A DNA stretch of 64,000 nt. Source: a virus. The position numbers and the translations under genes were made by a program. This document shows positions 1 through 64,000 of this stretch, piece by piece; the first letter of the stretch is position 1, and each line of letters opens with the position of its first letter. The notes under the pieces were generated by a model. It saw only the letters and a list, made by a program, of their open reading frames with translations. It was not told the origin of the DNA and did no database searches. The stretch is taken from IMG/VR virus record IMGVR_UViG_3300034104_005580, positions 1-64,000 of that record. One strand, written 5' to 3'.

Positions 1-2
1 CC

Positions 3-656
3 AGGGCGAGCCTCCGGAACCTCCTCCGGATGGAGCAGCGGGGGCTTCGGCCGATCCCGGTCATCCACGTCGGCTCCGACCCGGAGGAGGTGCGCCGCTA
101 CAAGGCTCGCGGGTACGCCTACCAGTGCCTGGGAGGGATGGTGCCCCACCTCACGGCGATGTCCCAGGCCCTTCGGAGGGGCGCTCCCTCCGAGGTGGTG
201 ACGTGGGCCCGAGCGTGCCACGAGGTGGCCGCCGAGGAAGGGGTGAAGCTCCACGGCTTCGGGGCGACCAACTTCCAGGTCATGCTCGGCCTTCCCTGGC
301 ACTCGGTGGACTCCAGCTCGTGGGCCGCCGGCTTCCGGTTCGGCAACGTCTACGCCTTCGACCCGGTGGCCGGGAAGTGGGTCACGATGGTCCTCCGGGA
401 CACCCAGGGGATCATGCGGCAGGCGGCCCTCCTCCGCTTCTACGGAGTGGACCCCCTCTCCCTCGTGAAGGACGGGATGGACTCGCGGGTGGTGATGATC
501 ACCGTGGCCGCCCGCTCCTTCCTCGTGGCCCTCCGGTGGCTTCGGGCTCGTGGCCGTCCGGGCTTCCAGCTCTACCTCGCGGACTCGGTGGCCGCTGGAA
601 CCGACGCCCGTATCTACTCCCTCGCCCTCTCGCGCTCGCCCGAGTGGGTAGACTGA
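3..656 (+). CDS. dpdA: DpdA-like DNA 7-deazaguanine transglycosylase, C-terminal part (partial at window edge)
   Basis: The reading frame is open to the left edge, so only the last 217 residues are visible and the true start lies upstream. The ATG at 30 is internal: the preceding in-frame residues continue the same fold. The segment PIPVIHVGSD, the glycine-rich CLGGMVPH and the stretch HGFGATN...LPWHSVDSSSW match the TIM-barrel of tRNA-guanine transglycosylase relatives used by phages. The Asp in SVDSSSW corresponds to the expected catalytic nucleophile. Family members exchange guanine in DNA for a 7-deazaguanine such as preQ0 or a derivative. The next two genes (ParB-like, QueD) are the usual companions, which strongly supports a DNA rather than tRNA role. 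The fine subtype and the final base cannot be read from this fragment. Confidence 0.82.
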   Translation, partial: RASLRNLLRMEQRGLRPIPVIHVGSDPEEVRRYKARGYAYQCLGGMVPHLTAMSQALRRGAPSEVVTWARACHEVAAEEGVKLHGFGATNFQVMLGLPWHSVDSSSWAAGFRFGNVYAFDPVAGKWVTMVLRDTQGIMRQAALLRFYGVDPLSLVKDGMDSRVVMITVAARSFLVALRWLRARGRPGFQLYLADSVAAGTDARIYSLALSRSPEWVD

Positions 657-673
657 ACCTCCAGGAGCCTCCC

Positions 674-1546
674 ATGCAGATCGTCACCCTCGCCCTCGCC
701 TCCCTCGTCCCCTTCGCGGAGAACCCCCGCAAGGCGGACTCCGGGGACCACGATGCCCTTCTGGCCTCGATCAAGGCGTTCGGCATCTTCAAGCCCTCCC
801 TGATCTGGCAGGGGACCGACCATCCGGAGGGGGTCACCGGGCCCATCGTGATCGGCGGGAACCAGCGGTATCACACCCTCCGGGCGGCGATGGATGCGGG
901 GCTCTTCAAGGATGGCCCCCTCCAGGTGGAGCTTCGGAGCGGGGCGGTGGTCACCGTGGACCCGGGGGCGATCCCCTGCGTGGCCTTCCCCGGCTCGTGG
1001 GCGGAGGCCAAGGTGGTGGCCCTCCGGGACAACGCCCAGGAGGGGGAGTGGGACTGGGATGCCCTGCCCTCCTACGTGAAGGACCTGGAGGTGGCCTTCC
1101 CCGAAGGCGTGGACCTCACCCTCACCGGCTTCGACGCCCAGACCTTGAAGGACCTGGAGGCCCTGGCCACGGACCCCCTCGTGGGACTCGACCGGATCGG
1201 CGGTGGGACCGGAGTGCCGGTGGAGGGGGCAGGCACCGAGCCCGCCGCCGGTGGGGGTGGCACCTCCCAGCCCGCCGGTGGGGACAAGGACACCTCCGCC
1301 CTCACGCGCCAGGGGGCCCGGGTGGTGATCGGCAACATCCGGGGGAAGGTGCCCGTGGCGCTCTACGAGCGGCTGGCCACCGTGATCAAGACCTCCTCCG
1401 GGCGGCTCGGCACCACCGACCTCACGCCCATCCTGGAGGACTGGGTGACCACCCTGGAGAAGCACGAGGTGGCGAAGGCCCCGAAGCCGAAGGCCCCGAA
1501 GGGTGGCGAGAAGGGGAAGGACGAGAAGGGTGGGGGTGCCTCGTGA
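674..1546 (+). CDS. ParB/Srx-fold nuclease-like protein associated with DpdA
   Basis: 290 residues starting at an ATG preceded by CAGGAGCCTCCC. The N-terminal half is a ParB-like domain: LVPFAENPRK (about residues 11-20), IKAFGIFKPSLIW, then GGNQRYHTLRAA, the usual G-x-x-R signature. A Gly/Ser/Pro linker (about 175-205) is followed by a short second domain and a Lys/Pro-rich basic tail (about 265-290) that could contact DNA. ParB-like proteins are often encoded beside phage dpdA; their role there is not settled and could be DNA binding, nicking or NTP-dependent loading. It lies 17 bases after dpdA and overlaps queD by 4 bases, so the three are almost certainly co-expressed. It is not a partition ParB: no ParA and no parS sites are visible. 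Confidence 0.75.
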   Translation: MQIVTLALASLVPFAENPRKADSGDHDALLASIKAFGIFKPSLIWQGTDHPEGVTGPIVIGGNQRYHTLRAAMDAGLFKDGPLQVELRSGAVVTVDPGAIPCVAFPGSWAEAKVVALRDNAQEGEWDWDALPSYVKDLEVAFPEGVDLTLTGFDAQTLKDLEALATDPLVGLDRIGGGTGVPVEGAGTEPAAGGGGTSQPAGGDKDTSALTRQGARVVIGNIRGKVPVALYERLATVIKTSSGRLGTTDLTPILEDWVTTLEKHEVAKAPKPKAPKGGEKGKDEKGGGAS

Positions 1547-1968
1547 TCGAAGCCACCCGCCGGATCGGCATCGACGCGGGCCACCGGGTGACCCGCCACG
1601 AGAGCAAGTGTCGCCACGTCCACGGTCACCGCTACGAGGTGGAGGTGACCGTGGTGGCCCCGGAGCTGGACAACGCGGGCCGGGTGGTGGACTTCGGCCG
1701 CTTGAAGGAGGTGGTGGGAGGCTGGCTCCTGGAGAAGCTCGATCACGGGTACATCGCGGCCCCGTGGGATGGGGTGGCGGACCACCTGGAGGCCCAGGGC
1801 TTGAAGGTCTACCGGATGCCCCTCACGCAGGAGCCCACCGCCGAGAACATCGCCGCCCACGTCCTGGAGGTGGCCCAGTACCTCCTGGGAGAGCCCTTCA
1901 CCGTGACCCGGGTGCGGGTCTACGAGACGCCCAACTGCTGGGCCGATGCCACTCCAGGGAGGCCATGA
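1543..1968 (+). CDS. queD: 6-carboxy-5,6,7,8-tetrahydropterin synthase (QueD)
   Basis: 141 residues from a GTG that overlaps the preceding stop (GTGA). QueD turns 7,8-dihydroneopterin triphosphate into 6-carboxytetrahydropterin, the second step towards preQ0. The family marks are all present: His14 in DAGHRV, then C23-R-H-V-H27-G-H29, giving the catalytic Cys and the zinc histidines, VVDFGRLK (about 52-59), LDHGYI with a conserved His, and PTAENIAAHV near residue 98. Length is normal for the family. With dpdA and the parB-like gene it supplies precursor for base replacement in phage DNA. FolE, QueE and QueC are not in the window; they could lie upstream or be supplied by the host. Confidence 0.9.
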   Translation: MIEATRRIGIDAGHRVTRHESKCRHVHGHRYEVEVTVVAPELDNAGRVVDFGRLKEVVGGWLLEKLDHGYIAAPWDGVADHLEAQGLKVYRMPLTQEPTAENIAAHVLEVAQYLLGEPFTVTRVRVYETPNCWADATPGRP

Positions 1969-2606
1969 TGGGACTCGCTCGCTGGGACCTTCTGGATGCC
2001 CTCGCCCGCCGCCTGGGAGCCCTGCGCTACCTGGAGGTGGGGGTCCAGAACGGGGACTGCTTCGGGAAGGTGAGGGTGGCCGAGAAGGTGGGGGTGGACC
2101 CCGTGAAGGGGACGGCCGCCACGATCAATCTCACGTCGGACGCCTACTTCGCCCAACTCCCGAAGGAGGAGCGGTTCGATCTGGTCTTCGTGGACGGGCT
2201 TCACCACCGGGATCAGGTCCATCGGGACATCCTGAACGCCTGGGAGCACCTCACTCCCGGCGGTGCCATCGTGGTCCACGATTGCGACCCCCCGAACGAG
2301 GCCGCCGGCTCGCGCGCCCAGTGCGGGGGTATCTGGTGCGGGGACGTGTGGCGCGGGTGGATGGATGCCCGCCGCTCCCTCGCGGGCCGGGCCTACCTGG
2401 GGGTGGTGGCCACGGACCTCGGATGCGGGCTCGTGCTCCCCCTCGGAGAGGGCCGGGTGGAGGTGCCCCCGCCCTGGTCGGTGGAGGAGACCGACCGAGC
2501 CACTTGGGACTTCTTCGCCCACCGGCGGGCCCAGTGGCTGAACACGATCCACCCCGACGCCTTCCACGCCCTCGTGGAGACCCTCGCTCCCCTCCGGAAG
2601 GAATAG
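1965..2606 (+). CDS. Class I SAM-dependent methyltransferase (Methyltransf_24-like)
   Basis: 213 residues; ATG overlaps the queD stop (ATGA). A Rossmann SAM site is visible: YLEVGVQNGDCF (motif I, about residues 21-32), an acidic residue at VGVDPVKG, FDLVFVDGLHH (motif IV, about 66-76) and GGAIVVHDCDPP (about 93-104). The FVDG-LHH plus VVHDC pattern is typical of O-methyltransferases acting on sugars or small molecules, not of DNA cytosine or adenine enzymes (no NPPY or PC motif). It might methylate a glycan or a modified-base intermediate. Tight coupling to queD is the only contextual clue. Confidence 0.7.
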   Translation: MMGLARWDLLDALARRLGALRYLEVGVQNGDCFGKVRVAEKVGVDPVKGTAATINLTSDAYFAQLPKEERFDLVFVDGLHHRDQVHRDILNAWEHLTPGGAIVVHDCDPPNEAAGSRAQCGGIWCGDVWRGWMDARRSLAGRAYLGVVATDLGCGLVLPLGEGRVEVPPPWSVEETDRATWDFFAHRRAQWLNTIHPDAFHALVETLAPLRKE

Positions 2607-3128
2607 ATGCACGGCGAGATTCTGGCTTTCCTTCGGTCGGCCCGGGTGGAGTCCAAGCTGCCCCCCCTCGGCTCCCTTCGGGTGGTGGAGCTTGGCTCCA
2701 TCGTCATGCACGGCTCCCCCCGGGAGGTCTTCACCGGGGCGGCATCCTACGTGGGCGTGGACTGGAGGGCTGGCCCAGGGGTGGACGTGGTGGCCCTGGC
2801 CCACGAGGCCCCCGTGGAGGAGGCCGACGTGGTCGTGTGCTGTCAGATGTTGGAGCACGATCCCCACTGGGAGAAGACCGTGGCGAAGGCGTGCTCCCTC
2901 CTCCGGCGAGGTGGGTGGCTCTTCGCGACGTGGGCGGGCCCCGGGTACAACCCCCACGAGCTGGAGACCGCTCCTCCGTGGGAGGGGGCGGGCCCCTACT
3001 ATCGGAACCTCTCGGTGGAGGAGGTGGCCGAGGTGGTGCGGAGGTGGGCTCCTCCGGGGACCGAGGTGGTGACCCGCTACGGCCGTGGCACCCTCGACGC
3101 CCTGTTGTGGGCGAGGCTCCCAGCGTGA
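2607..3128 (+). CDS. SAM-dependent methyltransferase (Methyltransf_11-like)
   Basis: 173 residues, ATG directly abutting the stop of the previous methyltransferase. LRVVELGSIVMHGS gives a poorly conserved motif I (the GxGxG loop is reduced), YVGVDWRAGPGVD gives the acidic ribose-binding position, and VVVCCQMLEHDPHW (about 74-87) is the motif IV/V segment of type 11 methyltransferases, followed by LRRGGWLFATW. Substrate is unknown. It sits with the preceding enzyme as a pair, so the two may act in sequence, possibly on a sugar linked to the epimerase and glycosyltransferase further right, or on a base modification. The weak glycine loop lowers certainty of activity. Confidence 0.62.
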   Translation: MHGEILAFLRSARVESKLPPLGSLRVVELGSIVMHGSPREVFTGAASYVGVDWRAGPGVDVVALAHEAPVEEADVVVCCQMLEHDPHWEKTVAKACSLLRRGGWLFATWAGPGYNPHELETAPPWEGAGPYYRNLSVEEVAEVVRRWAPPGTEVVTRYGRGTLDALLWARLPA

Positions 3129-3407
3129 GCCCCGCCCTGGAAGTCCCCCTCACCGAGGTCCAGGAGGGCGAGTGCGGGGAGATGGGGTGGGTGGAAGCCG
3201 AGGGTGACGGCATCCTCTCCGTGGAGCCTGCCCACGAGGTGGGGGCCCTGGACTCTGGAGCCCCCCTCGCCCACGGGGTCCGCTTCTCCATCGCCAGGGA
3301 GGGGAAGGTGCCTCCACCTCTGCCTCTCCCACGCGGAGGCCCGGCGGCTCTCCGAGCACGTCGAGGCCCTATGTGGACCCGAGTGGAAGAAAGTGGCGGA
3401 AAGTTAG
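3125..3407 (+). CDS. Small unknown protein, reading frame interrupted by an apparent +1 shift near 3305
   Basis: A GTG overlaps the preceding stop (GTGA) and begins a frame with strong GC third positions up to about 3306 (ending ...RFSIAREGK). From there the same frame loses its GC3 bias, while the frame one base further right gains it and runs as CLHLCLSHAEARRLSEHVEAL to a TAG at 3405-3407. Joining the two gives a coherent product of about 93 residues. Either one base is missing or extra in the sequence, the gene is broken, or a +1 shift is used. No homolog is recognised. If not shifted, the first frame would run on to 3442, through the promoter region. Confidence 0.5.
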
Positions 3408-3428
3408 AAAGCCGCCGCGCCAGCTTTC
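3407..3428 (+). promoter_or_regulatory. Inverted repeat GAAAGC-N10-GCTTTC over a -35 box
   Basis: A perfect 6+6 inverted repeat whose spacer ends in the GCGCCA box of the promoter at 3417. The same repeat, with nine of ten spacer bases shared, occurs on the opposite strand at 39757-39778. The position would let a repressor or activator control the promoter. Binding protein unknown. Confidence 0.45.
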
Positions 3429-3445
3429 TCACGCCCGGGTAATGT
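3417..3445 (+). promoter_or_regulatory. Promoter of the 17-base-spacer family: GCGCCA-N17-TAATGT
   Basis: GCGCCA (3417-3422), 17 bases ending CCCGGG, then TAATGT (3440-3445). It lies 25 bases before the ATG of the next gene and belongs to a set of fifteen identically spaced sites. Confidence 0.6.
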
Positions 3446-3469
3446 ATGGGGGTGAGCAAGGAACCCACC

Positions 3470-4039
3470 ATGACGACCACCGAGACCCTCCGCACCGCCT
3501 ACGCCGCCGAGCGCACCACCGTCCTCACCCGTGGCTGGTCGGCCTCCTCGTTCCGGACCCTCGTGGACGCCCTCGTCTCCGAGAAGACCCCGGAGGGCTA
3601 CGTGGTGGCCGCCAAGGCCGCGACCCAGGTGCTCGCCGACGTGGCCCGCACCGGCGACCTCCCGGAGGCCCTGGAGGGCACCGTGAAGCTGGTGGCCTTC
3701 GACCTCTTCTGCCGGGCATGGAACAAGGATGCCGTCAAGCGGTACTCCGAGGCCAACAAGCGCCACTCCACGATCTACCTCCCCGCCGGGTCGGACCTCT
3801 CGGCCGTCCTCTCCGCCGCCCGCACCGCTGGTTGCCGGGTGGGAGCCTCGGACACCGGGACCTACGAAGTCCAGGGCGACCGTGGGATCTGGAAGCACTA
3901 CCGCTCCATGCGGATCGACGCCTCGGACATCGGCACCGACCGGGTGATCTTCCTCTCCTGGGAAGAGATGGAGAAGATCGAGCTGGCTGGCGGCGAGCCT
4001 TTCTCCGAGGTCACCGAGCCGGTGGCCCTGGCGGCCTGA
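3470..4039 (+). CDS. Unknown protein, 189 aa
   Basis: The start is the ATG at 3470 because GAGCAAGGAACCCACC directly before it matches the leader of several other genes in the window; an upstream in-frame ATG at 3446 falls inside the promoter. The protein is soluble and mixed alpha/beta with an Ala-rich helical first half (residues 1-85) and a second half containing HSTIYLPAGSDLSAVLS and FLSWEEMEKIEL. No signal peptide, membrane segment or known motif is seen. Its own promoter of the replication-region type suggests early or middle expression. Confidence 0.7.
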   Translation: MTTTETLRTAYAAERTTVLTRGWSASSFRTLVDALVSEKTPEGYVVAAKAATQVLADVARTGDLPEALEGTVKLVAFDLFCRAWNKDAVKRYSEANKRHSTIYLPAGSDLSAVLSAARTAGCRVGASDTGTYEVQGDRGIWKHYRSMRIDASDIGTDRVIFLSWEEMEKIELAGGEPFSEVTEPVALAA

Positions 4040-4050
4040 TCCTCTCCCCC

Positions 4051-4079
4051 TTCACCGAGGGCACCTCCAGGGGTAGCCC
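4051..4079 (+). promoter_or_regulatory. Promoter of the 17-base-spacer family: TTCACC-N17-TAGCCC
   Basis: TTCACC (4051-4056), 17 bases ending GGGG, TAGCCC (4074-4079), 17 bases before the small membrane protein gene. Confidence 0.5.
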
Positions 4080-4096
4080 TCTCCAGGAGCTTCCCG

Positions 4097-4237
4097 ATGC
4101 TGGACAACCTCGTCACCCTCTCCCAGGCCCCCGTGGACTGGAGCCCCTCGGCTGGACCGATCTGGCTCGTGGCCTTCTTCCTCGTGGTGGTGGTCACCGT
4201 GGGTGCCGTCGCCGTGGTGGAGGCCGCTCGTGGGTGA
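4097..4237 (+). CDS. Small single-pass membrane protein, 46 aa
   Basis: ATG with CAGGAGCTTCCCG before it. After a polar start of about 20 residues, a hydrophobic run (GPIWLVAFFLVVVVTVGAVA, about 25-44) forms one membrane span, and the chain ends just after with EAARG. Size and layout are like small phage membrane proteins of unknown role; a holin accessory or inhibitor is possible but unsupported. It overlaps the next gene by 8 bases if that gene starts at GTG 4230. Confidence 0.6.
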   Translation: MLDNLVTLSQAPVDWSPSAGPIWLVAFFLVVVVTVGAVAVVEAARG

Positions 4238-4898
4238 CGTGCCTCTCCCCGACCTCCTGGCGATGCGAGCCCAGGCCGAGGAGCTGGCGGCTTCCCCGTC
4301 GGCCCCCGTGCAGGTGAACGATGACCCCCTCCAGAAGCCTGGAGTGGACGAGCACCTCCAGCGGGTGGAGGTGGGTGGTCCGAAGAGCGGGCAGGACGTG
4401 AGGCTGGCCCTCTCGGTCCAGGTGCTGGAGGCCCTTCTGGCCGTGGCCCGTCGGTCGAGCACCACCCGGGCGGTGATCTTCGGGGCGGGCTTTCGGCTCA
4501 CCACCTTCGACTGCCGGGGCCACCGCTACCAGACCATGACCATCCTCGGTCGGCGGCCCGTTCCGGAGGCCCTCGCCCTGGTCGGGCTCTACCAGGAGGA
4601 GCCCGGAGACGACATCTTCCAGGAGACCCAGGTGGCCCCTCCTGGCTTCGACCCTGGCCAGAAGGTAGGGGATCGGGTGCTCGGCGGGCCCTCCACGGAC
4701 CTCCGGCTCTTCCTCTCGGTCTCCCTCCTGGAGCACCTTCTGGATCGAGCCCGGGTCTCCAGGACTCGACGGGCCGTGATCCACGGGGCCGGGCTCGTGC
4801 TCGACACCTATCGGACCCCAGCAGGGGCCATCTACCAGATCGTGACCGTGGCCGGGCGCACCCCGGTCCCAGAAGACCCCGCCATCCTCGGAGCTTGA
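4230..4898 (+). CDS. Unknown protein with two tandem related halves
   Basis: 222 residues if read from GTG 4230; GTG 4239 or ATG 4263 are alternatives. Two segments of about 60 residues resemble each other: the first contains LEALLAVARRSSTTRAVIFGAG and ends in RRPVPEALALVG, the second contains LEHLLDRARVSRTRRAVIHGAG and ends in RTPVPEDPAILGA. Each has a helix, a beta hairpin with an HxYQ or xIYQ turn (RYQTMTILG, IYQIVTVAG) and the Pro-Val-Pro-Glu turn. This is an internal duplication of an unrecognised domain. It is followed after one base by the next gene's GTG. Confidence 0.65.
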   Translation: MGDVPLPDLLAMRAQAEELAASPSAPVQVNDDPLQKPGVDEHLQRVEVGGPKSGQDVRLALSVQVLEALLAVARRSSTTRAVIFGAGFRLTTFDCRGHRYQTMTILGRRPVPEALALVGLYQEEPGDDIFQETQVAPPGFDPGQKVGDRVLGGPSTDLRLFLSVSLLEHLLDRARVSRTRRAVIHGAGLVLDTYRTPAGAIYQIVTVAGRTPVPEDPAILGA

Positions 4899-4899
4899 A

Positions 4900-5346
4900 G
4901 TGGAACCCACCTCCCCGTCCTTCGTCCTGAACCTCTCGGACTTCACCACCCGCTTCAAGCCCGAGCCCGGGGCCTTCTTCGTGGTCTCGTGCCCGGTGGG
5001 GCTCAACCCCGAAGAGGTGGAGGCCGCCGCTCGTGGCCTGGACTCGATCCTCACGATGACCGGGGCCGCCGCCATCTTCCTCCTCGACGGGATGAAGATG
5101 GAGGCCCTCGTGGACGAGGGGCTCTCCTGGCTCGCCCGCGAGGGATGCGCCCTCCGGGGCTACCCGGTGCCCGGCTCCCAGGGAGAGACCCGCTACAAGG
5201 TCCTGCACCCGAAGCTCGGCCAGCTTGCCGACGAGCCCCACTGGCAGGCCGCCCTCCGGGTGGCCCGGGACGCCCTCGGCCCCCAGGAGGTGCCTCCCCC
5301 GCCCCTCCTGGATGACTCCCCTCTCGGTCGCGCTCCGGGGCAGTAG
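4900..5346 (+). CDS. Unknown protein, 148 aa
   Basis: Begins at GTG one base after the previous stop, so it is translationally coupled. The chain is a mixed alpha/beta fold with GLNPEEVEAAARGLDSILTMTG, then KMEALVDEGLSWLAREG, and a Pro-rich end (QEVPPPPLLDD). No catalytic motif or membrane span is seen. It is the last gene before a strong terminator, closing the left-arm unit. Confidence 0.65.
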   Translation: MEPTSPSFVLNLSDFTTRFKPEPGAFFVVSCPVGLNPEEVEAAARGLDSILTMTGAAAIFLLDGMKMEALVDEGLSWLAREGCALRGYPVPGSQGETRYKVLHPKLGQLADEPHWQAALRVARDALGPQEVPPPPLLDDSPLGRAPGQ

Positions 5347-5370
5347 CTCCCCCGCCCTCCCCTCCGAGCT

Positions 5371-5405
5371 GGCCCCGCCCTTCCCCAGGGTGGGGCCTTC
5401 TTCGT
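5371..5405 (+). terminator. Rho-independent type terminator
   Basis: Ten-pair stem GGCCCCGCCC / GGGTGGGGCC (one G-T pair), 7-base loop TTCCCCA, followed by TTCTTCGTT. It separates the left-arm genes from the terminase unit. Confidence 0.75.
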
Positions 5406-5433
5406 TGGACGGATGGCCCTGGGATGGGTTAGC
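5405..5433 (+). promoter_or_regulatory. Structural-class promoter candidate: TTGGAC-N17-GTTAGC
   Basis: TTGGAC (5405-5410), 17 bases, GTTAGC (5428-5433). The spacer contains TGGCCCTGGGATGG, repeated exactly in the candidate at 14537, which also follows a terminator. The start codon lies only 8 bases downstream, implying a nearly leaderless transcript. Confidence 0.55.
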
Positions 5434-5441
5434 CTTGAATA

Positions 5442-6104
5442 GTGACCAAGCCGACTCACCGTGAAACCTGCCGGGCCATCGCCTCCCAGCTTCTCCGTGA
5501 GCCGTGGGCCGATGCCGTGTGCTGGGAGGTCGGAGTGGGTGGCCACCAGCTCGACGTGATCGGGGTGACCGCCACCTCCTCGGCGGAGAAGGAGGCCGCC
5601 CGGTGGGCCGCCTGGGAGAGCCGTGCTCGGTGGGCCACCTCCAGGGGGAGGGAGGCACCGGAGAAGCCCTCGCGGGTGGTCCCACGGGTGGGGGTGGTGG
5701 AGGTGAAGGTGAACCGCTCCGACCTCCAGGCCGGGCTTCGGAGGGGGCAGCTCGTGGAGTACGCCTCGGACCCGAAGGTCCAGGGCACCCACTTCTCCCT
5801 GGCCCTCTGGGAGGAGGTGCTGGTCCGGGCTCCAGGTGCCGCCGGGTGGTGGCGCTCCCAGGACCAGGAGGCCGCCCTGGAGGACCTCGGCCGGATGGGG
5901 GTCCCGGTCGGGTGGGGGATCATCCGGGTCCACCGATCCATGGGCCGGGACGGCACGCTCTACCTGGAGACCCTTCGGAGGCCCACGAGGCTCCGCCCTC
6001 CCCCTGACCTCGGCCACCGGCTCTCCCTCGTGGAGACGATGGCTCGCTCCCTGGCTTACCGAGTCCTCTCCCCCACGAGCCCCGAGCAGGAGCGCACCCC
6101 GTGA
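5442..6104 (+). CDS. PD-(D/E)XK nuclease-fold protein (MmcB-like)
   Basis: 220 residues from GTG. The nuclease-fold core is QLDVIGV (Asp at about residue 38) followed by VGVVEVKVNRSDLQAGLRRG (E-V-K at about 87-89), then a segment QLVEYASDPKVQGTHFSLAL resembling the YxxxxDxxxxAL tail of MmcB-like proteins that handle DNA repair or processing. A Trp-rich middle and a C-terminal helix follow. It overlaps the terminase gene by 4 bases (GTGA) and may take part in packaging or in DNA maintenance; no separate small terminase subunit is recognisable nearby. There is no ribosome site and the promoter ends 8 bases away. Confidence 0.55.
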   Translation: MTKPTHRETCRAIASQLLREPWADAVCWEVGVGGHQLDVIGVTATSSAEKEAARWAAWESRARWATSRGREAPEKPSRVVPRVGVVEVKVNRSDLQAGLRRGQLVEYASDPKVQGTHFSLALWEEVLVRAPGAAGWWRSQDQEAALEDLGRMGVPVGWGIIRVHRSMGRDGTLYLETLRRPTRLRPPPDLGHRLSLVETMARSLAYRVLSPTSPEQERTP

Positions 6105-7807
6105 ACGATCTGGACCTCGCGGCGGAGAAGGTGGCCCAGGGGTGGGCGACCATCGGAGAGGACTACCCCCTGATCGGGCAGGCCGTGAGGCTACACCGGA
6201 ACACCCGACGGGGGCCGATGTCCTTCCTGGCGAACCCGTCGCTGGTGGAGATGTATGCGGACTTCCCCAGGATCGACGGGGCGGACGTGTGTAAGGCCGT
6301 CCAGACCGGGGTGAGCGAGCTGGTGATCCAGCTTCACCTGGAGGCCGCCGGGTGGAGGGGGAGGATCGCCGCCCTCGTGCTCCCCACCTACGGCCTTCGG
6401 GACCGCTTCGTCCAGCGGCGGATCGATCCCCTCTTCCTGGCCGTGCCCGAGTACCGGGAGAAGGCCGGGGGCACCTTCTCGGTGGCACGCGATAAAGCGA
6501 GGAAAGGAGCGGGGAACCTAAAGCTAAAGGACTTCGGGGACGGGGCTCTCCTCTTCCTCGGCTCCAACGCGGACGGAGACTTCCTGGAGTTCTCGGCGGA
6601 CCTCCTCACGATTGACGAATACGATGGCTGCGTGCCCGCCAACGTGGCGAAGGCCCGAGACCGCCTCCGCAACTCGCCATACCCCCAGCTCTTCCGGATC
6701 GGGAACCCGGAGGAGGGGAAGGTGGACGGGATCGCGGCGGCCTTTGAAGAGGGGGACCGCCGCCTCTTCCACTGGCGGTGCGGAGGGTGCGGCGAGCGCC
6801 AGCCCATCGACTGGTGGGCCAACGTGGTCCACCGGCTGGGGGACGGCACCTGGGAGCCGAGGGACGTGGCTCGCTATCGTGGCCTCCTCCAGAACCCCCG
6901 GGGCCCGGACATCCGGCCGGTCTGCCGGAAGTGCTCGTGCCCCTTCAATCGCGATCCCCGTGGCTCCTCGTGGGTGGCCGAGCGCCCTGGTCGCCGCCGC
7001 TCCTACCGGATGACCCGCCTGGACGTGATCACGGATCGGCTCTGGGACCTCTTCGTCCTGGAGTGGCTTCCGGCCCAGGGGAAGAGGGTGAAGCTCGCCA
7101 CCTTCTACCGCTCCGTGCTCGGCCTCTCCTACCAGGACGCCGGAGCCCAGCTCACGATGGAGCACCTGGAGGCGTGCGCCACGGGCCCGGATATGGACCT
7201 GATCGGTGGGGACGCCTATCGCTCGGAGCTGGTGGTGGCGGGCATCGACGTGGGCTCCGTCCTGAACGTGGTGATCGACGCCATCCACCTGGACGAGAAG
7301 GGGGCGAGCTACCGGCGCTCCCTCCTGATCACGGCGGTCCCTTCTTTTGAGGCGGTGCGGGACCTCCTGAACCGCTACCACGTCCAGGTGGCCGTGATCG
7401 ACGCCCGCCCGGAGACCCGAAAGGCGCAGGAGCTGCGTGACTGGGCCCTCTACGAGCAGGGGCACACTTTCGTCTGGCTATGCCAGTTCTTCCCCACCGA
7501 CCGGGTGGGCTCGGAGGACTACGGGCGGCGGCTCGACTACACCGATCACGTCGTCACCGTGGACCGGACCCAGCTCCTGGACGCCACCTTCGATGAAGTG
7601 GTCGGCAGGGCGAGGGTGCTTCCCAGGGATGGCCTCTCGGTCTCGGACTTCGTGGACCAGATGAAGGCCCCCGCCCGAGTCCTGGACGAGAAGGGCTCCA
7701 GGTTTATCTGGAGCGAGGGGAGCAAGCCCGACCACTACAGGCTGGCCGACGCCTACGCCCGGGTGGCCGCCGACCTGACCCAGGTGGGGGGTAGCTTCGT
7801 GGGGTGA
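6101..7807 (+). CDS. terL: Terminase large subunit, GpA family
   Basis: 568 residues, GTG overlapping the previous stop. The ATPase that drives DNA into proheads and cuts the genome. A deviant Walker A, KAVQTGVSE (about residues 65-73), matches the K-x-x-Q-x-G-x-S-E form of lambda gpA. Walker B is LLTIDEYD (169-175). Two Cys pairs, CGGCGERQ (about 226-233) and CRKCSCPFN (about 276-284), form the zinc insert typical of GpA proteins. The nuclease domain begins at VAGIDVGS (about 380), with later acidic positions in VAVIDARPETR. Length is slightly short of lambda gpA. Context upstream of portal and protease is as expected. Confidence 0.9.
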   Translation: MNDLDLAAEKVAQGWATIGEDYPLIGQAVRLHRNTRRGPMSFLANPSLVEMYADFPRIDGADVCKAVQTGVSELVIQLHLEAAGWRGRIAALVLPTYGLRDRFVQRRIDPLFLAVPEYREKAGGTFSVARDKARKGAGNLKLKDFGDGALLFLGSNADGDFLEFSADLLTIDEYDGCVPANVAKARDRLRNSPYPQLFRIGNPEEGKVDGIAAAFEEGDRRLFHWRCGGCGERQPIDWWANVVHRLGDGTWEPRDVARYRGLLQNPRGPDIRPVCRKCSCPFNRDPRGSSWVAERPGRRRSYRMTRLDVITDRLWDLFVLEWLPAQGKRVKLATFYRSVLGLSYQDAGAQLTMEHLEACATGPDMDLIGGDAYRSELVVAGIDVGSVLNVVIDAIHLDEKGASYRRSLLITAVPSFEAVRDLLNRYHVQVAVIDARPETRKAQELRDWALYEQGHTFVWLCQFFPTDRVGSEDYGRRLDYTDHVVTVDRTQLLDATFDEVVGRARVLPRDGLSVSDFVDQMKAPARVLDEKGSRFIWSEGSKPDHYRLADAYARVAADLTQVGGSFVG

Positions 7808-7818
7808 GCCGTGGGGGC

Positions 7819-7847
7819 TTGCCGGTTCACCGTTCCAGGGGTACCTC
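7819..7847 (+). promoter_or_regulatory. Promoter of the 17-base-spacer family: TTGCCG-N17-TACCTC
   Basis: TTGCCG (7819-7824), 17 bases ending CAGGGG, TACCTC (7842-7847), then AGAAAGGAG and the next start codon. It would allow the exported proteins to be made apart from the terminase. Confidence 0.55.
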
Positions 7848-7866
7848 TGGAGAAAGGAGCCACGTC

Positions 7867-8484
7867 ATGCTGACCCTAATCTTCATCGCCGCCGCCACCG
7901 CTGGGATCGGGACCACCTCGTGGGAGGAGGGCTCTGCCGACTACCCGGACGAGAGCTACACCCCCGCCGAGGTGGAGAGCTGGAGCGTGGAAGCCGACCT
8001 CCCGGAGTCCTTCATCTTCGGAAGCTGGACCGCCGAGTGGGAGGGGGACACCCTCTACTTCGCCGGGATGGAGGATGGCTCGGTCTGCCTCGTGGAGGAT
8101 GGCCCCCAGGTGGTGAGCCCGATCACCTCCGGCGGGCCCCTGGTCGGCTGGGGATGGGGTGCCGCCTACGATGGAGGGGAGGAGCCCCTGGCCATCCACT
8201 CCCTCACCGTGACCGGCCCTCTCACCGGGGACGAGAGCTTCACCTGGACCCCCGCCTCCGGGTGGGGGGATGGCGATGGGCCCGCCCCAGAGGTGCCTCC
8301 TCTCGGTGCCCCCTGGTCGCTCGCCGTCTTCTCCTCCGAGGGGGAGGGCGTCACCCTCTCGGCGGATCGACTCACCTGGGAGGTGGGGCCCGACGGGCTC
8401 TCCTACCTCCGGATGGACGTGGGGGGCTTCGGCTTCCCCCTCGGCTCCACCACCACCGTCACCCTCTCCTGGCTCTCGGAGTGA
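7867..8484 (+). CDS. Exported protein of unknown function
   Basis: 205 residues from ATG 7867 with an AAGGAG site 12 bases before the start. The first 17 residues (MLTLIFIAAATAGIGTT) form a short hydrophobic signal sequence without a lipobox Cys, so cleavage and release to the periplasm are likely. The mature part is acidic, rich in Trp, Gly, Ser and Thr, with beta-strand patterns and segments such as FIFGSWTAEWEGDTLYF. No enzyme motif is seen. A secreted phage protein beside a lipoprotein gene points to cell-surface change during infection or lysogeny (for example blocking superinfection), but this is inference. Confidence 0.65.
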   Translation: MLTLIFIAAATAGIGTTSWEEGSADYPDESYTPAEVESWSVEADLPESFIFGSWTAEWEGDTLYFAGMEDGSVCLVEDGPQVVSPITSGGPLVGWGWGAAYDGGEEPLAIHSLTVTGPLTGDESFTWTPASGWGDGDGPAPEVPPLGAPWSLAVFSSEGEGVTLSADRLTWEVGPDGLSYLRMDVGGFGFPLGSTTTVTLSWLSE

Positions 8485-8486
8485 TC

Positions 8487-8930
8487 ATGCTCACCTTCTT
8501 CCTCCTCCTCGCTTGCACCGACCACGGCCCCACGATCCAGGGTGGAGAGGTCCTCTCCGGGCTCGACTCGGAGGACCCCACGGACACCTCCTCCACCTCG
8601 GAGGATACCGCCCCGGATACCGACACCTCGGTCCCAGATCGCCTCCTCCAGGTGGGAGCCGAGAGCTTCCGGTGCTCGCCTGGGGAGTACCTGGACACGA
8701 ACCTCACGATCCCCACGGAGGCCGTGGTCCAGAGCTTCCTCCTCCTGGAGGATGGCTCCGGTGGCTTCTTCTGGCTCGTGGCCTCGGACGGGGTGGTGCT
8801 CTGGGATGGGGGCGGAGGGGCCGACCTCTCGTGCTCGTGGAGCCCGGGACCCGCCGGGGTGGACCTCTTCTGGCCCGGGTATGCGGATCAGGTGGTGGCC
8901 GTCCGGGTGGCGTGGGCCGCCTGGGAGTGA
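8487..8930 (+). CDS. Phage-encoded lipoprotein with Asp/Thr/Ser linker
   Basis: 147 residues from ATG 8487, two bases after the previous stop. The short hydrophobic leader MLTFFLLLAC ends in a lipobox LLAC, predicting lipid attachment at Cys10. A low-complexity acidic linker of Asp, Thr and Ser (about 27-50) precedes a compact domain (about 52-147) with two Cys residues (FRCSPGEY, DLSCSWS). This architecture is common for envelope lipoproteins in Myxococcota-like bacteria. A role in surface exclusion is plausible but unproven. Confidence 0.7.
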   Translation: MLTFFLLLACTDHGPTIQGGEVLSGLDSEDPTDTSSTSEDTAPDTDTSVPDRLLQVGAESFRCSPGEYLDTNLTIPTEAVVQSFLLLEDGSGGFFWLVASDGVVLWDGGGGADLSCSWSPGPAGVDLFWPGYADQVVAVRVAWAAWE

Positions 8931-9169
8931 GGGAGAACCACCGGGTGGTGGAGGCCATCGGGCTTCACCTTGCTCGGTGGGGCGTGAAGGTGGAGGAGTA
9001 CCTGGAGGCTGGAAGGGTGGCGACCGCCCTGGCCGTGCTCCCCTCCCCCCTCCTGGCGATGCAGGTGGTGGAGGAGTTCAGGGGAGTCCCTGGCTCGGTG
9101 GCCGTGGTCGCGGAGATAGGGCCAGAGCCGAGCCGGGTGGTATTCTCGTGGTCATCCAGGAGGGGGTGA
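8927..9169 (+). CDS. Small unknown protein, 80 aa
   Basis: GTG overlaps the preceding stop (GTGA). Helical, soluble, with VVEAIGLHLARWGVKVEEYLEAGRVATALAVLPS and a C-terminal strand VVAEIGPEPSRVVFSW. No motif is recognised. The consistent GC third-position bias and the coupling support that it is real. Confidence 0.55.
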   Translation: MRENHRVVEAIGLHLARWGVKVEEYLEAGRVATALAVLPSPLLAMQVVEEFRGVPGSVAVVAEIGPEPSRVVFSWSSRRG

Positions 9170-9270
9170 GCCAACCGCCCCGGGGAAAGGCCCCGAGCCA
9201 GCGAGCCGGGTAGGTGCGCGCTTGCCCTCTGACGGGTAGAGTACGCCCATCCCTTCCACGAGGCTCCCGG
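9170..9270 (+). other. Intergenic leader before the portal gene
   Basis: Holds a small potential stem (CGGGG-AAAGG-CCCCG, 9181-9195) and the pieces CTTGCCCTCT and GGGTAGAGT. The spacing between them does not fit the 17-base family, so I cannot assign a promoter with confidence. Confidence 0.3.
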
Positions 9271-11772
9271 ATGCGCCTGCTCACGATGACCGCCGACTCC
9301 CCTCTGATCCGGATCGGGCCCGCTCCTGCCTCTCGGCCCGGGGGCTTCGCCACCGTCCAGCAGAGGGACCGCAAGGTGATGCACCCCGCGTGGACGGAGT
9401 TCGGCTCGGCCTTCACGGGGGCCAACTACGCGGTCTCCGGAGACCCGATCCGGCAGCTCACCACGGACCAGCTCTTCCAGGTCTACCGGCGGACCCCGGA
9501 TGTCCGCTCGGCCGTGGACTCGATCACCCGCCGGGTGGCCACCACGGACTGGGTGGTCCAGCCCGTGGAGGGGGCCTTCAACTCGGAGGACCGGAAGGCC
9601 CTGGACGAGGCGATGATCGCCTGCCGCGAGGCCACCCGGTGGTTCCGCGCCCCGATGAAGGGGAAGACGTGGCAGCAGTTCCTGACGATGGTGGTCCAGG
9701 ACCTCCTGATCTACGACGCCACGGCCTGGGAGAAGGTGAAGGCCGGGAAGAAGCTGGACGAGCTGAACGTGAGCCGAGGGGATGACTGGTGGCCGGTCAT
9801 CGATCCCCACGGCCTCGGCACCTCCATGGAGCAGCGGGTGAACGGGAAGGCCCAGAGCTTCCCCATGGAGGACGTGGTCTACCTCAACCTCTTCCCGAAC
9901 ACGACCACCCCCCGGGGGATGCCCCTGATCGAGACGGTGGTGAACGAGGTGATCGCCATCCTTCGGGCGGCCGAGCGAGCCATGCTCACCATGGACGCCT
10001 CCGAGATCCCGCCGGGCATCCTCTACCTCACCGGCATCGCCGGGAAGGCGGCGGAAGATACCGTCCAGAGCTTCGTGAGCGACAAGGGCCGGGATCACAA
10101 GATGCGCGTGCTCCACTTCCCGAACCCGGCGGCGGGCTCGGCCGAGTGGATCAGGCTGGACCACTCCCCGAAGGAGCTGGGGATGATCGAGGTGGTCGAG
10201 CAGGTGCGGCGCACGATCTGGCGCATCTTCGGAGTCTTCCCCGTGGAGATGGGGGCCACCGATGGGATGCCCCGGGCCACGGCGGAGGTGCAGATGGACG
10301 CCGCCGCCTCCCACCTCCTCACCCCGATCCTGGAGCTTCTCCAGGAGGTGATCACCACCCAGGTCCTCCCCCTCGTGGTGGACGAGAAGTGGCTGGGGCT
10401 CGTGGAGTTCTCCTTCGACTACTCCCGGGACCTCACGCCCGCCGAGGAGAAGACCCTGGCCGAGAAGGACAAGGTGCTGGTGGACACCGGCATCCTCTCC
10501 AGGAACGAGGTGCGGACCTCGCGGGGCTACGATCCGGTGGACGATGGGGACGTGATCACGGTCTCCGGTACCGCCACCACCCTGGCCCAGATCGTGGACC
10601 CGCCCCCGCCACCGCCCCCGCCCACCCCCCCGGGTGCGGAGCCGAAGGATGGGGAGGGGGAGGACCCGAAGAAGGACCCGCCCGATGGGGAGGACCCGGA
10701 GGGTGGAGATGCCGCCCCTGGAGAGACCGATGGGAAGGGCGACGGGGCCGCCGATGGGGAAGCCGCGCCTGGAGAGGCCGAGGCCGAGGCGAAGAAGGGG
10801 ATCACCCGGCTCCCGGCTCACCGTCACGATAGGGCGTGCTTCCACGAGGGCGAGGCCCGTGGCCTCCCCGATCCCGACTCCCTCCCCTCGGACTGGCAAC
10901 CGGCCGGGCGCTTCCGTGGGAAGCGGGTGGTGGACCTCTCCGAGCTGGGAGGGGTCGTCTCCAGGTACCAGAGCACCGTCCTCCCCCTCTGGGAGGAGGC
11001 CATGACCGGCTTCCAGGCCAAGCTCCGGGCGGCCTACGGGGACTCCAAGATCACCCCCCAGGAGTCCGCCGCCCTCGCGGGCGACCTCGCCCACGCCCTC
11101 CACCGGCTCTCCACCTCCTGGGACGTGGAGACCGAACCGCTCTACCGGGACGCGGCGAACCTCGGAGACCTCGCCGCCGAGAAGTTCACCGGCGGGAAGG
11201 GGAGCACCTCGGCCTCCGAGCGTGGGGACCGCTACGCCTCCCTGGCGATGGCCTACCTCACTGGGACCGACGGGCCCCTGGAGAATGTGAGGCACCGCAT
11301 CCTGGCCATCCTCGGAGCCGTGAGCCGATCCCGGACGCTGGGGGCTCGCGCGGCCACCACGGTCCCGGATGGGGTGGCGCCTGGGATGGAGCTGGAGGCC
11401 CTTCTGGCCGCCACGGCTCACGCCTGGAGCCGGAACGAGCACCGGATCGCCAACTGGGGCGGGAAGCTCGTGGAGCTGGCGAACGAGGCGATGCGGGACG
11501 GGATGACCGAGGTGAACCTGGACAAGAAGACCGGGGAGCGTGCGGACTGGATGGTGGAGTGGGTGAACGTGGGAGACGATCACGTCTGCCGCACCTGCAC
11601 CGACCTCGGCACCCGTGGCTTCGTGGACCTCCGGACCCTCCCCACGATCCCCGGTGGGAACACCGAGTGCGGGGCCCGTGATCGGTGCGTCCTGGTCTAC
11701 TGGACGAAGGGCGAGGTGGCCGATGGCTCGGCAGCTCTCCTCGGCGGTGGGAACACCGGGAAGCCTCTCTAA
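9271..11772 (+). CDS. Portal protein fused to MuF-like head morphogenesis domain
   Basis: 833 residues from ATG 9271. Residues about 1-435 are an HK97-like portal: IRQLTTDQLFQVYRRTPDVRSAVDSI, YDATAWEKV, the segment GMPLIETVVNEVIAIL, and RRTIWRIFGVFPVEMG. A Pro-rich then acidic Gly/Asp/Glu linker (about 440-510) leads to a C-terminal domain (about 530-830) with helical repeats and the Cys-bearing end DHVCRTCTDLG...CGARDRCVLVYW, as in Mu gpF-like minor head proteins. The portal forms the DNA entry ring; MuF proteins help head assembly or travel with the DNA. The two are usually separate genes, so the fusion is notable. ATG 9271 is preferred over 9214, which would cover the leader. Confidence 0.82.
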   Translation: MRLLTMTADSPLIRIGPAPASRPGGFATVQQRDRKVMHPAWTEFGSAFTGANYAVSGDPIRQLTTDQLFQVYRRTPDVRSAVDSITRRVATTDWVVQPVEGAFNSEDRKALDEAMIACREATRWFRAPMKGKTWQQFLTMVVQDLLIYDATAWEKVKAGKKLDELNVSRGDDWWPVIDPHGLGTSMEQRVNGKAQSFPMEDVVYLNLFPNTTTPRGMPLIETVVNEVIAILRAAERAMLTMDASEIPPGILYLTGIAGKAAEDTVQSFVSDKGRDHKMRVLHFPNPAAGSAEWIRLDHSPKELGMIEVVEQVRRTIWRIFGVFPVEMGATDGMPRATAEVQMDAAASHLLTPILELLQEVITTQVLPLVVDEKWLGLVEFSFDYSRDLTPAEEKTLAEKDKVLVDTGILSRNEVRTSRGYDPVDDGDVITVSGTATTLAQIVDPPPPPPPPTPPGAEPKDGEGEDPKKDPPDGEDPEGGDAAPGETDGKGDGAADGEAAPGEAEAEAKKGITRLPAHRHDRACFHEGEARGLPDPDSLPSDWQPAGRFRGKRVVDLSELGGVVSRYQSTVLPLWEEAMTGFQAKLRAAYGDSKITPQESAALAGDLAHALHRLSTSWDVETEPLYRDAANLGDLAAEKFTGGKGSTSASERGDRYASLAMAYLTGTDGPLENVRHRILAILGAVSRSRTLGARAATTVPDGVAPGMELEALLAATAHAWSRNEHRIANWGGKLVELANEAMRDGMTEVNLDKKTGERADWMVEWVNVGDDHVCRTCTDLGTRGFVDLRTLPTIPGGNTECGARDRCVLVYWTKGEVADGSAALLGGGNTGKPL

Positions 11773-11807
11773 GGGGTACCCTCTCCCGGGTTAGCCGGAA
11801 GCTGGCT

Positions 11808-11836
11808 CTGGACGAATACCGGGGCCACGGTCTATA
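11808..11836 (+). promoter_or_regulatory. Structural-class promoter candidate: CTGGAC-N17-TCTATA
   Basis: CTGGAC (11808-11813), 17 bases, TCTATA (11831-11836) followed by AGCG; the protease start is 21 bases on. Shares the TGGAC box with the sites at 5405 and 14537. Confidence 0.5.
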
Positions 11837-11856
11837 AGCGGGTGGAGGCTCCACCC

Positions 11857-13386
11857 ATGCACGTCCGAACCGCCCCCGGCAAGCAGATCACCCTGGAGGG
11901 TGACGAGGCTCTCGTTCTGGACCTGGAGCTGGAGCGCACCGAGCCGGATGGCCGGAAGGTCTACCGGATGAAGGGCGTGGCTCACGCCCAGAGGGGCGTG
12001 CTCCCCGGGCTTCCGGCCCAGCTCTTCGCCCCCTTCTCGTTCCGGTCCCTCCCCCCGCCCACCCCGGAGGGGGAAGCTCCCTCCGAGCGGGCGAAGGGCT
12101 CGGACGGGGCGGTGGAGGGCATCGCCTCTTCGACCTCGGTGGACTGGTACGGCACGGAGATGGACCGGGACGCCCTCGACGGGATGGCCCTCCAGTTCAC
12201 CACCGGCGTCTCCCTCACCCCCCGCCACAACGGGTGGTTCGATCCCGTGGAGTGGGACGAGGTGATCGGGATCACGGAGGAGGGGCTGGTCAAGGCCGCC
12301 TCCGTGGAGGCTCCCGCCGATGGTGGGGAGCAGGGCTACGTCCTCTCCATCCGGGCCAAGCTCTTCCCCGAAGAGGAGAAGGCGATGGCTCTCCAGCGCC
12401 GTCTCTCGGCGGGCCAGCCCATCGGTCTCTCCATCGGTGGATGGTTCACGGACGTTCGGTTCATCAGCAACGAGGAGGGCGAGGTGGAGCGGGTGATCAT
12501 CCTCTCCGTCAAGCTCGATCACCTCGCGGTCACCCGTGCCCCCGCGAACCCCGACTCCATGGGCTTGAAGCTCATGCGCTCCATGGGCACGGCGGCCGTG
12601 AAGGCCCTCCGGGTGGCCTCCACCACCCCGCTCGTGCTGGACGATGCCCGGGCTCACGCCCCGGCGGTCCAGCCGACCGAGCCTCCCGAGACCCGTGCGG
12701 CTCCGGTGGCCCCCCCGGCTTCCATCGTGGAGCCCGTGATCACCGAGCCGTCCGCCGAAGAGCGAGCCGTCGAGCCCGCTTCCCCGGTCACGGGTAAGCC
12801 GTCCGCGAATGTTGCGCCGCTGGCTTCGCCGGATGATTCTACGACCACGCGGAGCGAAGAAGCTCCCTCCACCCCCACCGAGGAAGACTCCATGACCCCC
12901 GAAGCCCTCCGCGCTCTCCTGGCCGAAGCCCTGACCCCGATCACCGCCCGGCTCGACGCCGTGGAAGCGGCTCGCTCCGCCGCCCCGGCTCCCGCCGCCG
13001 CGCCGGTCGCGACCCCCGCGCCCGCTCCGGTGGCCGTGGACCGCACCGCTCTCCTGGAGGCCGAGGTCTCCACGCTCCGTGCCCGGGTGGCGGACCTCGC
13101 CGGTCGCCCGACCCAGGGCCGTCGGGCCATGGTCCCGGACCACGCCTACCGCACCGGGGACGGCGAGGGCTCGGAGTTCCGCTCCATGGTCCAGCTCGCC
13201 CGCACCGAGGGGAAGGCCGTGGCCATCGCCTCGGTCTCCGAACGCCACGCCAAGGCCCTCACCGCCGACCGCTACGACGGGACGATCACCCGCTCCCACC
13301 TGGAGTCCTGCCTGCGGGACATGATCCAGGGCGCGATCAGCGACGGGATCATCCGGGACCCCTCCGAAGATGCGGCCTGGGGGTAG
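11857..13386 (+). CDS. HK97-type prohead protease fused to scaffold
   Basis: 509 residues from ATG 11857 (site GTGGAGG). Residues about 75-250 carry the S78-type prohead protease signature: STSVDWYGTEMDRDALDGMA, a candidate catalytic His in LTPRHNGW, the Ser in GQPIGLSIGGW and the closing LDHLAVTRAPANPDS. A Pro/Ala/Glu-rich linker (about 265-345) follows. The C-terminal part (about 346-509) is helical (ALRALLAEALTPITARLDAVEAA, LLEAEVSTLRARVADLAG), as expected for a scaffold. The enzyme matures the prohead by cutting scaffold and capsid. An internal in-frame ATG at 12892 preceded by GAGGAAGACTCC could make the scaffold alone, as lambda C/Nu3 does. Confidence 0.8.
   Translation: MHVRTAPGKQITLEGDEALVLDLELERTEPDGRKVYRMKGVAHAQRGVLPGLPAQLFAPFSFRSLPPPTPEGEAPSERAKGSDGAVEGIASSTSVDWYGTEMDRDALDGMALQFTTGVSLTPRHNGWFDPVEWDEVIGITEEGLVKAASVEAPADGGEQGYVLSIRAKLFPEEEKAMALQRRLSAGQPIGLSIGGWFTDVRFISNEEGEVERVIILSVKLDHLAVTRAPANPDSMGLKLMRSMGTAAVKALRVASTTPLVLDDARAHAPAVQPTEPPETRAAPVAPPASIVEPVITEPSAEERAVEPASPVTGKPSANVAPLASPDDSTTTRSEEAPSTPTEEDSMTPEALRALLAEALTPITARLDAVEAARSAAPAPAAAPVATPAPAPVAVDRTALLEAEVSTLRARVADLAGRPTQGRRAMVPDHAYRTGDGEGSEFRSMVQLARTEGKAVAIASVSERHAKALTADRYDGTITRSHLESCLRDMIQGAISDGIIRDPSEDAAWG
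12892..13386 (+). CDS. Possible nested scaffold protein from internal start
   Basis: An ATG in the same frame as the protease gene, preceded by GAGGAAGACTCC, would give a 164-residue protein beginning MTPEALRALLAEAL and covering only the helical scaffold part. Expression from such nested starts is established for lambda Nu3 within gene C. Here it is inferred from the ribosome site and the domain boundary, which coincide. Confidence 0.45.
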   Translation: MTPEALRALLAEALTPITARLDAVEAARSAAPAPAAAPVATPAPAPVAVDRTALLEAEVSTLRARVADLAGRPTQGRRAMVPDHAYRTGDGEGSEFRSMVQLARTEGKAVAIASVSERHAKALTADRYDGTITRSHLESCLRDMIQGAISDGIIRDPSEDAAWG

Positions 13387-13461
13387 CACCCGCTCGCGGG
13401 TAGCTCCCCTCTCCACCCCCCCTCCACCACCACCGTTCCGCCCACCTCCGAGGACTTCACG

Positions 13462-14460
13462 ATGAACCCCCACGCCGCCGAATGGCTCGGCAAGTTCGAC
13501 CCCGAGCGCCGCGCCTACCTGGAGCGGGCCCTGACCGTGAGCAACGTCGGGTCCGTCCTCCTCCAGACCAACATCCGGAAGGTCGTGGAGATGCTCACGC
13601 TCCGCGAGTTCGGAGCCCAGGCCGTCCTCGCCCGCAAGCAGGGCTCCGGGGACAAGGCATACGTGAACCGCCGCACGGCGGGTACCACGGGTGCCGAGTG
13701 GGTGGACGACACCGACTCCGGGACCGACGAGACCGGGAGCTACGCGCAGGCCAACTTCGCGTTCAAGACCCTCCTGACGAAGATGTCGGTGACCCGCCGG
13801 GCCATCGCCCAGGGCCGCTCCTACGGGGACGTGCTCGGTGGTGAGCTGGTCGGGAAGTCCGAGGACTTCGCCGCCGCCCTGGAGTCCGCCATCTTCACGG
13901 GTGACAACGCCGCGAACACGAAGCAGATCAGCGGCCTCCTCACCCTCGTCACCAACGCCTCCGGGCAGACCATCGCCAACACCTCGGCGGCGGCCGGTGA
14001 CGACCTCGTGCTCTCCAAGCTGGACGAGGCCATCGACTCCGTGAAGGGCTCGGCGGCTCGTGGGGACCTCGTGATCTTCGGCACCTTCGCCGGGATGCGG
14101 AAGCTCAACGCCGCCCTCCAGGCGCAGCAGCAGTTCATCGGGAAGACCGTGGTGGGAGCTGGCTTCCGGGTCGCCACCTACGACGACATTCCGATGGTCA
14201 CCACCACCGGCTTCGGGAACGACCTCGGCTGGAACGGGACCCGGCTCCTGAAGAACACCGGCGAGGTGAGCAATCCCACCACGGCCCTCGTGGTGGTCAA
14301 CACCCGCTACGTGTACCTGGAGGAGCTGACCCCCCTGACCGTGATGCCGCTCGCGCGGTCCACGAGCCAGAACGAGGCTCTGGAGATGTTCTGGGATGGC
14401 GTGCTCGCCCTGGCCAACACCAAGGGCGCGGCCATCCTCGGCGGGCTCACCGCCTCCTGA
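13462..14460 (+). CDS. Major capsid protein, HK97 fold
   Basis: 332 residues, ATG with CCGAGGACTTCACG before it. The sequence follows HK97-like major capsid proteins: a helical start, then the E-loop region (LARKQGSGDKAYVNRRTAGT), SVTRRAIAQGRSYGD, the spine helix DLVLSKLDEAIDSVKG, DLVIFGTFAGMRKLNA, VATYDDIPMVTTTGF and an A-domain end YVYLEELTPLTVMPLA. Position after the protease and before a strong terminator fits a highly expressed coat gene. There is no separate N-terminal delta domain, consistent with the scaffold being encoded in the protease gene. Confidence 0.85.
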   Translation: MNPHAAEWLGKFDPERRAYLERALTVSNVGSVLLQTNIRKVVEMLTLREFGAQAVLARKQGSGDKAYVNRRTAGTTGAEWVDDTDSGTDETGSYAQANFAFKTLLTKMSVTRRAIAQGRSYGDVLGGELVGKSEDFAAALESAIFTGDNAANTKQISGLLTLVTNASGQTIANTSAAAGDDLVLSKLDEAIDSVKGSAARGDLVIFGTFAGMRKLNAALQAQQQFIGKTVVGAGFRVATYDDIPMVTTTGFGNDLGWNGTRLLKNTGEVSNPTTALVVVNTRYVYLEELTPLTVMPLARSTSQNEALEMFWDGVLALANTKGAAILGGLTAS

Positions 14461-14484
14461 TCCGGGTGGTCCCTGGGACCGGGT

Positions 14485-14527
14485 GGCCCGGCTCTTCCTT
14501 CGGGGGGAGCCGGGCCGCTTCCGTTTT
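14485..14527 (+). terminator. Strong terminator with UUCG tetraloop after the capsid gene
   Basis: Fourteen-pair stem (14485-14498 with 14503-14516, two wobble pairs) closed by a TTCG loop, then GCTTCCGTTTT. It would end the head-gene transcript and leave the capsid message with a stable 3' end. Confidence 0.85.
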
Positions 14528-14536
14528 GGCTCACGT

Positions 14537-14565
14537 CTGGACGAGTGGCCCTGGGATGGGTTACC
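14537..14565 (+). promoter_or_regulatory. Structural-class promoter candidate: CTGGAC-N17-GTTACC
   Basis: CTGGAC (14537-14542), 17 bases, GTTACC (14560-14565). Its spacer shares TGGCCCTGGGATGG with the site at 5405. It lies just after the capsid terminator and would restart transcription for the connector and tail genes. Confidence 0.55.
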
Positions 14566-14609
14566 ATCGGAGCGAGCTTCTGCACTAACCCCCCCCCGGA
14601 GGTGCCTCC

Positions 14610-15131
14610 ATGGCCCGGATCGAACGACTCCCAGACCCGACCAAGTGGCGTTTCGTCCTGGTCCACCGTGTGATCCGCCATGGCTTCTCCCTCCATGTGT
14701 CAAACTCCAGGGGGACGGCTCGCTCCTTCCTCTCCCTCCACCACGGCGAGGCCAAGCCCACGCTCTGCCTCTCTGACCCCTACCTCCGAGACCGACTCCT
14801 TCGGCTCGGTGGGTGGCAGGAGGTGACCGCCGACGTGGGCCCTCACACCCCGAAGTGCTGGGACGAGGACCGGGCCGCCTGGAAGCTCGACCCCGAAGGC
14901 TTCCTCCCCTGGGAGCGCAAGCCCGGGGAGAAGCTCGCCCCCCTTCCCACGTCCGAGGCCGCACCCACGGGGGAAGAGGTGGTGATCGAGGGGGCCAGCC
15001 TCCCGGCACCGGCGAGGCGTGAGCCCCGTGGAGCCGCCGCCGCCTCGGCCGAGAAGAAGGAGCCGAAGGTCTCTCCCGCCCCCTCTGGGGGTAAGCCCGG
15101 CTCCGGTCCCACCCCTCGCCCTCGCGGGTGA
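14610..15131 (+). CDS. Unknown protein, 173 aa
   Basis: ATG preceded by GGAGGTGCCTCC. Residues 1-95 look folded (KWRFVLVHRVIRHGFSLHVSN, LRDRLLRLGGWQEV, PKCWDEDRAAWKLD); residues 100-173 are a Pro/Ala/Glu/Lys-rich disordered tail. First gene after the capsid terminator, where head decoration or completion proteins are often found; no homology is recognised. Confidence 0.62.
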   Translation: MARIERLPDPTKWRFVLVHRVIRHGFSLHVSNSRGTARSFLSLHHGEAKPTLCLSDPYLRDRLLRLGGWQEVTADVGPHTPKCWDEDRAAWKLDPEGFLPWERKPGEKLAPLPTSEAAPTGEEVVIEGASLPAPARREPRGAAAASAEKKEPKVSPAPSGGKPGSGPTPRPRG

Positions 15132-15157
15132 TAGCGTAGAAGCTGGAGGCTCACCTA

Positions 15158-15736
15158 ATGTCGATGGCAGCAGCGATCACCGCCGCCCGGGTGAAGTCCT
15201 ACCTGGGACTGCCCGCCGGGCTCACCCAGCACGACACCTTCCTGGACTACCTTTGCCAGAGTGCCACGGAATACGTGGCGACTCGGCTTGGCCTCTCTTC
15301 CGGGCTCACGGTCTTCTCCTACTCGGAGACCCTGGACGTGGAGGACAACGGCTGCGACCGGCTTCGGCTCTCGGCCTACCCGGTGGTCTCGGTGACCGCC
15401 CTCTCCGATGACGGGAGCGCCCTGGACTCGGAGGACTTCTACCTCCATCGGTCGGCTCGGTGGGTGATCCTCTCCGGGTCCGGTGCCTACTTCTCCCAGG
15501 GGAAGCGGAAGGTGGTGGCGACCTACACGGCGGGATGGTCCACCGTGCCCGCCCCGGTGCTCCACGCCCTCACCCTCACGGCGGCCTTCCACTTCAACCA
15601 CGCACCGAAGGAGGGGATCGACTCGGAGCGGATCGGGGCCTACTCCATCGCCCTGGCGAAGGGAGAGACCCAGCCTCTCCCGATGACCGCCGAGGTCCTC
15701 CTGGCCGAGCACTTCTCCCCCGTCACGTCGAGGTAG
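15158..15736 (+). CDS. Head-tail connector (gp6-like adaptor)
   Basis: 192 residues from ATG. The start, AAITAARVKSYLGL...HDTFLDYLCQSATEYVATRLG, is the helical hairpin typical of phage connector or adaptor proteins (Phage_connect_1 and YqbG-like), followed by VEDNGCDRLRLSAYPVVSVTALS and VVATYTAGWSTVPAPVLHALTLTAAFHFNH, matching the conserved tyrosine-rich YTAGW and helix end of that family. It forms the ring under the portal. Gene order after the capsid fits. Confidence 0.75.
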   Translation: MSMAAAITAARVKSYLGLPAGLTQHDTFLDYLCQSATEYVATRLGLSSGLTVFSYSETLDVEDNGCDRLRLSAYPVVSVTALSDDGSALDSEDFYLHRSARWVILSGSGAYFSQGKRKVVATYTAGWSTVPAPVLHALTLTAAFHFNHAPKEGIDSERIGAYSIALAKGETQPLPMTAEVLLAEHFSPVTSR

Positions 15737-15739
15737 ACC

Positions 15740-16084
15740 ATGACCCTCTCCCGCACCTTCCCCGCCGGGGTCCCCATCCCCGCCTCCATCCACTGCCCGG
15801 ATGAGGTGGTGAGGCTCGCCCGCGAGGGGCGCACGGCCACGGCCACCCCCCTCCGGCGAAGCTCCCAGGTCGCCCTCCAACGCCAGGGCTTCAAGGTCCA
15901 GGCCGAGGTGCCCGAGCTGGACCCCGAGAAGGCCGGGGACGTGAAGCCCGGGGACGTGACCGATCCGGTGGCCTACCAGGAGGCCCTGGCGTCTGGGGCG
16001 ATCACCGAGGCCCCGAAGGCCGAGGTGGAGAAGGCCCTGGAGACCGGCAAGCCGAAGAGCAAGGCCACCACCCGGAAGAAGTAG
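15740..16084 (+). CDS. Unknown protein with charged tail, 114 aa
   Basis: ATG three bases after the previous stop (GAGGTAGACC before it). An N-terminal 50 residues with IHCPDEVVRLAREGRTA, then an Asp/Glu/Pro-rich stretch and a Lys-rich end (KPKSKATTRKK). It lies between connector and adhesin genes and ends where the next gene begins. No family recognised. Confidence 0.58.
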   Translation: MTLSRTFPAGVPIPASIHCPDEVVRLAREGRTATATPLRRSSQVALQRQGFKVQAEVPELDPEKAGDVKPGDVTDPVAYQEALASGAITEAPKAEVEKALETGKPKSKATTRKK

Positions 16085-17881
16085 GTGAGCACCACCCTGG
16101 AGAAGGACTACGCGCCCGGTCGCCCGCCCGTGAGGATCAGGCTGGCGGGTGAGCCCGTGGAGGTGAAGGTCTCCGAGGTGACCCCCTCCGTGGGCTCGGT
16201 CACGGTCACCCTGGATGCCTCGATCACCACCCTCCGGGGGCTCGGCTTCTCGGTGGTGGGGCAGACCCCCGCTCCGAGTGGGGCGAAGGTCTACCGGGGC
16301 ACCTGGAGTGGAGCCGCCTCCTACCTCGTGGACGACGTGGTGAAGGCTCCGAACGGGAAGAGCTACAAAGCCACCACGGCGAACCAGAACACCCAGCCTC
16401 CGGGAGCCAACTGGAGCGAGGTGACCGTGGCTTCCGATCTGGCCTCCACCACGATCCTCTCCGGGACCGGGGTGCCAGCCTCCTCCCTGGGGGAGGACGG
16501 GGTCTACTTCCTGGACACCCAGGGTGGGAGGCTCTACGGCCCGAAGGCCGCCGGGGCATGGGGCAGCGGCTACTCCTTCGGGGCCGGTGGGAACACACTC
16601 CTGAACGGAGCCGGTGCCCCTGGGAACGGGCTCGGCGCGGACGGGGACTTCTACATCGACACCGGAGCGACCGCGATCTATGGCCCGAAGGCGGCCGGAG
16701 CGTGGGGTGGCTCCACCTCCCTCGTGGGGCCCCAGGGCTCCCAGGGCTCCCAGGGCTCCCAGGGCTCCCAGGGGAACCAGGGGAACCAGGGGACCGCCGG
16801 GGTGGATGGGAAGACCGTCCGCTCTGGAAGTGGGGCTCCAGCCGGTGGCGTGGGGGTGGACGGGGACTTCTACATCGACACCACGGCCTGGACGATCTAC
16901 GGCCCGAAGGCCGCCGGTGCCTGGGGGAACCCCACCTCCATCGTGGGAGCCCAGGGGGCCCAGGGGAACCAGGGAGCCACCGGGGCCACCGGCTCGGCCT
17001 CGGTCTACGGCTCTGGAGTGGACGGCAACCTCGCCTTCGACGGGCAGGCGACCATCCTCGGCATGGTTCCATCCGGCAACGTCTACACGATGACCCGGGA
17101 CATCTACGCCCAGGACCTCTCGTTTAGCTCTGGGGTCACGGTGAAGACCGGAGGCTTCATCCCCTTCGTGAAGGGGACCCTGACCTTCGCGGACTCCACT
17201 TGCGGCTTCTCGTGGTCGGGAAACTCCGCGAGCGGCCTGACCGCTGGCACCGCCTTCTCCCTCGTGGGCTCCCTGGCGGTGACGACCCAGGCGGGTGGAG
17301 CTGGAAGGAATACCACCGGCAACGGCACCGCCCCGGGTGCCCTGGCCTCCTCCGTGCCTCTCGTGAAGGGAGGGGCGGGTGGAAATGCCGATGGGGCGAA
17401 CAAGGGCGGCGTGCCTTCCACGCCCACGGCTCCCATCGCCAACTGGGGCGGGTGGCAAGCCCTGGACTGGGTGCTCCGTCGGTGCCGCTTCCAGAACGGC
17501 ACCTCCTTCACCGTGGGAAACTACGGGTGCGGCGGCACGGGTGGAGGGACCAACGTGGGGACCGGGACCGCCACCTCCGGCGGTGGTGGAGCGGGTGGCC
17601 CCCTCGTGGTCGTCTTCGCCCGCTACGTGGTGAGCACCACCGGGAGCGGGCAGATCATCGCCGGTGGTGGAAAGGGGGCGAACGCCGCCGCCACCGGGAA
17701 CGGGCTTGCGGGTGGTGGTGGTGGGGGCTCCGGTGGAGTGGCGGTCCTCGTGACCAGCACGCCGAGCCCGGTGGTGACCCTCTCGGCCCCAGGCGGGTCT
17801 GGGGGGACGGCGGCGGGTGGTGGCACGGCTACGGCCGGAGCGACCGGGGTGAATGGGGCCACCCTCCTCCTCGCCGCCTGA
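16085..17881 (+). CDS. Collagen-like, glycine-rich adhesin or tail fibre protein
   Basis: 598 residues, GTG directly after the previous TAG. Order of parts: an N-terminal beta domain (1-65); a chitin-binding-like module AKVYRGTWSGAASYLVDDVV...KATTANQNTQPPGANW (about 67-115); three copies of a unit ending in YGPKAAGAWG (about 150, 200, 275), two of them beginning GDFYIDT; two collagen-like Gly-X-Gln runs (about 217-240 and 293-305, DNA is a 9-base tandem repeat near 16737-16795); and a very Gly-rich C-terminal half with beta-strand character. This is a host-binding trimeric fibre type architecture. Its place between the connector and neck genes instead of after the tail genes is unusual and may mean a capsid or neck fibre. 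Confidence 0.7.
   Translation: MSTTLEKDYAPGRPPVRIRLAGEPVEVKVSEVTPSVGSVTVTLDASITTLRGLGFSVVGQTPAPSGAKVYRGTWSGAASYLVDDVVKAPNGKSYKATTANQNTQPPGANWSEVTVASDLASTTILSGTGVPASSLGEDGVYFLDTQGGRLYGPKAAGAWGSGYSFGAGGNTLLNGAGAPGNGLGADGDFYIDTGATAIYGPKAAGAWGGSTSLVGPQGSQGSQGSQGSQGNQGNQGTAGVDGKTVRSGSGAPAGGVGVDGDFYIDTTAWTIYGPKAAGAWGNPTSIVGAQGAQGNQGATGATGSASVYGSGVDGNLAFDGQATILGMVPSGNVYTMTRDIYAQDLSFSSGVTVKTGGFIPFVKGTLTFADSTCGFSWSGNSASGLTAGTAFSLVGSLAVTTQAGGAGRNTTGNGTAPGALASSVPLVKGGAGGNADGANKGGVPSTPTAPIANWGGWQALDWVLRRCRFQNGTSFTVGNYGCGGTGGGTNVGTGTATSGGGGAGGPLVVVFARYVVSTTGSGQIIAGGGKGANAAATGNGLAGGGGGGSGGVAVLVTSTPSPVVTLSAPGGSGGTAAGGGTATAGATGVNGATLLLAA
16737..16795 (+). repeat. Nine-base tandem repeats coding the collagen-like run
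   Basis: Four near-perfect copies of CAGGGCTCC followed by CAGGGGAAC units inside the adhesin gene, coding Gln-Gly-Ser and Gln-Gly-Asn triplets. Copy number may vary by slippage. Confidence 0.8.
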
Positions 17882-17955
17882 TTACCTCGCGACGGTGAAG
17901 GAGCCGGGCTATACCAGCTCGGTCAGCTCGGCCCTTCTTCCTCGGAGTTACCCCC

Positions 17956-19077
17956 ATGCGCGTTCTCGTCACCGGCGGAGCCGGCTTCATCGGCTCCCAC
18001 CTCGTGGACCTCCTTCTCCAGCACGGCCACGAGGTGGTGGTGCTCGACAACCTGGACCCCCAGGTCCACGGGGAGGAGCGGGCGTGGCCCTCCTACATGC
18101 CGCCCGAGGGCCCCCACCTGACCCTCCTGGAAGGGGACGTGCGGGAGGCCACCGACCTCCGTGGGGCGATCCGGATGCTCGGCGGGGTGGATGCCGTGGC
18201 CCACCTCGCGGCGAAGGTGGGGGTGGGTCAGGGGCAGTACCAGATCGCCCCCTACTATGACGTGAACGTGCAGGGCACGGCGGTCCTCCTCCAGGAGCTG
18301 GCGAAGATGGATCACGCCTTCCCCCGGCTCTTCGTGGCCGGGTCGATGTCCAGCTACGGGGAGGGGGCCTACGTTCGCCAGGGCGAGCGCGTGCGGCCTC
18401 ACGAGCGCCCCGCCCTTCCGGCGGAGTGGGAGGCGGACGGGGAGTGGGACTTCCCTGGCTTCCTCCCCGTGGGCGTGGAGGAGACGGACGAGCTTCGGCC
18501 CGCCAGCTTCTACGCCTCCACGAAGGCCGAGCAGGAGAGGATGGCCCTGATCTTCGGGGACACCTACGGGGCCCAGGTGGCGGTGGGTCGCCTCTTCAAC
18601 GTGTACGGCCCCCGGCAGGCCCTGGGGAACCCCTACACGGGCGTCTGCGCGATCTTCGGGAACCGGCTCCTGGCCGGGGAGAGCCCCCTGATCTACGAGG
18701 ACGGGAACCAGACCCGGGACTTCACCTTCGTCTCGGATACCGCCTCCGCCATCTTCGCCCTTCTTTCCCACCCGGAGGCCCGGGGGGTCTACAACGTGGG
18801 GACCGGGCGGCCGATCTCGGTGCGGCAGGTGGCGGAGGGGCTCGCCCTCGCCCTCGGCAAGGACATCCCTCCCACCCTGGCGAAGAAGGCTCGCTCCGGG
18901 GACGTGCGGCATTGCTTCTCCGACTCCTCCCGGCTCCACGGCCTGGGGTGGGTGCCCCAGGTGAGCCTCCGGGACGGGCTCGTGAAGCTCACCGACTGGA
19001 TGAAGGATCAGACCGCCACCGTGGGAGCCCAGGCGTTGGCTCACCTGGAGATGGAAGGTCGCGGACTTGTGAGGTAG
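17956..19077 (+). CDS. NAD-dependent sugar-nucleotide epimerase/dehydratase (extended SDR)
   Basis: 373 residues from ATG. The NAD loop TGGAGFIGS (residues 6-14) and VLDNLDPQVHG start the Rossmann fold; AHLAAKVGVG (about 88) is the typical extended-SDR turn; SMSSYGEG gives the Ser/Thr of the active site and SFYASTKAEQE (about 184-194) the YxxxK pair. FNVYGPRQ and RDFTFVSDTASAI are the substrate-domain hallmarks of UDP-glucose 4-epimerase-like enzymes. Likely product is a modified UDP- or dTDP-sugar; the exact sugar is not readable. With the nearby triple glycosyltransferase it suggests sugar decoration of virion, host surface or DNA. Confidence 0.85.
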   Translation: MRVLVTGGAGFIGSHLVDLLLQHGHEVVVLDNLDPQVHGEERAWPSYMPPEGPHLTLLEGDVREATDLRGAIRMLGGVDAVAHLAAKVGVGQGQYQIAPYYDVNVQGTAVLLQELAKMDHAFPRLFVAGSMSSYGEGAYVRQGERVRPHERPALPAEWEADGEWDFPGFLPVGVEETDELRPASFYASTKAEQERMALIFGDTYGAQVAVGRLFNVYGPRQALGNPYTGVCAIFGNRLLAGESPLIYEDGNQTRDFTFVSDTASAIFALLSHPEARGVYNVGTGRPISVRQVAEGLALALGKDIPPTLAKKARSGDVRHCFSDSSRLHGLGWVPQVSLRDGLVKLTDWMKDQTATVGAQALAHLEMEGRGLVR

Positions 19078-19096
19078 GCTCTCCGCGAGGTGCCCT

Positions 19097-19663
19097 GTGG
19101 AGCTGCTCACCACTCGCGATCTGTTCGGCTCGGATACCACCCTCTCCCGGCTCTCCATCCGGTGGGGGGTCTGGGGGTACGCCCGCCCACCCGTGGGATG
19201 GACCCAGGACCCGACGAAGGTGAAGCTGGGGGAGTGGCTCAACTACGGCTTCGTCTGCGAGGACCAGGATCGGGGGCTCGACTCCTCGATCCCGGCGACC
19301 CTCACCCGGAAGGTGAAGAAGGAGACCGCGATCCCGGTGGGCCGGTACCGCTTGCGGAGGACGTGGTCTCCGAAGTTCCAGAAGCTCGTCATGGAGGTCC
19401 AGCGGGTCCCTGCCTTCCAGGGGATCAGGGTCCACCCGGGGAAGAACGACGACTGGACCGAGGGATGCCCCCTCCCTGGCTTCACCCGTGACCCCTCCAC
19501 CTGGACCATCGGGAAGAGCCCGGAGGCCGCGAAGTGGCTGGACGAGCGAGTGGCCGAGTGCGAGACCCGAGGGGAGGAGTGCTACTGGGAGGTCACCCGG
19601 GACCCCGTGGCGTGGGCGAAGGCCCTGGCCACCCTGCCCCACCTCGCGGACCTCCCCAGGTAG
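19097..19663 (+). CDS. DUF5675-like protein
   Basis: 188 residues from GTG. The conserved core matches the DUF5675 pattern as I remember it: TLSRLSIRWG...FVCEDQDRGL, then TAIPVGRYRLRRTWSPKFQKL, VPAFQGIRVHPGKNDDWTEGCPLPG. In that family the IxxHxG...TEGCxL segment (about residues 113-128) is the most conserved and resembles the active region of L,D-transpeptidase-like folds. Function is not established; a role in cell wall binding or cutting during entry is possible. It sits between a sugar epimerase and an unknown gene, away from the lysis region. Confidence 0.65.
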   Translation: MELLTTRDLFGSDTTLSRLSIRWGVWGYARPPVGWTQDPTKVKLGEWLNYGFVCEDQDRGLDSSIPATLTRKVKKETAIPVGRYRLRRTWSPKFQKLVMEVQRVPAFQGIRVHPGKNDDWTEGCPLPGFTRDPSTWTIGKSPEAAKWLDERVAECETRGEECYWEVTRDPVAWAKALATLPHLADLPR

Positions 19664-19681
19664 CCCGGCGCGGGGATAGGA

Positions 19682-19710
19682 TGGAACCGGAGAAGCCAGC
19701 GGGCTACTAT
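19682..19710 (+). promoter_or_regulatory. Promoter candidate: TGGAAC-N17-TACTAT
   Basis: TGGAAC (19682-19687), 17 bases containing GAAGCCAGCGGGC, TACTAT (19705-19710), 20 bases before the next ATG. A similar GAAAGCCAGCGG...CACTAT occurs just before the membrane protein gene at 39155. Confidence 0.42.
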
Positions 19711-19729
19711 TCTCCGAGGAGTCTCCACC

Positions 19730-20239
19730 ATGAAGATCGCCGTTGTCGGTTCCTTGCGCCAGGAGGACGAGCACCTCCTGGGATGCACCGCCATCCTGGC
19801 CGGTCCCACGAGCCGCTGGCTGGGGGCGTGGTACGGCTCGGAGGCCAAGGTCTACCGCGAGGGCTTCCACCTCCTGGAAGGGGTCGCCCTGGCCGTGGGT
19901 CCGGATGCCGTGGCCCTCGCCTCCCAGGTGGCCGGGTGCCCCTACCCGGTGGTGCTCGTGGCCTACACCGGGACCGAGCCCGCCACCCTCCTGGAGGAGG
20001 CCGTGAAGCTTCGCCGGGAGATGGGGCAGGCGGTCCACCTCTTCGTCCTCACGCCCACCTTCGGCTCCTGGATGGAGGTGAAGTGCGGGGCCGTCCACTT
20101 CTTCGGTGGCTACCCCGAGCGTGCCCCAGACCCCGCGCCTCCCCTGATCCCCCTGGGGGAGGTGGTGGCGGTGGAGGAGACCAAGGTGAAGGAGAAGGGC
20201 GAGAAGGGCGAGAAGGGCGAGAAGAAGGGGAAGGCGTAG
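19730..20239 (+). CDS. Unknown protein with Lys-Gly-Glu repeat tail
   Basis: 169 residues, ATG with GAGGAGTCTCC before it. Residues 1-130 are mixed alpha/beta (MKIAVVGSLRQEDE, PVVLVAYTGTEPATLLEEAV, VHLFVLTPTFGSW) and could be a small Rossmann-like fold. The C-terminus is a four-fold Lys-Gly-Glu repeat coded by GAGAAGGGC units (20197-20232). No family recognised. The next gene begins immediately after its stop. Confidence 0.6.
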   Translation: MKIAVVGSLRQEDEHLLGCTAILAGPTSRWLGAWYGSEAKVYREGFHLLEGVALAVGPDAVALASQVAGCPYPVVLVAYTGTEPATLLEEAVKLRREMGQAVHLFVLTPTFGSWMEVKCGAVHFFGGYPERAPDPAPPLIPLGEVVAVEETKVKEKGEKGEKGEKKGKA

Positions 20240-20854
20240 ATGTCGATCACCGCCCTCTCCGGGAGCCGCTACACCCTCCAGCGACTCACCCCCTTCCTTC
20301 TGGAGGCCGTGACCGCCGCCGGTGGAGGGCACGCCCCCACTCGCCAGCCGCCCGCCCCCAGCTCGGTCCAGGTGAAGGCCACGGCGGCCGGGACGGTGGT
20401 GGTCGCTGGGGTGGTGGATGGCTCCTCCACCTCGGAGACCCTCACCTTCACCGCCGGTGGCGGGTACCGGGCCACGGCTCGCCGCTTCACCTCGGTCACC
20501 ACGATCACCCCCACCGGGGCCCTGGTCGGCACCACCTTCTCCGCGAAGTTCCTGGGGGCCGATGGTTCGGTGAACCCGAAGCTGATGGCCAACGTGGCCA
20601 CCGGGGTCCCTGGGGCCTTCTCGCCCGGCACCCCGAAGTGGGTGAACCAGCGGGACGTGAGGGTGGAGAGCCGACAGGCGATGATCGGGATCGACTACCG
20701 GACGGACCTGGAGCCGAAGCGAGGGGACTACCTTCTGGACGAGGACACCGCCGAGAGGTGGCAGGTGGAAGGCTCGCTCCTCCTTCGGGGCGGGATGATC
20801 CCCCACCACTGGGAGGTCCACGTTTCCCTCCGAGACGGGGAAGCCCCGGAATAG
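20240..20854 (+). CDS. Probable head-closure or neck protein
   Basis: 204 residues, ATG abutting the previous TAG. The middle is Thr/Gly-rich beta sequence; the end, RTDLEPKRGDYLLDEDTAERWQVEGSLLLRGG, resembles the region of head-closure (stopper) proteins that states a boundary then strands (RGDxxxDxxxxxWxV). The order connector, this gene, gp10-like, tail terminator fits. Assignment rests on position and a weak motif. Confidence 0.5.
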   Translation: MSITALSGSRYTLQRLTPFLLEAVTAAGGGHAPTRQPPAPSSVQVKATAAGTVVVAGVVDGSSTSETLTFTAGGGYRATARRFTSVTTITPTGALVGTTFSAKFLGADGSVNPKLMANVATGVPGAFSPGTPKWVNQRDVRVESRQAMIGIDYRTDLEPKRGDYLLDEDTAERWQVEGSLLLRGGMIPHHWEVHVSLRDGEAPE

Positions 20855-20915
20855 TGGACGGCCCGGCTTCTCGTGTTACCCTGGACGGGCAACCCCAGTC
20901 TCCCAGGAGGAGCCC

Positions 20916-23900
20916 GTGCGTGACCCCGCCTCTCTCTCGGCCGAACGTGAGGCCCTTGCCTCTCCCTTCACCTACGGGGTGGTCATCCCGACCATCGCCA
21001 CCCCGGAGGTCCTGATCCCCACCCTTCGGCGGCTCGTGAGCCACCTCCCCACGGACGAGGGGGTGATCATCGCCCTCTGCCTGAACCCGGTCCCGGCGAA
21101 CCTCGCCCGCATCCGGGAGGTGGAGTCCGAGCTGGAGGCCCTCTCCCAGGCCCTGGAGGGGACCCCGCACGATCTGGTCTGGATGAACGAGGGGAAGGCC
21201 ACCGGCTTCGGGCTCGCCTCCAACCGGGCGATCCAGATCATGCTGGACCGGGCCGGTCTCCCCGACCTCACCGTGATCTTCAACGATGACCTCCGGGTCA
21301 CTCCCGGGTGGCTCCAGGGCTTGAAGAAGGCGGCCTCCACCACCTTCGTCCGCCTCGTCTCCGAGCCTCCGTCCGAGGCCCCGGACGATGGCCGGGTGCT
21401 CCAGCAGGTGGGAGGGAAGGACGTGGGGGTCCGCCCGAGGCGGCCTCTGGAGGGCTACGGCCGGATCGGCATCGTGGGCCCGTGCTCGGTGAACGTGGCG
21501 GGCATCCAGTCCGTGAGCGCCGAGGCGCAGATCACCGAGAAGAACGCCGACCACTTCTCCAGCCTCTTCCGCCGGGACAACTCCGGGGAGTACCTCTCGG
21601 CCTCCTTCCTCTCCGGCTTCTGCATGGCCCTCACGGCGGAGTGCCTTCTGGACCTCTCCTACCGTGGGGAGGATGGGAAGGTGATCGGGGTCTTCGACGG
21701 CGAGCGGTACCCGGTGGCGGGCTACGAGGACAACGATCTTTGCGTCCGGGCGGAGCGCCAGGGATGGCGGCTCCTCGTGGACGGGGAGACCTTCATCTTC
21801 CACCTCGGACACCAGAGCTTCGACAAGTTCTTCCCGGGCATGGACCGGGGGATGCGGAACCGGCTCGCGTATTACGAGAAGCACCGGGCCGAGAGCCGGA
21901 ACGGGCCGACCCAGAAGGTGGTGGCGGTGTACCGGGTGAAGGTGGAGACCGGGAACGACATCGGCTACCTCCGCGCCTCCATGGTCGGGATGTCCCGGCT
22001 CGTGGATGGCTTCGCGATCCTCCTCACCGAGAACCCCGCCGAGTGCTCCCGCTCCCCGGACTTCCGGGCGTGCCTCCCCTCCTTCGGGGACCATGATCGG
22101 GCGTGGCTCCAGGCGTGCGTGGATGCCACGAAGGAGAAGGGCGGCGGCTTGAAGGCCGTGGCCGAGGCCACCCGCCGGTGGGTGATCCAGACCCTTCGCC
22201 TCCAGGCCAAGGACCAGGGGGGCCGCGAGGTGCCCGTGAAGGTCCGGTGCTGGGAGGGGGACTTCAACGAGCGCGAGGAGCGGAACGGAGTGATCGCCCT
22301 CGGTGAGTCCATGGGAGCCGACTGGCTCTGGTCGGTGGACCACGACGAGCTTCCGGAGGAGCGCGTGCGCCGTGCTCACCTGGACCGCTGGCTCTCCCAC
22401 CCGGACCCGATGGTCCAGGAGTGGGACTTCTCCTGGCTCAACCACTGGGACTCCGAGAGGATGATCCGGGTGGACTCCCCGTGGGGCGATGCCGTGAACG
22501 GGCGGCCGACCTACCGGGGCGGGATGCACGGCTTCCGTTTGTGGAAGGTCAACAAGGCGTTTCCGCGCCGCATCCAGGCCGGTGGCTTCAACGGCTTGCA
22601 TTGCGGCAACTGCCCGGAGATGGGTCCCCAGGCCAAGCGGGTGGCGGGCTTCCGGTTCCGGCACCTCGGCTACCTCCGCCACTTCGACCGGGTGAGGAAG
22701 CTCCGCCGGTACGGCGAGCAGGACCCGAACCCCGATCCGTGGCTCGTGGGTGCCGATGGATACGGCCACCTCGTCCAGGAGGAGGGGGCGGTCTTCTACC
22801 CCTACGTGGAGGTGAACGGGATGGGGCTCCACGTCCTGGTCTACGAGAAGGAGGACCCGGACGATCTGGGGCGGCTCCTGGACTACCTCTACGGCGTGGT
22901 GGACGCCGTGGTCCTCACCTGGACCGGCGAGTGGGCCGAGGGGGATCGTGGCTGGACCTCGGACCCGGAGGCCCCCTGGTCCCTGGAGGAGTGGCCCTCC
23001 ACCGGGCCGAGCCGTGAGCTGGCGAAGTATGCCTCCCTCTTCCGGGCTCGCTTCATCCACCACCCCCTGGCCGACAATATCGCGGAAGCTCGCAACGCCG
23101 GTATCCGCGAGCTGGCTCGCATCGGGAAGGAGGAGCTGCCCGGGATCGGGTGGTCCCTCTTCATCGACCCGGACGAGCACTTCCAGGCTCCTCACGAGGA
23201 GATGGTGGCCCTGCGCCGGATGGCCGAGGTGTCGAACGGGTGGGGGTGGCTCTTCCGTTACCACAACCTCCAGCCCGCCGGGCCCCCCACCTCCTCGGAG
23301 TCCGTGCGGCTCTCCCGCATCGACCCGGAGGGACTGATGGTGATGAACGGGCGGGTGCATGAAGGGTTCGACCACGCCACCCAGGCCCTCCTGGCTCGCG
23401 GCGAGCACCCCCAGCTTCGCTACTCGCCCTTCGTCCTGCTCAACGCCGGGCAGAAGGTGAGCGACCTCCGGATGGAGCAGAAGCTGGACCACTACATCCA
23501 CCTGCTCCGCCTGGAGCTGGCGGACGATCCCTACTCCGCGAAGGCGTGGGTGAGCCTCGGCCTCCACGCCGAGAACCAGGGGGACGAGAATACGGCCATG
23601 GAGTGCTACCGGCGGGCGATGCTCTGCCCCGGCAACTCCTACCTGCCGTTCAAGGAGGCGGGCTTCTACCACCTCCGGATGGCCCGGATCATGGTCTCCG
23701 AGGTGGTGGCCCGCACGGCGGGCTCCCACGGGTACCACCGGATCGCCCAGGAGATGCTCGCTTGGCTCCAGGAGAACGCTCCGGAGCGGCCCCTGGTCGG
23801 GATGGCCCGGGTGGACGGCTCCTCCAGGAAGGGGCTCTCCTTCGACCTCCCGGACTTCCCGGACCCGACCATCCCCCCGGCGGTGCCCACCGATCCCGGT

Positions 23901-23936
23901 GAGCCCGTGGCCGAGCCTACCCCCCCGGGGGAGTAG
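20916..23936 (+). CDS. Large protein with three glycosyltransferase-A-like domains and TPR-like end
   Basis: 1006 residues, GTG with a full AGGAGG site. Domain 1 (about 20-340) is a GT2-type enzyme: YGVVIPTIATPEVLIPTLRRL, FNDDLRV (DXD-like, about 121-127) and GYEDNDLCVRAERQGWRLLVDG (about 268). Domain 2 (about 350-620) carries LWSVDHDELPEE (about 469-480). Domain 3 (about 640-860) carries GWSLFIDPDEHFQAP (about 744-758). The last part (about 870-930) has TPR-like helices (SAKAWVSLGLHAENQGDENTAMECYRRAM) and ends in a Pro-rich tail. Domains 2 and 3 look like the hydrolase-like GT2 group that reads VDxDE. It may build a short sugar chain in one polypeptide. Target unknown: virion protein, host surface or phage DNA. 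Confidence 0.75.
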   Translation: MRDPASLSAEREALASPFTYGVVIPTIATPEVLIPTLRRLVSHLPTDEGVIIALCLNPVPANLARIREVESELEALSQALEGTPHDLVWMNEGKATGFGLASNRAIQIMLDRAGLPDLTVIFNDDLRVTPGWLQGLKKAASTTFVRLVSEPPSEAPDDGRVLQQVGGKDVGVRPRRPLEGYGRIGIVGPCSVNVAGIQSVSAEAQITEKNADHFSSLFRRDNSGEYLSASFLSGFCMALTAECLLDLSYRGEDGKVIGVFDGERYPVAGYEDNDLCVRAERQGWRLLVDGETFIFHLGHQSFDKFFPGMDRGMRNRLAYYEKHRAESRNGPTQKVVAVYRVKVETGNDIGYLRASMVGMSRLVDGFAILLTENPAECSRSPDFRACLPSFGDHDRAWLQACVDATKEKGGGLKAVAEATRRWVIQTLRLQAKDQGGREVPVKVRCWEGDFNEREERNGVIALGESMGADWLWSVDHDELPEERVRRAHLDRWLSHPDPMVQEWDFSWLNHWDSERMIRVDSPWGDAVNGRPTYRGGMHGFRLWKVNKAFPRRIQAGGFNGLHCGNCPEMGPQAKRVAGFRFRHLGYLRHFDRVRKLRRYGEQDPNPDPWLVGADGYGHLVQEEGAVFYPYVEVNGMGLHVLVYEKEDPDDLGRLLDYLYGVVDAVVLTWTGEWAEGDRGWTSDPEAPWSLEEWPSTGPSRELAKYASLFRARFIHHPLADNIAEARNAGIRELARIGKEELPGIGWSLFIDPDEHFQAPHEEMVALRRMAEVSNGWGWLFRYHNLQPAGPPTSSESVRLSRIDPEGLMVMNGRVHEGFDHATQALLARGEHPQLRYSPFVLLNAGQKVSDLRMEQKLDHYIHLLRLELADDPYSAKAWVSLGLHAENQGDENTAMECYRRAMLCPGNSYLPFKEAGFYHLRMARIMVSEVVARTAGSHGYHRIAQEMLAWLQENAPERPLVGMARVDGSSRKGLSFDLPDFPDPTIPPAVPTDPGEPVAEPTPPGE

Positions 23937-23973
23937 TCCCACCACCGAGATAGAAGCGGAGTAGAGTTCATCC

Positions 23974-24555
23974 ATGATTCGCGTAAAGGTCGGAGGCGTT
24001 GCCGCCACCATTCAGGCCATGCGGCTCGTTCGGACCACCGAGCAAGCCGTGAAGGACCGCGTGGTGGAGGCGGCGGGTTCCACCCTTCTCCGCTACGTGA
24101 GGATGACCGGGGGGATCAAGGACGGCCACGGCCAGCCCGAGCTGGACGCCCTGGACAATCCCTACGCCACTCGCCACGGATCGATCCAGGAGGCCGCCCT
24201 GGGACATACCGGGTGGTGGGTCCACTCCCAGAGTGGCCAGCTCCTTCGGGCCCTTCGTGGGGCTCCGATGGGAGCGAGCTATCTGGTCTTCGCGGATACC
24301 TCGGTGGCCCCTCACGCCCAGGCGGTAATCCAAGGGACGAGGGTGATGTTCGCCCGAGACTTTATCTGGATCACCGCCAACCTTCGCCCGGTCAGGATCG
24401 AGATGATGCGGGCGATGGTCCGGGTGCTGGGGAAGGAGCTACGGACGAAGGCTCACGTTCGCTTCTCCGATGGGATGGGGGTGAGCCTCTCCCCTGGTCG
24501 GGATGGTTCCGGTAAGTTCACGAAGGGCGGCCTGCCCGCCGGAGGAGGAGCGTAG
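23974..24555 (+). CDS. HK97 gp10-like neck / tail completion protein
   Basis: 193 residues from ATG. The start MIRVKVGGVAATIQAM, the helix EQAVKDRVVEAAGSTLLRYVRM and the late segment TSVAPHAQAVIQGTRVMFARDF follow gp10-like proteins, which join head and tail and often contain the YAxxVExGT-type turn; here it reads APHAQAVIQGT. It sits directly before a tail terminator-like gene with no gap. Confidence 0.62.
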   Translation: MIRVKVGGVAATIQAMRLVRTTEQAVKDRVVEAAGSTLLRYVRMTGGIKDGHGQPELDALDNPYATRHGSIQEAALGHTGWWVHSQSGQLLRALRGAPMGASYLVFADTSVAPHAQAVIQGTRVMFARDFIWITANLRPVRIEMMRAMVRVLGKELRTKAHVRFSDGMGVSLSPGRDGSGKFTKGGLPAGGGA

Positions 24556-24993
24556 ATGTCCGTATACCCGACCGAAGAGGTGCTCTCCCTCGTGCGGCTC
24601 CTCCTTCTGGAGACCTCCGGGGTCTCCTCCATCGTGGAGGACCGGATCACCGGGCCCTTCGGGGACCGCACCGGGGCCGTGGAGGGGGAGGACCTCTACC
24701 CCCGGGTGGTAGTGGACCTCGTGGGTGGTGGGGGCTACGGCTTCGGCGGCCTCCAGGCTCCCCTCCTCCACGTCTACGCCTACTCCCGGACCTCCCAGGG
24801 GGATGCTCACCACCTCTTCGACGCCATCCGGCCCGCGCTCCGGAGGGCTCGCCTCTCCAGGGAGGGGGTCACCGTGAAGGGGTCGATCCAGGAAGTGGAC
24901 TCCCCCACCACCGGGTGGAACCCCCAGACCGGGGCGTGGTTCACCCGTGGCTCCTACCGCGTCATGGCCACCGCCCTCCCAGCCTCGGCATAG
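24556..24993 (+). CDS. Tail terminator / tail completion protein (DUF3168-like)
   Basis: 145 residues, ATG abutting the previous stop. LRLLLLETSGVSSIVEDRITGPFGDRTG, then LYPRVVVDLVGGGGYGFGGLQAPLLHVYAYSRTSQGDAHHLFDAIRPAL is the pattern of tail-completion proteins (variable-sized beta sheet, then xxxxVxxYSxxxxxAxxLxxAIxxxL). These cap the tail tube before joining to the head. Gene order supports this. Confidence 0.72.
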   Translation: MSVYPTEEVLSLVRLLLLETSGVSSIVEDRITGPFGDRTGAVEGEDLYPRVVVDLVGGGGYGFGGLQAPLLHVYAYSRTSQGDAHHLFDAIRPALRRARLSREGVTVKGSIQEVDSPTTGWNPQTGAWFTRGSYRVMATALPASA

Positions 24994-25011
24994 CCGAGAA
25001 GTGAGCTTCTG

Positions 25012-25203
25012 ATGTTTACTCGCGACTCCACCCCCATGGCCCAGCCCCCGAAGGGCGGCACCACCGTCCGGTGCGGAAAGGGCCACGCGGTCACCACCCT
25101 CTCGGCGAGGTCCCAGATCGGCGTGGGCTCGCTCCGCTCCTTCACCTGCCCGGAGTGCTCCGAGGTGGTGCGCGTGAAGGTGAAGGAGGCGTCCGATGGC
25201 TGA
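25012..25203 (+). CDS. Small zinc-ribbon-like protein, 63 aa
   Basis: ATG with no clear ribosome site beyond GAGAAGTGAG. Two metal-binding pairs are visible: CGKGH (about residues 21-25) and CPEC (about 46-49), spaced as a zinc ribbon, then a basic VKVKEAS end. It overlaps the next gene, also a zinc ribbon, by 8 bases. Could be a regulator or a DNA-binding accessory. Confidence 0.6.
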   Translation: MFTRDSTPMAQPPKGGTTVRCGKGHAVTTLSARSQIGVGSLRSFTCPECSEVVRVKVKEASDG

Positions 25204-25537
25204 TCTGGAAACCGCCCTCCGAGCCGCCCTCCGGCGGATCGATGCCCTGGAGACCGAGGTGATCGCCCCCCTCGTGGCCACGGTCCAGCTCCTGGACCGG
25301 AAGGTGCGGGACTCCTCCGAGGACGAGGAGCCCGGGGTCCAGAAGGGACACCAGCCCTGGAAGTGCGAGGGATGCCGGGGGCTCCTCGGCTATTACGATA
25401 CCGTCCGAGACGTGCTCCGCATCCGGGTCAAGGACTACCACGTCCAGGTCCAGGTGGGAGAGAAGGGATGGGTGGAGGTGCCCTGCCGCCGGTGCGGTCA
25501 CCCGAACCGCCAGGGGTATTCCCCTCCCCGGGGTTAG
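25196..25537 (+). CDS. Com-like zinc ribbon protein with coiled-coil start
   Basis: 113 residues from ATG inside the end of the previous gene. An N-terminal helix (1-40) with heptad-like pattern leads to KCEGCRGLLGYYD (about 58-70) and, after a longer loop, VEVPCRRCGHPN (about 95-106). Mu Com has the same layout, CxxCxxLL then IExxCPRC, and switches on translation of the mom DNA-modification gene. The resemblance is by eye and the spacer here is longer. A Com relative in a phage that also carries a DNA base modification block would be meaningful. Confidence 0.5.
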   Translation: MADLETALRAALRRIDALETEVIAPLVATVQLLDRKVRDSSEDEEPGVQKGHQPWKCEGCRGLLGYYDTVRDVLRIRVKDYHVQVQVGEKGWVEVPCRRCGHPNRQGYSPPRG

Positions 25538-25550
25538 GCTCCGCCCCAGC

Positions 25551-25579
25551 TTGGATCGTAGCTTCACGGTGGGCTAACC
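25551..25579 (+). promoter_or_regulatory. Structural-class promoter candidate before the tail tube gene: TTGGAT-N17-CTAACC
   Basis: TTGGAT (25551-25556), 17 bases, CTAACC (25574-25579), in the 106-base gap before the tail tube gene, a place where extra expression is expected. Confidence 0.4.
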
Positions 25580-25643
25580 TCCCCTCCAGGAAGCCGCCCG
25601 AGAGGCGCACCCAGCCCGCCACCCCGATCTGGAGTTCGCCCCC

Positions 25644-26198
25644 ATGCCGCTCAATCTCCCCACCTACGACGAGAACAAGTTTTCGTTCGGCCCCGGCGTC
25701 ATCTTCTTCGGGGCGACCGGCTCGACCCCGACCACCGAGGTCGGCGCGATCACCGAGGACGGGGTGAACATCGAGATCACCTCCGAGAAGAAGGTGATCA
25801 CGGCGGGGAACCCGAAGGTGCCGATCTACGCCTTCTCCCAGAGCCAGGGAGCCAAGGTCTCGTTCTCCGGCATCCAGTGGAATTTTGACCATATGGCGAA
25901 GGCCCTGGGAGCTGGCACCACCACCTCGGCAGGTGGGGAGGACTCCTTCTCCTTCGGTGGCGATCCCATCGTCTCCCAGGTGGCCGTGAAGGTCCAGCAC
26001 GCCATGGCGGTCACCGGGCACACGATGAACGTCTACCTCTGGAAGGCATACTCCGAGGCGGGCATGGCCATCGGCATGGGCGCGGACGAGCACAAGTTCC
26101 CCCACTCCTACATGGCCATGCGCTCGGCCACGGACTGGGCCGGGACGACCCTCACGTACCGCCAGCAGCTCTTCAAGCTCGTCAAGCAGACGGCGTAG
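25644..26198 (+). CDS. Major tail tube protein
   Basis: 184 residues from ATG. Beta-rich with FGPGVIFFGATGSTPTTEVGAITEDGVNIEITSEKKVI, the opening pattern of many siphovirus tail tube proteins that set out a start strand and then the xVxxG loop, and a later YLWKAYSEAGMAIGMGADEHKFPHSYMAM. Position two genes before the chaperone pair and tape measure is exactly that of a tube protein. Its own promoter candidate lies upstream. Confidence 0.75.
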   Translation: MPLNLPTYDENKFSFGPGVIFFGATGSTPTTEVGAITEDGVNIEITSEKKVITAGNPKVPIYAFSQSQGAKVSFSGIQWNFDHMAKALGAGTTTSAGGEDSFSFGGDPIVSQVAVKVQHAMAVTGHTMNVYLWKAYSEAGMAIGMGADEHKFPHSYMAMRSATDWAGTTLTYRQQLFKLVKQTA

Positions 26199-26207
26199 GG
26201 GATCACG

Positions 26208-26480
26208 ATGCTCCTCCTCCTCCTCCTGGCCTGCCCGACTCTCCCTCCGGAAGCTCCTCCCCTGGAGCCTCCGAAGGACGAGCCGCCCGAGGTGGCACCG
26301 GCCGAGCCCACGCCCGAGCCGACCGCCACCTTCCAGGACTTCGTGGCTCACGAGCCCGAGGCCCTCCCGGTGGCCACGCCTCCGGTGCCTGTCCAGGTGC
26401 CTCCCCAGGAGCCCGCCGGAGAGGTGGAGCCGAAGCCCTCCCCCACCGGGAAGCCCCTGGGGCCACCCGCTCCCGGGTAG
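26208..26480 (+). CDS. Short proline-rich lipoprotein
   Basis: 90 residues, ATG nine bases after the previous stop. The leader is a run of Leu ending in LLAC (Cys9), a clear lipobox. The mature chain is almost all Pro, Glu, Ala and Thr with no obvious fold. Such Pro-rich lipoproteins can span the periplasm; an outer-membrane spanin component would fit, but it lies far from the lysis genes, so a surface protein or other moron function is equally possible. Confidence 0.6.
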   Translation: MLLLLLLACPTLPPEAPPLEPPKDEPPEVAPAEPTPEPTATFQDFVAHEPEALPVATPPVPVQVPPQEPAGEVEPKPSPTGKPLGPPAPG

Positions 26481-26496
26481 CTTTCCCTCCCTCGGA

Positions 26497-26525
26497 GTGG
26501 ACGTGGCGATAGCGGCGGAGTAGGC
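26497..26525 (+). promoter_or_regulatory. Structural-class promoter candidate: GTGGAC-N17-GTAGGC
   Basis: GTGGAC (26497-26502), 17 bases, GTAGGC (26520-26525), 42 bases before the tail chaperone gene. The box matches the TGGAC set but the -10 side is weak. Confidence 0.35.
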
Positions 26526-26566
26526 TTGCGGGGTAACCCTCCAGCCTCCCCAGAGGAGCCCCCGCC

Positions 26567-27115
26567 ATGGACGAAGCCGTCACCCCCTCCGATACCACCA
26601 CCCCCACGGTGGAGAAGACCGATCCCGTGAAGGCCCTCCAGGCCATCCGGGACCTCTTCGCCATCCTGGAGCCGAAGGACCTCGTGACCGTGGAGGCCGC
26701 CTCCGGGCGTACCTACACGCTCCGCACGGTCCTCCCGGCTCGCCGCCAGATCAAGGCCCTCCGCCTCCTGGAGGAGGCCATGGAGGCCGCCTGGGAGACC
26801 AAGGCCCCCCAGAGCGTGCCCGGAGAGGGAGGGCGCTTCCTCGCCCTCGTGAAGGCCGCCCTGGCGAACGAGTCGATCCTGGAGAAGGCCGCCGAAGCCT
26901 TCGGGGTCGCCTTCCAGGAGGTGGTGGAGAAGGAGGCCCTGGCCTCGGAGATGAAGGTGAGCCCCACGGTGGCGGCTGACCTCTTCCCCGTGGAGGCCAT
27001 GGTGGAAGCCTTGCTCCCTTTGCTCGCCCGCCTCGTCACGAAGGCCCTGGAGACGATGGAGGCGGTGAAGACGAAGGGCCCGAGCGGGAAGATCGGGATC
27101 ACGCCCGAGAGCTGA
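26567..27115 (+). CDS. Tail assembly chaperone (G-like, unshifted product)
   Basis: 182 residues, ATG with AGGAGCCCCCGCC before it. An acidic helical protein (KALQAIRDLFAILEPKDLVTVEAASGRTYTLRTV, then several long helices) of the size of lambda gpG. It sits between the tail tube and tape measure genes. Near its end, GGGCCCG at 27076-27082 is placed in the X-XXY-YYZ register, and the -1 frame is open from there into the next gene. The unshifted form ends at 27113-27115. Confidence 0.75.
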   Translation: MDEAVTPSDTTTPTVEKTDPVKALQAIRDLFAILEPKDLVTVEAASGRTYTLRTVLPARRQIKALRLLEEAMEAAWETKAPQSVPGEGGRFLALVKAALANESILEKAAEAFGVAFQEVVEKEALASEMKVSPTVAADLFPVEAMVEALLPLLARLVTKALETMEAVKTKGPSGKIGITPES

Positions 27116-27456
27116 AACTGGGGCTGGGGGTCCTCCTCTCGGCTGGCCAGTCCTGGTCGATGATCATGGACGAGATGACCATGGACCAGATCGCCCTGGC
27201 CGCCGAGTGCATTACCCTCGCCCGGGTGGAGTTCATTCGCGCTACCATCGTCTCTCCGGCGGAGCAGATTCTGGAGCAGTTCGTGGGGGCCACCCTCACC
27301 GGCACCGAGCCGGAGACGGAGTCCAACCGAGCCGCCCGAGCTGCCGCCCGGCGGGCGGGGGCTCGCCCGAAGAAGTCCACCCGGACGCCGGAGGAGAGGG
27401 ACGCCAACATCATGGCGGTCGCGGCCCGGTGGGGCATGACCATCGAGTCCGCCTAA
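26567..27456 (+). CDS. Tail assembly chaperone GT fusion made by -1 frameshift
   Basis: Reading 26567 to 27082, slipping back one base at GGGCCCG (AAG-GGC-CCG to GAA-GGG-CCC register), then continuing in the -1 frame to 27456 gives about 296 residues. The -1 frame has no stop between the slip site and the T part, whose own ATG would be 27160 (98 residues, MIMDEMTMDQIALAAECITLA... with a basic Arg/Ala-rich end). This arrangement is the established rule for tail chaperones of long-tailed phages. The slip site is my choice; no other good heptamer is seen nearby. Confidence 0.65.
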
Positions 27457-27530
27457 CCCTCCGGGGGGGAGAGTAGGCCCGAAGCCGGAACGCGAGCTAT
27501 CTTCCAGCCGAACCCCAGGAGGGTCACCCC

Positions 27531-30500
27531 GTGGCCGACAGCAATACCATCGGCAAGCTCTTCGTCCAGCTCCTCCTGGACGATGACGAGTTCGACACCG
27601 CCGACGCCGAGAAGAAGATCAAGGCGTTTGGGCTCCAGCTCGACGGCTTCGCCTCGGCCATGGAGGGGGCCTTCGCCACGGCGGCGAAGGCGGTGGCGGC
27701 AGCTACGGCCGGGATCGTGGCCTCCTCGGCGGTGGTGGGAGCCACCTTCCAGGCGCAGATGACCCAGGTGGGCGTGATCGCCGGTGCCACGGGGGAGGAG
27801 TTCGGAGCCCTGGAGGCCAAGGCTCGTGACCTGGGAGCCACCACGGCCTTCTCCGCCACCGAGGCGGCGACCGCCATGGGCATCCTGGCCGGAGCCGGGC
27901 TCTCGGTGAACGAGGTGATCACCGCCACCGGCTCGGTCCTGAACCTCGCGGGTGCGGGTGGCACCACCCTGGACGTGGCGGCCTCCTCCCTGGCCTCCAC
28001 CCTCTCCCAGTTCGGCCTCTCGGCCGGGGAGGCCACCCGGGTCACCGATGTTTTCGCCAAGGTGACGGCGGCCTCCCAGTTCCGGGTGGAGGACCTCGCG
28101 GAGGCGATGAAGTACGGCGGAGCCGTGGGAGCTGGCTTCGGGTGGTCCCTGGAGGAGACCACGGCCGCGCTCGCGATGTTCCGCGATATGGGGCTCCAGG
28201 GGTCGATGGCCGGAACGGCCCTCCGCTCCTCCATGGTGGGGGCGACCCAGGCGAGCCACCAGAACGTGGCGGTCATGGCCAAGTATGGCCTGACGATGGC
28301 CGAGGTGAACCCAGAGACCCATAGCTTCGCGGAGATTCTGGCCACGGTCGGGAAGGCCGGGATGACCACCTCCGACGCCATGGTGGTCTTCGGGAACGAG
28401 GCCGGTGCGGCCTTCGCCTCCCTCGCTCGTGGAGTGGCCTCCGGGGACACGAAGTATCAGGAGATGATCGCCACCCTGGAGGATTCGTCAGGGGCCGCCT
28501 CGGAGATGTTCGGGGCGATGCAGGACAACGTCATGGGCTCCTTCAAGGAGCTACAGTCCGGGGCCGAAGAAGTCCTCCTCTCCATCTTCGACTCCATGAA
28601 GGCCCCCCTGGCCCAGGTGCTCGACGCCCTCTCCTCCACCCTGGCGGAGGTGATCGCCTACTTCCAGGCCAACGCCCCCCAGATCACCGAGCGCCTCCAG
28701 GCCCAGGCGGACAAGTTCGGAGCGTGGCTCCAGGAGAACCGGCAACTGATCGCCGTCACCTTCACCGAGGGTGCCCAGGCGGTGGTGACCCTGATCGAGG
28801 TGCTCGGCCAGCTCGCCCCGATTCTGGACGAGCTGGTGATCCTCCTCACGGCGATGTTCGTGGCGAAGAAGGTGCTGGACTTCGCCATGGCCATCCAGAC
28901 GGCGGTGGAGGGACTGATGGCCCTCCGTACCGCCATCCTGGCGGCGGACGCGGCCATCGCGGTCTCCACCGGCGGGATGTATGCGGTGGTCATCGCCATC
29001 GGGGCCCTCGTGGTGGCCTTGGGGACCCTGATCTACTCCTACACGAGCGCGACCGCCGCCGCCGACCGCTTGAAGTCCGCCCAGGAGCGGCTGGCGGCGA
29101 CCGCCGTGAAGGCCGACACCGAGCGGGCGGAAGCCCTGGATCGGTACCTCGTGAAGAAGAAGGAGGAGGCCCAGGCCGAGCTGGAAGCGGGGGCGGCTTC
29201 CGGCTCACTCTCGGCGGCTCGGAAGAAGGAGCTGGAGCTGATCCTGTCCCTCACCGGGGCGACCGCCCAACAGATGGAGGCCGCCGGGAAGCTCCTCGTG
29301 GTGAACGGTGAGCTGCGGACGGTGGGGGGGATTGCGGACGAGGGGGACGTGGAGGCGGTGGCCGCCCTCACCCAGCGCATCGACTCCTTCCAGGCCGCCG
29401 CCGCGAAGGCGAAGGCGGACGCCGCCGAGCTGGAGAGCGTGATCGCGACCATCGGGGAGCAGAGCGACGGGATGCGCTCGATCACCCTCACCTCCGGGAC
29501 CCGGGTGGTGGCGAGCGATCTGGAGACCCTGGGGGTGAAGGTCCAGGCGTTCAAGGAGCAGGCCACCGAGTACGCCCAGGCCGCCGAGAGCTTGAAGGCC
29601 GACTATGGGAAGGCCACGGTGAGCATCCTGGAGGATGCCGCCCGCGCCCAGGATGCGATGGGAAAGGGAGCGAGCGAGCTGGCTCGCAGTTTCGGGGCCA
29701 CTGGGGAGGCCGCCGAGAAGGCGGCTCGTCAGGCGGAGGAGGCGTGGGTCCGAGCCTTCCAGAGCGCGACCGCCGCCGGTGCGGGGGCCCTGGAGGCCGC
29801 CCGCGAGGGCTACGAGGACTCCCTGGCCGACCAGGAAGAGAAGCTCCGTTTGAGCCACCAGCGCGAGCTTCGGGACCTCTCCCGCTCCGAGGCGAAGGCC
29901 CTGGCCGAGGTGGAGGACAATGAGGTGGCGAGGCTGATCGTCACCGAGCAGTTCTCCCAGGCGCGGGCCCTCGTGGAGAAGCGGCAGGCCGTGGAGGTGC
30001 GGCACTTCCAGTGGGACCAGACGAAGAAGGAGCTGGACGAGAAGAAGGCCGCCCTGGAGAAGAAGCAGGAGGCCGAGCGGAAGGCCGAGGAGGAGCGGCG
30101 AGCCATCCGAGCCCGGAGCCTCGCCGCCCTGACCTCCATGGAGCGGGGGGCGATGAAGGAGTCCGAGCGCATCGACGCCGAGCGCACGGACTTCTTCTCG
30201 GAGAACACGGACCTGACCCTGGAGGAGAAGGAGAAGGCGGAGGGGCTCTTCGCCGACCGGAAGAAGGCCGCCCTGAACGAGGAGCGGGCGGCGACCATCG
30301 CGGCCGTGAAGAAGACCGCCGAGGACGTGGCGGCGGTCCTCTCCACCGTGGCCGGTGTCGTGATGGACGTGGGAAAGGCCCTTCTCCAGTTCGGAGGCTA
30401 TATCGTGCAGGGGCTCACCGGGATCGTGGACGTGGCGGGTGAGGTGGTCACGGCGATCACCTCCATCTTCGACACCCTCACCGGCGGCACGGTCTCGCTC

Positions 30501-32051
30501 GACGTGCTCGGCTACATCCAGGAGGCCATGGATGCGATCACCGCCGGGGAGGCGGGTGGTGCCTCGGTGGGTGACGTGGCGGCCTCCTTCGTGGAGGAGA
30601 TGGCGGCGAACGCTTCGCTCTTCACGGACTCCCTCGTGGAGGCCCTTCCCGACGTGGTGGCGGCCCTCCTCACCGCCATCCCCGATCTGATCGGGAAGGT
30701 GGCCGAGGCGCTCCCCATCCTGGCGGAGCAGGTGGCCGCCATGGTCCCGGACCTCGTGACCCTCCTGGCCGAGAACATCCCCATCCTGATCCAGGGGATC
30801 GTGGATGCTCTGCCCATCGTAGTGGAAGCCCTGGTCTCCGCCCTCCCCGCCCTCGTGGCGGTGGTGGCCGAGGCGGTGCCGATGATCCTGGACGCGGTGG
30901 TGACGAACCTCCCCATCCTGATCCAGGGGATCGCCTCGGCCATCCCCGACCTCGTCCAGGTGATCGTGGAGAACCTTCCCACGGTGGTCCAGGGCATCGT
31001 GGACAATCTGCCGATGGTGGTGGAGGCCATCGCCGCCGCCATCCCGGACATCGTGACGGCCGTGGCCGAGGCCATCCCCTCCCTGGTCCAGGCCGTGGTG
31101 GATGCTCTGCCGTTGGTCATCCAGGCCGTGGTGGACTCGATCCCCCCCATCGTGGACGCCCTGAAAGAGGCCATCCCGGTCCTCACGAAGGGGCTGATGG
31201 ACGCCCTGCCGAAGCTCGTCATGGGGCTCGTGAGCGGCATCCTGGAGATGATCCCCACCCTGATCGAGCAGCTCCCGGTGGTGATCCAGGGGATCATGGA
31301 CCTCCTGCCGATGCTGATCACGGCCATCCTTGACGCCATCCCCGGGATTATCACCTCGATCATCCAGGCTATTCCCCAGATCGTGATGTCGATCCTGGAG
31401 GCGATCCCGGGCATCATTACGTCTATTATTGGCGGTTTGCCCGATATTATTATCGCCCTCGTGAAGGAGCTGCCTGGGATGGTGACCCAGCTCGTCCTGG
31501 CCCTCACGGCGGCGGTACCGGAGATCATCGTTGCTCTGATCGAGGCGCTCTTTACCGAGCTGATCCCTGCGATCCCACTGATCGTCTATGAGCTGTTCAA
31601 GGCCCTCTGGGAGTCCCTCGTGGACCTCGTGGATGGCTTGATCGAGATGCTCACCGGGTGGTTTGAGGACATCTTCGGCGGCGGTGACAAGAAGGACAAG
31701 TCCTCAAGTTATTCAGGTATCTCCTACGTTCCAGCCACGATGCGGGGGGTTACCCTCCACGCGGGGGAAGCCGTGCTCTCCGCCGACCAGAACGCCCGCC
31801 GGATGTTCGGCGGCTCGGCGGGCGCGAGCCAGTCCAACCCCTCGGCCCCGGTGATCACCTCTGGCCAGGGAGCCACCGGGCCCGCCTCCTCCCTGGAGGC
31901 CCTCTTCGCCGTCGATGGCCGGATCATCGACGGGGTCCTCCTCCGAGCCAACGAGAACGGGCGGGGTAAGGTGACCTCCATGATGAAGCGTCGCGCCGGG
32001 GTTCGCTCCGGGATCAAGTCCTCCGGTCGATTCAAGCTCTGGAGCAAGTAG
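27531..32051 (+). CDS. Tape measure protein
   Basis: 1506 residues from GTG preceded by CAGGAGGGTCACCCC. Residues about 60-330 are the TP901-type core (ATGEEFGALEAKARDLGATTAFSATEAATAMG..., AEAMKYGGAVGAGFGWSLEETTAALAMFRDMGLQGSMAGTALR). Membrane-like segments occur near 430-510 (ELVILLTAMFVAKKVLDF; MYAVVIAIGALVVALGTLIYSY). A long coiled region with many Glu/Lys/Arg (about 750-930) follows. Residues about 1030-1370 are a repeated 11-residue pattern of Pro-Ile/Leu, hydrophobic, Ala/Val and Asn/Asp-rich turns (NLPILIQGI, ALPIVVEAL and so on). Using the usual 1.5 angstrom per residue the tail would be roughly 220 nm. The end contains a short charged and Ser-rich stretch. Confidence 0.92.
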   Translation: MADSNTIGKLFVQLLLDDDEFDTADAEKKIKAFGLQLDGFASAMEGAFATAAKAVAAATAGIVASSAVVGATFQAQMTQVGVIAGATGEEFGALEAKARDLGATTAFSATEAATAMGILAGAGLSVNEVITATGSVLNLAGAGGTTLDVAASSLASTLSQFGLSAGEATRVTDVFAKVTAASQFRVEDLAEAMKYGGAVGAGFGWSLEETTAALAMFRDMGLQGSMAGTALRSSMVGATQASHQNVAVMAKYGLTMAEVNPETHSFAEILATVGKAGMTTSDAMVVFGNEAGAAFASLARGVASGDTKYQEMIATLEDSSGAASEMFGAMQDNVMGSFKELQSGAEEVLLSIFDSMKAPLAQVLDALSSTLAEVIAYFQANAPQITERLQAQADKFGAWLQENRQLIAVTFTEGAQAVVTLIEVLGQLAPILDELVILLTAMFVAKKVLDFAMAIQTAVEGLMALRTAILAADAAIAVSTGGMYAVVIAIGALVVALGTLIYSYTSATAAADRLKSAQERLAATAVKADTERAEALDRYLVKKKEEAQAELEAGAASGSLSAARKKELELILSLTGATAQQMEAAGKLLVVNGELRTVGGIADEGDVEAVAALTQRIDSFQAAAAKAKADAAELESVIATIGEQSDGMRSITLTSGTRVVASDLETLGVKVQAFKEQATEYAQAAESLKADYGKATVSILEDAARAQDAMGKGASELARSFGATGEAAEKAARQAEEAWVRAFQSATAAGAGALEAAREGYEDSLADQEEKLRLSHQRELRDLSRSEAKALAEVEDNEVARLIVTEQFSQARALVEKRQAVEVRHFQWDQTKKELDEKKAALEKKQEAERKAEEERRAIRARSLAALTSMERGAMKESERIDAERTDFFSENTDLTLEEKEKAEGLFADRKKAALNEERAATIAAVKKTAEDVAAVLSTVAGVVMDVGKALLQFGGYIVQGLTGIVDVAGEVVTAITSIFDTLTGGTVSLDVLGYIQEAMDAITAGEAGGASVGDVAASFVEEMAANASLFTDSLVEALPDVVAALLTAIPDLIGKVAEALPILAEQVAAMVPDLVTLLAENIPILIQGIVDALPIVVEALVSALPALVAVVAEAVPMILDAVVTNLPILIQGIASAIPDLVQVIVENLPTVVQGIVDNLPMVVEAIAAAIPDIVTAVAEAIPSLVQAVVDALPLVIQAVVDSIPPIVDALKEAIPVLTKGLMDALPKLVMGLVSGILEMIPTLIEQLPVVIQGIMDLLPMLITAILDAIPGIITSIIQAIPQIVMSILEAIPGIITSIIGGLPDIIIALVKELPGMVTQLVLALTAAVPEIIVALIEALFTELIPAIPLIVYELFKALWESLVDLVDGLIEMLTGWFEDIFGGGDKKDKSSSYSGISYVPATMRGVTLHAGEAVLSADQNARRMFGGSAGASQSNPSAPVITSGQGATGPASSLEALFAVDGRIIDGVLLRANENGRGKVTSMMKRRAGVRSGIKSSGRFKLWSK

Positions 32052-35000
32052 ATGCCCTCCCCCTACTCCCTCGATCAGCTCCCCCTGGAGGTCTCCTCGG
32101 TCTTCCGGGTGACGACCTACCAACTGAAGACCGGCGCGTTCACTGGGGTCACCCTGGACTTCGTGCTTGATCACGCCCTGCAAGCCAACTACTTCGTGAT
32201 GTTCCACCCCTCGGCGGATACCACCGGAGCCGTGGCCCCCTCCCAGTATGGGGTGAGGGTCCTCCGGGACCCCTTCGGGGGCTTCGGGCAGGCCGCCACC
32301 GGGCAGGCTTCCACGATCCGGCTCTCGCGTGGAGGAAACGCGGTAAACTGGGTCGGCTCCTTTACCGTGGTCGAGTGCCTCCAGCCCGGCTCCACGAGCG
32401 GCTTCAAGCTGGCCGGGACGATGAACCTCGCCCTGGGGTCCTTCGCGGGCCCTGGCACCCAGCAGATCGACTTCGGGACGGCCATCGGCTCCATCCTCCA
32501 GGTGACCCCCATCGGGGGGCTCTGGGGCGGTGGGATCGATACCACCGCTGCCGCCACCGACCGCCACCCCACGGTCCTCACTCGGCTCACCTGGAGCGGA
32601 ACCACGCTCCGGGTCCGTCGGTGGGGAGGGGCCCCGAACCTTCTGGAGGCGGCGAACCTCTCGGTCTTCCTCGTGCAGTGGGGGAGCGACTGGACCATCC
32701 AGAGGGCGGACATCGTGACCGGAGCCCCGGTGGGTGGGCCCGATCTGGACAGCGCGGGGGAGTTCACCACGGCGGCGATCACGCCCGTCCTCCGGGCTCG
32801 GTCCTGGCTCTTCACCTCCGGAGGGATCAGCCCTGGGACGAGCCCAGGAGCCCAGTTCGTGATGACCACCCTGGGGACGGGGGTGAGCACCTCGGCCACG
32901 GAGTCCACCGTGGCAGCGGGGGCGTGGACTGGAACCAACTTTGAGGTGACGGCCTTCGTGCTCACCCACGCCAAGCTCTCCAGCCAATGGAGCCGCATCG
33001 CCTCCGACAACACCATGGCCGCCCAGCTCGTGGTGGGGAGGACCCCCCGGGTGACCGAGGGCTATCGGAGTGGGACCACCGTGCAGATGGCGAGTGGAGC
33101 CCGGGCGGTGGTGGTCACGAGCGCCACCGAGGACCCTGGGGCTGGCCAGTATGCCGAGTCCCTGCTCTGGCCCGCGATCACCAGCTCGCTCCAGCTCGTG
33201 GTGAGCCGCCGGGATGACAACGCAGCCACCGATGTCACGGCTTGGGTCCAGGAGGTGGACTTCGGCTTCATCCAGCTCTCCTCCTCGCCCTCCTCCACTC
33301 CGGGCCCCCAGCAGTACCTGATCGTCCCGGACCTGGAGCTGACCGCCGAGGCGATCAGCTCGATCACCTCCGAGGGGGGGGTGCGGGTGGGACCCGTGAT
33401 CCCCGCCACGGGGAACGCCGGGCGGCTCTTCGCCTTCCACGCTGGAGACCCCACCTCGGCTCCGGTGCTCACCTATCGGCTCGCGGGCCACGGGGACCTG
33501 GGAGAGGCCGGATGGGTCTGGCAGGTGGAGGGGGCGACCTACTGGTACGGCTGGAACGCCTATGACTTCCTCTGGGGCTCCCACTCCTGGAACGACCAGA
33601 CCGCCGCCCGCTACAACGTGTGCGGGGTCTACTCCTCGGTCTTCGGGCGATTGCTCGTCGGCTACTCGCCAGCGGCCACCTCCTCGGTCTTCGTGCGCTC
33701 CCACTCGGAGGAGGACGACGATCCCTACTCGTCCATCGCCCTCGGCACTCCGAACCGGACCACCACCTACACGACGGCCGTGACCGACGATAACGCCCTG
33801 GTCAGGATGATCGAGCTGGATGACGGCTCACTCCTGATGCTCTCCCTGGTCACCTCCGGCGGAGACTGGGACTGGGATGTCTGGGGCTCCCAGGACGGGG
33901 GTACCTCCTGGACCCTCGTGGCGAGCCGTCTCGTGGCTACGGCGAACGCTGGGACGGGGCTCACCACCCGCCCGGTCTCGGTGGCCTTCGCCTCCTCCGG
34001 GGACTGGGTGCGGATCGCGTGGGTGGACACCGCCGTCACGGTCTTCACCCTGGTCTCCAGCTCGCGGGCGCTCTCCTGGAGCTACCTGGGGAGCGGCACC
34101 ACCCCGATCACCACCGGGACGAATGGGGAGGTCTCCGACCTCTACGCCCTGGCCATGGCCGGGAGGAACGATGGAGCTGGCACCTTCATCCTCTGGATCA
34201 GGGATGCCGCCAACAACTACGAGGTGGACGCCTACACGGTGACCCGGGATGAAGAGTGGGTCCAGGACCTGGACCTGGACTTCTCCATGGGCGTCGATCA
34301 CGAGGTGAAGCACCTCGCGGCCTGCACCTCCCCGGAGGGCTTCTTCCTCTACGCCGTGGTGGATAATGTCACCGCCACCTTGCTCACTTTCCACGGGCGG
34401 GTCTACGACCTGGACGATCCCCAGGGCATCCAGCGCACCCTCTCCACCTCTTCGATCCCCTTCTACGGAATGGAGAAGAGGCCCCAGCACCTCCAGCTCG
34501 TGAATACCGGGCGGGAGCTGGTCATGGTGGGGAGCTTCCTCGACTGGGCCGGAGCCGTGGCCTCCACCGGGGTCCTCGTGGGGCGGCTCGCCGGGTGGTC
34601 CCAGGTGCCCGTCCAGGGGCAGAACACGGACGGGTGGGTGGCGACCAACCACTGGCTCTGCCTGGGGGGCCAGCCCAACTCCTCCACCTACTCCTTCATG
34701 CCCCTCCGCTCCTCCGGTGGCCCGACCATCGGATGCACGGACCTCCGGCTCCAGGTGACCACCACCTCCGGCTATGGCTATTGGGAGTGGACCCCGGGCT
34801 CCCTCCCCTGGCGGAGCTACGGCATGGCCTTCGGGGCCATGGTGCGGGTGCCGAGCAGCGCCACCCCCACGGCGGATCGGAACGTGGGGGTGCGGGTCAC
34901 CACCGCCCCGAGTGGCCCCACCGGGGTCAACTTCATGGTGAACGCTACGACCACGATGATCAGCCTCTGGGACAATACGGGCGGGTCGACCATGGTGGGC

Positions 35001-36428
35001 TTCGTCTCCACCCCGGCGATCACGCAGTACCTCCACGAGTTCCGGGTGGGGCTCGATCCAAGCTACAAGGTCTTCATGGCCGTCCGCCCGTTTGAGGCGG
35101 TGAAGGGGTGGAAGACCCGGGAGGAGGGATGGACCCGGATCAGCGGGACCCTCGGCGGCTCGGCTGGGACGACCATGGACCTGATCCAGTGGGGGAACCT
35201 CGACTACTCCGGAGCCGGGACCAATACCTCCGAGTGGAGGGAGGCGTGGGCCGCCGGTGGCTCCACCACCGAGCCGGGGCACGTCCTCCAGAAGACCGGG
35301 CTGACCTGGAGCGACTACCAGGGCCGCCGCACCACCACCCGCTCCCAGCGGGTCTATGCGGGGATCGATGTCTTCTGGGGTGGGGGTGGCGGCGGTCGCC
35401 GGGACACCTTCACCGGCGAGGTGGCTCTGGCCAACCCGGCAGAATCCATCTTCGTTGACTCGCCCCGATTCTACTGGGAGGCGGCGGGCTCCACCTCCCA
35501 GGCCCTGATCATGGACTTCGGTGCGGGGGGCTCCACGAGGCGCTCCCTCCACGAGGCGGCGGCGCTCTTCGGGAGCCGGTGCCGCACGGCGACCATCGAA
35601 TACCACTGGCAGAACGAGTGGTCTTCTCCGCTCTTCACCTACGCGGCGGACGCTACCTTGGTCTCGGCCATGGCCATCCGGGCGGTGGATGGCCATGCCG
35701 TGCTCGTGAAGTTCGACTCCACCTCTCTCGTGCCTCCGGCGGCCTCCTGGGAGGGGGCCTACTTCCGGGTGACGGCTGGAACCACCACCGCCCCGGTCGG
35801 GAAGACCTGGAAGGTGAGGAAGCACGGGCCCGCCCGGGATGCGGACTCGATCTGGCTCTACCTGGAGTCCACGGTGAACACCCTGGACCTCCAGACCTAC
35901 GGAGCCATGGCGGGCGATACGGCTTGCGTCTTCTCCAACCGGATGGCCGTCCGGTACGGTGAGCCGGTGCGGACCCGGTGGATGCGGGTGGTCCTCCCCT
36001 CCGAGGACGTGGAGGGCGGGAAGCACGCCCTGGGGGCTCTCGTGGCCGGGCCGGTCCACGACTTCGATCCTCCCCTGGACTGGAGCTGGAAGGACAACCA
36101 GCAGCCGAACACCACCCGCTTCACGTCGAAGAGTGGCGTGACGTGGGCTTACTCGGAGGGCCCGGCTCAACGGGTCTGGCAGGGGCGGCTCGTGGGCGAC
36201 GTGAGCCAGCGGAGCCGCGAGGCCCTTCGCGGGATGCTTCGCCTCTTCTCCTCCTTCGACGTGCGGCCGGTGGCCCTCGTGGTGGACCACGCGAACCTGC
36301 CGAGCCAACTCCTCTACGGATACGTCTCCACCGGCGGGCAGCTCGACAACGAGGGATGGTTCACGGATACCACCGGGAAGTGGCAGGGGGCGGGTGACTC
36401 GCCCTTCCAGCTCGTGGAGGTGACCTAA
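32052..36428 (+). CDS. Large tail-tip / distal tail protein, 1458 aa
   Basis: ATG abuts the tape measure stop. Almost entirely beta-rich with many Trp, Thr, Gly and Ser. A BNR/Asp-box SQDGGTSW (about residue 614) sits in a propeller-like section (about 560-860), suggesting a carbohydrate-recognising beta-propeller. Later segments (about 880-1150) look like a concanavalin-like lectin fold, and the end (about 1330-1458) returns to a structural domain with RSREALRGMLRLFSSFDVRPVALV. It probably combines distal tail structure with receptor recognition. It is too long for a simple Dit; overlap of one base with the next gene indicates coupling. Confidence 0.7.
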   Translation: MPSPYSLDQLPLEVSSVFRVTTYQLKTGAFTGVTLDFVLDHALQANYFVMFHPSADTTGAVAPSQYGVRVLRDPFGGFGQAATGQASTIRLSRGGNAVNWVGSFTVVECLQPGSTSGFKLAGTMNLALGSFAGPGTQQIDFGTAIGSILQVTPIGGLWGGGIDTTAAATDRHPTVLTRLTWSGTTLRVRRWGGAPNLLEAANLSVFLVQWGSDWTIQRADIVTGAPVGGPDLDSAGEFTTAAITPVLRARSWLFTSGGISPGTSPGAQFVMTTLGTGVSTSATESTVAAGAWTGTNFEVTAFVLTHAKLSSQWSRIASDNTMAAQLVVGRTPRVTEGYRSGTTVQMASGARAVVVTSATEDPGAGQYAESLLWPAITSSLQLVVSRRDDNAATDVTAWVQEVDFGFIQLSSSPSSTPGPQQYLIVPDLELTAEAISSITSEGGVRVGPVIPATGNAGRLFAFHAGDPTSAPVLTYRLAGHGDLGEAGWVWQVEGATYWYGWNAYDFLWGSHSWNDQTAARYNVCGVYSSVFGRLLVGYSPAATSSVFVRSHSEEDDDPYSSIALGTPNRTTTYTTAVTDDNALVRMIELDDGSLLMLSLVTSGGDWDWDVWGSQDGGTSWTLVASRLVATANAGTGLTTRPVSVAFASSGDWVRIAWVDTAVTVFTLVSSSRALSWSYLGSGTTPITTGTNGEVSDLYALAMAGRNDGAGTFILWIRDAANNYEVDAYTVTRDEEWVQDLDLDFSMGVDHEVKHLAACTSPEGFFLYAVVDNVTATLLTFHGRVYDLDDPQGIQRTLSTSSIPFYGMEKRPQHLQLVNTGRELVMVGSFLDWAGAVASTGVLVGRLAGWSQVPVQGQNTDGWVATNHWLCLGGQPNSSTYSFMPLRSSGGPTIGCTDLRLQVTTTSGYGYWEWTPGSLPWRSYGMAFGAMVRVPSSATPTADRNVGVRVTTAPSGPTGVNFMVNATTTMISLWDNTGGSTMVGFVSTPAITQYLHEFRVGLDPSYKVFMAVRPFEAVKGWKTREEGWTRISGTLGGSAGTTMDLIQWGNLDYSGAGTNTSEWREAWAAGGSTTEPGHVLQKTGLTWSDYQGRRTTTRSQRVYAGIDVFWGGGGGGRRDTFTGEVALANPAESIFVDSPRFYWEAAGSTSQALIMDFGAGGSTRRSLHEAAALFGSRCRTATIEYHWQNEWSSPLFTYAADATLVSAMAIRAVDGHAVLVKFDSTSLVPPAASWEGAYFRVTAGTTTAPVGKTWKVRKHGPARDADSIWLYLESTVNTLDLQTYGAMAGDTACVFSNRMAVRYGEPVRTRWMRVVLPSEDVEGGKHALGALVAGPVHDFDPPLDWSWKDNQQPNTTRFTSKSGVTWAYSEGPAQRVWQGRLVGDVSQRSREALRGMLRLFSSFDVRPVALVVDHANLPSQLLYGYVSTGGQLDNEGWFTDTTGKWQGAGDSPFQLVEVT

Positions 36429-38092
36429 TGCCCGATCTTTCCACGGAAGCCGACTTCTCTCGTCTTCGGGTGCTCGACCTCTTCCGGGTCTCCGACCGAG
36501 CCGGGGCGGGGTGGCTCTCGCCCGCGTGGTGGGACGCCGTGCGGGACGACCCCACCCTGGCGAAGGCTCGGATCACGGTGGACCTCGTCTTCGGTCAGGA
36601 CACCGTGGTCCGGATGTCCACCACCCCCTTCAAGGTCACCTCCGCCACCACCGGGCGGGACGTGACCTACCTCCCATGCCTCCAGGAGGAGCCGGAGGTC
36701 TCGTGGAGCTACACGGTGGGGAGTGGGGCCGCCGATGTCCAGAGCGCCACCGTGGAGGTGGCCATCCAGCTCGTGCAGCCTGCGAGGATCGTGGGGGCTC
36801 GCCGGATGCTCGCGGGCTACGGGGAAGTCTGCCTCCAGATCCCGGGTGGGGACTACGACCAGAGGATCGTCCTCCTTCGTGGGGAGATGACCGGGGGGGT
36901 CGCCTTCGGCACCGACGACGAGACCCTGGAGGTGGAGCTATCGGACCCGAAGATCACCGCCGATCTGATCGTGCCTCCGTGGGTGGCCGGGACCGACCGC
37001 CACGCCGACCTCCCGGAGGACTGGAGTGGGGAGAGGTACCCCCTGATCTTCAACGGGGGCACTTCCGTCGAGTGCATCCGGATCACCACCGCCACCGGGT
37101 GGCCCTCTGGAAGCTCCCCGAGCTTCCTGGTCGGGTACGGCCACGGGCTCACGGTGGGCACCGTCTACGTGAACGGGGTGGAGAAGCTTTCCGGCTCGGC
37201 GGACTACCCGTGGACCGAGGTGGAGGCCGTGGACCTCCTGGGGACCCCCTATACGGAGCTGGCCTTCACCGCCGTCGCCACGGCCTGGGAGGAGAATGAC
37301 TCGGTGAACGCCACGGTGACCACCACCGAGTCCCTCCACCTCGTCCAGATCATCCAGCGGCTCGTGGAGCAGTTCTCGGTGATCGGCTCGCGTGGCTCAC
37401 ACGCCGCGCTCTTCGGGCGGGCTCGTGGGCTCCTCCCGGACCTCCGCCCTCTCGTGGTGATCAACGCCTCCAACGCCGCCGACGAAGGGGGCATCCTGAC
37501 CTTCGTGGAAGGCACCCTCCTGGCCAGCTACCCCATGGTCTCCATGGTCTGGCAGAACGGGAAGTATGGCCCCATCGTCACCGACTGGAGGGCGATCCCC
37601 ACCGCCGACCTCACGGCGGAGGAGTACCCCCTGATCAATCGGGTCTCCGCGATCCAGGAAAGTGCCAAGGAAGACCTCTTCAACTACTTCACCGTCCGGT
37701 ATGCCTACGACCCCCTGACCGAGACCTACAACGGGGTGGTGACCCGAGACCCGGGGAACGATACCACCTGCCGCCTCTCCAGGGACTCGGTGGGAGCCCG
37801 GGCCTACGCGACCCTGGAGAGCCCCCTGATCCAGACGGCCGCCGAAGCCAACTACGTGATCGATTGGCTCGTGGCTCACTTCGCCGTCCCCTCCTACTAT
37901 GTGGAGTGGGAGGCTCATCCCTGGGTCTTCCTCTTCCTCACCCGGGGACAAACCCTCTGGTTCACGGACTCGGAGTTCACCTGGACCGCCGAGCGGGCCA
38001 CGGTGGAGACCGTGGAGTATCAGCACGGAAAGGCCGTCCTGGGGCTCCGGGTCTGGCCTGGACGAAAGCGGCTCGCCACGCTTCGGGCCTAA
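36428..38092 (+). CDS. Tail-tip hub / baseplate protein, 554 aa
   Basis: ATG overlaps the previous TAA by one base (TAATG). Residues 40-130 and 150-230 are beta domains (VSWSYTVGSGAADVQSATVEVAIQL; GGDYDQRIVLLRGEM); 290-420 is helical, and the end contains SYYVEWEAHPWVFLFLTRGQTLWFTDSEF, TVETVEYQHGKAVLGLRVWP, the strand pattern of Tal/gp27-like hub proteins. No peptidase motif is seen. Being the last large tail gene before the lysis-like genes supports a hub role. Confidence 0.62.
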   Translation: MPDLSTEADFSRLRVLDLFRVSDRAGAGWLSPAWWDAVRDDPTLAKARITVDLVFGQDTVVRMSTTPFKVTSATTGRDVTYLPCLQEEPEVSWSYTVGSGAADVQSATVEVAIQLVQPARIVGARRMLAGYGEVCLQIPGGDYDQRIVLLRGEMTGGVAFGTDDETLEVELSDPKITADLIVPPWVAGTDRHADLPEDWSGERYPLIFNGGTSVECIRITTATGWPSGSSPSFLVGYGHGLTVGTVYVNGVEKLSGSADYPWTEVEAVDLLGTPYTELAFTAVATAWEENDSVNATVTTTESLHLVQIIQRLVEQFSVIGSRGSHAALFGRARGLLPDLRPLVVINASNAADEGGILTFVEGTLLASYPMVSMVWQNGKYGPIVTDWRAIPTADLTAEEYPLINRVSAIQESAKEDLFNYFTVRYAYDPLTETYNGVVTRDPGNDTTCRLSRDSVGARAYATLESPLIQTAAEANYVIDWLVAHFAVPSYYVEWEAHPWVFLFLTRGQTLWFTDSEFTWTAERATVETVEYQHGKAVLGLRVWPGRKRLATLRA

Positions 38093-38172
38093 CCCCCTGA
38101 CGGGTTCCCACTCCGAACGGGCGGCTTGCCCTGGCTCGTGGTGGTAGAACGGGGGTGGAGCCGCCGTCACCC

Positions 38173-38709
38173 ATGCTGATCCCTCTTCGTTCTGGGGTAG
38201 ACCCCGCCGCCGCTCGTGAAGCCGTCGCCACCTTCCTCTCCGAGTGGACGGAGAGCCACTGGGACACGTACCTCTCCACCGCCGGGGCCATGGTCCAGGG
38301 GAAGATCACCCTGGACGAGGCCCAGCAGAAGATGCTGGAGGACCTGGAGGACTCGCAGGACGAGTTCGCCCAGAAGCTCCCGGAGATCCTGGACCGGCTC
38401 TGGGACTTCTCCCAGGCCCCCGGTGGCCCCATCGGCTCCGCCCTGGAAGCCCTGGATGGGCCCTTCTGGGAGAGCTTTCTGGGGCTCGCCCGGGACGGGG
38501 CGAAGTGGCTCGTGGAGACCTTCACGGTGGACGACCTCGACCGGAAGAAGGTGGCCGACCGGCTCACCGCCCGAGCCGTCCTCCTGGAGCTTCGCGCGGC
38601 CGAGATTGCGGACGGTGGTGGGAGCATCCCCCGGGTGGCTCACCTCCGCCGGGTGGCCGCCCGGAAGCGGGATCGGGCCGCCACCGTGCTCGCCAAGATC
38701 GGAGGGTGA
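38173..38709 (+). CDS. Unknown acidic helical protein, 178 aa
   Basis: ATG 38173 is chosen because GGTGGAG stands about 12 bases before it; the GTG at 38155 in the same frame would add six residues. All helical and acidic: TFLSEWTESHWDTYLSTAGAMVQGKITLDEAQQKMLEDLEDSQDEF, a Trp-rich middle, then basic helices (AHLRRVAARKRDRAATVLAKIGG). No catalytic motif of an endolysin is seen. It begins a small cluster of lysis-like genes. Confidence 0.6.
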   Translation: MLIPLRSGVDPAAAREAVATFLSEWTESHWDTYLSTAGAMVQGKITLDEAQQKMLEDLEDSQDEFAQKLPEILDRLWDFSQAPGGPIGSALEALDGPFWESFLGLARDGAKWLVETFTVDDLDRKKVADRLTARAVLLELRAAEIADGGGSIPRVAHLRRVAARKRDRAATVLAKIGG

Positions 38710-38714
38710 AGAGC

Positions 38715-39128
38715 GTGACCCCCGAGCAGATTCACGAAGACTTCCGAGCCCTCCGCGCCTACATGGAACGGGGGGCCGAGAACCACTCCGCCCAGGTGAC
38801 CAAGCTCAACGAGCGGATCACGGACCTCCAGGTCCAGGTGGGCGGGCTCCAGGCCAGCCGCGACTTCACGGCCCTCGCCCTCCAGGCGATGATCCGTCAG
38901 GGCGTGACCGATGCCCTGGCCGACCACGAGCGGCGGGTGACCTCCTGCACCGACTCCCTGGAGAAGCGGCTGGAGACCCTGGAGGCCGAGCGCCTTCGGA
39001 TGGAGGGGATGACCCGGGCCGCGAAGTTCGGGATGACCGTGGCCCAGCTTCCGGGCTTCGGGGCCGCCCTCTACCTCCTGGGGCAGGTGATCGGCCTCTG
39101 GGGGCACCACCCTCCCGCCACCCCGTAG
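38715..39128 (+). CDS. Coiled-coil protein with C-terminal membrane helix (XhlA-like)
   Basis: 137 residues from GTG 38715, with GGAGG nine bases upstream; GTG 38706, overlapping the previous stop, is the alternative. Residues 1-95 are a long coiled coil (VTKLNERITDLQVQVGGLQ, RRVTSCTDSLEKRLETLEAERLRME). One membrane helix follows (VAQLPGFGAALYLLGQVIGLWG, about 110-131). The layout is that of XhlA-type phage proteins that work with holins, though longer. The next gene is a plausible holin. Confidence 0.58.
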   Translation: MTPEQIHEDFRALRAYMERGAENHSAQVTKLNERITDLQVQVGGLQASRDFTALALQAMIRQGVTDALADHERRVTSCTDSLEKRLETLEAERLRMEGMTRAAKFGMTVAQLPGFGAALYLLGQVIGLWGHHPPATP

Positions 39129-39154
39129 AAAGACCGAAAGCCAGCGGAGCCACT

Positions 39155-39508
39155 ATGGACTCTCTCTTCCTCGCCGCCACCTCCATCCCCTTCGACGGGT
39201 CGGACCCCCTCGTGGTGCTCCTCGCGTGGGCGCTCACGGTAGCCGCCCGCAAGGTGGCCCCGAAGGCGTGGGGCCCGTGGATGCGGAAGATCACTCCCAT
39301 CCTGGCCGTGCTCCTGGCCGTCTTCCTCCGCACGGCGATCACCGCCGGGCAGGGGGAGCCCCTCACCGCCCAGGTGCTCCTCCGGGCGCTCGCGGCCGGG
39401 GCTACGGCGGTCTGGGGGCACTCCCAGGTGCGGGAGTTCGCCAAGGCCCAGTTTGAGGCCAAGGCCGAGGAGCCCCCCTCCGGGGAGCCCCCCGCTCCGA
39501 AGCCCTAA
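39155..39508 (+). CDS. Putative holin, 117 aa
   Basis: ATG 39155. Two or three hydrophobic segments (PLVVLLAWALTVAARKV, about 19-35; ITPILAVLLAVFLRTAI, about 45-61; VLLRALAAGATAVWGH, about 72-88) with short basic loops and a charged, Pro-rich C-terminus (AEEPPSGEPPAPKP), as in class II phage holins. Its stop overlaps the stop of the - strand gene by a few bases, so this is a tail-to-tail boundary. No endolysin is recognised beside it. Confidence 0.55.
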   Translation: MDSLFLAATSIPFDGSDPLVVLLAWALTVAARKVAPKAWGPWMRKITPILAVLLAVFLRTAITAGQGEPLTAQVLLRALAAGATAVWGHSQVREFAKAQFEAKAEEPPSGEPPAPKP

Positions 39509-39693
39509 AGGGCCGGGTACGCCGTCCCGGGCGTCCCCTTGCAGAGGGTGGCCCAGGTATCCCCAGCCGTCGCCCAGGTGACCGTGCCGCCCGAGGCGGC
39601 GATCACTTCGCGGGCGAACGCGATGGGGTAGGTGCTCTGCCCGTGGGTGGTGATCTCGGAGAGGGCGGCGGAGATGGAGAGGGGGGTGGTCAT
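39505..39693 (-). CDS. Only minus-strand gene: small unknown protein, 62 aa
   Basis: On the - strand, ATG at 39693 is preceded by CGAGCAAGGAGCCTCCC, identical to the leader of the MoxR-like gene at 44119, and a matching promoter lies upstream. Protein: MTTPLSISAALSEITTHGQ..., then FAREVIAASGGTVTWATAGDTWATLCKG. Not membranous; no family recognised. Transcription runs against the whole late region and ends at the stop of the holin-like gene. Position at the divergent switch suggests a regulator or very early protein, but no helix-turn-helix is obvious. Confidence 0.7.
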   Translation of the reverse strand: MTTPLSISAALSEITTHGQSTYPIAFAREVIAASGGTVTWATAGDTWATLCKGTPGTAYPAL

Positions 39694-39739
39694 GGGAGGC
39701 TCCTTGCTCGGCGGGGTGGTTTCTCTCCCGCACCCCCTT

Positions 39740-39768
39740 CCACTATGCGGGCACCGGAAAGCTGGCGC
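39740..39768 (-). promoter_or_regulatory. Leftward promoter of the 17-base-spacer family: GCGCCA-N17-TAGTGG
   Basis: On the - strand GCGCCA (39768-39763), 17 bases, TAGTGG (39745-39740). Together with about 50 bases of leader it is nearly identical to the rightward promoter-leader at 44062-44118. Confidence 0.6.
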
Positions 39769-39778
39769 GGTGGCTTTC
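39757..39778. promoter_or_regulatory. Inverted repeat GAAAGC-N10-GCTTTC (second copy)
   Basis: Same perfect inverted repeat as at 3407-3428, overlapping the -35 box of the leftward promoter. Candidate operator. Confidence 0.45.
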
Positions 39779-39825
39779 GCGCTTTCTCGCAGAATGGCGA
39801 AAGAAAGATCGGCAAGCTGGCACCC

Positions 39826-39854
39826 TTGCCCCCGTGGGAGTGCCGGGGTACCTC
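39826..39854 (+). promoter_or_regulatory. Promoter of the 17-base-spacer family: TTGCCC-N17-TACCTC
   Basis: TTGCCC (39826-39831), 17 bases ending CCGGGG, TACCTC (39849-39854). First rightward promoter of the replication half. Confidence 0.55.
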
Positions 39855-40139
39855 TCGGACACCTCCCCTACCGCTCGGTGCGCTCACTCCCTTTCAGGGC
39901 GGAGGCTGCTACCTACGGGGCCCCGAGCGGCGGGGGAGCACCTTCCTTGTAGCAGAGGAAGATCAAGGAACCACCTGACTTTCGCCCTTCTCCACCACGG
40001 CCCTCCTGCCTTCGCGGCTCGTGGACCGGAGAGTGAGGAGAATGGCAGTTCAGAGGCTGATAGTCCTGGAAGGTGGTGGGAAAGCCCCCGCCACCCGAAG
40101 CCGGAGCTGGGTCTGGAGGATGATCCGGAGGTGCGGAGG

Positions 40140-41543
40140 ATGGCCGTGGCCCTCCGCTCCGAGGTGGTGAACGCCCCGGAGAAGTCCTCCAGGGCGCTCG
40201 CGCACGTCCTCTGGTCGGTGGCCTCGTGGGCCCGCCGGAAGCCGATCCAGGGCGGGGTCCAGGTGCAGGTGACCCGCTCCTATGTGGAGGTGGGGGCCGA
40301 GGTGGCCCGCCGCCCCGCCGAGTGGGCCCTGGCCGCCTTCCGCCGGTGGACCGGAGGGGAAGCCCGAGCAGGGTGGATCACCCTCACCTCGGCCGCCCTG
40401 GCGGCGGCCTGGGAGGCCCTGGAGTGGGTGAAGGGGCGAGGGCTCCTCTCCCCCCCGGCGGTGGCCCCCTCGGTCCTGGAGCCAGCCTTCCCGGTGGTGC
40501 TCCCCGGGAAGGGGAAGGGGAAGACCCGGTGCGGGTGCTCGGCCCACGCCCACGGTGACCGTGACCCCTCCCTCCTCTTCGACCTCCACCGGGGGCTGGC
40601 CACCTGCGCCGTGAGCGGCGAGGTCTTCGCCCTCGTGGAGGGGGTGGAGGGCTTCGTGGCCCACCGTATCCACCGGGGAGTGGCTTCGGAGGAACCAGCT
40701 TTCTCCCTGACGATCCACAAGGATACCCCCCCGGTAGGGCCAGACCTGGATCACGAGGGAGAAGGGGGGAGTGGAGGGGGAGAGGTGGTGGGTGGAGAGC
40801 CCCATGGTGGAGAAGGTAGGTCCGAGGCCGAGTATCGGCAATCCGAGGCGGCTGGAAGGCCCGGACCCGATCCCCGGTGCGAGGGTACGGCCACGGGGAG
40901 GCTCTGGTCTTCGGGGCTCTCCCTCTCCCTCTCCAGGGCCACCTCCCGGGAAGGGTGGGCCGCGTGGCAGGAGAAGAGGTGGGGAGGGGCTTCTGGGGAG
41001 GGGCTCGCGTGGGAGGAGATGGCCCACCGGGAGAGGCCCACCGGGGTCCCTCGTGGGTGGATGCCGGAGCGGTTCGTGGGGGTGGGATGGTGGCGGCCCA
41101 CCTCGATCTTCTGGATGGAGGGAGCTTCGGGGAGGAGGTGGCCGATCCTGGACCTGGAGGAGATGGGGACCGGCCACGTCCTCCTGGACATCGACGGGTG
41201 CGACCTCCTCACCTACGAGGCTCCCGGCGGGATGGTGGCCGCGATCCGGAAGGAGCTGGAGCACCGGGGCATCTTCGGGGAGGTCTCGTGGGTCCTCCGC
41301 ACCTCCCGGCGAGGGCTCCAGATCATGGTGAAGCTCCGGCGGTTCCGGTGGGACGTGGCGGGCTTCTACCGCTCCCCGGCGGTGCGCGCGGTCCTCCAGG
41401 AGGCCGGGGAGAGGATCGCCCGCCTCGTGGGGGGGAAGGTGGACCCCTCCTCGTGGGCCCCGAAGAGGATGGCCAGGGCCCCAGGGTGGAGGGTGAAGGC
41501 CGATCCCGAAGCCGCCCACCTCTGGTACCTCCGGGAAGGATGA
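40140..41543 (+). CDS. Putative AEP-type primase with CHC2-like zinc motif
   Basis: 467 residues from ATG 40140 (CCGGAGGTGCGG before it). The frame is open further left, and a CTG at 39975 with an AAGGAACCACC site is a less likely start. Residues about 130-165 (CGCSAHAHGDRDPSLLFDLHRGLATCAVSGEVFAL) resemble the primase zinc finger CPFHxDxxPSL...CFxCxxxGD, with altered Cys spacing. The C-terminal domain (about 300-467) fits archaeo-eukaryotic primases: HVLLDIDG (about 345-352, metal-binding acids), RTSRRGLQIMVKL (about 389) and DPSSWAPKRMARAPGWRVK (about 435). It would lay primers, perhaps with polymerase activity. It coexists with a T7-type primase at 55972. Confidence 0.6.
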   Translation: MAVALRSEVVNAPEKSSRALAHVLWSVASWARRKPIQGGVQVQVTRSYVEVGAEVARRPAEWALAAFRRWTGGEARAGWITLTSAALAAAWEALEWVKGRGLLSPPAVAPSVLEPAFPVVLPGKGKGKTRCGCSAHAHGDRDPSLLFDLHRGLATCAVSGEVFALVEGVEGFVAHRIHRGVASEEPAFSLTIHKDTPPVGPDLDHEGEGGSGGGEVVGGEPHGGEGRSEAEYRQSEAAGRPGPDPRCEGTATGRLWSSGLSLSLSRATSREGWAAWQEKRWGGASGEGLAWEEMAHRERPTGVPRGWMPERFVGVGWWRPTSIFWMEGASGRRWPILDLEEMGTGHVLLDIDGCDLLTYEAPGGMVAAIRKELEHRGIFGEVSWVLRTSRRGLQIMVKLRRFRWDVAGFYRSPAVRAVLQEAGERIARLVGGKVDPSSWAPKRMARAPGWRVKADPEAAHLWYLREG

Positions 41544-41566
41544 TCGAAGAAAGTGGGCACCCCGCC

Positions 41567-41595
41567 TTGCCGCCTTTCCTGCGCGGGGGTAGAAA
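41567..41595 (+). promoter_or_regulatory. Promoter of the 17-base-spacer family: TTGCCG-N17-TAGAAA
   Basis: TTGCCG (41567-41572), 17 bases ending GGGGG, TAGAAA (41590-41595). Leader contains the small stem GAGAT-GGT-ATCTC before the ribosome site. Confidence 0.62.
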
Positions 41596-41664
41596 GGAAG
41601 GGAGCCGAGAGAGATGGTATCTCCGAGGCCAACACCCCCCCCACGAGCAAGGAAGGACCCGACC

Positions 41665-43362
41665 ATGAACACCCCCACCCCCGCCTCCCCCGTCACCTCC
41701 GCCGCCCTGAACAAGGCCGCCTCCGACGCCGCCTCTGGCCTCGGAGCCATCGTCTTCTGGGAGATGAGCGACACGAAGATCACCCCCGATGACCTCCGGG
41801 CCATCCTGGCCCGCGAAGGCATCCAGATCGACGTGCCCGACATCGACCCGGAGAGCGCCGTGCGCCGTGCCGCCCGGACGTGGGCCATGGGCCGCGCCGG
41901 TACCGCCGACAAGTATCGGGGCGACGTGGTGAACACCGGGACGGCGACCGAAGTGAAGGTCTGCATCCTCCACCGGGAAGAGACCCAGGTGGGGAAGAAG
42001 AAGGAGGCCCGGTGGGAGACCGTGGAGTCCGTCACCTTCGACCTCGCCACCCGCACCTGGAACGCCACCGCCTGGAGCAACGAGGTCCGGTCCTTCGTGG
42101 AGATGGCGGACGGCTTCGTGAAGTTCCACGATCACAACTTCATCCGTCCGAGCGTGGTCCAGCGCCGCCTCGCGGATATGCGCGCTTTCAGCTTGAAGGC
42201 TTCCTCCGGGCTCTGGTACGTGACCCAGGACAAGCTGGCCGACCTCGCCTCCCTCCAGCGGGTGGTGGGCTCCATCGGTGGCTCCCAGATGTTCGTGATC
42301 CACGTCGGCTCCACCGACTCCTCCCGCGAGTCCATCCAGAGCGCCGCCCGCGCTTCCCTCTCCGAGAGCCTCCAGGAGCTGGAGACGAAGCTGGAGAGCT
42401 GGATCGACTCCACCCGGAAGATCAGGACCGACGCCATCGACACCACGATGGCGGAGTTCCAGGAGCTGATCGACCGGGCCGACCTCTACCAGGGGGCCCT
42501 CCAGGTCCGGATGGAAGACCTGGAGGCCCGGATCACCACCGCCCGCGACCGCGCCCGCTCGATCATCGACGGGAACCTGACCTCCCACTCCGACCCGGCG
42601 ACGAAGCCCCTCGGCAAGCGCGCCCTCCAGGTGCTGGAAGCCGTGGAGACCGCCTTCCCCGGGGAGAGCACCTTCACGGTGAAGGCCCTGGAGGACGTGG
42701 TGGGAGCGAGCCCTGGGGCCCTCCAGACCCACCTCCGGGACCTGACCCGGATGGGCAAGGTCCACCGGACGGGCCGGGACGAGAGCGGGGCCATCCTCTT
42801 CGGCCTCGGCCCCTCCGAGGACCCCGAAGGCGAGGCCGCCGGGATGGACGACGTGGTGATCTCCGATGCTCCGAAGGGGCAGGTGGAGGAGGTGGTGAAC
42901 CTGCTCCCGGAGAAGGTGAAGGCCCAGGTGGAAGCCGCCCCGGTGGAGCCGGTGGTGGAGGCCCCCGCCGAGGTGGAGGCCCCCGCCGAGGTGGAGGCCC
43001 CCGCCGAGGTGGAGGCCGCCCCGGTGGTGGAAGCCGCCCCGGTGGAGCCGGTGGTGGAGGCCCCCGCCGAGGTGGAGGCCCCCGCCGAGGTGGAGGCCCC
43101 CGCCGAGGTGGAGGCCGCCCCGGTGGTGGAAGCCGCCCCGGTGGAGCCGGTGGTGGAAGCCGCCCCGGAGGCCGAGGTGGTCGAGTCCTCCACGGTCACC
43201 TTCCCCGATGACGAGGTGCTCGGCGGGATGACCCGCGATGACCTCCGGGCCCTCGCCTCTCGCCTCGCCTCCGGCGGCGTGGTCATCCCCCGGGCGTCGA
43301 AGCTCGGTCGCCATGACCTCGCCCAGGCCATCGCCCAGGCGCGGGACGGGATGGCGGCCTGA
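41665..43362 (+). CDS. Unknown protein (DUF6744-like) linked to MoxR/VWA pair
   Basis: 565 residues from ATG 41665 with GAGCAAGGAAGGACCCGACC before it. Residues 20-330 form a folded domain (IVFWEMSDTKITPDDLRAIL, DKYRGDVVNTGTATEVKVCILHREETQ, FHDHNFIRPSVVQRRLADMRAFSL, MFVIHVGSTDSSRESI) that I associate, from memory only, with DUF6744. A winged-helix-like segment follows (LEAVETAFPGESTFTVKALEDVVGASPGALQTHLRDLTRMGKVHRTG, about 325-375). An Ala/Pro/Val/Glu repeat of 33 residues, twice perfect, spans about 423-498. The end (DDEVLGGMTRDDLRALASRLASGG) is SAP-like and may bind DNA. It precedes the MoxR-like and VWA genes, each with its own promoter. Confidence 0.6.
   Translation: MNTPTPASPVTSAALNKAASDAASGLGAIVFWEMSDTKITPDDLRAILAREGIQIDVPDIDPESAVRRAARTWAMGRAGTADKYRGDVVNTGTATEVKVCILHREETQVGKKKEARWETVESVTFDLATRTWNATAWSNEVRSFVEMADGFVKFHDHNFIRPSVVQRRLADMRAFSLKASSGLWYVTQDKLADLASLQRVVGSIGGSQMFVIHVGSTDSSRESIQSAARASLSESLQELETKLESWIDSTRKIRTDAIDTTMAEFQELIDRADLYQGALQVRMEDLEARITTARDRARSIIDGNLTSHSDPATKPLGKRALQVLEAVETAFPGESTFTVKALEDVVGASPGALQTHLRDLTRMGKVHRTGRDESGAILFGLGPSEDPEGEAAGMDDVVISDAPKGQVEEVVNLLPEKVKAQVEAAPVEPVVEAPAEVEAPAEVEAPAEVEAAPVVEAAPVEPVVEAPAEVEAPAEVEAPAEVEAAPVVEAAPVEPVVEAAPEAEVVESSTVTFPDDEVLGGMTRDDLRALASRLASGGVVIPRASKLGRHDLAQAIAQARDGMAA
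42931..43158 (+). repeat. Perfect 99-bp tandem repeat, 2.3 copies
   Basis: Copies at 42931-43029 and 43030-43128 appear identical, with a 30-base partial third copy of which the last base differs. Each holds three 18-base subunits. It codes a Pro/Ala/Val/Glu linker; identity at silent positions indicates recent expansion. Confidence 0.9.
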
Positions 43363-43396
43363 TCGGGGTCCTCTCGATCTTCGCCTTCCAGGGGTA

Positions 43397-43440
43397 GAAG
43401 AAGGGGGTGGGGGCTTCGGCCTCCACCCCCTTCTTCGTGG
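43397..43440 (+). terminator. Strong terminator with UUCG tetraloop
   Basis: Eighteen-pair stem (43397-43414 with 43419-43436) closed by TTCG, with TTCTTC on the 3' side of the stem. It begins just 34 bases after the previous stop and runs to within 11 bases of the next start, so it also covers the leader of that gene. Confidence 0.8.
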
Positions 43441-43447
43441 AGCCCCG

Positions 43448-44020
43448 ATGTCCCGCCCCGATCCCCTCTCCGCCAGCGTGATCGCCGTCCTTCGACGTGC
43501 CGCCGAGATGTATGAAGCCGACCCCAGGAGTGGCCTCCAGGGCCAGCCCTTCATCTTCACCCTGGAGGGGGAGAGCGGGGAGAAGGTGGTCCCCCACCCG
43601 GTGGTGGTGCAGGTGGACCCCTCCGCCCTGATCATGGCCTCCAGCTACGGCCCGAAGGCCCTGGAGGCCCTCGCCCTGGACTCGGTGCGCGGGATGGCCA
43701 GGGGGGTCCCCCTGGGGCAGCTCGCGGCCGTGGGGTACCTCTTCCCCGCCACCGGGGACTTCCCCCAGAGCGAGGCCGACGCCTCCACGGCGGCGTGGCT
43801 CCGGAGCCAGAAGGCTCCCACCACCCCGTGGGAGCAGGAGGGGGTAGTCATGGTGCTCGACCTCCCGGATGGACGGATCACCTACGGAGCCCTGCGGACG
43901 AAGGGGGAGATGGCCGATCCCCTCTCGGAGCCGAAGCCCATGGTGATCTTCGCCTCCCACGTCCCGCGCCTCTACCCGGGCGATCCCGGGGACTTTACCC
44001 CTCCCGGGGGATTCTGTTGA
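43448..44020 (+). CDS. Unknown protein, 190 aa
   Basis: ATG 43448 directly after the terminator stem (GTGGAGCCCCG before it). Soluble alpha/beta protein: SASVIAVLRRAAEMYEADP, PHPVVVQVDPSALIMASSYGPKALEALALD, VVMVLDLPDGRITYGALRTKG. Ends in a single Cys. No motif. Because a terminator separates it from the gene before, its expression may depend on readthrough, an attenuation-like effect, or an unseen promoter. Confidence 0.62.
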   Translation: MSRPDPLSASVIAVLRRAAEMYEADPRSGLQGQPFIFTLEGESGEKVVPHPVVVQVDPSALIMASSYGPKALEALALDSVRGMARGVPLGQLAAVGYLFPATGDFPQSEADASTAAWLRSQKAPTTPWEQEGVVMVLDLPDGRITYGALRTKGEMADPLSEPKPMVIFASHVPRLYPGDPGDFTPPGGFC

Positions 44021-44038
44021 TATTCGGCGCGAGTGGCC

Positions 44039-44067
44039 TTGCAGGCTTTCCCGGTGGGGGGTAAGTG
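44039..44067 (+). promoter_or_regulatory. Promoter of the 17-base-spacer family: TTGCAG-N17-TAAGTG
   Basis: TTGCAG (44039-44044), 17 bases ending GGGGGG, TAAGTG (44062-44067). The leader that follows can form GGGGTG...CACCCC and is shared with the leftward promoter at 39740. Confidence 0.62.
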
Positions 44068-44118
44068 GATGGGGTGCGGGAGAGAAACCACCCCGCCACC
44101 ACGAGCAAGGAGCCTCCC

Positions 44119-45246
44119 ATGACCGCCCCCGTCCTCTCCCCCGCCCAGGCCGAAGCCGTCCGCAAGATCACCGCCCTCCGCCGCGAGCTGGAGGCCGCCG
44201 TCCACGAGAGGAAGGACGAGGTGGACGCCATGCTCACGGCCCTCCTGGCCCGCCAGCACCTCCTCCTCCTGGGGCCCCCGGGGACCGGCAAGTCCATGCT
44301 CGGCTTCCTCCTGGCGAAGGCGATCCAGGGGACCACCTTCACCCGACTGATGACGAAGCACTCCGTCCCGGAGGAGCTGTTCGGTCCCTACTCCCTCGCC
44401 GGTCTGGAAGCCGACCGCTACGAGCGGAAGACCAAGGGGTACCTGCCCGAGGCGCAGATCGCCATCCTGGACGAGGTCTTCAAGGCCAACTCCGCGATCT
44501 TGAACGCCCTCCTGACCCTCCTGAACGAGCGCGCCTTCGACAACGGCACGGTGCGGACCACCTGCCCCCTGGAGTTCTGCCTGGGGATGTCGAACGAGAC
44601 CCCGAAGGACGACGGCCTGGAGGCTCTCTATGACCGGTTCACCCTTCGGCGGTGGGTCTCCTACATCGCGGACGCCGATCACTTCAAGGCCATGCTGATC
44701 GGGGGGGAACCGGTGGTCACCACCTTCCTCACCGCCGGGGACCTGGAGGCCCTTCGTGGGATGGTGGCCACGGTCACCGTCCCGGCGGAAGTCCTGGAGG
44801 CCATCGTGGCCATCCGGTCGGAGCTTGCCCAGAAGGGGATCAAGCCCTCGGATCGCCGCTACCGCTCCCTGGTCGGGCTCGTGAAGGCCCAGGCCGTCCT
44901 CCGGGGGGTCACCGAGGCGACCACGGAAGACCTCTTCATCGCCAAGGACTGCCTCTGGGATCGCCCGGAGGACGCCCAGGAGGTGGCCCAGGTCGTCATG
45001 GCCAAGGCGAGCCCCGAGCTGAACGAAGCCACCCGCCTCCGGGACGCGGCCATCGAAGCCTTCGGGAAGCTCGACATGAGCAAGATCGAGGCGGGCCCGG
45101 CGATCAAGGTCCGGAAGGAGCTGGAGGCGATCATCGTCCAGCTTCGGGGGCTCCGGGCCACCCCGAAGATCGTGGCGGTCACGGAGGAGGTGGTGGCGAT
45201 GGGCGCGGCGATCAAGCGGTCGGTGTCGAAGGCGATGGGGCTCTGA
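44119..45246 (+). CDS. MoxR/RavA-like AAA+ ATPase
   Basis: 375 residues, ATG with GAGCAAGGAGCCTCCC. Walker A GPPGTGKS (about 52-59), Walker B IAILDEVFKA (about 114-123), sensor I around LLNERAF...TCPLEFCLGMSNE and an arginine-bearing ALYDRFTLRRW follow the MoxR pattern exactly. C-terminal helical part resembles RavA. MoxR ATPases act with a VWA protein as metal-linked chaperones; the next gene is such a protein. In a phage this pair might remodel a host complex or help virion or replisome assembly; the target is unknown. Confidence 0.85.
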   Translation: MTAPVLSPAQAEAVRKITALRRELEAAVHERKDEVDAMLTALLARQHLLLLGPPGTGKSMLGFLLAKAIQGTTFTRLMTKHSVPEELFGPYSLAGLEADRYERKTKGYLPEAQIAILDEVFKANSAILNALLTLLNERAFDNGTVRTTCPLEFCLGMSNETPKDDGLEALYDRFTLRRWVSYIADADHFKAMLIGGEPVVTTFLTAGDLEALRGMVATVTVPAEVLEAIVAIRSELAQKGIKPSDRRYRSLVGLVKAQAVLRGVTEATTEDLFIAKDCLWDRPEDAQEVAQVVMAKASPELNEATRLRDAAIEAFGKLDMSKIEAGPAIKVRKELEAIIVQLRGLRATPKIVAVTEEVVAMGAAIKRSVSKAMGL

Positions 45247-45288
45247 TCACCTCGGCGGGCAGCTCCGCGATTATCTCGCGGAGCGGCC

Positions 45289-45317
45289 TTGCCGCCTAAC
45301 CCACCACCGGGTAATAT
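45289..45317 (+). promoter_or_regulatory. Promoter of the 17-base-spacer family: TTGCCG-N17-TAATAT
   Basis: TTGCCG (45289-45294), 17 bases ending ACCGGG, TAATAT (45312-45317). The best match of the set to a sigma-70 -10 box. Confidence 0.68.
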
Positions 45318-45342
45318 CTCCGGGTGAGCAAGGAGCCCCACG

Positions 45343-46776
45343 ATGTCCACGAAGCCCTCCACGAAGCGCCAGATCGACCCCCTCGTCTACTCCACCTCCC
45401 GGTGGCAGGAGATGCTCTTCCAGAAGCGGCAGAGCGGGAACCTCCAGTCCGTCCTGGGGAGCACCGCCCAGGCCCTGCGCCTCACCGGGCAGGATGCCCA
45501 GAAGGCCACGAGCCTCGGCCTGGAGGTCTTCTCCCGGCTCTACGATGACCCGGAGAAGCTGGAGACCCCGGATGCCTCTGCCCCGTGGGCCGAGACCGTC
45601 CACTCCCTCCTGGGGGAGATGCCGGAGTTCCAGCACCTCTCCTCCCTGACGGGCTCCGATCCCGATATGGCCGCCCTGGCCACCGCCGACCTCCTTCGTG
45701 CCCTGGAGCCGAAGCTGCCCGAGCTGGTGAAGGAGGACCCGAAGGCCGAACCCCCTCCCACGGTGGATGCCTTCGGCCGTCCTACCTTCCAGCTCTCCGC
45801 CTCGGATAAGGTGCGGGCGGTCCTCCGGGGAGCCTGCCGGGATGCCTCCCAGGCCGTCCAGGATGCGAAGACCCTCCTGAACGGGATCGCCCCCGGGCTC
45901 GGAGAGGCCCCCGCCACCCACGAGCAGGAGGACCCTCGCCGGGCGATCCTCGCCCAGGCCCTGACCTCCTCCGCCCACCTCCGGAAGATCGTGGAGCTTG
46001 CCGGGCGGCTGGAGCGGATCGCCCAGAAGGCGAAGAAGCGCCGGTGCCGCGACTCCTACGAGGAGGTGGTGGACATCGAGCGTGGTGGGGACCTCGGTCG
46101 CATCCTCCCCTCCGAGCTTGCCGGGCTCCGCTCCGTGCGGGCCATCCGGCTCCTCACCCTCCAGAAGGTGGCCGACCGGACGGCCCTCCAGTATCGCCTG
46201 GAGGGGCACGAGCCGATGGGTCGCGGGGAGATGGTGGTGGCTCTGGACGAGTCCGGGTCGATGTCCTGCGAGCAGAACGGGATCATCCCGAACACCTGGA
46301 CCCGGGCCATCGGGCTCGCCTGCCTTCGGGTGGCCCTGGAGGATCGCCGCCCGGTCACCGTCCTCGGCTTCAACGGGGGGATCACCTCGATCCACCGGAT
46401 GGAAGCGGACGGCTCCTGCTACCGGGTGGTGGGTGGCCAGAAGGTGCCGATGGCGGGCGGCTTCCCCGCCCTCGCCCTGGAGGTGATCAGCCGTGGATGC
46501 GGGGGCGGCACTTCCTTCGACGCGCCGATCCGGTTCGCCGTGGCGGCGGTGCGGGGCTCCACCCGCCCGGACCTCCTCTTCGTCACCGACGGGATGGCCC
46601 ACGTCTCCCAGGATGTCCTGGAGGAGCTGGCCGATGCGAAGAAGACCCGGGAGCTTCGGGTCTACGGGGTGGCGATGGGGCACGGCTCGATCACCGGGGC
46701 GCTCGCCTCGGTCTGCGATCACGCCATCGACTTCCGCCCGGAAGTGGAACGGCTCGCCAAGATCATCCCCGGATGA
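45343..46776 (+). CDS. VWA-domain protein (ViaA/CoxE-like) partner of the MoxR ATPase
   Basis: 477 residues, ATG with GAGCAAGGAGCCCCACG. A long helical N-terminal region (1-290) ends in RDSYEEVVDIERGGDLGRILPSELAGL, as in ViaA. The VWA domain has an intact metal site: DESGSM (about 302-307), GGGTSFDAP (about 387-395) and FVTDGMA (about 412-418). The MIDAS motif would bind Mg and a partner acid. With the preceding ATPase it forms a RavA-ViaA type pair, rarely described for phages. It overlaps the next gene by 4 bases (ATGA). Confidence 0.83.
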   Translation: MSTKPSTKRQIDPLVYSTSRWQEMLFQKRQSGNLQSVLGSTAQALRLTGQDAQKATSLGLEVFSRLYDDPEKLETPDASAPWAETVHSLLGEMPEFQHLSSLTGSDPDMAALATADLLRALEPKLPELVKEDPKAEPPPTVDAFGRPTFQLSASDKVRAVLRGACRDASQAVQDAKTLLNGIAPGLGEAPATHEQEDPRRAILAQALTSSAHLRKIVELAGRLERIAQKAKKRRCRDSYEEVVDIERGGDLGRILPSELAGLRSVRAIRLLTLQKVADRTALQYRLEGHEPMGRGEMVVALDESGSMSCEQNGIIPNTWTRAIGLACLRVALEDRRPVTVLGFNGGITSIHRMEADGSCYRVVGGQKVPMAGGFPALALEVISRGCGGGTSFDAPIRFAVAAVRGSTRPDLLFVTDGMAHVSQDVLEELADAKKTRELRVYGVAMGHGSITGALASVCDHAIDFRPEVERLAKIIPG

Positions 46777-47270
46777 TCGGGCCCCTGGGGGAGGCCCGCC
46801 GTGGCTACCTGGAGGAGGCCGAGCGCCTCCCCCAGGTAGCCACGGTGGCGGTGGAAGAGTGGCTCCGGGCTCGCGGGCCGGGAGGGGGTGGTGCTCGCCC
46901 TCCCACCGGCGGAGAGGGGCGGAGCCCTTCGGGTGGAGTGGTCGCCGTGAGGCTGGACCCCGCGCGAGAAGCCTACCTCCAGGCCGTGGTGGACGGCCCC
47001 TTCGTGGTGGTGGAGGGGGTGAAGGAGTGGGCGGAGAAGATCGCCTCCAGGGGCTTCTCCGCGCGCCCTCTCCTGGTCCTGGGAGTGGACCCCCAGCGGG
47101 TGGGCTTCATGGGGCCGAGGGTGGTGGATGCCGTGATCGGGGCCGCCCAGAGCGCCGGCCTCTTCCAGCTCTACCTGGAGAAGAAAGAGGGGAAGCCGAC
47201 TCCGGCCTTCGTGGTGGTGGCCCCCCCAGAGGAGCCCGGGATGGACTTCCGGGTGAGGATCGTCCGATGA
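46773..47270 (+). CDS. Unknown protein, 165 aa
   Basis: ATG overlaps the VWA gene stop. An N-terminal helix (ARRGYLEEAERLPQVATVAVEEWLRARG), a Gly-rich link (about 34-55), and an alpha/beta domain: LQAVVDGPFVVVEGVKEWAEKIASRGFSARPLLVLGVDP, VVDAVIGAAQSAGLFQLYLEKKEG, AFVVVAPPEEPG. Fold reminiscent of small NTP- or nucleic acid-handling proteins but no motif. Coupled to the VWA gene and the next gene. Confidence 0.62.
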   Translation: MIGPLGEARRGYLEEAERLPQVATVAVEEWLRARGPGGGGARPPTGGEGRSPSGGVVAVRLDPAREAYLQAVVDGPFVVVEGVKEWAEKIASRGFSARPLLVLGVDPQRVGFMGPRVVDAVIGAAQSAGLFQLYLEKKEGKPTPAFVVVAPPEEPGMDFRVRIVR

Positions 47271-47638
47271 ACGAGACCCTGATCCACGCCCTCCTCCTGG
47301 AGGTGAAGCCCCTGGCCGTGCTCTCCTCGTGGGAGCCGGTGGGAGCCCGCCTGGAAGCCCTCTCCGGTGCCATCCGGGGGCAGGGCTCGGTGAGCGACCG
47401 GGACACCACCCTCCTCCGCTCGTGGGCTCGCCGGTGGGCCCTCCTCCCCCCGGCGGTGCGGGACTTCTACGCCCGCCACGTCCAGGCCGAGGACTCGGAG
47501 ACCGCCCGGGTGGTCCTCTGGCGCATCCTGGAGGGCCGACGGTCGGAGGACTGGATGGTGAGGAAGCTGGAGCGCCTCTGGGAGCAGGACTCCGGGGTGC
47601 AGCCTATCGGCGTGGACCTCGCCCCCCTTCTCCGGTGA
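47267..47638 (+). CDS. Unknown helical protein, 123 aa
   Basis: ATG overlaps the previous stop (ATGA). All-alpha with many Trp and Arg: LIHALLLEVKPLAVLSSWEPVGARLEALSGAI, TTLLRSWARRWALLPPAVRDFYARHV, SEDWMVRKLERLWEQDSG. It is the last gene of the MoxR unit. No family recognised. Confidence 0.6.
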   Translation: MNETLIHALLLEVKPLAVLSSWEPVGARLEALSGAIRGQGSVSDRDTTLLRSWARRWALLPPAVRDFYARHVQAEDSETARVVLWRILEGRRSEDWMVRKLERLWEQDSGVQPIGVDLAPLLR

Positions 47639-47672
47639 TCCTCCTCGCCGAGCACTTTCCGCCGATACCGGC

Positions 47673-47701
47673 TTGCCATCTATCCCACCACCGGGTAAAT
47701 C
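47673..47701 (+). promoter_or_regulatory. Promoter of the 17-base-spacer family: TTGCCA-N17-TAAATC
   Basis: TTGCCA (47673-47678), 17 bases ending ACCGGG, TAAATC (47696-47701). Precedes the sigma-like gene. Confidence 0.65.
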
Positions 47702-47726
47702 TTCCCCACGAGCAAGGAGCCTCACC

Positions 47727-48305
47727 GTGACCCAGACCCAGACCGCCGCTACCTCTTCCCCAGCCTCTGACTCCCCCTCTGCCGCCGCGTGGGCCTTCGT
47801 CCTGGATCACTCCAGGGCGATCCACTCCGCCGCCCGCCGTACCTGGAAGGACGGCCGGATGGATGTCGAGGACTTCCACCACGACCTCGTGGTGGACATC
47901 GCCCGCAACTTCCACAAGTTCGACGCCTCCCGCTCTTCGGCGGTCACCTGGGTCTTCCTTCGGGCTCGCAAGGTCCAGGACCGCACCCTCCGCGCGCTCT
48001 CCGCCCGGAAGGACCGGGCCCACTCCACCCGCTCCCTCTCCGCCCCGGAGACCACCGAGGAGGTGGCGATCCAGGTGGCCGTGGAGCGTGGGGACTACGG
48101 CTCGCCGGAGGCCATGGTGGCCCAGGTGACCGTGGCCCAGGTGCTTCGTGCCGCCACCCCTCTCCAGGCCGATGCCGCCCGCTCCGCCATGGAGGGATGG
48201 ACGGGTGAAGAGGTCCGCACTTCCTTCGGGTGCTCTATGAGCGCCCGCAACGACCGCCTGAACCGGCTGGGACGCCGGATGGAGAAGCCCCATGCCGCCG
48301 AGTGA
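47727..48305 (+). CDS. Putative RNA polymerase sigma factor (sigma-70 family, ECF-like)
   Basis: 192 residues, GTG with GAGCAAGGAGCCTCACC. Region 2-like: DVEDFHHDLVVDIARNFHKFDASRSSAVTWVFLRARKVQDRTLR (about 45-90), with the acidic DxxQ/H-D start and the tWxxxxxRxxxxDxxR end. Region 4-like: AQVLRAATPLQADAARSAMEGWTGEEVRTSFGCSMSARNDRLNRLGRR (about 135-187), a helix-turn-helix with the G-x-[ST]-xxE-V turn. Both are by eye. If real, it would redirect host polymerase to one of the two phage promoter classes. It overlaps the next gene by 14 bases. Confidence 0.6.
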   Translation: MTQTQTAATSSPASDSPSAAAWAFVLDHSRAIHSAARRTWKDGRMDVEDFHHDLVVDIARNFHKFDASRSSAVTWVFLRARKVQDRTLRALSARKDRAHSTRSLSAPETTEEVAIQVAVERGDYGSPEAMVAQVTVAQVLRAATPLQADAARSAMEGWTGEEVRTSFGCSMSARNDRLNRLGRRMEKPHAAE

Positions 48306-48624
48306 TCCGCCTACCTTCCTGCCCGGTGAGCCGCCGGTCAACCGCATCTTCTCCACCCTTCGGCAGCTCTGGAAGGACCAGGGGAAAGAGGTGGGCGAGG
48401 AGCGCCGCTTCCAGGACTTGGCCGACAAGCTGACCGAGCACCTGGGGATCAAGGTGACCCCCCAGAAGCTCGCCCAGTGGGCCACGGCCTCGGACAATCG
48501 CCGTCCTCCCTGGGGGGCGATCTACTGGCTGATGAACGTGACCGGCTACGAGGTCACCCTGATCCCCGTGGCCTCCGGGGCGAAGCTCGTGCGGCCCCAG
48601 AAGGTCGCCTCCCCCGTGGAGTGA
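48292..48624 (+). CDS. Probable helix-turn-helix DNA-binding protein, 110 aa
   Basis: ATG inside the end of the sigma-like gene. After a Pro-rich start, ERRFQDLADKLTEHLGIKVTPQKLAQWATASDNRRPPWGAIYWLMNVTG (about 37-86) has the order of a helix-turn-helix repressor-like fold (FQxLAxxLxxxLGxxVTxQxLxxW), followed by strands YEVTLIPVASG. Coupling to a sigma-like gene fits a regulatory pair. Could act on the GAAAGC inverted repeats, but that is speculation. Confidence 0.5.
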   Translation: MPPSDPPTFLPGEPPVNRIFSTLRQLWKDQGKEVGEERRFQDLADKLTEHLGIKVTPQKLAQWATASDNRRPPWGAIYWLMNVTGYEVTLIPVASGAKLVRPQKVASPVE

Positions 48625-48627
48625 TCC

Positions 48628-48645
48628 AGGGGTACACCCCCACCA
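48628..48645 (+). promoter_or_regulatory. Recurrent leader motif GGGGTACACCC (first of three)
   Basis: AGGGGTACACCC stands about 16 to 20 bases before the helicase start and recurs before the genes at 55972 and 62507. No good -35 box at 17 bases here. May be a -10 region of a variant promoter or an RNA element. Confidence 0.35.
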
Positions 48646-48655
48646 CGAGGTGGAA

Positions 48656-50404
48656 GTGCCCGAGCTGATCGTGACCGTGGACCGTGTTCTCTCCTTCCCT
48701 GATCCGAAGGGGGAGGAGAGGCCGCACCGGCTCCTCCTCTCCTTCGTGGAGAAACTCGACACCACGACAACTCACGTAAACCCCGCCTATGCCTCGGCCC
48801 AGCGGCAGGGGCGGCGGGCGGACCCCGCGAAGGAGCGGATCAAGCTCCTCGTGGAGGAGGGGGGGAAGTGCGAGGTGCCCAGGGGGTGCCTCCCGGAGCT
48901 TCGGGAAGCTGCCCGCCGCTTCGGGATCACGATCACCTGGGACCCCCAGATCGTGACCAACGTGGGCCGCCGGTGGCCCCTCCAGGCGGTGGAGGCCACC
49001 ACCTCGGAGAGGACCGGGAGGCCCTTCGGCTTCCGGCCGGAGTACCAGCCCGCGATCATCCAGGCGTGCCTGGAGAAGCGCCAGGGGGTGGTGGTGCTTC
49101 CGTGCGGGGGTGGGAAGACCACCTCCGGGGTGGGAGCGATCCTGGCCTCCGGGGAGGCCGCCCTGGTCCTCGTTCATACGGAGGACCTTCTGGAGCAATG
49201 GGTGGACACCGTGCGCCGGATGGCCGGGGTGGACCCCCGGGTGATCGGGGCCGGTCACCACGATCCTCGCCCCCTCCAGCCCGGGGAGATTGCCGTGGGG
49301 ATGGTCCAGACCATCCAGCCGAACCTGGAGACCTACCGCTCCATGCTCGACTCGGTGGGCTTCCTCCTCGTGGACGAGTGCCATCGCTCTCCTGCCGACC
49401 TCTTCCGGGCGGTGGTGAACGCCTGCCCCGGGCGGTTCCGGATCGGGCTCTCGGCCACCCCGAACCGGGCGGACGGCTTCGGCTTCCTGATCAACGCCTT
49501 GATCGGCCCGGTGATCTACCGCCTCCCCCGGGGGGCCATCGACCTGATCGAGTGGGGGTATCTCCGCCGCCCCCTCGTGATCCCCGTGGCCTCCGGCTAC
49601 TCCCCGCCCGACCTCGTGAGGGAGTGGATCGTCTCGTGCCCCTCGTGCTCGGCCGACGAGAAGAGGGCGAAGAGGGCGACCCAGACCCTGGCCACCTCCG
49701 CCGACAAAGCCACCTTCTCGGCGGGGCGACTTTCCTGCCGCCGCTCCGGCCGCTCCTCGGTGAAGTGCTCCCACGTCTTCACCGGGGAGGAGAAGAAGGA
49801 GCTGGGGATGCTGATCCTGGCCCAGGTCCAGAGCGATGCGGCCGTGAACCGGGCGAGGGTGGAGACGATGTCCACCCTGGTCCAGGAGGGGGTGGAGGTG
49901 GGGCGGCTCGCCCTGACCCTCGTGAACCGGAAGGACGGGGTGGAGGCCCTCACGGCGGAGCATCGGGCCCGGGGCCTTCGGGTCCGGGGGGTCACCTCGG
50001 AGGTGGAGGACCGAGGGGCGATCATCGCGGGGTTCCGGGCTCGCCGCTACGACTCCATGGTGGCCACCCAGCTCGCGGACGAAGGGCTCGACGTGCCCTC
50101 CCTGGACCTCCTGGTCATGGGCTCGGCGGGCCGCCACGATGGCACGGCCCAGCAGCGGGCGGGGCGGACGTGCCGCCCGGTGGGCCACGAGGTGCCCCTG
50201 GTCTTCGACGTGGTGGATGACTACCCGGCGGCCCGATCCCAGTGGAGGGATCGGGCCTCGGCCTACGTGGAAGCCTACGGGGCCGAGTGCCTCCCCACCG
50301 ACCGGGCGATGCCCCTGGGGTGGGCGATCCGGGTGATCCAGCGGCTGGAGGAGCCCGGAGGTCTGGCCGAGGTCACCGGGCAGCTCGCCCGCTTTCGCGG
50401 ATAA
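48656..50404 (+). CDS. Superfamily 2 helicase, XPB/UvsW-like
   Basis: 582 residues from GTG 48656, six bases after GAGG (the GTG at 48650 is too close). Motif I LPCGGGKTT (about 147-155), Ia EDLLEQW, motif II VDECHRS (about 238-244), motif III SATPNRADGFG (about 264-274), motif VI QQRAGRTCRP (about 499-508). An insert (about 325-375) holds CPSC and later RLSC...KCSH, a possible zinc site between the two RecA lobes. DECH and the Q-RAGR form place it with XPB-like helicases of phage recombination and replication restart. Not type I restriction: no nuclease part. Confidence 0.8.
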   Translation: MPELIVTVDRVLSFPDPKGEERPHRLLLSFVEKLDTTTTHVNPAYASAQRQGRRADPAKERIKLLVEEGGKCEVPRGCLPELREAARRFGITITWDPQIVTNVGRRWPLQAVEATTSERTGRPFGFRPEYQPAIIQACLEKRQGVVVLPCGGGKTTSGVGAILASGEAALVLVHTEDLLEQWVDTVRRMAGVDPRVIGAGHHDPRPLQPGEIAVGMVQTIQPNLETYRSMLDSVGFLLVDECHRSPADLFRAVVNACPGRFRIGLSATPNRADGFGFLINALIGPVIYRLPRGAIDLIEWGYLRRPLVIPVASGYSPPDLVREWIVSCPSCSADEKRAKRATQTLATSADKATFSAGRLSCRRSGRSSVKCSHVFTGEEKKELGMLILAQVQSDAAVNRARVETMSTLVQEGVEVGRLALTLVNRKDGVEALTAEHRARGLRVRGVTSEVEDRGAIIAGFRARRYDSMVATQLADEGLDVPSLDLLVMGSAGRHDGTAQQRAGRTCRPVGHEVPLVFDVVDDYPAARSQWRDRASAYVEAYGAECLPTDRAMPLGWAIRVIQRLEEPGGLAEVTGQLARFRG

Positions 50405-50419
50405 AGCGCAGAAGCCCCC

Positions 50420-50448
50420 GCGCCAGCTATCCCACCGCCGGGTAAGTG
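50420..50448 (+). promoter_or_regulatory. Promoter of the 17-base-spacer family: GCGCCA-N17-TAAGTG
   Basis: GCGCCA (50420-50425), 17 bases ending GCCGGG, TAAGTG (50443-50448). The leader holds a perfect stem GGTGAGC-GAGAGAT-GCTCACC (50454-50474) upstream of CTGGAGCCCACG and the start. Confidence 0.62.
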
Positions 50449-50488
50449 GAAGGGGTGAGCGAGAGATGCTCACCACCTGGAGCCCACG

Positions 50489-50791
50489 ATGACCCCTCAC
50501 CTCGCCTCGATCTCCTCCATCGCCCTCACGCAGGCCGTGAAGCGCGCCACCTGCCTCCCCACCCACGAGGGGCGGCTGGCCCTCGTGGTGGTCGCCCAGT
50601 ATGCCGCCGTCGAGCCCGATCCTGGGGAGTCCGCGTGGGTGGATGCGCCCGCCGGTGATCAGTGGGGCCGGATGCTCCTCACCGTGAAGGACGAGGTGAC
50701 CGGGAAGGTGATCGACTCCTTCTACTCCTACGAGCAGAAGCACGAGGTGCGGCCCACCTCCGGCGGTCCTCCCTGCTGGTGGGTGGATTGA
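50489..50791 (+). CDS. Unknown protein, 100 aa
   Basis: ATG 50489. Beta-rich small protein: SSIALTQAVKRATCLPTHEGRLALVVVAQYAAV, QWGRMLLTVKDEVTGKVIDSFYSYEQKHEVRP, ending in a Trp-rich tail PPCWWVD. No motif. Sits alone between two promoters, just before the nuclease gene, so likely expressed early on its own. Confidence 0.6.
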   Translation: MTPHLASISSIALTQAVKRATCLPTHEGRLALVVVAQYAAVEPDPGESAWVDAPAGDQWGRMLLTVKDEVTGKVIDSFYSYEQKHEVRPTSGGPPCWWVD

Positions 50792-50851
50792 CGAGGGCGG
50801 AGGCCCCGTTCAGTGGGCGGTCAGATTCTGGTCGCCCTCCGGTCGGAGCCC

Positions 50852-50880
50852 TTCACACTTTCCCGCCCCAGGGGTAGAAG
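50852..50880 (+). promoter_or_regulatory. Promoter of the 17-base-spacer family: TTCACA-N17-TAGAAG
   Basis: TTCACA (50852-50857), 17 bases ending CAGGGG, TAGAAG (50875-50880), 18 bases before the nuclease start. Confidence 0.6.
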
Positions 50881-50898
50881 GGTGGAGAGGTAGCACCG

Positions 50899-52539
50899 AT
50901 GTCGAGTCCCGCCCGTCCCGCCCGTCTCGTGATCCCCAGGTACGGATCGATCCCCGGGCTCCCCGCCCGGGCGATGATCTTCTCCAACTCCGAGCGCATG
51001 GAGCTGGGGTGCGACCGCCGGTGGTTCCACCGCTACGCCGAGCACCTCCGCCCCGCCGAGGAGGCTCGCGCCCTCTCCTACGGCACCGAGTGGGCCCGGG
51101 TCATGGAGGACGTGCATCGGTGGTGGATGGTGACCGACGCCCGCTACCCCCTGGAGCAGGTGATCGGGAAGGGCCCGGACTCCTCCGACCCCCACGGCTC
51201 GTGCCCGTGGTGCTCCGGCGAGAAGATGATCGGCCGCTACTCCGGCTCGGCCGGATCGCTTCGGTGCGACGAGTGCGACGGCTCCGGCCTCTCGGTCCTC
51301 TTCCGGGCTCGCCTGGAGTGGCTCTCCGGGGCGAGCGAGGGGGAGGAGGCCGCCGAGGCCCAGGCCGAGGTGGAGACCCTCTTCCGGGCCCTCCGTGGGT
51401 GGTGCGAGATGTACGGAGCGAACCCCCCGGTGGAGTACCGGGTGGTCGCCGTGGAGCTGGACGTGCTGGCCCCCGTGGTGGACCCCGCCACCGGAAAGCC
51501 GTTCCGCCCGCGCCTCCCCCTCGTGGAGGTGGAGGATGGGTGGAGGATCGCCGGGCCCGGGGAGACCCCCACCACCTGGGGGAGCTTTCCCTGGTTCCAG
51601 GTCGGGAAGCTGGACGTGGTGCTCCAGCACCGGGTGACCGGGGCGCTCTGGATCGAGGATGCGAAGTCCTCCCGCGATCCGTGGGGGTACCTCCGGAACG
51701 TGACGGTGGACCCCCAGACCACCGGATACCTCTGGATGCTCCGGGAAAGTATCGCCGCTGGCCTCACCTCTTTCCGTGGTGAGGTGGTGGGGGTCCAGTG
51801 GGACGTGACCTCCTCCTCCCTCCAGCAGTTCCCCCGGCGGCTCGTGGACAAGCCCGTGAGCAAGACCGACGTGGCGGCCCAGGAGAAGGCCGTGGACGAG
51901 GAGCTGGCCCACCTTCCGGAGGTGGTGGCCCGGATGGAGGCCGCCACGGTCTCCGGGATGAAGAAGAAGGAGCTGGCCGACCTCCTGGCCTCCCTCCTCC
52001 TCCAGGGCGAGGTGGGAGCCGAGCGCGAGCGCCGGATGGCCCGGATCGTCCGGTGGAAGCCGCCCGAGCTTTCCCGCGCCCAGAACGTGACCACCCCCTC
52101 CTGGCTGATCATCGAAGCCATCCAGGAGGCCGAGCCGACCCCGGATGGCCAGCGGGTCCTCCTGGAGGACTACCAGGATCACCTCTCGTGGGCCCGGGAG
52201 GCCGTGGACTCCCGCCTCTACGCCCGGGAGCCCGTGGTGGCCTCCCCCTCGGCGGTGGAGGAGTACCGCTGGGAGGTCTTCGGGGTGGCGAAGAAGCTCG
52301 CCGCGATGATCCGCGCCTCCGTGGGGGCCACCTCCATGGAGGCCCTCGCCCTCTCCTTCCCCCGCACGCCCCTCTGCCGGAAGCCCGGCGGCTCGTGCCC
52401 CTTCGTCTCCCTCTGCGCCGGTGGTGACACCGAGGACGCTCGTGGGGAGTTCACCACCTCGGATGGCCTTCTCTGGGAAAGGCCGAACGTGAGCAAGCCC
52501 GCTACTTCCACCCTCGATCCCAGTGAAACGGAGTTCTGA
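50899..52539 (+). CDS. Cas4/RecB-like PD-(D/E)XK exonuclease with Fe-S type cysteines
   Basis: 546 residues from ATG. A Cys near the start (LGCDRRWFHRY, about 37) and CRKPGGSCPFVSLC near the end (about 493-506) match the 4Fe-4S arrangement of Cas4/AddB-type nucleases. The nuclease core has FQVGKLDVVLQH (Asp at about 238), LWIEDAKSS (E/D-x-K, about 251-257) and QTTGYLWML (about 273). CPWCSGEKM and CDECDG (about 99-130) add a zinc-knuckle insert. It overlaps the next gene by one base; with the Sak4-like ATPase and SSB it forms a recombination set, the exonuclease making single strands. Confidence 0.75.
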   Translation: MSSPARPARLVIPRYGSIPGLPARAMIFSNSERMELGCDRRWFHRYAEHLRPAEEARALSYGTEWARVMEDVHRWWMVTDARYPLEQVIGKGPDSSDPHGSCPWCSGEKMIGRYSGSAGSLRCDECDGSGLSVLFRARLEWLSGASEGEEAAEAQAEVETLFRALRGWCEMYGANPPVEYRVVAVELDVLAPVVDPATGKPFRPRLPLVEVEDGWRIAGPGETPTTWGSFPWFQVGKLDVVLQHRVTGALWIEDAKSSRDPWGYLRNVTVDPQTTGYLWMLRESIAAGLTSFRGEVVGVQWDVTSSSLQQFPRRLVDKPVSKTDVAAQEKAVDEELAHLPEVVARMEAATVSGMKKKELADLLASLLLQGEVGAERERRMARIVRWKPPELSRAQNVTTPSWLIIEAIQEAEPTPDGQRVLLEDYQDHLSWAREAVDSRLYAREPVVASPSAVEEYRWEVFGVAKKLAAMIRASVGATSMEALALSFPRTPLCRKPGGSCPFVSLCAGGDTEDARGEFTTSDGLLWERPNVSKPATSTLDPSETEF

Positions 52540-53666
52540 TGTCTCTTCTCACCCTCACCCCCGCCGGTGAAACCACCGCCGTCTGGTTCAAGCTCTTCCT
52601 CTATGGCAACTCCGGAGCGGGGAAGACGTGGCGGGCCTGTCAGGTCCGGAAGCCGGGGGACGCCCGGAAGGTGCTCGCCCTCCTCACCGAGGCCAACGGG
52701 GTCCAGAGCGCCCGCCACGCGAACCCCTCGATCCTCCTCCCCTCGTGGCCCCTCACCCAGCGGGTGAAGGTGGGCGAGAAGAAGGAGGGCACGAAGACCG
52801 TGGTGGTCTACGAGGAGAAGCCCGTCCTGGACCCCGTGACCCAGAAGCCGATGGTCCGTCACTACGCCGTGAAGATGGCCGAGGTGCGGGAGGTGCTGAT
52901 GGCGGTCCAGAACCGGGAGGTGCCCGACCTCGACACCCTGATCCTGGATGGGTGGACCGAGATTCAGGCCATGATGAAGGACGAGATGCTGGAGATGAAG
53001 CGGAAGGCCGTTGAGGAGGGCCGGGCGAAGAAGGAGGCCCTGGTCTTCTCTAAAGCCGACTGGGGCGAGCTGGGAGAGCGGGTCCGCCGGGCCATGCGCT
53101 CGGTGCGGGACCTCCCCATCCACGTCGTCTCCACCGCCCTGGCCGAGGTGGAGACCGAGGAGGAGGGCGAGACCGTCACCCGGTACACGATCCCCAGCTT
53201 CCAGGGGCGGAAGCTCCACGGTCAGGCCGCCGCCTTCCAGAACGTGGTGGCCTACTGCTACACCACCCGGGGCCGCGACTCCGGGGGGGCCGCGAAGATC
53301 GCCCGGATGGCGATGGTGGAGGGGCCCGAGACCATCCAGTGCAAGCCGGCCTATCCCCTGACCGGGGTGATCGAAGCCCCGCTCTGGGAGTGGATGGACC
53401 TCCTGGCGAAGCCCCCGGTGGACGGGGCCACCCTCGGCCGCGCCCTCACCGACGAGGACCGGAAGGCCCTGGAGGAGGCCGCCGCCCAGGGTGCGGAGGA
53501 GACCGTCAAGCGCAAGGCCCAGGAGGCCGCCCAGGAGGAGGTGGACCCGGACGCCCCCGTGGTGGACCTCTCCGCCGGGCAGGAGCCCTCGAAGGAGGAG
53601 AAGCCGAAGGGCTCCACCTCCGGCACCGGGCGGGTCCGCCGTGGCCCTCGTGGGGCCGGAACCTGA
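52539..53666 (+). CDS. Sak4-like RecA-fold ATPase (single-strand annealing/recombinase)
   Basis: 375 residues, ATG overlapping the previous TGA (TGATG). Walker A YGNSGAGKTW (about 20-29) near the N-terminus, a Walker B-like LDTLILDGWTEI (about 131-142), and RAMRSVRDLPIHVVSTALAEVE typical of AAA_24/Sak4 phage ATPases. The C-terminal 70 residues are charged and disordered, ending in a basic RVRRGPRGAGT. Sak4 proteins anneal single strands with help of SSB; the SSB-like gene follows. This placement makes the assignment firm, although no experimental motif separates Sak4 from other RecA-core phage ATPases. Confidence 0.72.
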   Translation: MSLLTLTPAGETTAVWFKLFLYGNSGAGKTWRACQVRKPGDARKVLALLTEANGVQSARHANPSILLPSWPLTQRVKVGEKKEGTKTVVVYEEKPVLDPVTQKPMVRHYAVKMAEVREVLMAVQNREVPDLDTLILDGWTEIQAMMKDEMLEMKRKAVEEGRAKKEALVFSKADWGELGERVRRAMRSVRDLPIHVVSTALAEVETEEEGETVTRYTIPSFQGRKLHGQAAAFQNVVAYCYTTRGRDSGGAAKIARMAMVEGPETIQCKPAYPLTGVIEAPLWEWMDLLAKPPVDGATLGRALTDEDRKALEEAAAQGAEETVKRKAQEAAQEEVDPDAPVVDLSAGQEPSKEEKPKGSTSGTGRVRRGPRGAGT

Positions 53667-53676
53667 TCCGCGCCCC

Positions 53677-53705
53677 TTCATCTTCCACCCCGTGAGGGGT
53701 AGATC
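53677..53705 (+). promoter_or_regulatory. Promoter of the 17-base-spacer family: TTCATC-N17-TAGATC
   Basis: TTCATC (53677-53682), 17 bases ending GAGGGG, TAGATC (53700-53705). The transcript leader carries a stem GGGGGCG-GTCCT-CGCCCCC at 53711-53729. Confidence 0.58.
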
Positions 53706-53710
53706 ACTCC

Positions 53711-53729
53711 GGGGGCGGTCCTCGCCCCC
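53711..53729 (+). promoter_or_regulatory. Leader hairpin before the SSB-like gene
   Basis: Perfect seven-pair stem GGGGGCG/CGCCCCC with a five-base loop directly after the -10 box. No T run follows, so it is more likely a transcript-stabilising or control structure than a terminator. Confidence 0.45.
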
Positions 53730-53779
53730 ATCCCGCCGCAAGGCCAATACCAAGCAAGCCAGCAAGTGAGGAAACTACG

Positions 53780-54385
53780 ATGTCCGAATGGGATGGAAAG
53801 GTCGATCCGAACGACAAGGAATACGATGGGAAGAACGGGCCGGATACCCGCTACTGCGGGGCCGGGAAGAAGGCCCTGGTGCCGCTCGGCTTCGAGCGGT
53901 GGAAGTCCAGCAAGGGCTCCGCGATGCTCTCGATCATGTACGGCTGCATCCTCGACCTGGAGAAGGGCGGGCCCGATGCCGGAGCCGTGGTCTGGCGCAA
54001 CTTCGCCCTGACCCAGAACGCGGTCCAGTTCTTCGCCCGCTTCGCCCGCGCCATGGGCTTCACCACCCCCTTCAACGTGTTCAGCGACGAAGACGTGGGG
54101 GCCATCCTGGGGAAGGGGGCCTGCGTGGGGAAGGTGGAGGTGGAGACCTACGAGCGCCGGGACGGGAAGGAGGGCCACCGCTCGGAGGTCAAGTTCTTCG
54201 ATCCCTTCACCGGCTCCTGGGAGCCCGACTTCGACGCCCTCGTGGCGGAGATGGAGGAGAAGTGGGACGAGTATCTGGCGTTCCGCGCCGAGCACCCCCG
54301 GGGTGCGGCTCCCACCGGGGGCGGCTCCGGTGGTGGTGAGAGCGGCGGCGGCGGCAGCTACTCCAACGAGGACATCCCCTTCTAA
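53780..54385 (+). CDS. ssb: Single-stranded DNA-binding protein (DUF669-like)
   Basis: 201 residues from ATG with AGTGAGGAAACTACG. OB-like phage SSB pattern: YCGAGKKALVPLGFERWKSSKGSAMLSIMYGCILD, VVWRNFALTQNAVQFFARFARAMGF, VGKVEVETYERRDGKEGHRSEVKFFDP. A Gly/Ser linker (about 177-192) leads to the acidic tip NEDIPF, the usual SSB interaction peptide. It binds single strands during replication and recombination. Located between the Sak4-like ATPase and the resolvase. Confidence 0.82.
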   Translation: MSEWDGKVDPNDKEYDGKNGPDTRYCGAGKKALVPLGFERWKSSKGSAMLSIMYGCILDLEKGGPDAGAVVWRNFALTQNAVQFFARFARAMGFTTPFNVFSDEDVGAILGKGACVGKVEVETYERRDGKEGHRSEVKFFDPFTGSWEPDFDALVAEMEEKWDEYLAFRAEHPRGAAPTGGGSGGGESGGGGSYSNEDIPF

Positions 54386-55059
54386 TGGCCGAGCGCCCCC
54401 CGGTCCTCGGAGTGGACCCCGCCGCAAACGGGGCCGCCGTCCTCCTCCACCCGGGGGGGAAGCGGGTCCTGGCGGCATGGGTCTGGACCGAGAGGAGCCG
54501 AGGGGGCTGCAAGGTCTCGGAGGTGGTCTCGGTCCAGGACCGGGAGGGGGGCTATCGGGTGGGCACGCGCCGCTCGGTCGCCCCCTTCGGCGTGGTGGGA
54601 GAGGTCATCCGGGAGGAGGCTCGCTCCATCCTCGGTGGGGTGGCCTACGCCCTGGCAGGGGAGAACGCCATCGTCGGCCGGGCGATGGATACCTCCATCG
54701 TGATCGCCCGGAACGCGGGCCGAGTGCTCGGCCCCCTTGAAGCCCTGGCCGTGGGTCAGAGCACCGAGTGGGTGAGGGCCACCGAGTGGAGGTCCGTCAT
54801 CCTGAACCTCAACCCGCACACCCCCCGGGAGGAGGCGAAGGCCCAGGCCATGAAGTGGATGCCGATCCGCATCCCCTCCCTCGTGGAGGTGGCTCGGCTC
54901 CTGGGGGGTCCTGACGACCTCTACGACGCCTCCGGAGTAGCATCATGGCTCGACACTCACCTATCCAGCCCACCCTCTTCGGAGGGCTCACGCCGACCGG
55001 GGGCCCGGACCCGAAAGCCCCCCGCGAAGACGCCGAAGAAGTCCTCCGGGCGTGGGTGA
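54385..55059 (+). CDS. RuvC-like Holliday junction resolvase
   Basis: 224 residues, ATG overlapping the SSB stop (TAATG). RNase H fold: VLGVDPAANGAAVLL (Asp11), ALAGENAIVGRAMDTSIVIARNAGRVLG (Glu about 92) and GGPDDLYDASGVASW (acids about 175-180), the order of RuvC active-site carboxylates. The C-terminus is a basic Pro/Lys/Arg tail that overlaps the next gene. It would cut branched DNA before packaging. Confidence 0.68.
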   Translation: MAERPPVLGVDPAANGAAVLLHPGGKRVLAAWVWTERSRGGCKVSEVVSVQDREGGYRVGTRRSVAPFGVVGEVIREEARSILGGVAYALAGENAIVGRAMDTSIVIARNAGRVLGPLEALAVGQSTEWVRATEWRSVILNLNPHTPREEAKAQAMKWMPIRIPSLVEVARLLGGPDDLYDASGVASWLDTHLSSPPSSEGSRRPGARTRKPPAKTPKKSSGRG

Positions 55060-55373
55060 GGTACCAGGAGGGGAGGGGGGCCAACGTGAAGGCCACCCCG
55101 CCCCGCCTCGCCCTGATCGTGAAAGCGATGGAGCAGGGCGGATACACCGGCTCCCAGCTTTCCACCTATCTCCGGTGGGTCTTCACCGCCCCTGCCCGCT
55201 GGCCGGGGTGGATGCGGAAGCCGGGCCACCCCTACCTGGAGGTGGAGAACCTGCTGCGAGCGAGTCACCTCCGGGACCACCTCGTGGAGGCCGTGGAGTG
55301 GGCCACCGCCCAGGGAGAGGAGGGGGAGCCCCCGATGGTCGCCCTCTACGGGGACCAGACCTTCGCAGGATGA
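54945..55373 (+). CDS. Unknown, possible phage replication accessory protein
   Basis: 142 residues, ATG with GGAGTAGC before it. It begins 115 bases inside the resolvase gene, in another frame, and both frames stay open. After a Pro/Gly-rich start, LRAWVRYQEGRGANVKATPPRLALIVKAME leads to a short motif LRWVFTAPARWPGWMRKPGHPYLEVENLLRASHLRDHLVEAVEW. The last part (W-x-G...HPYL-x-x-xNLxR...L) resembles the phage replisome-organiser C-terminal motif (W...YLRPxTLFxxxFExYL). Judged real because the third-position GC bias holds after the overlap. Confidence 0.58.
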   Translation: MARHSPIQPTLFGGLTPTGGPDPKAPREDAEEVLRAWVRYQEGRGANVKATPPRLALIVKAMEQGGYTGSQLSTYLRWVFTAPARWPGWMRKPGHPYLEVENLLRASHLRDHLVEAVEWATAQGEEGEPPMVALYGDQTFAG

Positions 55374-55393
55374 AAGAAAGTGCAGAAGCCACC

Positions 55394-55422
55394 GCGCCAC
55401 CTTTCCCTCCCTGGGGTAATCT
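55394..55422 (+). promoter_or_regulatory. Promoter of the 17-base-spacer family: GCGCCA-N17-TAATCT
   Basis: GCGCCA (55394-55399), 17 bases ending CTGGGG, TAATCT (55417-55422), then GTGAGCAAGGAGCCTCCG and the start. Confidence 0.65.
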
Positions 55423-55446
55423 AAGGGGGTGAGCAAGGAGCCTCCG

Positions 55447-55929
55447 ATGACGACCGCCTCTTTCCAGACCGCCCCCGCCGCCCTCACCGCCATCCTCGCC
55501 GGGAAGGCGAAGATCACCCTGGTCTCCACGAAGACCGGGGCCCGCTTCACCTACAAGATCACCCGGGCGAACGCCTCGGCCCGGAACCCCTCTCCCCTCT
55601 GGTTCGTCTCCCTCCTCTCCGGGCCGAACAACGAGGCGGACTTCTCCTACCTCGGCGTGATCCGGGCGGGCTTCGGGAACGAGGGCCCCCGCTTCTCCCT
55701 CACGGCGAAGTCCACCTCCACCGATGCGGCCCCCTCGGTGAAGGCGATCACCTGGACGGTGGCCTCCCTCTACAACCAGGGGGCCATCCCCGCCGCCCTG
55801 GAGGTCTGGCACGAGGGCTCCTGCTGCCGGTGCGGCCGGGCCCTGACGGTGCCCGAGTCCATCGCCTCCGGGATCGGCCCGGAGTGCGCGAAGAAGGGCG
55901 CGAAGGAGAAGGCCCGGCTGGCGGCCTGA
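55447..55929 (+). CDS. DUF6011-like zinc-binding protein
   Basis: 160 residues, ATG 55447 with the shared GAGCAAGGAGCC leader (the GTG at 55429 belongs to that leader). Residues 1-110 are a beta-rich domain (KITLVSTKTGARFTYKITRANAS, FSYLGVIRAGFGN). Residues about 125-150 hold CCRCGRALTVPESIASGIGPEC, the CxxCGRxLxxPxSxxxGxGPxC signature of DUF6011, a zinc site common in phage and plasmid proteins of unknown function. Confidence 0.7.
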   Translation: MTTASFQTAPAALTAILAGKAKITLVSTKTGARFTYKITRANASARNPSPLWFVSLLSGPNNEADFSYLGVIRAGFGNEGPRFSLTAKSTSTDAAPSVKAITWTVASLYNQGAIPAALEVWHEGSCCRCGRALTVPESIASGIGPECAKKGAKEKARLAA

Positions 55930-55942
55930 CCGGAGGGCGGTG

Positions 55943-55959
55943 GGAGGGGTACACCCTCC
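55943..55959 (+). promoter_or_regulatory. Recurrent leader motif GGGGTACACCC (second copy)
   Basis: GAGGGGTACACCCTCCCACGAGG just before the primase-helicase start; a TGACCG lies 17 bases upstream of TACACC. Same motif as at 48628 and 62477. Confidence 0.4.
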
Positions 55960-55971
55960 CACGAGGTGCCC

Positions 55972-58107
55972 GTGGCGAGTGAGTGGCTGGATCAGATCAA
56001 GGCTTCGACCATCCCCCAGCTCGCCGACCGGATCGGCTTGAAGCGGGGGCGCATGAACACCTGGACCCCGTGCCCGTTGTGCGGGGCCGAGAAGCGGGGG
56101 GCCACCGATGCCCGTGGTCCCATGGGGCTCACCGGGAACCAGAAGGGGGCCCACTGTCACTCCTGCAACGAGCAGATCGACATCGTGGACCTCGTGGCCC
56201 TCTGCCTCCAGGGGAAGAGGGTGAAGGATATGGCGGGACCCGACTGGGCCGCTTTCCGGGCCGCGTGTGAAGGCCGTGGGCTCGTGGACCCAGAGGCTGG
56301 GGGCTCCACCCGAAGCCGTGGTGCCGCCCGCGTGGTCTCCCTCGGCTCGGCCGTGGACTCCATGCTGGGGAAGCCTTCGGGGGCCATGCCCGCCGCCCGG
56401 AAGGTCCGGGGGCTCACCTCCTCCTCCGAGCCGACCCAGGTGGCCTCCCACGGTGGAGCCCCTCGTGGAGGTGGTGGAGGTGGTGGGGACTCCAAGGGCT
56501 TCCCCTGGCACCCGGAGGTCTACGCCGCCACCTCGGAGGTGCTCTGGAGCCCGGAGGGAGAGCACGTCCTGGCCTACCTCCGCACCCGAGGCTTCACCGA
56601 CCCCACGATCCGGGAGTGGAAGCTGGGGGCCCACCTCGTGGTGGAGGAGGGCCGGGTGGTGGAGGAGTACGTGGTGATCCCCCTCCGGGAGGAGCACGGT
56701 CGGGTGGTCAACTACCGCTTTCGGTCGGTCCCTGGCCCATGCCTCCACTGCACCCCACCCGGAGGAGTGAAGGGCCCGGGGTGCCCGAAGTGCGTGACGA
56801 AGGACCACCCGGAGGGGTCGGGCGAGGTCCCGAAGAAGTATCGCCCCTGCACCGGGCGACCCCTGCCCCTCTTCGGCTCCCACCTCCTCACCGGGGACCG
56901 CTCCCTCCCCGTGATCATCCTGGAGGGGGAGCTGGACGTGGTGGCGGCCTGGGAGTACGGCTACCGGGACAACGTGGTCACCTCCACCGCCGGGGCGGGG
57001 ACCTGGAAGGACGAATGGTCCGACCTCGTGGAGCCCTATGACGCCTTCGTCCTCGGCCACGATGGGGACGAGGCTGGGAACGCGGGCGCGGAGAAGGTAT
57101 CAAGCTCGCTTGGTCGCTATCGGTGCTCCCGCCTGATCCTCCCGGAGAAGGACCTGGGGGGGTGCCTGGAGAAGGGGCTGGGAGCCGAACGGATCGAGCG
57201 GGCAATCGAGCTGGCCAAGCCGATGGTCGGCACCTCCCTGGAGAAGGCCGACCACTACGGGGGGGCCCTGGAGGACCTGATCGAGAACCCGAGCCGCCTG
57301 AAAGGGGTGAAGACCCGGAGCCCGAAGCTGAACGAGAAGCTGGGGGGGCTCCGCCCGGGACTCACCGTGGTCACCGGAGACACCGGGTGCGGGAAGACTA
57401 CGTGGTCCACCTGGATCGGGTGGGGGCTCGCCCGGGATGGGATCGGCTGCATGATCACCTCCTACGAGCAGAAGCCGGTGGGCACGGTCCAGAAGCTCCT
57501 CCGGATGGAGCTGGGGGACGACTTCACGAAGAAGACCCGGGACGAGCGCCTGGGAGGGCTCGGCAAGCTCGGCAAGCTCCCCCTCTGGATTCTGGACCAC
57601 TACGGACACATGGGCTTCCAGGAGGTGCTGGACTCGATCCGGTACGCCAAGCGCCGCCACGGGGTGCGGTGGTTCCTCGTGGATCACCTCGGCTTCCTCG
57701 TGCCCGAGGGGGAGGACGATGAACGGCGAGCCGTGGAGAAGGTGATCCGGGCCCTGGCCCTCCTGGCGAACACGGAGGAGCTGATGATCTGGCTCGTGTG
57801 CCACCCGAGCAACTCCTACGTTCAGGAGCGCCGCCGGGTCATGCTGAAAGACCTGAAAGGGGCGAGCGCCATCCGGCAGGACGTGAGCGACGGCATCGTG
57901 ATCGAGCGGGGCACCGTGAAGAAGACCACCCCGTGGTGCCACGCCATCGTCCACCTGGACAAGGTGCGCTCCGAGTTCGGGCAGGGGGGGACCTCGGTGG
58001 TCATGCCCTTCGACCCCATCGCCATCCACTACGCGGACTCCCCCTCCGACCTCCCCACCTACAAAGGTGGCGGCCTCCCCGTGGACCCCGGCTCGTTGAA
58101 GGATTAG
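55972..58107 (+). CDS. T7-type bifunctional primase-helicase
   Basis: 711 residues from GTG 55972 (ACGAGGTGCCC before it). An N-terminal zinc finger has CPLC (about 34-37) and CHSC (about 64-67). A Gly/Pro linker (about 110-175) leads to a TOPRIM primase: ILEGELDVVAAWEYG (about 316) and GHDGDEAGNAG (about 363). The DnaB-like helicase follows: GDTGCGKTTW (about 469-478), LVDHLGFLVP (about 570) and WLVCHPSN (about 608). A second Cys set CLHC...CPKC (about 258-275) is an extra insert. It unwinds DNA and makes primers at the fork. Complete and full length. Confidence 0.88.
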   Translation: MASEWLDQIKASTIPQLADRIGLKRGRMNTWTPCPLCGAEKRGATDARGPMGLTGNQKGAHCHSCNEQIDIVDLVALCLQGKRVKDMAGPDWAAFRAACEGRGLVDPEAGGSTRSRGAARVVSLGSAVDSMLGKPSGAMPAARKVRGLTSSSEPTQVASHGGAPRGGGGGGGDSKGFPWHPEVYAATSEVLWSPEGEHVLAYLRTRGFTDPTIREWKLGAHLVVEEGRVVEEYVVIPLREEHGRVVNYRFRSVPGPCLHCTPPGGVKGPGCPKCVTKDHPEGSGEVPKKYRPCTGRPLPLFGSHLLTGDRSLPVIILEGELDVVAAWEYGYRDNVVTSTAGAGTWKDEWSDLVEPYDAFVLGHDGDEAGNAGAEKVSSSLGRYRCSRLILPEKDLGGCLEKGLGAERIERAIELAKPMVGTSLEKADHYGGALEDLIENPSRLKGVKTRSPKLNEKLGGLRPGLTVVTGDTGCGKTTWSTWIGWGLARDGIGCMITSYEQKPVGTVQKLLRMELGDDFTKKTRDERLGGLGKLGKLPLWILDHYGHMGFQEVLDSIRYAKRRHGVRWFLVDHLGFLVPEGEDDERRAVEKVIRALALLANTEELMIWLVCHPSNSYVQERRRVMLKDLKGASAIRQDVSDGIVIERGTVKKTTPWCHAIVHLDKVRSEFGQGGTSVVMPFDPIAIHYADSPSDLPTYKGGGLPVDPGSLKD

Positions 58108-58128
58108 CCGGAGAGTGAGCCCAGCCCC

Positions 58129-58157
58129 TTCACCGGCGACGGGGCAAGGGGTAGACC
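58129..58157 (+). promoter_or_regulatory. Promoter of the 17-base-spacer family: TTCACC-N17-TAGACC
   Basis: TTCACC (58129-58134), 17 bases ending AAGGGG, TAGACC (58152-58157); the following gene starts 52 bases on with CCCAGGAGTCCCGACC. Confidence 0.55.
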
Positions 58158-58208
58158 CAGATCGCGGAGGGACCGCCCGCCGCTCAACCTCTCCCAGGAG
58201 TCCCGACC

Positions 58209-59201
58209 GTGAACACCTCCCTCCTCTTCCTCCTCGCCGCCACCGCCTCCATCGAAGGCGTGGGCATCTTCAAGTCCTTCGGAGGGGTCCGCAAGGCGGG
58301 CTCCGACGATGCTGGCATCCAGATCGATCTGACCCTCTACTGGCCGATCCGCACCTCCGCCGAGGCGAAGGAGCTGGACTCGGTGATCCCGGGAGCCTCG
58401 GCCGGGTACGCCGACCGGGACAAGCGGGACGATGACGACCCCGCGAAGAGCGATCACGTCTCCACCCGGAAGTTCCAGGACGATGCCCGCCACGTCACCC
58501 TGAACCTGATCCAGGAGGGCACCGGCGGGGGCAAGGTGATCCTCTCCGACCAGAGCTGCTCCGTGGTCTCGGCCTCCTTCAAGACCTCCAAGAAGGCGGC
58601 CTCCTACGAGGTGAAGGTGCGGGTCTTCGGGCTCACCGCGAAGCAGGTGGGCGAGGTGGCCGAAGGGCTCACCTCCCACGTCGGGATCACCCTCACCTCG
58701 GACCAGACCAACCTCTTCGCCGGGGGGAAGGTGGTCCGGATGGACGAGCACCGGAAGGCCGTGGCGGCGAAGGTGGGCCAGATCGCCACCGGGAAGCTCA
58801 CGGCGGGCGGCGAGTTCTGCGGGATGGTGAAGGAGGTGAACGTGAAGGATGGGGTCTCCTTCGTCACCGTGGAGGACCTCGACTCGACCACGATGGAGGT
58901 CCGTGGGGACCAGATCGTCTCCGCCCTGAACGTGGTGCCCCCGAAGGGGAAGACCATGGAGTGGGTGGTCACCTCCTACACCGAGAAGGCCACGAAGAAG
59001 GGCACCCGCCCGACCTGGGGGGCCATCGTCCGCGCGCTCGGAGAGGTCCACGCCCAGGAGCTGACCCCCTCCGAGAGCTGGACGGTCTCGGCCTCGGTGG
59101 TGGATGCCGCGTCGAAGATCACCGTGGCTTCCCCCTCCACCGAGGAGGAGGAGGAAGAGGGTGACCCCGTCTCCGTCGAAGCCGAAGCCGCCGTCCACTG
59201 A
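58209..59201 (+). CDS. Unknown protein, 330 aa
   Basis: GTG with CCAGGAG before it. The first residues MNTSLLFLLAATASIEGVGIF are hydrophobic, but lack a clean signal peptide end and can equally be a buried strand. Then QIDLTLYWPIRTSAEAKELDSV, ARHVTLNLIQEGTGGGKVILS, SYEVKVRVFGLTAKQVGEVAEGL, LNVVPPKGKTMEWVV; the chain ends in a Glu-rich acidic tail (about 312-330), like an SSB or DNA-mimic tip. A nucleic acid-related role in the replication unit is plausible. No family is recognised. Confidence 0.6.
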   Translation: MNTSLLFLLAATASIEGVGIFKSFGGVRKAGSDDAGIQIDLTLYWPIRTSAEAKELDSVIPGASAGYADRDKRDDDDPAKSDHVSTRKFQDDARHVTLNLIQEGTGGGKVILSDQSCSVVSASFKTSKKAASYEVKVRVFGLTAKQVGEVAEGLTSHVGITLTSDQTNLFAGGKVVRMDEHRKAVAAKVGQIATGKLTAGGEFCGMVKEVNVKDGVSFVTVEDLDSTTMEVRGDQIVSALNVVPPKGKTMEWVVTSYTEKATKKGTRPTWGAIVRALGEVHAQELTPSESWTVSASVVDAASKITVASPSTEEEEEEGDPVSVEAEAAVH

Positions 59202-59223
59202 CCGGCTCACCTCGTGACCAGGA

Positions 59224-59253
59224 GGGCTCGCCATCGGCGGGCCCTTCGTGCTT
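59224..59253 (+). terminator. Probable terminator
   Basis: Nine-pair stem GGGCTCGCC/GGCGGGCCC (one T-G pair), loop ATC, then TTCGTGCTT. It ends the unit before the DinG-like gene, which has its own promoter. Confidence 0.6.
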
Positions 59254-59261
59254 CCAGGCCC

Positions 59262-59290
59262 TTCATGGCCGCCCGGGTGGGGGGTATCCC
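59262..59290 (+). promoter_or_regulatory. Promoter of the 17-base-spacer family: TTCATG-N17-TATCCC
   Basis: TTCATG (59262-59267), 17 bases ending GGGGGG, TATCCC (59285-59290), just after the terminator at 59224. Confidence 0.55.
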
Positions 59291-59340
59291 AGGAGGAAGC
59301 CCATCCCATCCCAGCCCGTGAAGAAAGTGAGGAAGCTACC

Positions 59341-61569
59341 ATGCTCGGTAATATCGTCGGAGCCAAGACCGTGGAGGAGGCCACCGCGTGGGTCTTCTCC
59401 GAGCAGGGGCCCATCCGAGCCCAGGGCTACGAGGTCCGAGCCGCCCAGGTGAGCCTCGCCCTGGCCGTCGCCCGGCGGATCGATGCCGGGACCGGGTGGG
59501 TCATCGGGGAGGCCCCGTGCGGGACCGGGAAGGGCTTGGCCTACCTGATCCCCGGGATCATCGGTGCCATCCGGGCGGAGATGGCCTGGAACCAGGGGCA
59601 CCGTCCGGAGGGGCAGGCCGCGTTCCGGAAGGTGGTGGTGAGCACCGCCAACATCGCCCTCCAGGGGCAGCTCGTGAACAAGGACGTGCCCGCCGTGGCT
59701 CGCCTCCTCGGAGTGGAAGTGCGGGTCTCCCTCTGGAAGGGCCGCAACAACTTCCTCTGCCTGGACCGGGTGGGAGAGGCGGATCAGGCGCTCGGCTTCG
59801 GGGACCGTGGGGTCCACCGGCTCGTGGCCTGGACGAAGGACCCCACCTGCACCGGGGACAAGGAGGACCTGACCTGGGACCCCGGGTGGTCCTGGGGGAA
59901 GCTCTCGGTGGGCTCGGACGAGTGCCACGGAAAGAAGTGCCCCCACTACCGGCCGGAGCAGGGCTCCACCACCCCGATCTGCTACGCGGAGAGGGCCCGG
60001 GTGGGGGTCATGCGCGCCCACGTCGTGGTGGTGAACCACCACCTGCTGGCAGTCCAGCGGCCGATCCCCGCCGTCTTCCTCGCCGTGGACGAGGCTCACG
60101 AGCTGGAGACGTGTATGCGCTCGGCCGTGAGCGGTCAGGTGAGCGAGCGGGGGGCCCTCGCCCTGGCCGCCCGGGTGGAGAAGATTCTGGGACCGGACGA
60201 GGCCCGTCGGGTCTCGGAGCCGATGGAGCACCTCTTCGCCACCCTGGGGGCCTACGCCGACGGGATCGGGGCTCGCTACTCGGCCCCCATCCCGGCGGAG
60301 TGGCACCGGGGCACCTTCTCCATGGAGTCCCTGGAGGGCCTTCGGGCCGTGGTGAAGCTCCTGGGGAAGGCCGCCCGGCAGGCGAACGACGAGTCCGAGG
60401 CGGGGAAGATCGAGATGGTCTCCGAGAAGGTGGAGAACCTCTACGTCCGGGCGTGGACCATCGCCTCCGGGATGGCTCACCCCACGATGGGGGGCACGGC
60501 GGAGAGCCCGTGGGCGATCTGGATGGACTTGAAGAACGAGGAGGACCCGAGGAGCGGTCGGCGGACCCGCCGTATCACCGGGAATATGGCCCCCGCCGAC
60601 GTATCGGCTTTCACGATGTCGATGCAGCGGGCCTACCCCGCCGCCCTCCTCACCTCGGCCACCCTGGCCGTGGAGCACGCCTTCACCTACGCCCGGCTCT
60701 GCCTCGGCCTGGGGGCCCTCGGAGCGCCCGCCGAGTTCCGGGAGGTGGAGGTGCCCGACCTCCTGGGGGAGGAGGGGGCCACGAAGAAGGAGCGTCGGCA
60801 GGTGGCCGCCGCCGGGCCCGTGGAGGAGCTGACCCTGCCCTCCCCCTACCCCCTGGAGACCATGGGGGCCCTCGTGGTGCCCGGGGACTGTCCGAATCCG
60901 AAGGACCCCAGGTGGGAGGAGTACGCCGTCCGCCGGGTGGTGGAGGTGGTGAAGCTCGCCCGGGGCCGTACCCTCGTCCTCTGCTCCTCGGTGAAGATGA
61001 TGGAGAAGTATGGGGCGGCCCTCACCTGCTCCCAGGACCAGCCCTACCCGGTGAAGGTCCAGGGCCAGTCCGGGCGGAACGAGCTGATCCGGTGGTTCAA
61101 GGAAGAGACCCACGGAGTCCTGGTCGGCACCCGATCCTTCTTCCAGGGGCTGGACGTGCAGGGGGAGAGCTGCTCCTGCGTGATCATCGACCGGGTCCCC
61201 TTCGATCCCCCGGGCGATCCCCTGGAGGAGGCCGTGGGCGCGATGATGTCCGCCCGGGCGAAGAAGCCCGGGGGCTCCTTCTACCTCCGGAGCCTGCCGA
61301 AGGCGTGCATGGTCCTCGCCCAGGGATCGGGCCGCCTGATCCGGGCCCAGACCGACCGGGGGGTGGTGGTCTGCCTGGACGCCAAGGTGGTATCCGGCTC
61401 CATGGCTGATACACTCCGCGCCAGCTTCCCGGCTTTCCCCCTCTCCAGGGACATCCAGGACGTGGCGAACCTCCTGGAGGGTCGCCCGCTCGTGGGGGTC
61501 CGCCACTCGGCCCCCATCGTCGCCTCCACCCGTATCACCCGCCGGGGGTTCACGAATGTCTCGCCTTGA
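59341..61569 (+). CDS. DinG/XPD-like superfamily 2 helicase
   Basis: 742 residues from ATG 59341, whose leader AAAGTGAGGAAGCTACC copies that of the SSB-like gene; the ATG at 59248 lies upstream of the promoter. GEAPCGTGKGLAYLIP (Walker A, about 55-70), STANIALQGQL, then an Fe-S type Cys set: NNFLC (about 140), ECHGKKCPHY and ICYAERA (about 200-220). DEAHELE (about 249-255); C-terminal LVLCSSVKMMEKY, GTRSFFQGLDVQGE, IIDRVPFDPPGDP and QGSGRLIRAQTDRG (motif VI). A 5'-3' helicase family acting on R-loops and forks. Confidence 0.85.
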   Translation: MLGNIVGAKTVEEATAWVFSEQGPIRAQGYEVRAAQVSLALAVARRIDAGTGWVIGEAPCGTGKGLAYLIPGIIGAIRAEMAWNQGHRPEGQAAFRKVVVSTANIALQGQLVNKDVPAVARLLGVEVRVSLWKGRNNFLCLDRVGEADQALGFGDRGVHRLVAWTKDPTCTGDKEDLTWDPGWSWGKLSVGSDECHGKKCPHYRPEQGSTTPICYAERARVGVMRAHVVVVNHHLLAVQRPIPAVFLAVDEAHELETCMRSAVSGQVSERGALALAARVEKILGPDEARRVSEPMEHLFATLGAYADGIGARYSAPIPAEWHRGTFSMESLEGLRAVVKLLGKAARQANDESEAGKIEMVSEKVENLYVRAWTIASGMAHPTMGGTAESPWAIWMDLKNEEDPRSGRRTRRITGNMAPADVSAFTMSMQRAYPAALLTSATLAVEHAFTYARLCLGLGALGAPAEFREVEVPDLLGEEGATKKERRQVAAAGPVEELTLPSPYPLETMGALVVPGDCPNPKDPRWEEYAVRRVVEVVKLARGRTLVLCSSVKMMEKYGAALTCSQDQPYPVKVQGQSGRNELIRWFKEETHGVLVGTRSFFQGLDVQGESCSCVIIDRVPFDPPGDPLEEAVGAMMSARAKKPGGSFYLRSLPKACMVLAQGSGRLIRAQTDRGVVVCLDAKVVSGSMADTLRASFPAFPLSRDIQDVANLLEGRPLVGVRHSAPIVASTRITRRGFTNVSP

Positions 61570-61867
61570 CTACCAGATCGTCCCAGTAAACGCCGACGAT
61601 ATTGAAGATGCCGTGAAGGATGCCAAGCTGGCGGGCCTTCGGGCCATGGGCTACCGCGTGGTGGCCTCCCTCGGAGTCCAGCACAAGGGGAAGCCGTGTC
61701 TGGCCCTGGTCATGGAGCCGCCCCTGGAGAGCGAGACCCCCGCCCCGGTGGTGATCGCCCCGCCCCCTCCTGCCCCTGGGATCGCGAGGGGCTACGTGAT
61801 CGCCATCGTGGGGGGCTTCATCCTCTTCCAGGTGGCGACCGTGGTGGCGATCCTGGTCGCCCGGTGA
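61556..61867 (+). CDS. Small tail-anchored membrane protein, 103 aa
   Basis: ATG inside the end of the helicase gene (14-base overlap). Residues 1-60 form a small alpha/beta domain (YQIVPVNADDIEDAVKDAKLAGLRAMGYRVVASLGVQHKGKPCLALVME); a Pro-rich link follows; residues about 78-102 (GYVIAIVGGFILFQVATVVAILVAR) are one membrane helix at the C-terminus. Soluble part faces the cytoplasm if inserted as a tail anchor. No family. Confidence 0.62.
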   Translation: MSRLDYQIVPVNADDIEDAVKDAKLAGLRAMGYRVVASLGVQHKGKPCLALVMEPPLESETPAPVVIAPPPPAPGIARGYVIAIVGGFILFQVATVVAILVAR

Positions 61868-62463
61868 CCCACCCGGCGGCGCTCGCGCGCTCGGTGAGCC
61901 AGCTCCTTCGGGACGGGCTTCCGGCCGACTGGTACCACCCCGCCCTCCGCCCTGATCTGGTGCTCGCCGTGGCGGCCTCTCCGGCTCGCACCGTGGAGTA
62001 TCGCGTGGTCCTGGGGGGGAAGCATCCCCAGCCCGAGGGTGGGGTGCTCTACGGCCGCCCCTTCCCACCTCACCCCCTCGCCATCGCCCTCTGGAGGCTG
62101 GCCCTCGACGCCCCGGGCTTCCTCCTCGTGGCCCGTATCCACGAGCTGACCCCGGGCTCCAGGGCGACCGGGGAGAGGCCCGCCGAGGTCCGCCGCTTCG
62201 ATCCTGGGGACCCGGTGGTGGCCGTGGACTGGATCGTCCGCGAGGTCCGGAAGATGTATGCGGAGAAGCGGGCCGGAGTACCCTACGTGTCCGGGAAGGA
62301 CCACCGGGAGGCGGTGGCGAAGATCGAGACGGAGCGGATCGAGGTGGCCCGGGTGGCGATGGAGGCCCGAGCACGAGCCGAGGCCGCCGAGAAGGCCGAG
62401 CGGGATCGGTACGCCTCCACCTGGAAGGTGAAGAGGGGCCACCGGGTCCAGACCGCCCCGTAG
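61864..62463 (+). CDS. Unknown protein, 199 aa
   Basis: GTG overlaps the previous stop (GTGA). Alpha/beta N-terminal part (ALARSVSQLLRDGLPADWYHPALRPDLVLAVAASPARTVEYRVVL; FLLVARIHELTPGSRATGERPAEVRRFDPGDPVVAVDWIVREVRKMYAEKRAG) and a long charged helix (HREAVAKIETERIEVARVAMEARARAEAAEKAERDRYAS, about 143-185). The helix may bind nucleic acid or a partner. No match recognised. Confidence 0.6.
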   Translation: MTHPAALARSVSQLLRDGLPADWYHPALRPDLVLAVAASPARTVEYRVVLGGKHPQPEGGVLYGRPFPPHPLAIALWRLALDAPGFLLVARIHELTPGSRATGERPAEVRRFDPGDPVVAVDWIVREVRKMYAEKRAGVPYVSGKDHREAVAKIETERIEVARVAMEARARAEAAEKAERDRYASTWKVKRGHRVQTAP

Positions 62464-62476
62464 GTCATGCCGCCAG

Positions 62477-62490
62477 AGGGGTACACCCTC
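62477..62490 (+). promoter_or_regulatory. Recurrent leader motif GGGGTACACCC (third copy)
   Basis: GAGGGGTACACCCTCCAGAGG about 20 bases before the next start codon, as at 48628 and 55943. No -35 box is seen. Confidence 0.35.
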
Positions 62491-62506
62491 CAGAGGAAGA
62501 GAGAGC

Positions 62507-62962
62507 ATGGTCACCTGGGAGCCGGTCATCCTGGAGCTGGAGGTCTCGGCGGACGCCTGGGATGGTGCCGTCCGCGAGGTGGAGGAGTGGAACCGCCGCT
62601 CCTTCGGAGAGGGGGCGGCCTGGGTCCCCCTCACCTCGGACGAAGCCGTGGAGGCCCTGGCTCACTACGGCTTCCTGCCCCTCGTGCGGGGGCTCCTCCG
62701 GGAGGGCTCCCCCCACCTCTCCATGGCCCTCCACCTCTCCCCCCGTCGGGTGGGCGGGAAGAGCGGCCGTGGCCTGGAGGAGGTGGTCTCCGTGAAGGAG
62801 GAGCGGGTGGCCCTGACGATCTCCGACCGGACGACCCAGGGGGTGCTCTTCGCCGTGAGCGGGCAGGTGCCCCGGGCCCTGGAGAAGGCCGCTCGCCAGC
62901 CGCTCGCCCTGGCTCGTGCGGCGAGCGCCCGCGCGCTCACCCTCGCCGGAGTTACGCCGTGA
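62507..62962 (+). CDS. Unknown protein, 151 aa
   Basis: ATG with AGAGGAAGAGAGAGC. Two similar helical-sheet parts: WEPVILELEVSADAWDGAVREVEEWNRRS and ALAHYGFLPLVRGLLREGSPHLSMALHLSPRRVGG, then VKEERVALTISDRTTQGVLFAVSGQVPRALEKAAR. Arg-rich near the end. No motif. It overlaps the lipoprotein gene by 4 bases. Confidence 0.58.
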   Translation: MVTWEPVILELEVSADAWDGAVREVEEWNRRSFGEGAAWVPLTSDEAVEALAHYGFLPLVRGLLREGSPHLSMALHLSPRRVGGKSGRGLEEVVSVKEERVALTISDRTTQGVLFAVSGQVPRALEKAARQPLALARAASARALTLAGVTP

Positions 62963-63075
62963 GCCGACTTTCCATCTTCCTCCTCTTCCTCGTGGTGGCC
63001 GGGTGCCGCCCCTACCACCGGCCGCACCCCCACCACCACCGTCCACCCCCTCACCACCTGGAGCCGCACCCGTGA
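62959..63075 (+). CDS. Tiny His/Pro-rich lipoprotein, 38 aa
   Basis: GTG overlapping the previous stop. MSRLSIFLLFLVVAGC is a full lipoprotein signal with lipobox VAGC (Cys16); the mature part is only 23 residues, mostly His, Pro and Arg (YHRPHPHHHRPPPHH). The size and nature fit a small outer-membrane lipoprotein such as an o-spanin or a metal-binding tag. Too small for most surveys, but the signal is clear and both neighbours are coupled to it. Confidence 0.55.
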   Translation: MSRLSIFLLFLVVAGCRPYHRPHPHHHRPPPHHLEPHP

Positions 63076-63218
63076 CCATCCACCCACTCCCGCCGCCGCC
63101 CGAGCCGCCGCCCGACCTCACGAAGGCCCGAGCCGTGGTCCACCTCGGCTGCGCGGCCTTCCTTGTCCTCGCCGGCCTGGGGATCGCCCTCGGTGGCCTC
63201 TCCATGGTGCTCCGGTGA
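63072..63218 (+). CDS. Small single-pass membrane protein, 48 aa
   Basis: GTG overlapping the previous stop (GTGA). A Pro-rich start (IHPLPPPPEPPPDL) then one membrane helix (VVHLGCAAFLVLAGLGIALGGLSMVL, about 22-47). Beside the tiny lipoprotein, it might be the inner-membrane partner of a two-part envelope pair; this is inference from pairing only. Confidence 0.52.
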   Translation: MTIHPLPPPPEPPPDLTKARAVVHLGCAAFLVLAGLGIALGGLSMVLR

Positions 63219-63937
63219 GCGGCGACGAGAGGAACCCGCACGAGCGGCACGGCTCGGCCACCGATGTCCCTGGTGTCATCCTTCGTGGGATCGGGCGGTA
63301 CCCGATCACCGAGAAGATGCGATGGCGGACCCCGCCCTGGCTCTACCGGGTCCTGGACGAGGAGTTCCACTTCGACCTGGACGCCTGCGCGGAGGATGGG
63401 TGCCACCTCGCCCGCCGGTGGATCACCCACGAGGAGGACGCCCTGGAGGTGGACTGGCGGGTCAAGTTCCGCCAGCGGTTCGGTGGAGACCGGGACGACT
63501 ACCTCTCCGGGGAGGTGCAGGTGGTGGAGCTGGAGCCCGAGGGGCACTCCCCCGTGCGCTCGGCCTTCCTCAACCCCCCGTGGGCGGCCCTGGGGCTCCC
63601 GAAGTGGGTGAAGGAGCAGGACCCCACCCTCTCGTGGAGCGCCTTCCCAGGCACCGGGAAGTTCGTGGAGCGTGCCTGGGAGATGTCCAGGCTGGGGGTC
63701 ACCTCGGCGGTGCTCCTCCCCCAGGCGATGGACGCCGCGTGGTTCAAGCCGCTCGTGAAGAAGGCCGACGAGGTCCGGATCGGGCGGCGCTTCAAGTTCC
63801 AGGATTGCCACGGGGTGGATGGGCCCCAGCCTCCGGGAGGGCACCTTCTCCTGGTCTTCCGCCCCCACGTCCCCCTGGAAGGGTGGCCGGGCGGCCCCCG
63901 GGTGGACTGGGACTGGAACCCGGCAGGTGAGCCGTGA
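63215..63937 (+). CDS. Phage DNA N6-adenine methyltransferase (Dam-like)
   Basis: 240 residues, GTG overlapping the previous stop. It follows the phage N6-MTase family pattern: RTPPWLYRVLDEEFHFDLDACAEDG (about 39-62), RRWITHEEDALEVDW, SAFLNPPWAALGLPKWVKEQ (NPPW catalytic motif at about 119-122) and GTGKFVERAWEMSRLGVTSAVLLP. The late GRRFKFQDCHGVDGPQPPGGHLLLVFRP is the usual end. It adds methyl to adenine in DNA, protecting against host nucleases. With dpdA it means two different DNA modifications may be made. Confidence 0.82.
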   Translation: MSGDERNPHERHGSATDVPGVILRGIGRYPITEKMRWRTPPWLYRVLDEEFHFDLDACAEDGCHLARRWITHEEDALEVDWRVKFRQRFGGDRDDYLSGEVQVVELEPEGHSPVRSAFLNPPWAALGLPKWVKEQDPTLSWSAFPGTGKFVERAWEMSRLGVTSAVLLPQAMDAAWFKPLVKKADEVRIGRRFKFQDCHGVDGPQPPGGHLLLVFRPHVPLEGWPGGPRVDWDWNPAGEP

Positions 63938-64000
63938 TCGGGCGGGCCACCGCCCTGGCGTTGCTCGCCCTCCAGTTCTCCCGGGTGGAGCGGGTCACCC
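63934..64000 (+). CDS. Unknown gene, start only (partial at window edge)
   Basis: GTG overlaps the methyltransferase stop (GTGA) and opens a frame reading MIGRATALALLALQFSRVERV to the window end. Hydrophobic start; nothing further can be said. Confidence 0.4.
   Translation, partial: MIGRATALALLALQFSRVERVT

What the first reader, a model, noticed from the sequence alone, without database searches (positions are those of the whole stretch)
3..1968. 7-deazaguanine DNA modification block in a siphovirus: DpdA-like, ParB-like and QueD
Seen: three coupled genes, a TGT-like barrel end with a candidate Asp nucleophile, a ParB-like protein, and QueD with intact Cys and zinc His. Known: phage DpdA enzymes put preQ0 or derivatives in place of guanine in DNA, which blocks host restriction. 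The exact base here cannot be read because folE, queE, queC and any base-editing partners would lie outside. Two SAM methyltransferases follow directly and could be part of the route.
Basis: partly seen in the sequence, partly recalled or inferred. Interest (0 to 1): 0.75.

Follow-up and report, generated by a model that had tools for sequence, protein, structure and literature searches.

The report
Phage cassette swapping guanine in DNA
A long-tailed phage, perhaps of myxobacteria, carries the visible half of a known kind of gene cassette that replaces some guanines in its DNA with an altered base to evade host restriction; its relatives use the same genome region for four different DNA-modification chemistries, usually beside a ParB-like protein.

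Summary
Window 3-1968 holds the last 217 codons of a phage DpdA (DNA-guanine transglycosylase), a ParB-like (DpdB-type) gene and an intact queD, in one tightly packed run.

The core interpretation holds: this is a phage 7-deazaguanine DNA-modification cassette of the known DpdA/ParB type. The record (64,007 b) is cut inside it. Two related contigs continue across the window's ends, and one of them (G003) carries queE-folE-queC directly in front of dpdA-parB-queD. In 38 dpdA loci with at least 4 kb on both sides, all 36 with queD also have folE and queE, and 31 have queC. The missing genes are therefore most likely in the gap, and dPreQ0 is the most likely base.

The two methyltransferases are probably not part of the route: both occur side by side (66% and 63% identity) in a 75-kb relative that has no dpdA and instead has a cytosine C5-methyltransferase.

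Beyond the finding: in this terminase family the modification region carries a ParB-like gene with DpdA, a C5-cytosine methyltransferase, an N4/N6 methyltransferase (fused), or Mom. ParB looks like a reusable DNA-handling partner. One relative lies in a Myxococcales MAG.

Verdict: new member of a known kind.

The parts
3..656 (+). dpdA, 3' part (217 codons; start codon and about 88 N-terminal residues lie off the contig); predicted DNA-guanine transglycosylase, nucleophile candidate Asp103 of the fragment
674..1546 (+). ParB-like (DpdB-type) protein, 290 aa; ParB-CTPase fold with GGNQR phosphate motif, disordered linker and C-terminal helices
1543..1968 (+). queD, 6-carboxytetrahydropterin synthase, 141 aa, catalytic Cys and zinc His present; overlaps parB by 4 bases
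1965..2606 (+). SAM methyltransferase 1 (Pfam Methyltransf_24); coupled to queD but conserved in relatives with other DNA-modification enzymes; probably not part of the deazaguanine route
2607..3128 (+). SAM methyltransferase 2 (Pfam Methyltransf_23); also in relatives G008 and G018, which lack dpdA; probably not part of the route
6101..7807 (+). terminase large subunit: anchor used to define the phage family
55972..58107 (+). primase/helicase of the replication module that directly precedes the modification region in relatives G003 and G008
63215..63937 (+). Dam-like adenine methyltransferase at the right edge of the record; in G008 its homologue lies about 6.6 kb before the homologue of methyltransferase 2, joining the window's two ends

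Best explanation
The block is the right-hand part of a phage 7-deazaguanine DNA-modification cassette whose left part (the dpdA start and most probably queE, folE and queC) lies in the gap between the two ends of this linear record of a circularly permuted genome. FolE, QueD, QueE and QueC turn GTP into preQ0 (QueD makes 6-carboxytetrahydropterin). DpdA then cuts the glycosidic bond of chosen guanines in phage DNA through its Asp nucleophile and puts preQ0 in their place. The ParB-like protein binds a nucleotide and helps DpdA act on DNA, by loading or targeting it. The resulting dPreQ0 blocks host restriction enzymes. Shown here: the three genes, their conserved residues, the gene order in relatives and the continuity of relatives across the break. 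Inferred: the missing genes, the base, the role of ParB and the protection.
For: Homology and residues. Cassette order in named phages (ParB-DpdA-(QueC)-QueD-QueE-FolE just before the terminase). Closest relatives: L011/L012 with QueE-FolE-QueD-DpdA-ParB-QueC-DpdA-ParB, and L013 (G003) with QueE-FolE-QueC-DpdA-ParB-QueD, the window's order. 38 loci with at least 4 kb on both sides of dpdA: 36 with QueD, all 36 with FolE and QueE, 31 with QueC. The break: G008 runs from homologues of the window's right-end genes through to its left-end genes, and in G003 the replication genes precede the cassette. No FolE, QueC, QueF or DpdC family match elsewhere in the record, and no FolE, QueC or QueE by home-made profiles. 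Literature: DpdA is essential for the base in phage CAjan, and FolE+QueD+QueE+QueC+DpdA phages (CAjan, Rosebush) carry dPreQ0 that resists restriction enzymes (PMC6884629); DpdB is a ParB-superfamily protein generally present with DpdA (PMC6392294).
Against: No record shows folE, queE and queC for this very phage; G003 is only 42% identical in DpdA. The DpdA fragment lacks the half of the barrel with the first catalytic Asp. Its model (pLDDT 92) matches several TIM barrels better than TGT (TGT 5v3c is rank 44, E 0.11), and the profile match to the solved DNA-guanine transglycosylase 7UI4 is weak (0.067). Phages with dpdA but no detected base exist (Orion, PMC6884629).
Confidence: 0.88

Rival explanations
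1. The phage encodes only dpdA, parB and queD and relies on the host for FolE, QueE and QueC; queD just boosts flux.
For: The 64,007-base record has no FolE or QueC family match, nor FolE, QueC or QueE by home-made profiles; host participation in phage DNA modification is discussed in PMC6884629.
Against: None of 36 queD-bearing dpdA loci with full flanks lacks folE or queE; the record is cut exactly at dpdA, and G003, with the same order, has queE-folE-queC on the missing side.
Confidence: 0.07
2. The block makes a further-edited 7-deazaguanine (for example a methylated one), with methyltransferase 1 or 2 as the editing enzyme.
For: Methyltransferase 1 overlaps queD by 4 bases, and a homologue (49%) lies directly after a second dpdA in G003. 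From memory, not checked in a source held here: methylated preQ1 has been reported in other phage DNA.
Against: Both methyltransferases occur side by side in G018, which has no DpdA but a C5-cytosine methyltransferase. Methyltransferase 1 also follows a ParB-N4/N6 methyltransferase in L107, a 13-kb record without DpdA. Methyltransferase 2 is in G008 without DpdA. No QueF was found in the record.
Confidence: 0.08
3. A tRNA-directed TGT/queuosine booster, not DNA modification.
For: PHROG annotation reads 'queuine tRNA-ribosyltransferase'.
Against: No CxCxxC zinc motif in the fragment or in seven full-length relatives; the nearest matches are phage DpdA; dpdA is adjacent to parB in 41 of 59 dpdA genes not close to a contig end, an arrangement of DNA-modification enzymes.
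Confidence: 0.03

Closest known systems
Mycobacterium phages Bipper and Typha cassette (ParB - small gene - DpdA - small gene - QueD - QueE - FolE, upstream of terminase)
   Same: DpdA (38%), ParB-like and QueD, located just before the terminase
   Different: Order is parB-dpdA, not dpdA-parB; no queC there; the window has two methyltransferases in place of queE-folE downstream of queD
Rosebush-type cluster B mycobacteriophages (Hedgerow, CRB2, Saguaro): ParB/regulator - DpdA - QueC - QueD - QueE - FolE
   Same: Same enzyme set; dPreQ0 measured in Rosebush DNA (PMC6884629)
   Different: Distant sequence (DpdA 30-32%); different order; different phage family
Uncultured phage contigs L011/L012 and L013 (G003)
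   Same: Closest DpdA (46% and 42%) and ParB (55% and 36%); G003 has the same dpdA-parB-queD order; both share structural or replication genes with the window
   Different: They carry queE/folE/queC in view and a second dpdA; L011 also has a second parB
Bacterial Dpd system (DpdA with DpdB, a ParB-like ATPase; DpdC)
   Same: Transglycosylase plus ParB-superfamily partner
   Different: Phage proteins are short and divergent; no DpdC-type PF03883 hit; no restriction genes seen next to it

Membership tests
Phage DpdA (DNA-guanine transglycosylase) | Sequence homology to phage DpdA | tested here: met
   tblastn 2e-24 to Bipper DpdA; PHROG 887 and 7068
Phage DpdA (DNA-guanine transglycosylase) | Nucleophile Asp in the C-terminal half of the barrel | tested here: met
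   D103 in VDSSSW, invariant in 30 sequences, aligned with SIDSTT of 7UI4 (weak match)
Phage DpdA (DNA-guanine transglycosylase) | First catalytic Asp (DSG motif) in the N-terminal half | not testable with these tools
   Off the contig; present in all close relatives
Phage DpdA (DNA-guanine transglycosylase) | Inserts 7-deazaguanine into DNA | not testable with these tools
   Needs LC-MS/MS or a plasmid assay
tRNA TGT | CxCxxC-H zinc site | tested here: not met
   No Cys after the nucleophile in the fragment and no CxCxxC in it or in seven relatives
QueD (6-carboxytetrahydropterin synthase) | PTPS domain with catalytic Cys and zinc His residues | tested here: met
   PTPS 5e-31; Cys23, His14, His27, His29
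DpdB/ParB-like partner | ParB-CTPase fold with Box II arginine | tested here: met
   Foldseek to ParB/Noc CTPases 7e-8 to 1e-5; GGNQR motif
DpdB/ParB-like partner | Nucleotide use and need for base insertion | not testable with these tools
Complete preQ0 cassette | FolE, QueE and QueC present | tested here: inconclusive
   Not found in the cut record; present at the missing side in relatives

The most novel reading that the evidence does not exclude
In this phage family a ParB-type NTP-binding protein is a reusable DNA-handling subunit to which chemically unrelated base-modifying enzymes are plugged in turn: DpdA (deazaguanine), C5-cytosine methyltransferase, N4/N6 methyltransferase (by fusion) and Mom (adenine acylation). 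If so, ParB, not the chemistry, would set where and when phage DNA is modified, and phages with two DpdA-ParB pairs would have two target motifs.
Probability: 0.35. Interest if true: 0.65.

Novelty: new member of a known kind. Interest (0 to 1): 0.4.

Why it matters
The cassette itself extends known phage 7-deazaguanine modification to a long-tailed phage family with a hint of a myxobacterial host (one relative lies in a Myxococcales MAG). The wider value is a natural experiment: closely related phages keep a ParB-like gene near the terminase while its enzymatic partner changes chemistry. The function of ParB-like proteins beside phage DNA-modification enzymes is described as unknown (PMC12783734), so these sets offer matched pairs in which to test whether ParB sets target choice.

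Tried and rejected
Close-relative scan of viral contigs with the DpdA fragment alone found nothing; a profile of phage DpdAs was needed. phmmer of the fragment against PDB gave only noise. The fold search of the DpdA fragment is uninformative because only half a barrel is present. The idea that the methyltransferases belong to the route was tested and largely rejected. The idea that the two contig ends overlap directly was rejected: about 88 codons of dpdA are missing and about 70 bases follow the last called gene. Whether the L107 ParB nests inside the DpdA-linked ParBs or is only sister to them is unresolved (AU p 0.43). Several key papers (Iyer 2013; Hutinet 2017 review) are not held.

Full report
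WHAT IS THERE. The window is bases 1-64,000 of a 64,007-base linear virus record. At its left edge, on the + strand, lie the 3' part of dpdA (3-656), a ParB-like gene (674-1546), queD (1543-1968), a Methyltransf_24 gene (MT4; 1965-2606) and a Methyltransf_23 gene (MT5; 2607-3128). They are packed with a 17-base gap, two 4-base overlaps and one direct join. Terminase, portal, major head protein and a 1,506-aa tape-measure gene follow, so the phage is long-tailed.

DpdA. The fragment matches PHROG 887 and 7068 at 1e-20 and 213 phage records, best Bipper at 38% and 2e-24. In an alignment of 30 relatives the motif around D103 (S-V-D-S-S-S-W), H22, G44 and the HGxG motif at H84 are invariant or nearly so. 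A profile of these sequences finds one PDB sequence, 7UI4 'DNA-guanine transglycosylase', weakly (0.067), with the DSGAF and SVDSS motifs in register with DCGAF and SIDSTT. There is no CxCxxC in the fragment or in seven relatives. About 88 residues are missing at the N-terminus. AlphaFold gives pLDDT 92, but a half barrel matches many TIM barrels, with TGT only at rank 44.

ParB and QueD. ParB: PHROG 723 at 1e-16; its profile hits Spo0J/Noc/ParB chains at 1e-11 to 3e-18; its model hits ParB and Noc CTPase structures. It keeps the GGNQR phosphate motif, whose Arg is needed for nucleotide binding in other ParB-fold proteins (PMC12704722). QueD: Pfam PTPS at 5e-31, with Cys23 and His14/27/29.

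WHERE THE REST IS. A profile scan of viral contigs gave 80 dpdA loci, annotated with home-made profiles for FolE, QueD, QueE, QueC, ParB and DpdA. Of 38 with at least 4 kb on both sides of dpdA, 36 have queD; all 36 have folE and queE, and 31 have queC. The closest relatives are L011/L012 (QueE-FolE-QueD-DpdA-ParB-QueC-DpdA-ParB) and L013 (QueE-FolE-QueC-DpdA-ParB-QueD). The second has the window's order with the missing genes on the missing side. L013's record G003 (85.8 kb) also carries homologues of the window's replication genes just before the cassette and of its terminase after it. Record G008 (49.6 kb, terminase 59% identical) is colinear with the window's genes from the replication module and the right end through to MT5, g8 and the terminase. 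The window is therefore a linear cut of a genome that continues from its right end to its left end, broken inside the cassette. No FolE, QueC, QueF or PF03883 match is in the record. The QueCs of L011 and L013 are 247 and 255 aa, too short for a fused amidotransferase, so dPreQ0 is the best guess for the base, as measured in Rosebush and CAjan (PMC6884629).

THE TWO METHYLTRANSFERASES. Neither has a close homologue in any dpdA phage of the phage collection. A profile scan for MT4 gave eight contigs. G018 (75 kb) has both genes side by side (66% and 63%) with a C5-cytosine methyltransferase and a ParB-like gene, and no DpdA in the record (the DpdA profile rang in G001, G002 and G003 in the same search). 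L107 has MT4 after a ParB-N4/N6 methyltransferase fusion, and G008 has MT5 without DpdA. MT4 does follow a second dpdA in G003. Thus they travel with this phage family's modification/terminase region, not with deazaguanine.

A REGION WITH CHANGING CHEMISTRY. Terminase relatives and the contigs above show a ParB-like gene in the modification region with: DpdA (window, G001/G002, G003, L120/L121); a C5-cytosine methyltransferase (G008, overlapping ORFs; G018, not directly adjacent); an N4/N6 methyltransferase fused to ParB (L107=L119, L123); or a Mom protein overlapping parB by 4 bases (L131; Mom at Pfam 1e-22 and PHROG 3e-23). Some family members show no ParB in the DNA held (L126, L127, L129). 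In the ParB tree the window and the L011, L013, L014 and L107 ParBs form one strongly supported group (100/99), although L107's partner is a methyltransferase. Holding all DpdA-linked ParBs together is rejected (AU p about 1e-5). ParB and DpdA are thus not one fixed pair over long times. Known background: ParB folds fused to N4/N6 methyltransferases are common in phages (PMC12704722); ParB near CmoX is noted, with function unknown (PMC12783734); DpdB as a ParB-superfamily partner of DpdA is known (PMC6392294, PMC12839542). I found no held paper that describes exchange of all four chemistries around ParB within one phage family, but the library is partial and the key 2013 survey is not held.

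HOST. The only terminase relative among 84,980 species genomes lies in a 78-kb contig binned as a Myxococcales bacterium (51%). Binning of phage contigs is uncertain, so this is a hint only.

VERDICT. A genuine, truncated, ordinary phage 7-deazaguanine DNA-modification cassette: new member of a known kind. The ParB exchange pattern is the part worth a specialist's time.

Noticed in passing
L131:6340-7913 (-): A Mom-like adenine-modification gene (Pfam Mom 1.2e-22) overlaps a ParB-like gene by 4 bases, next to a terminase 51% identical to the window's, in a contig binned as Myxococcales.
   Followed up: partly
L011:5852-9826 and L101:10126-11043 (G003): Relatives carry a second, divergent dpdA with the catalytic motifs kept; in L011 it has its own ParB, in G003 it sits between the terminase and a homologue of MTase 1. 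Two target motifs or two bases are possible.
   Followed up: partly
window:63215-63937: A Dam-like N6-adenine methyltransferase (Pfam Dam 4e-15) lies at the right edge, so this phage may carry both modified G and modified A.
   Followed up: no
[quoted passage not shown]
   Followed up: no
window:17956-19077: Nucleotide-sugar epimerase-like gene (PHROG 540, 7e-70) among the structural genes.
   Followed up: no
L019 and L082: dpdA with ParB but without queD within 10 kb on either side; possible users of host-made preQ0.
   Followed up: no
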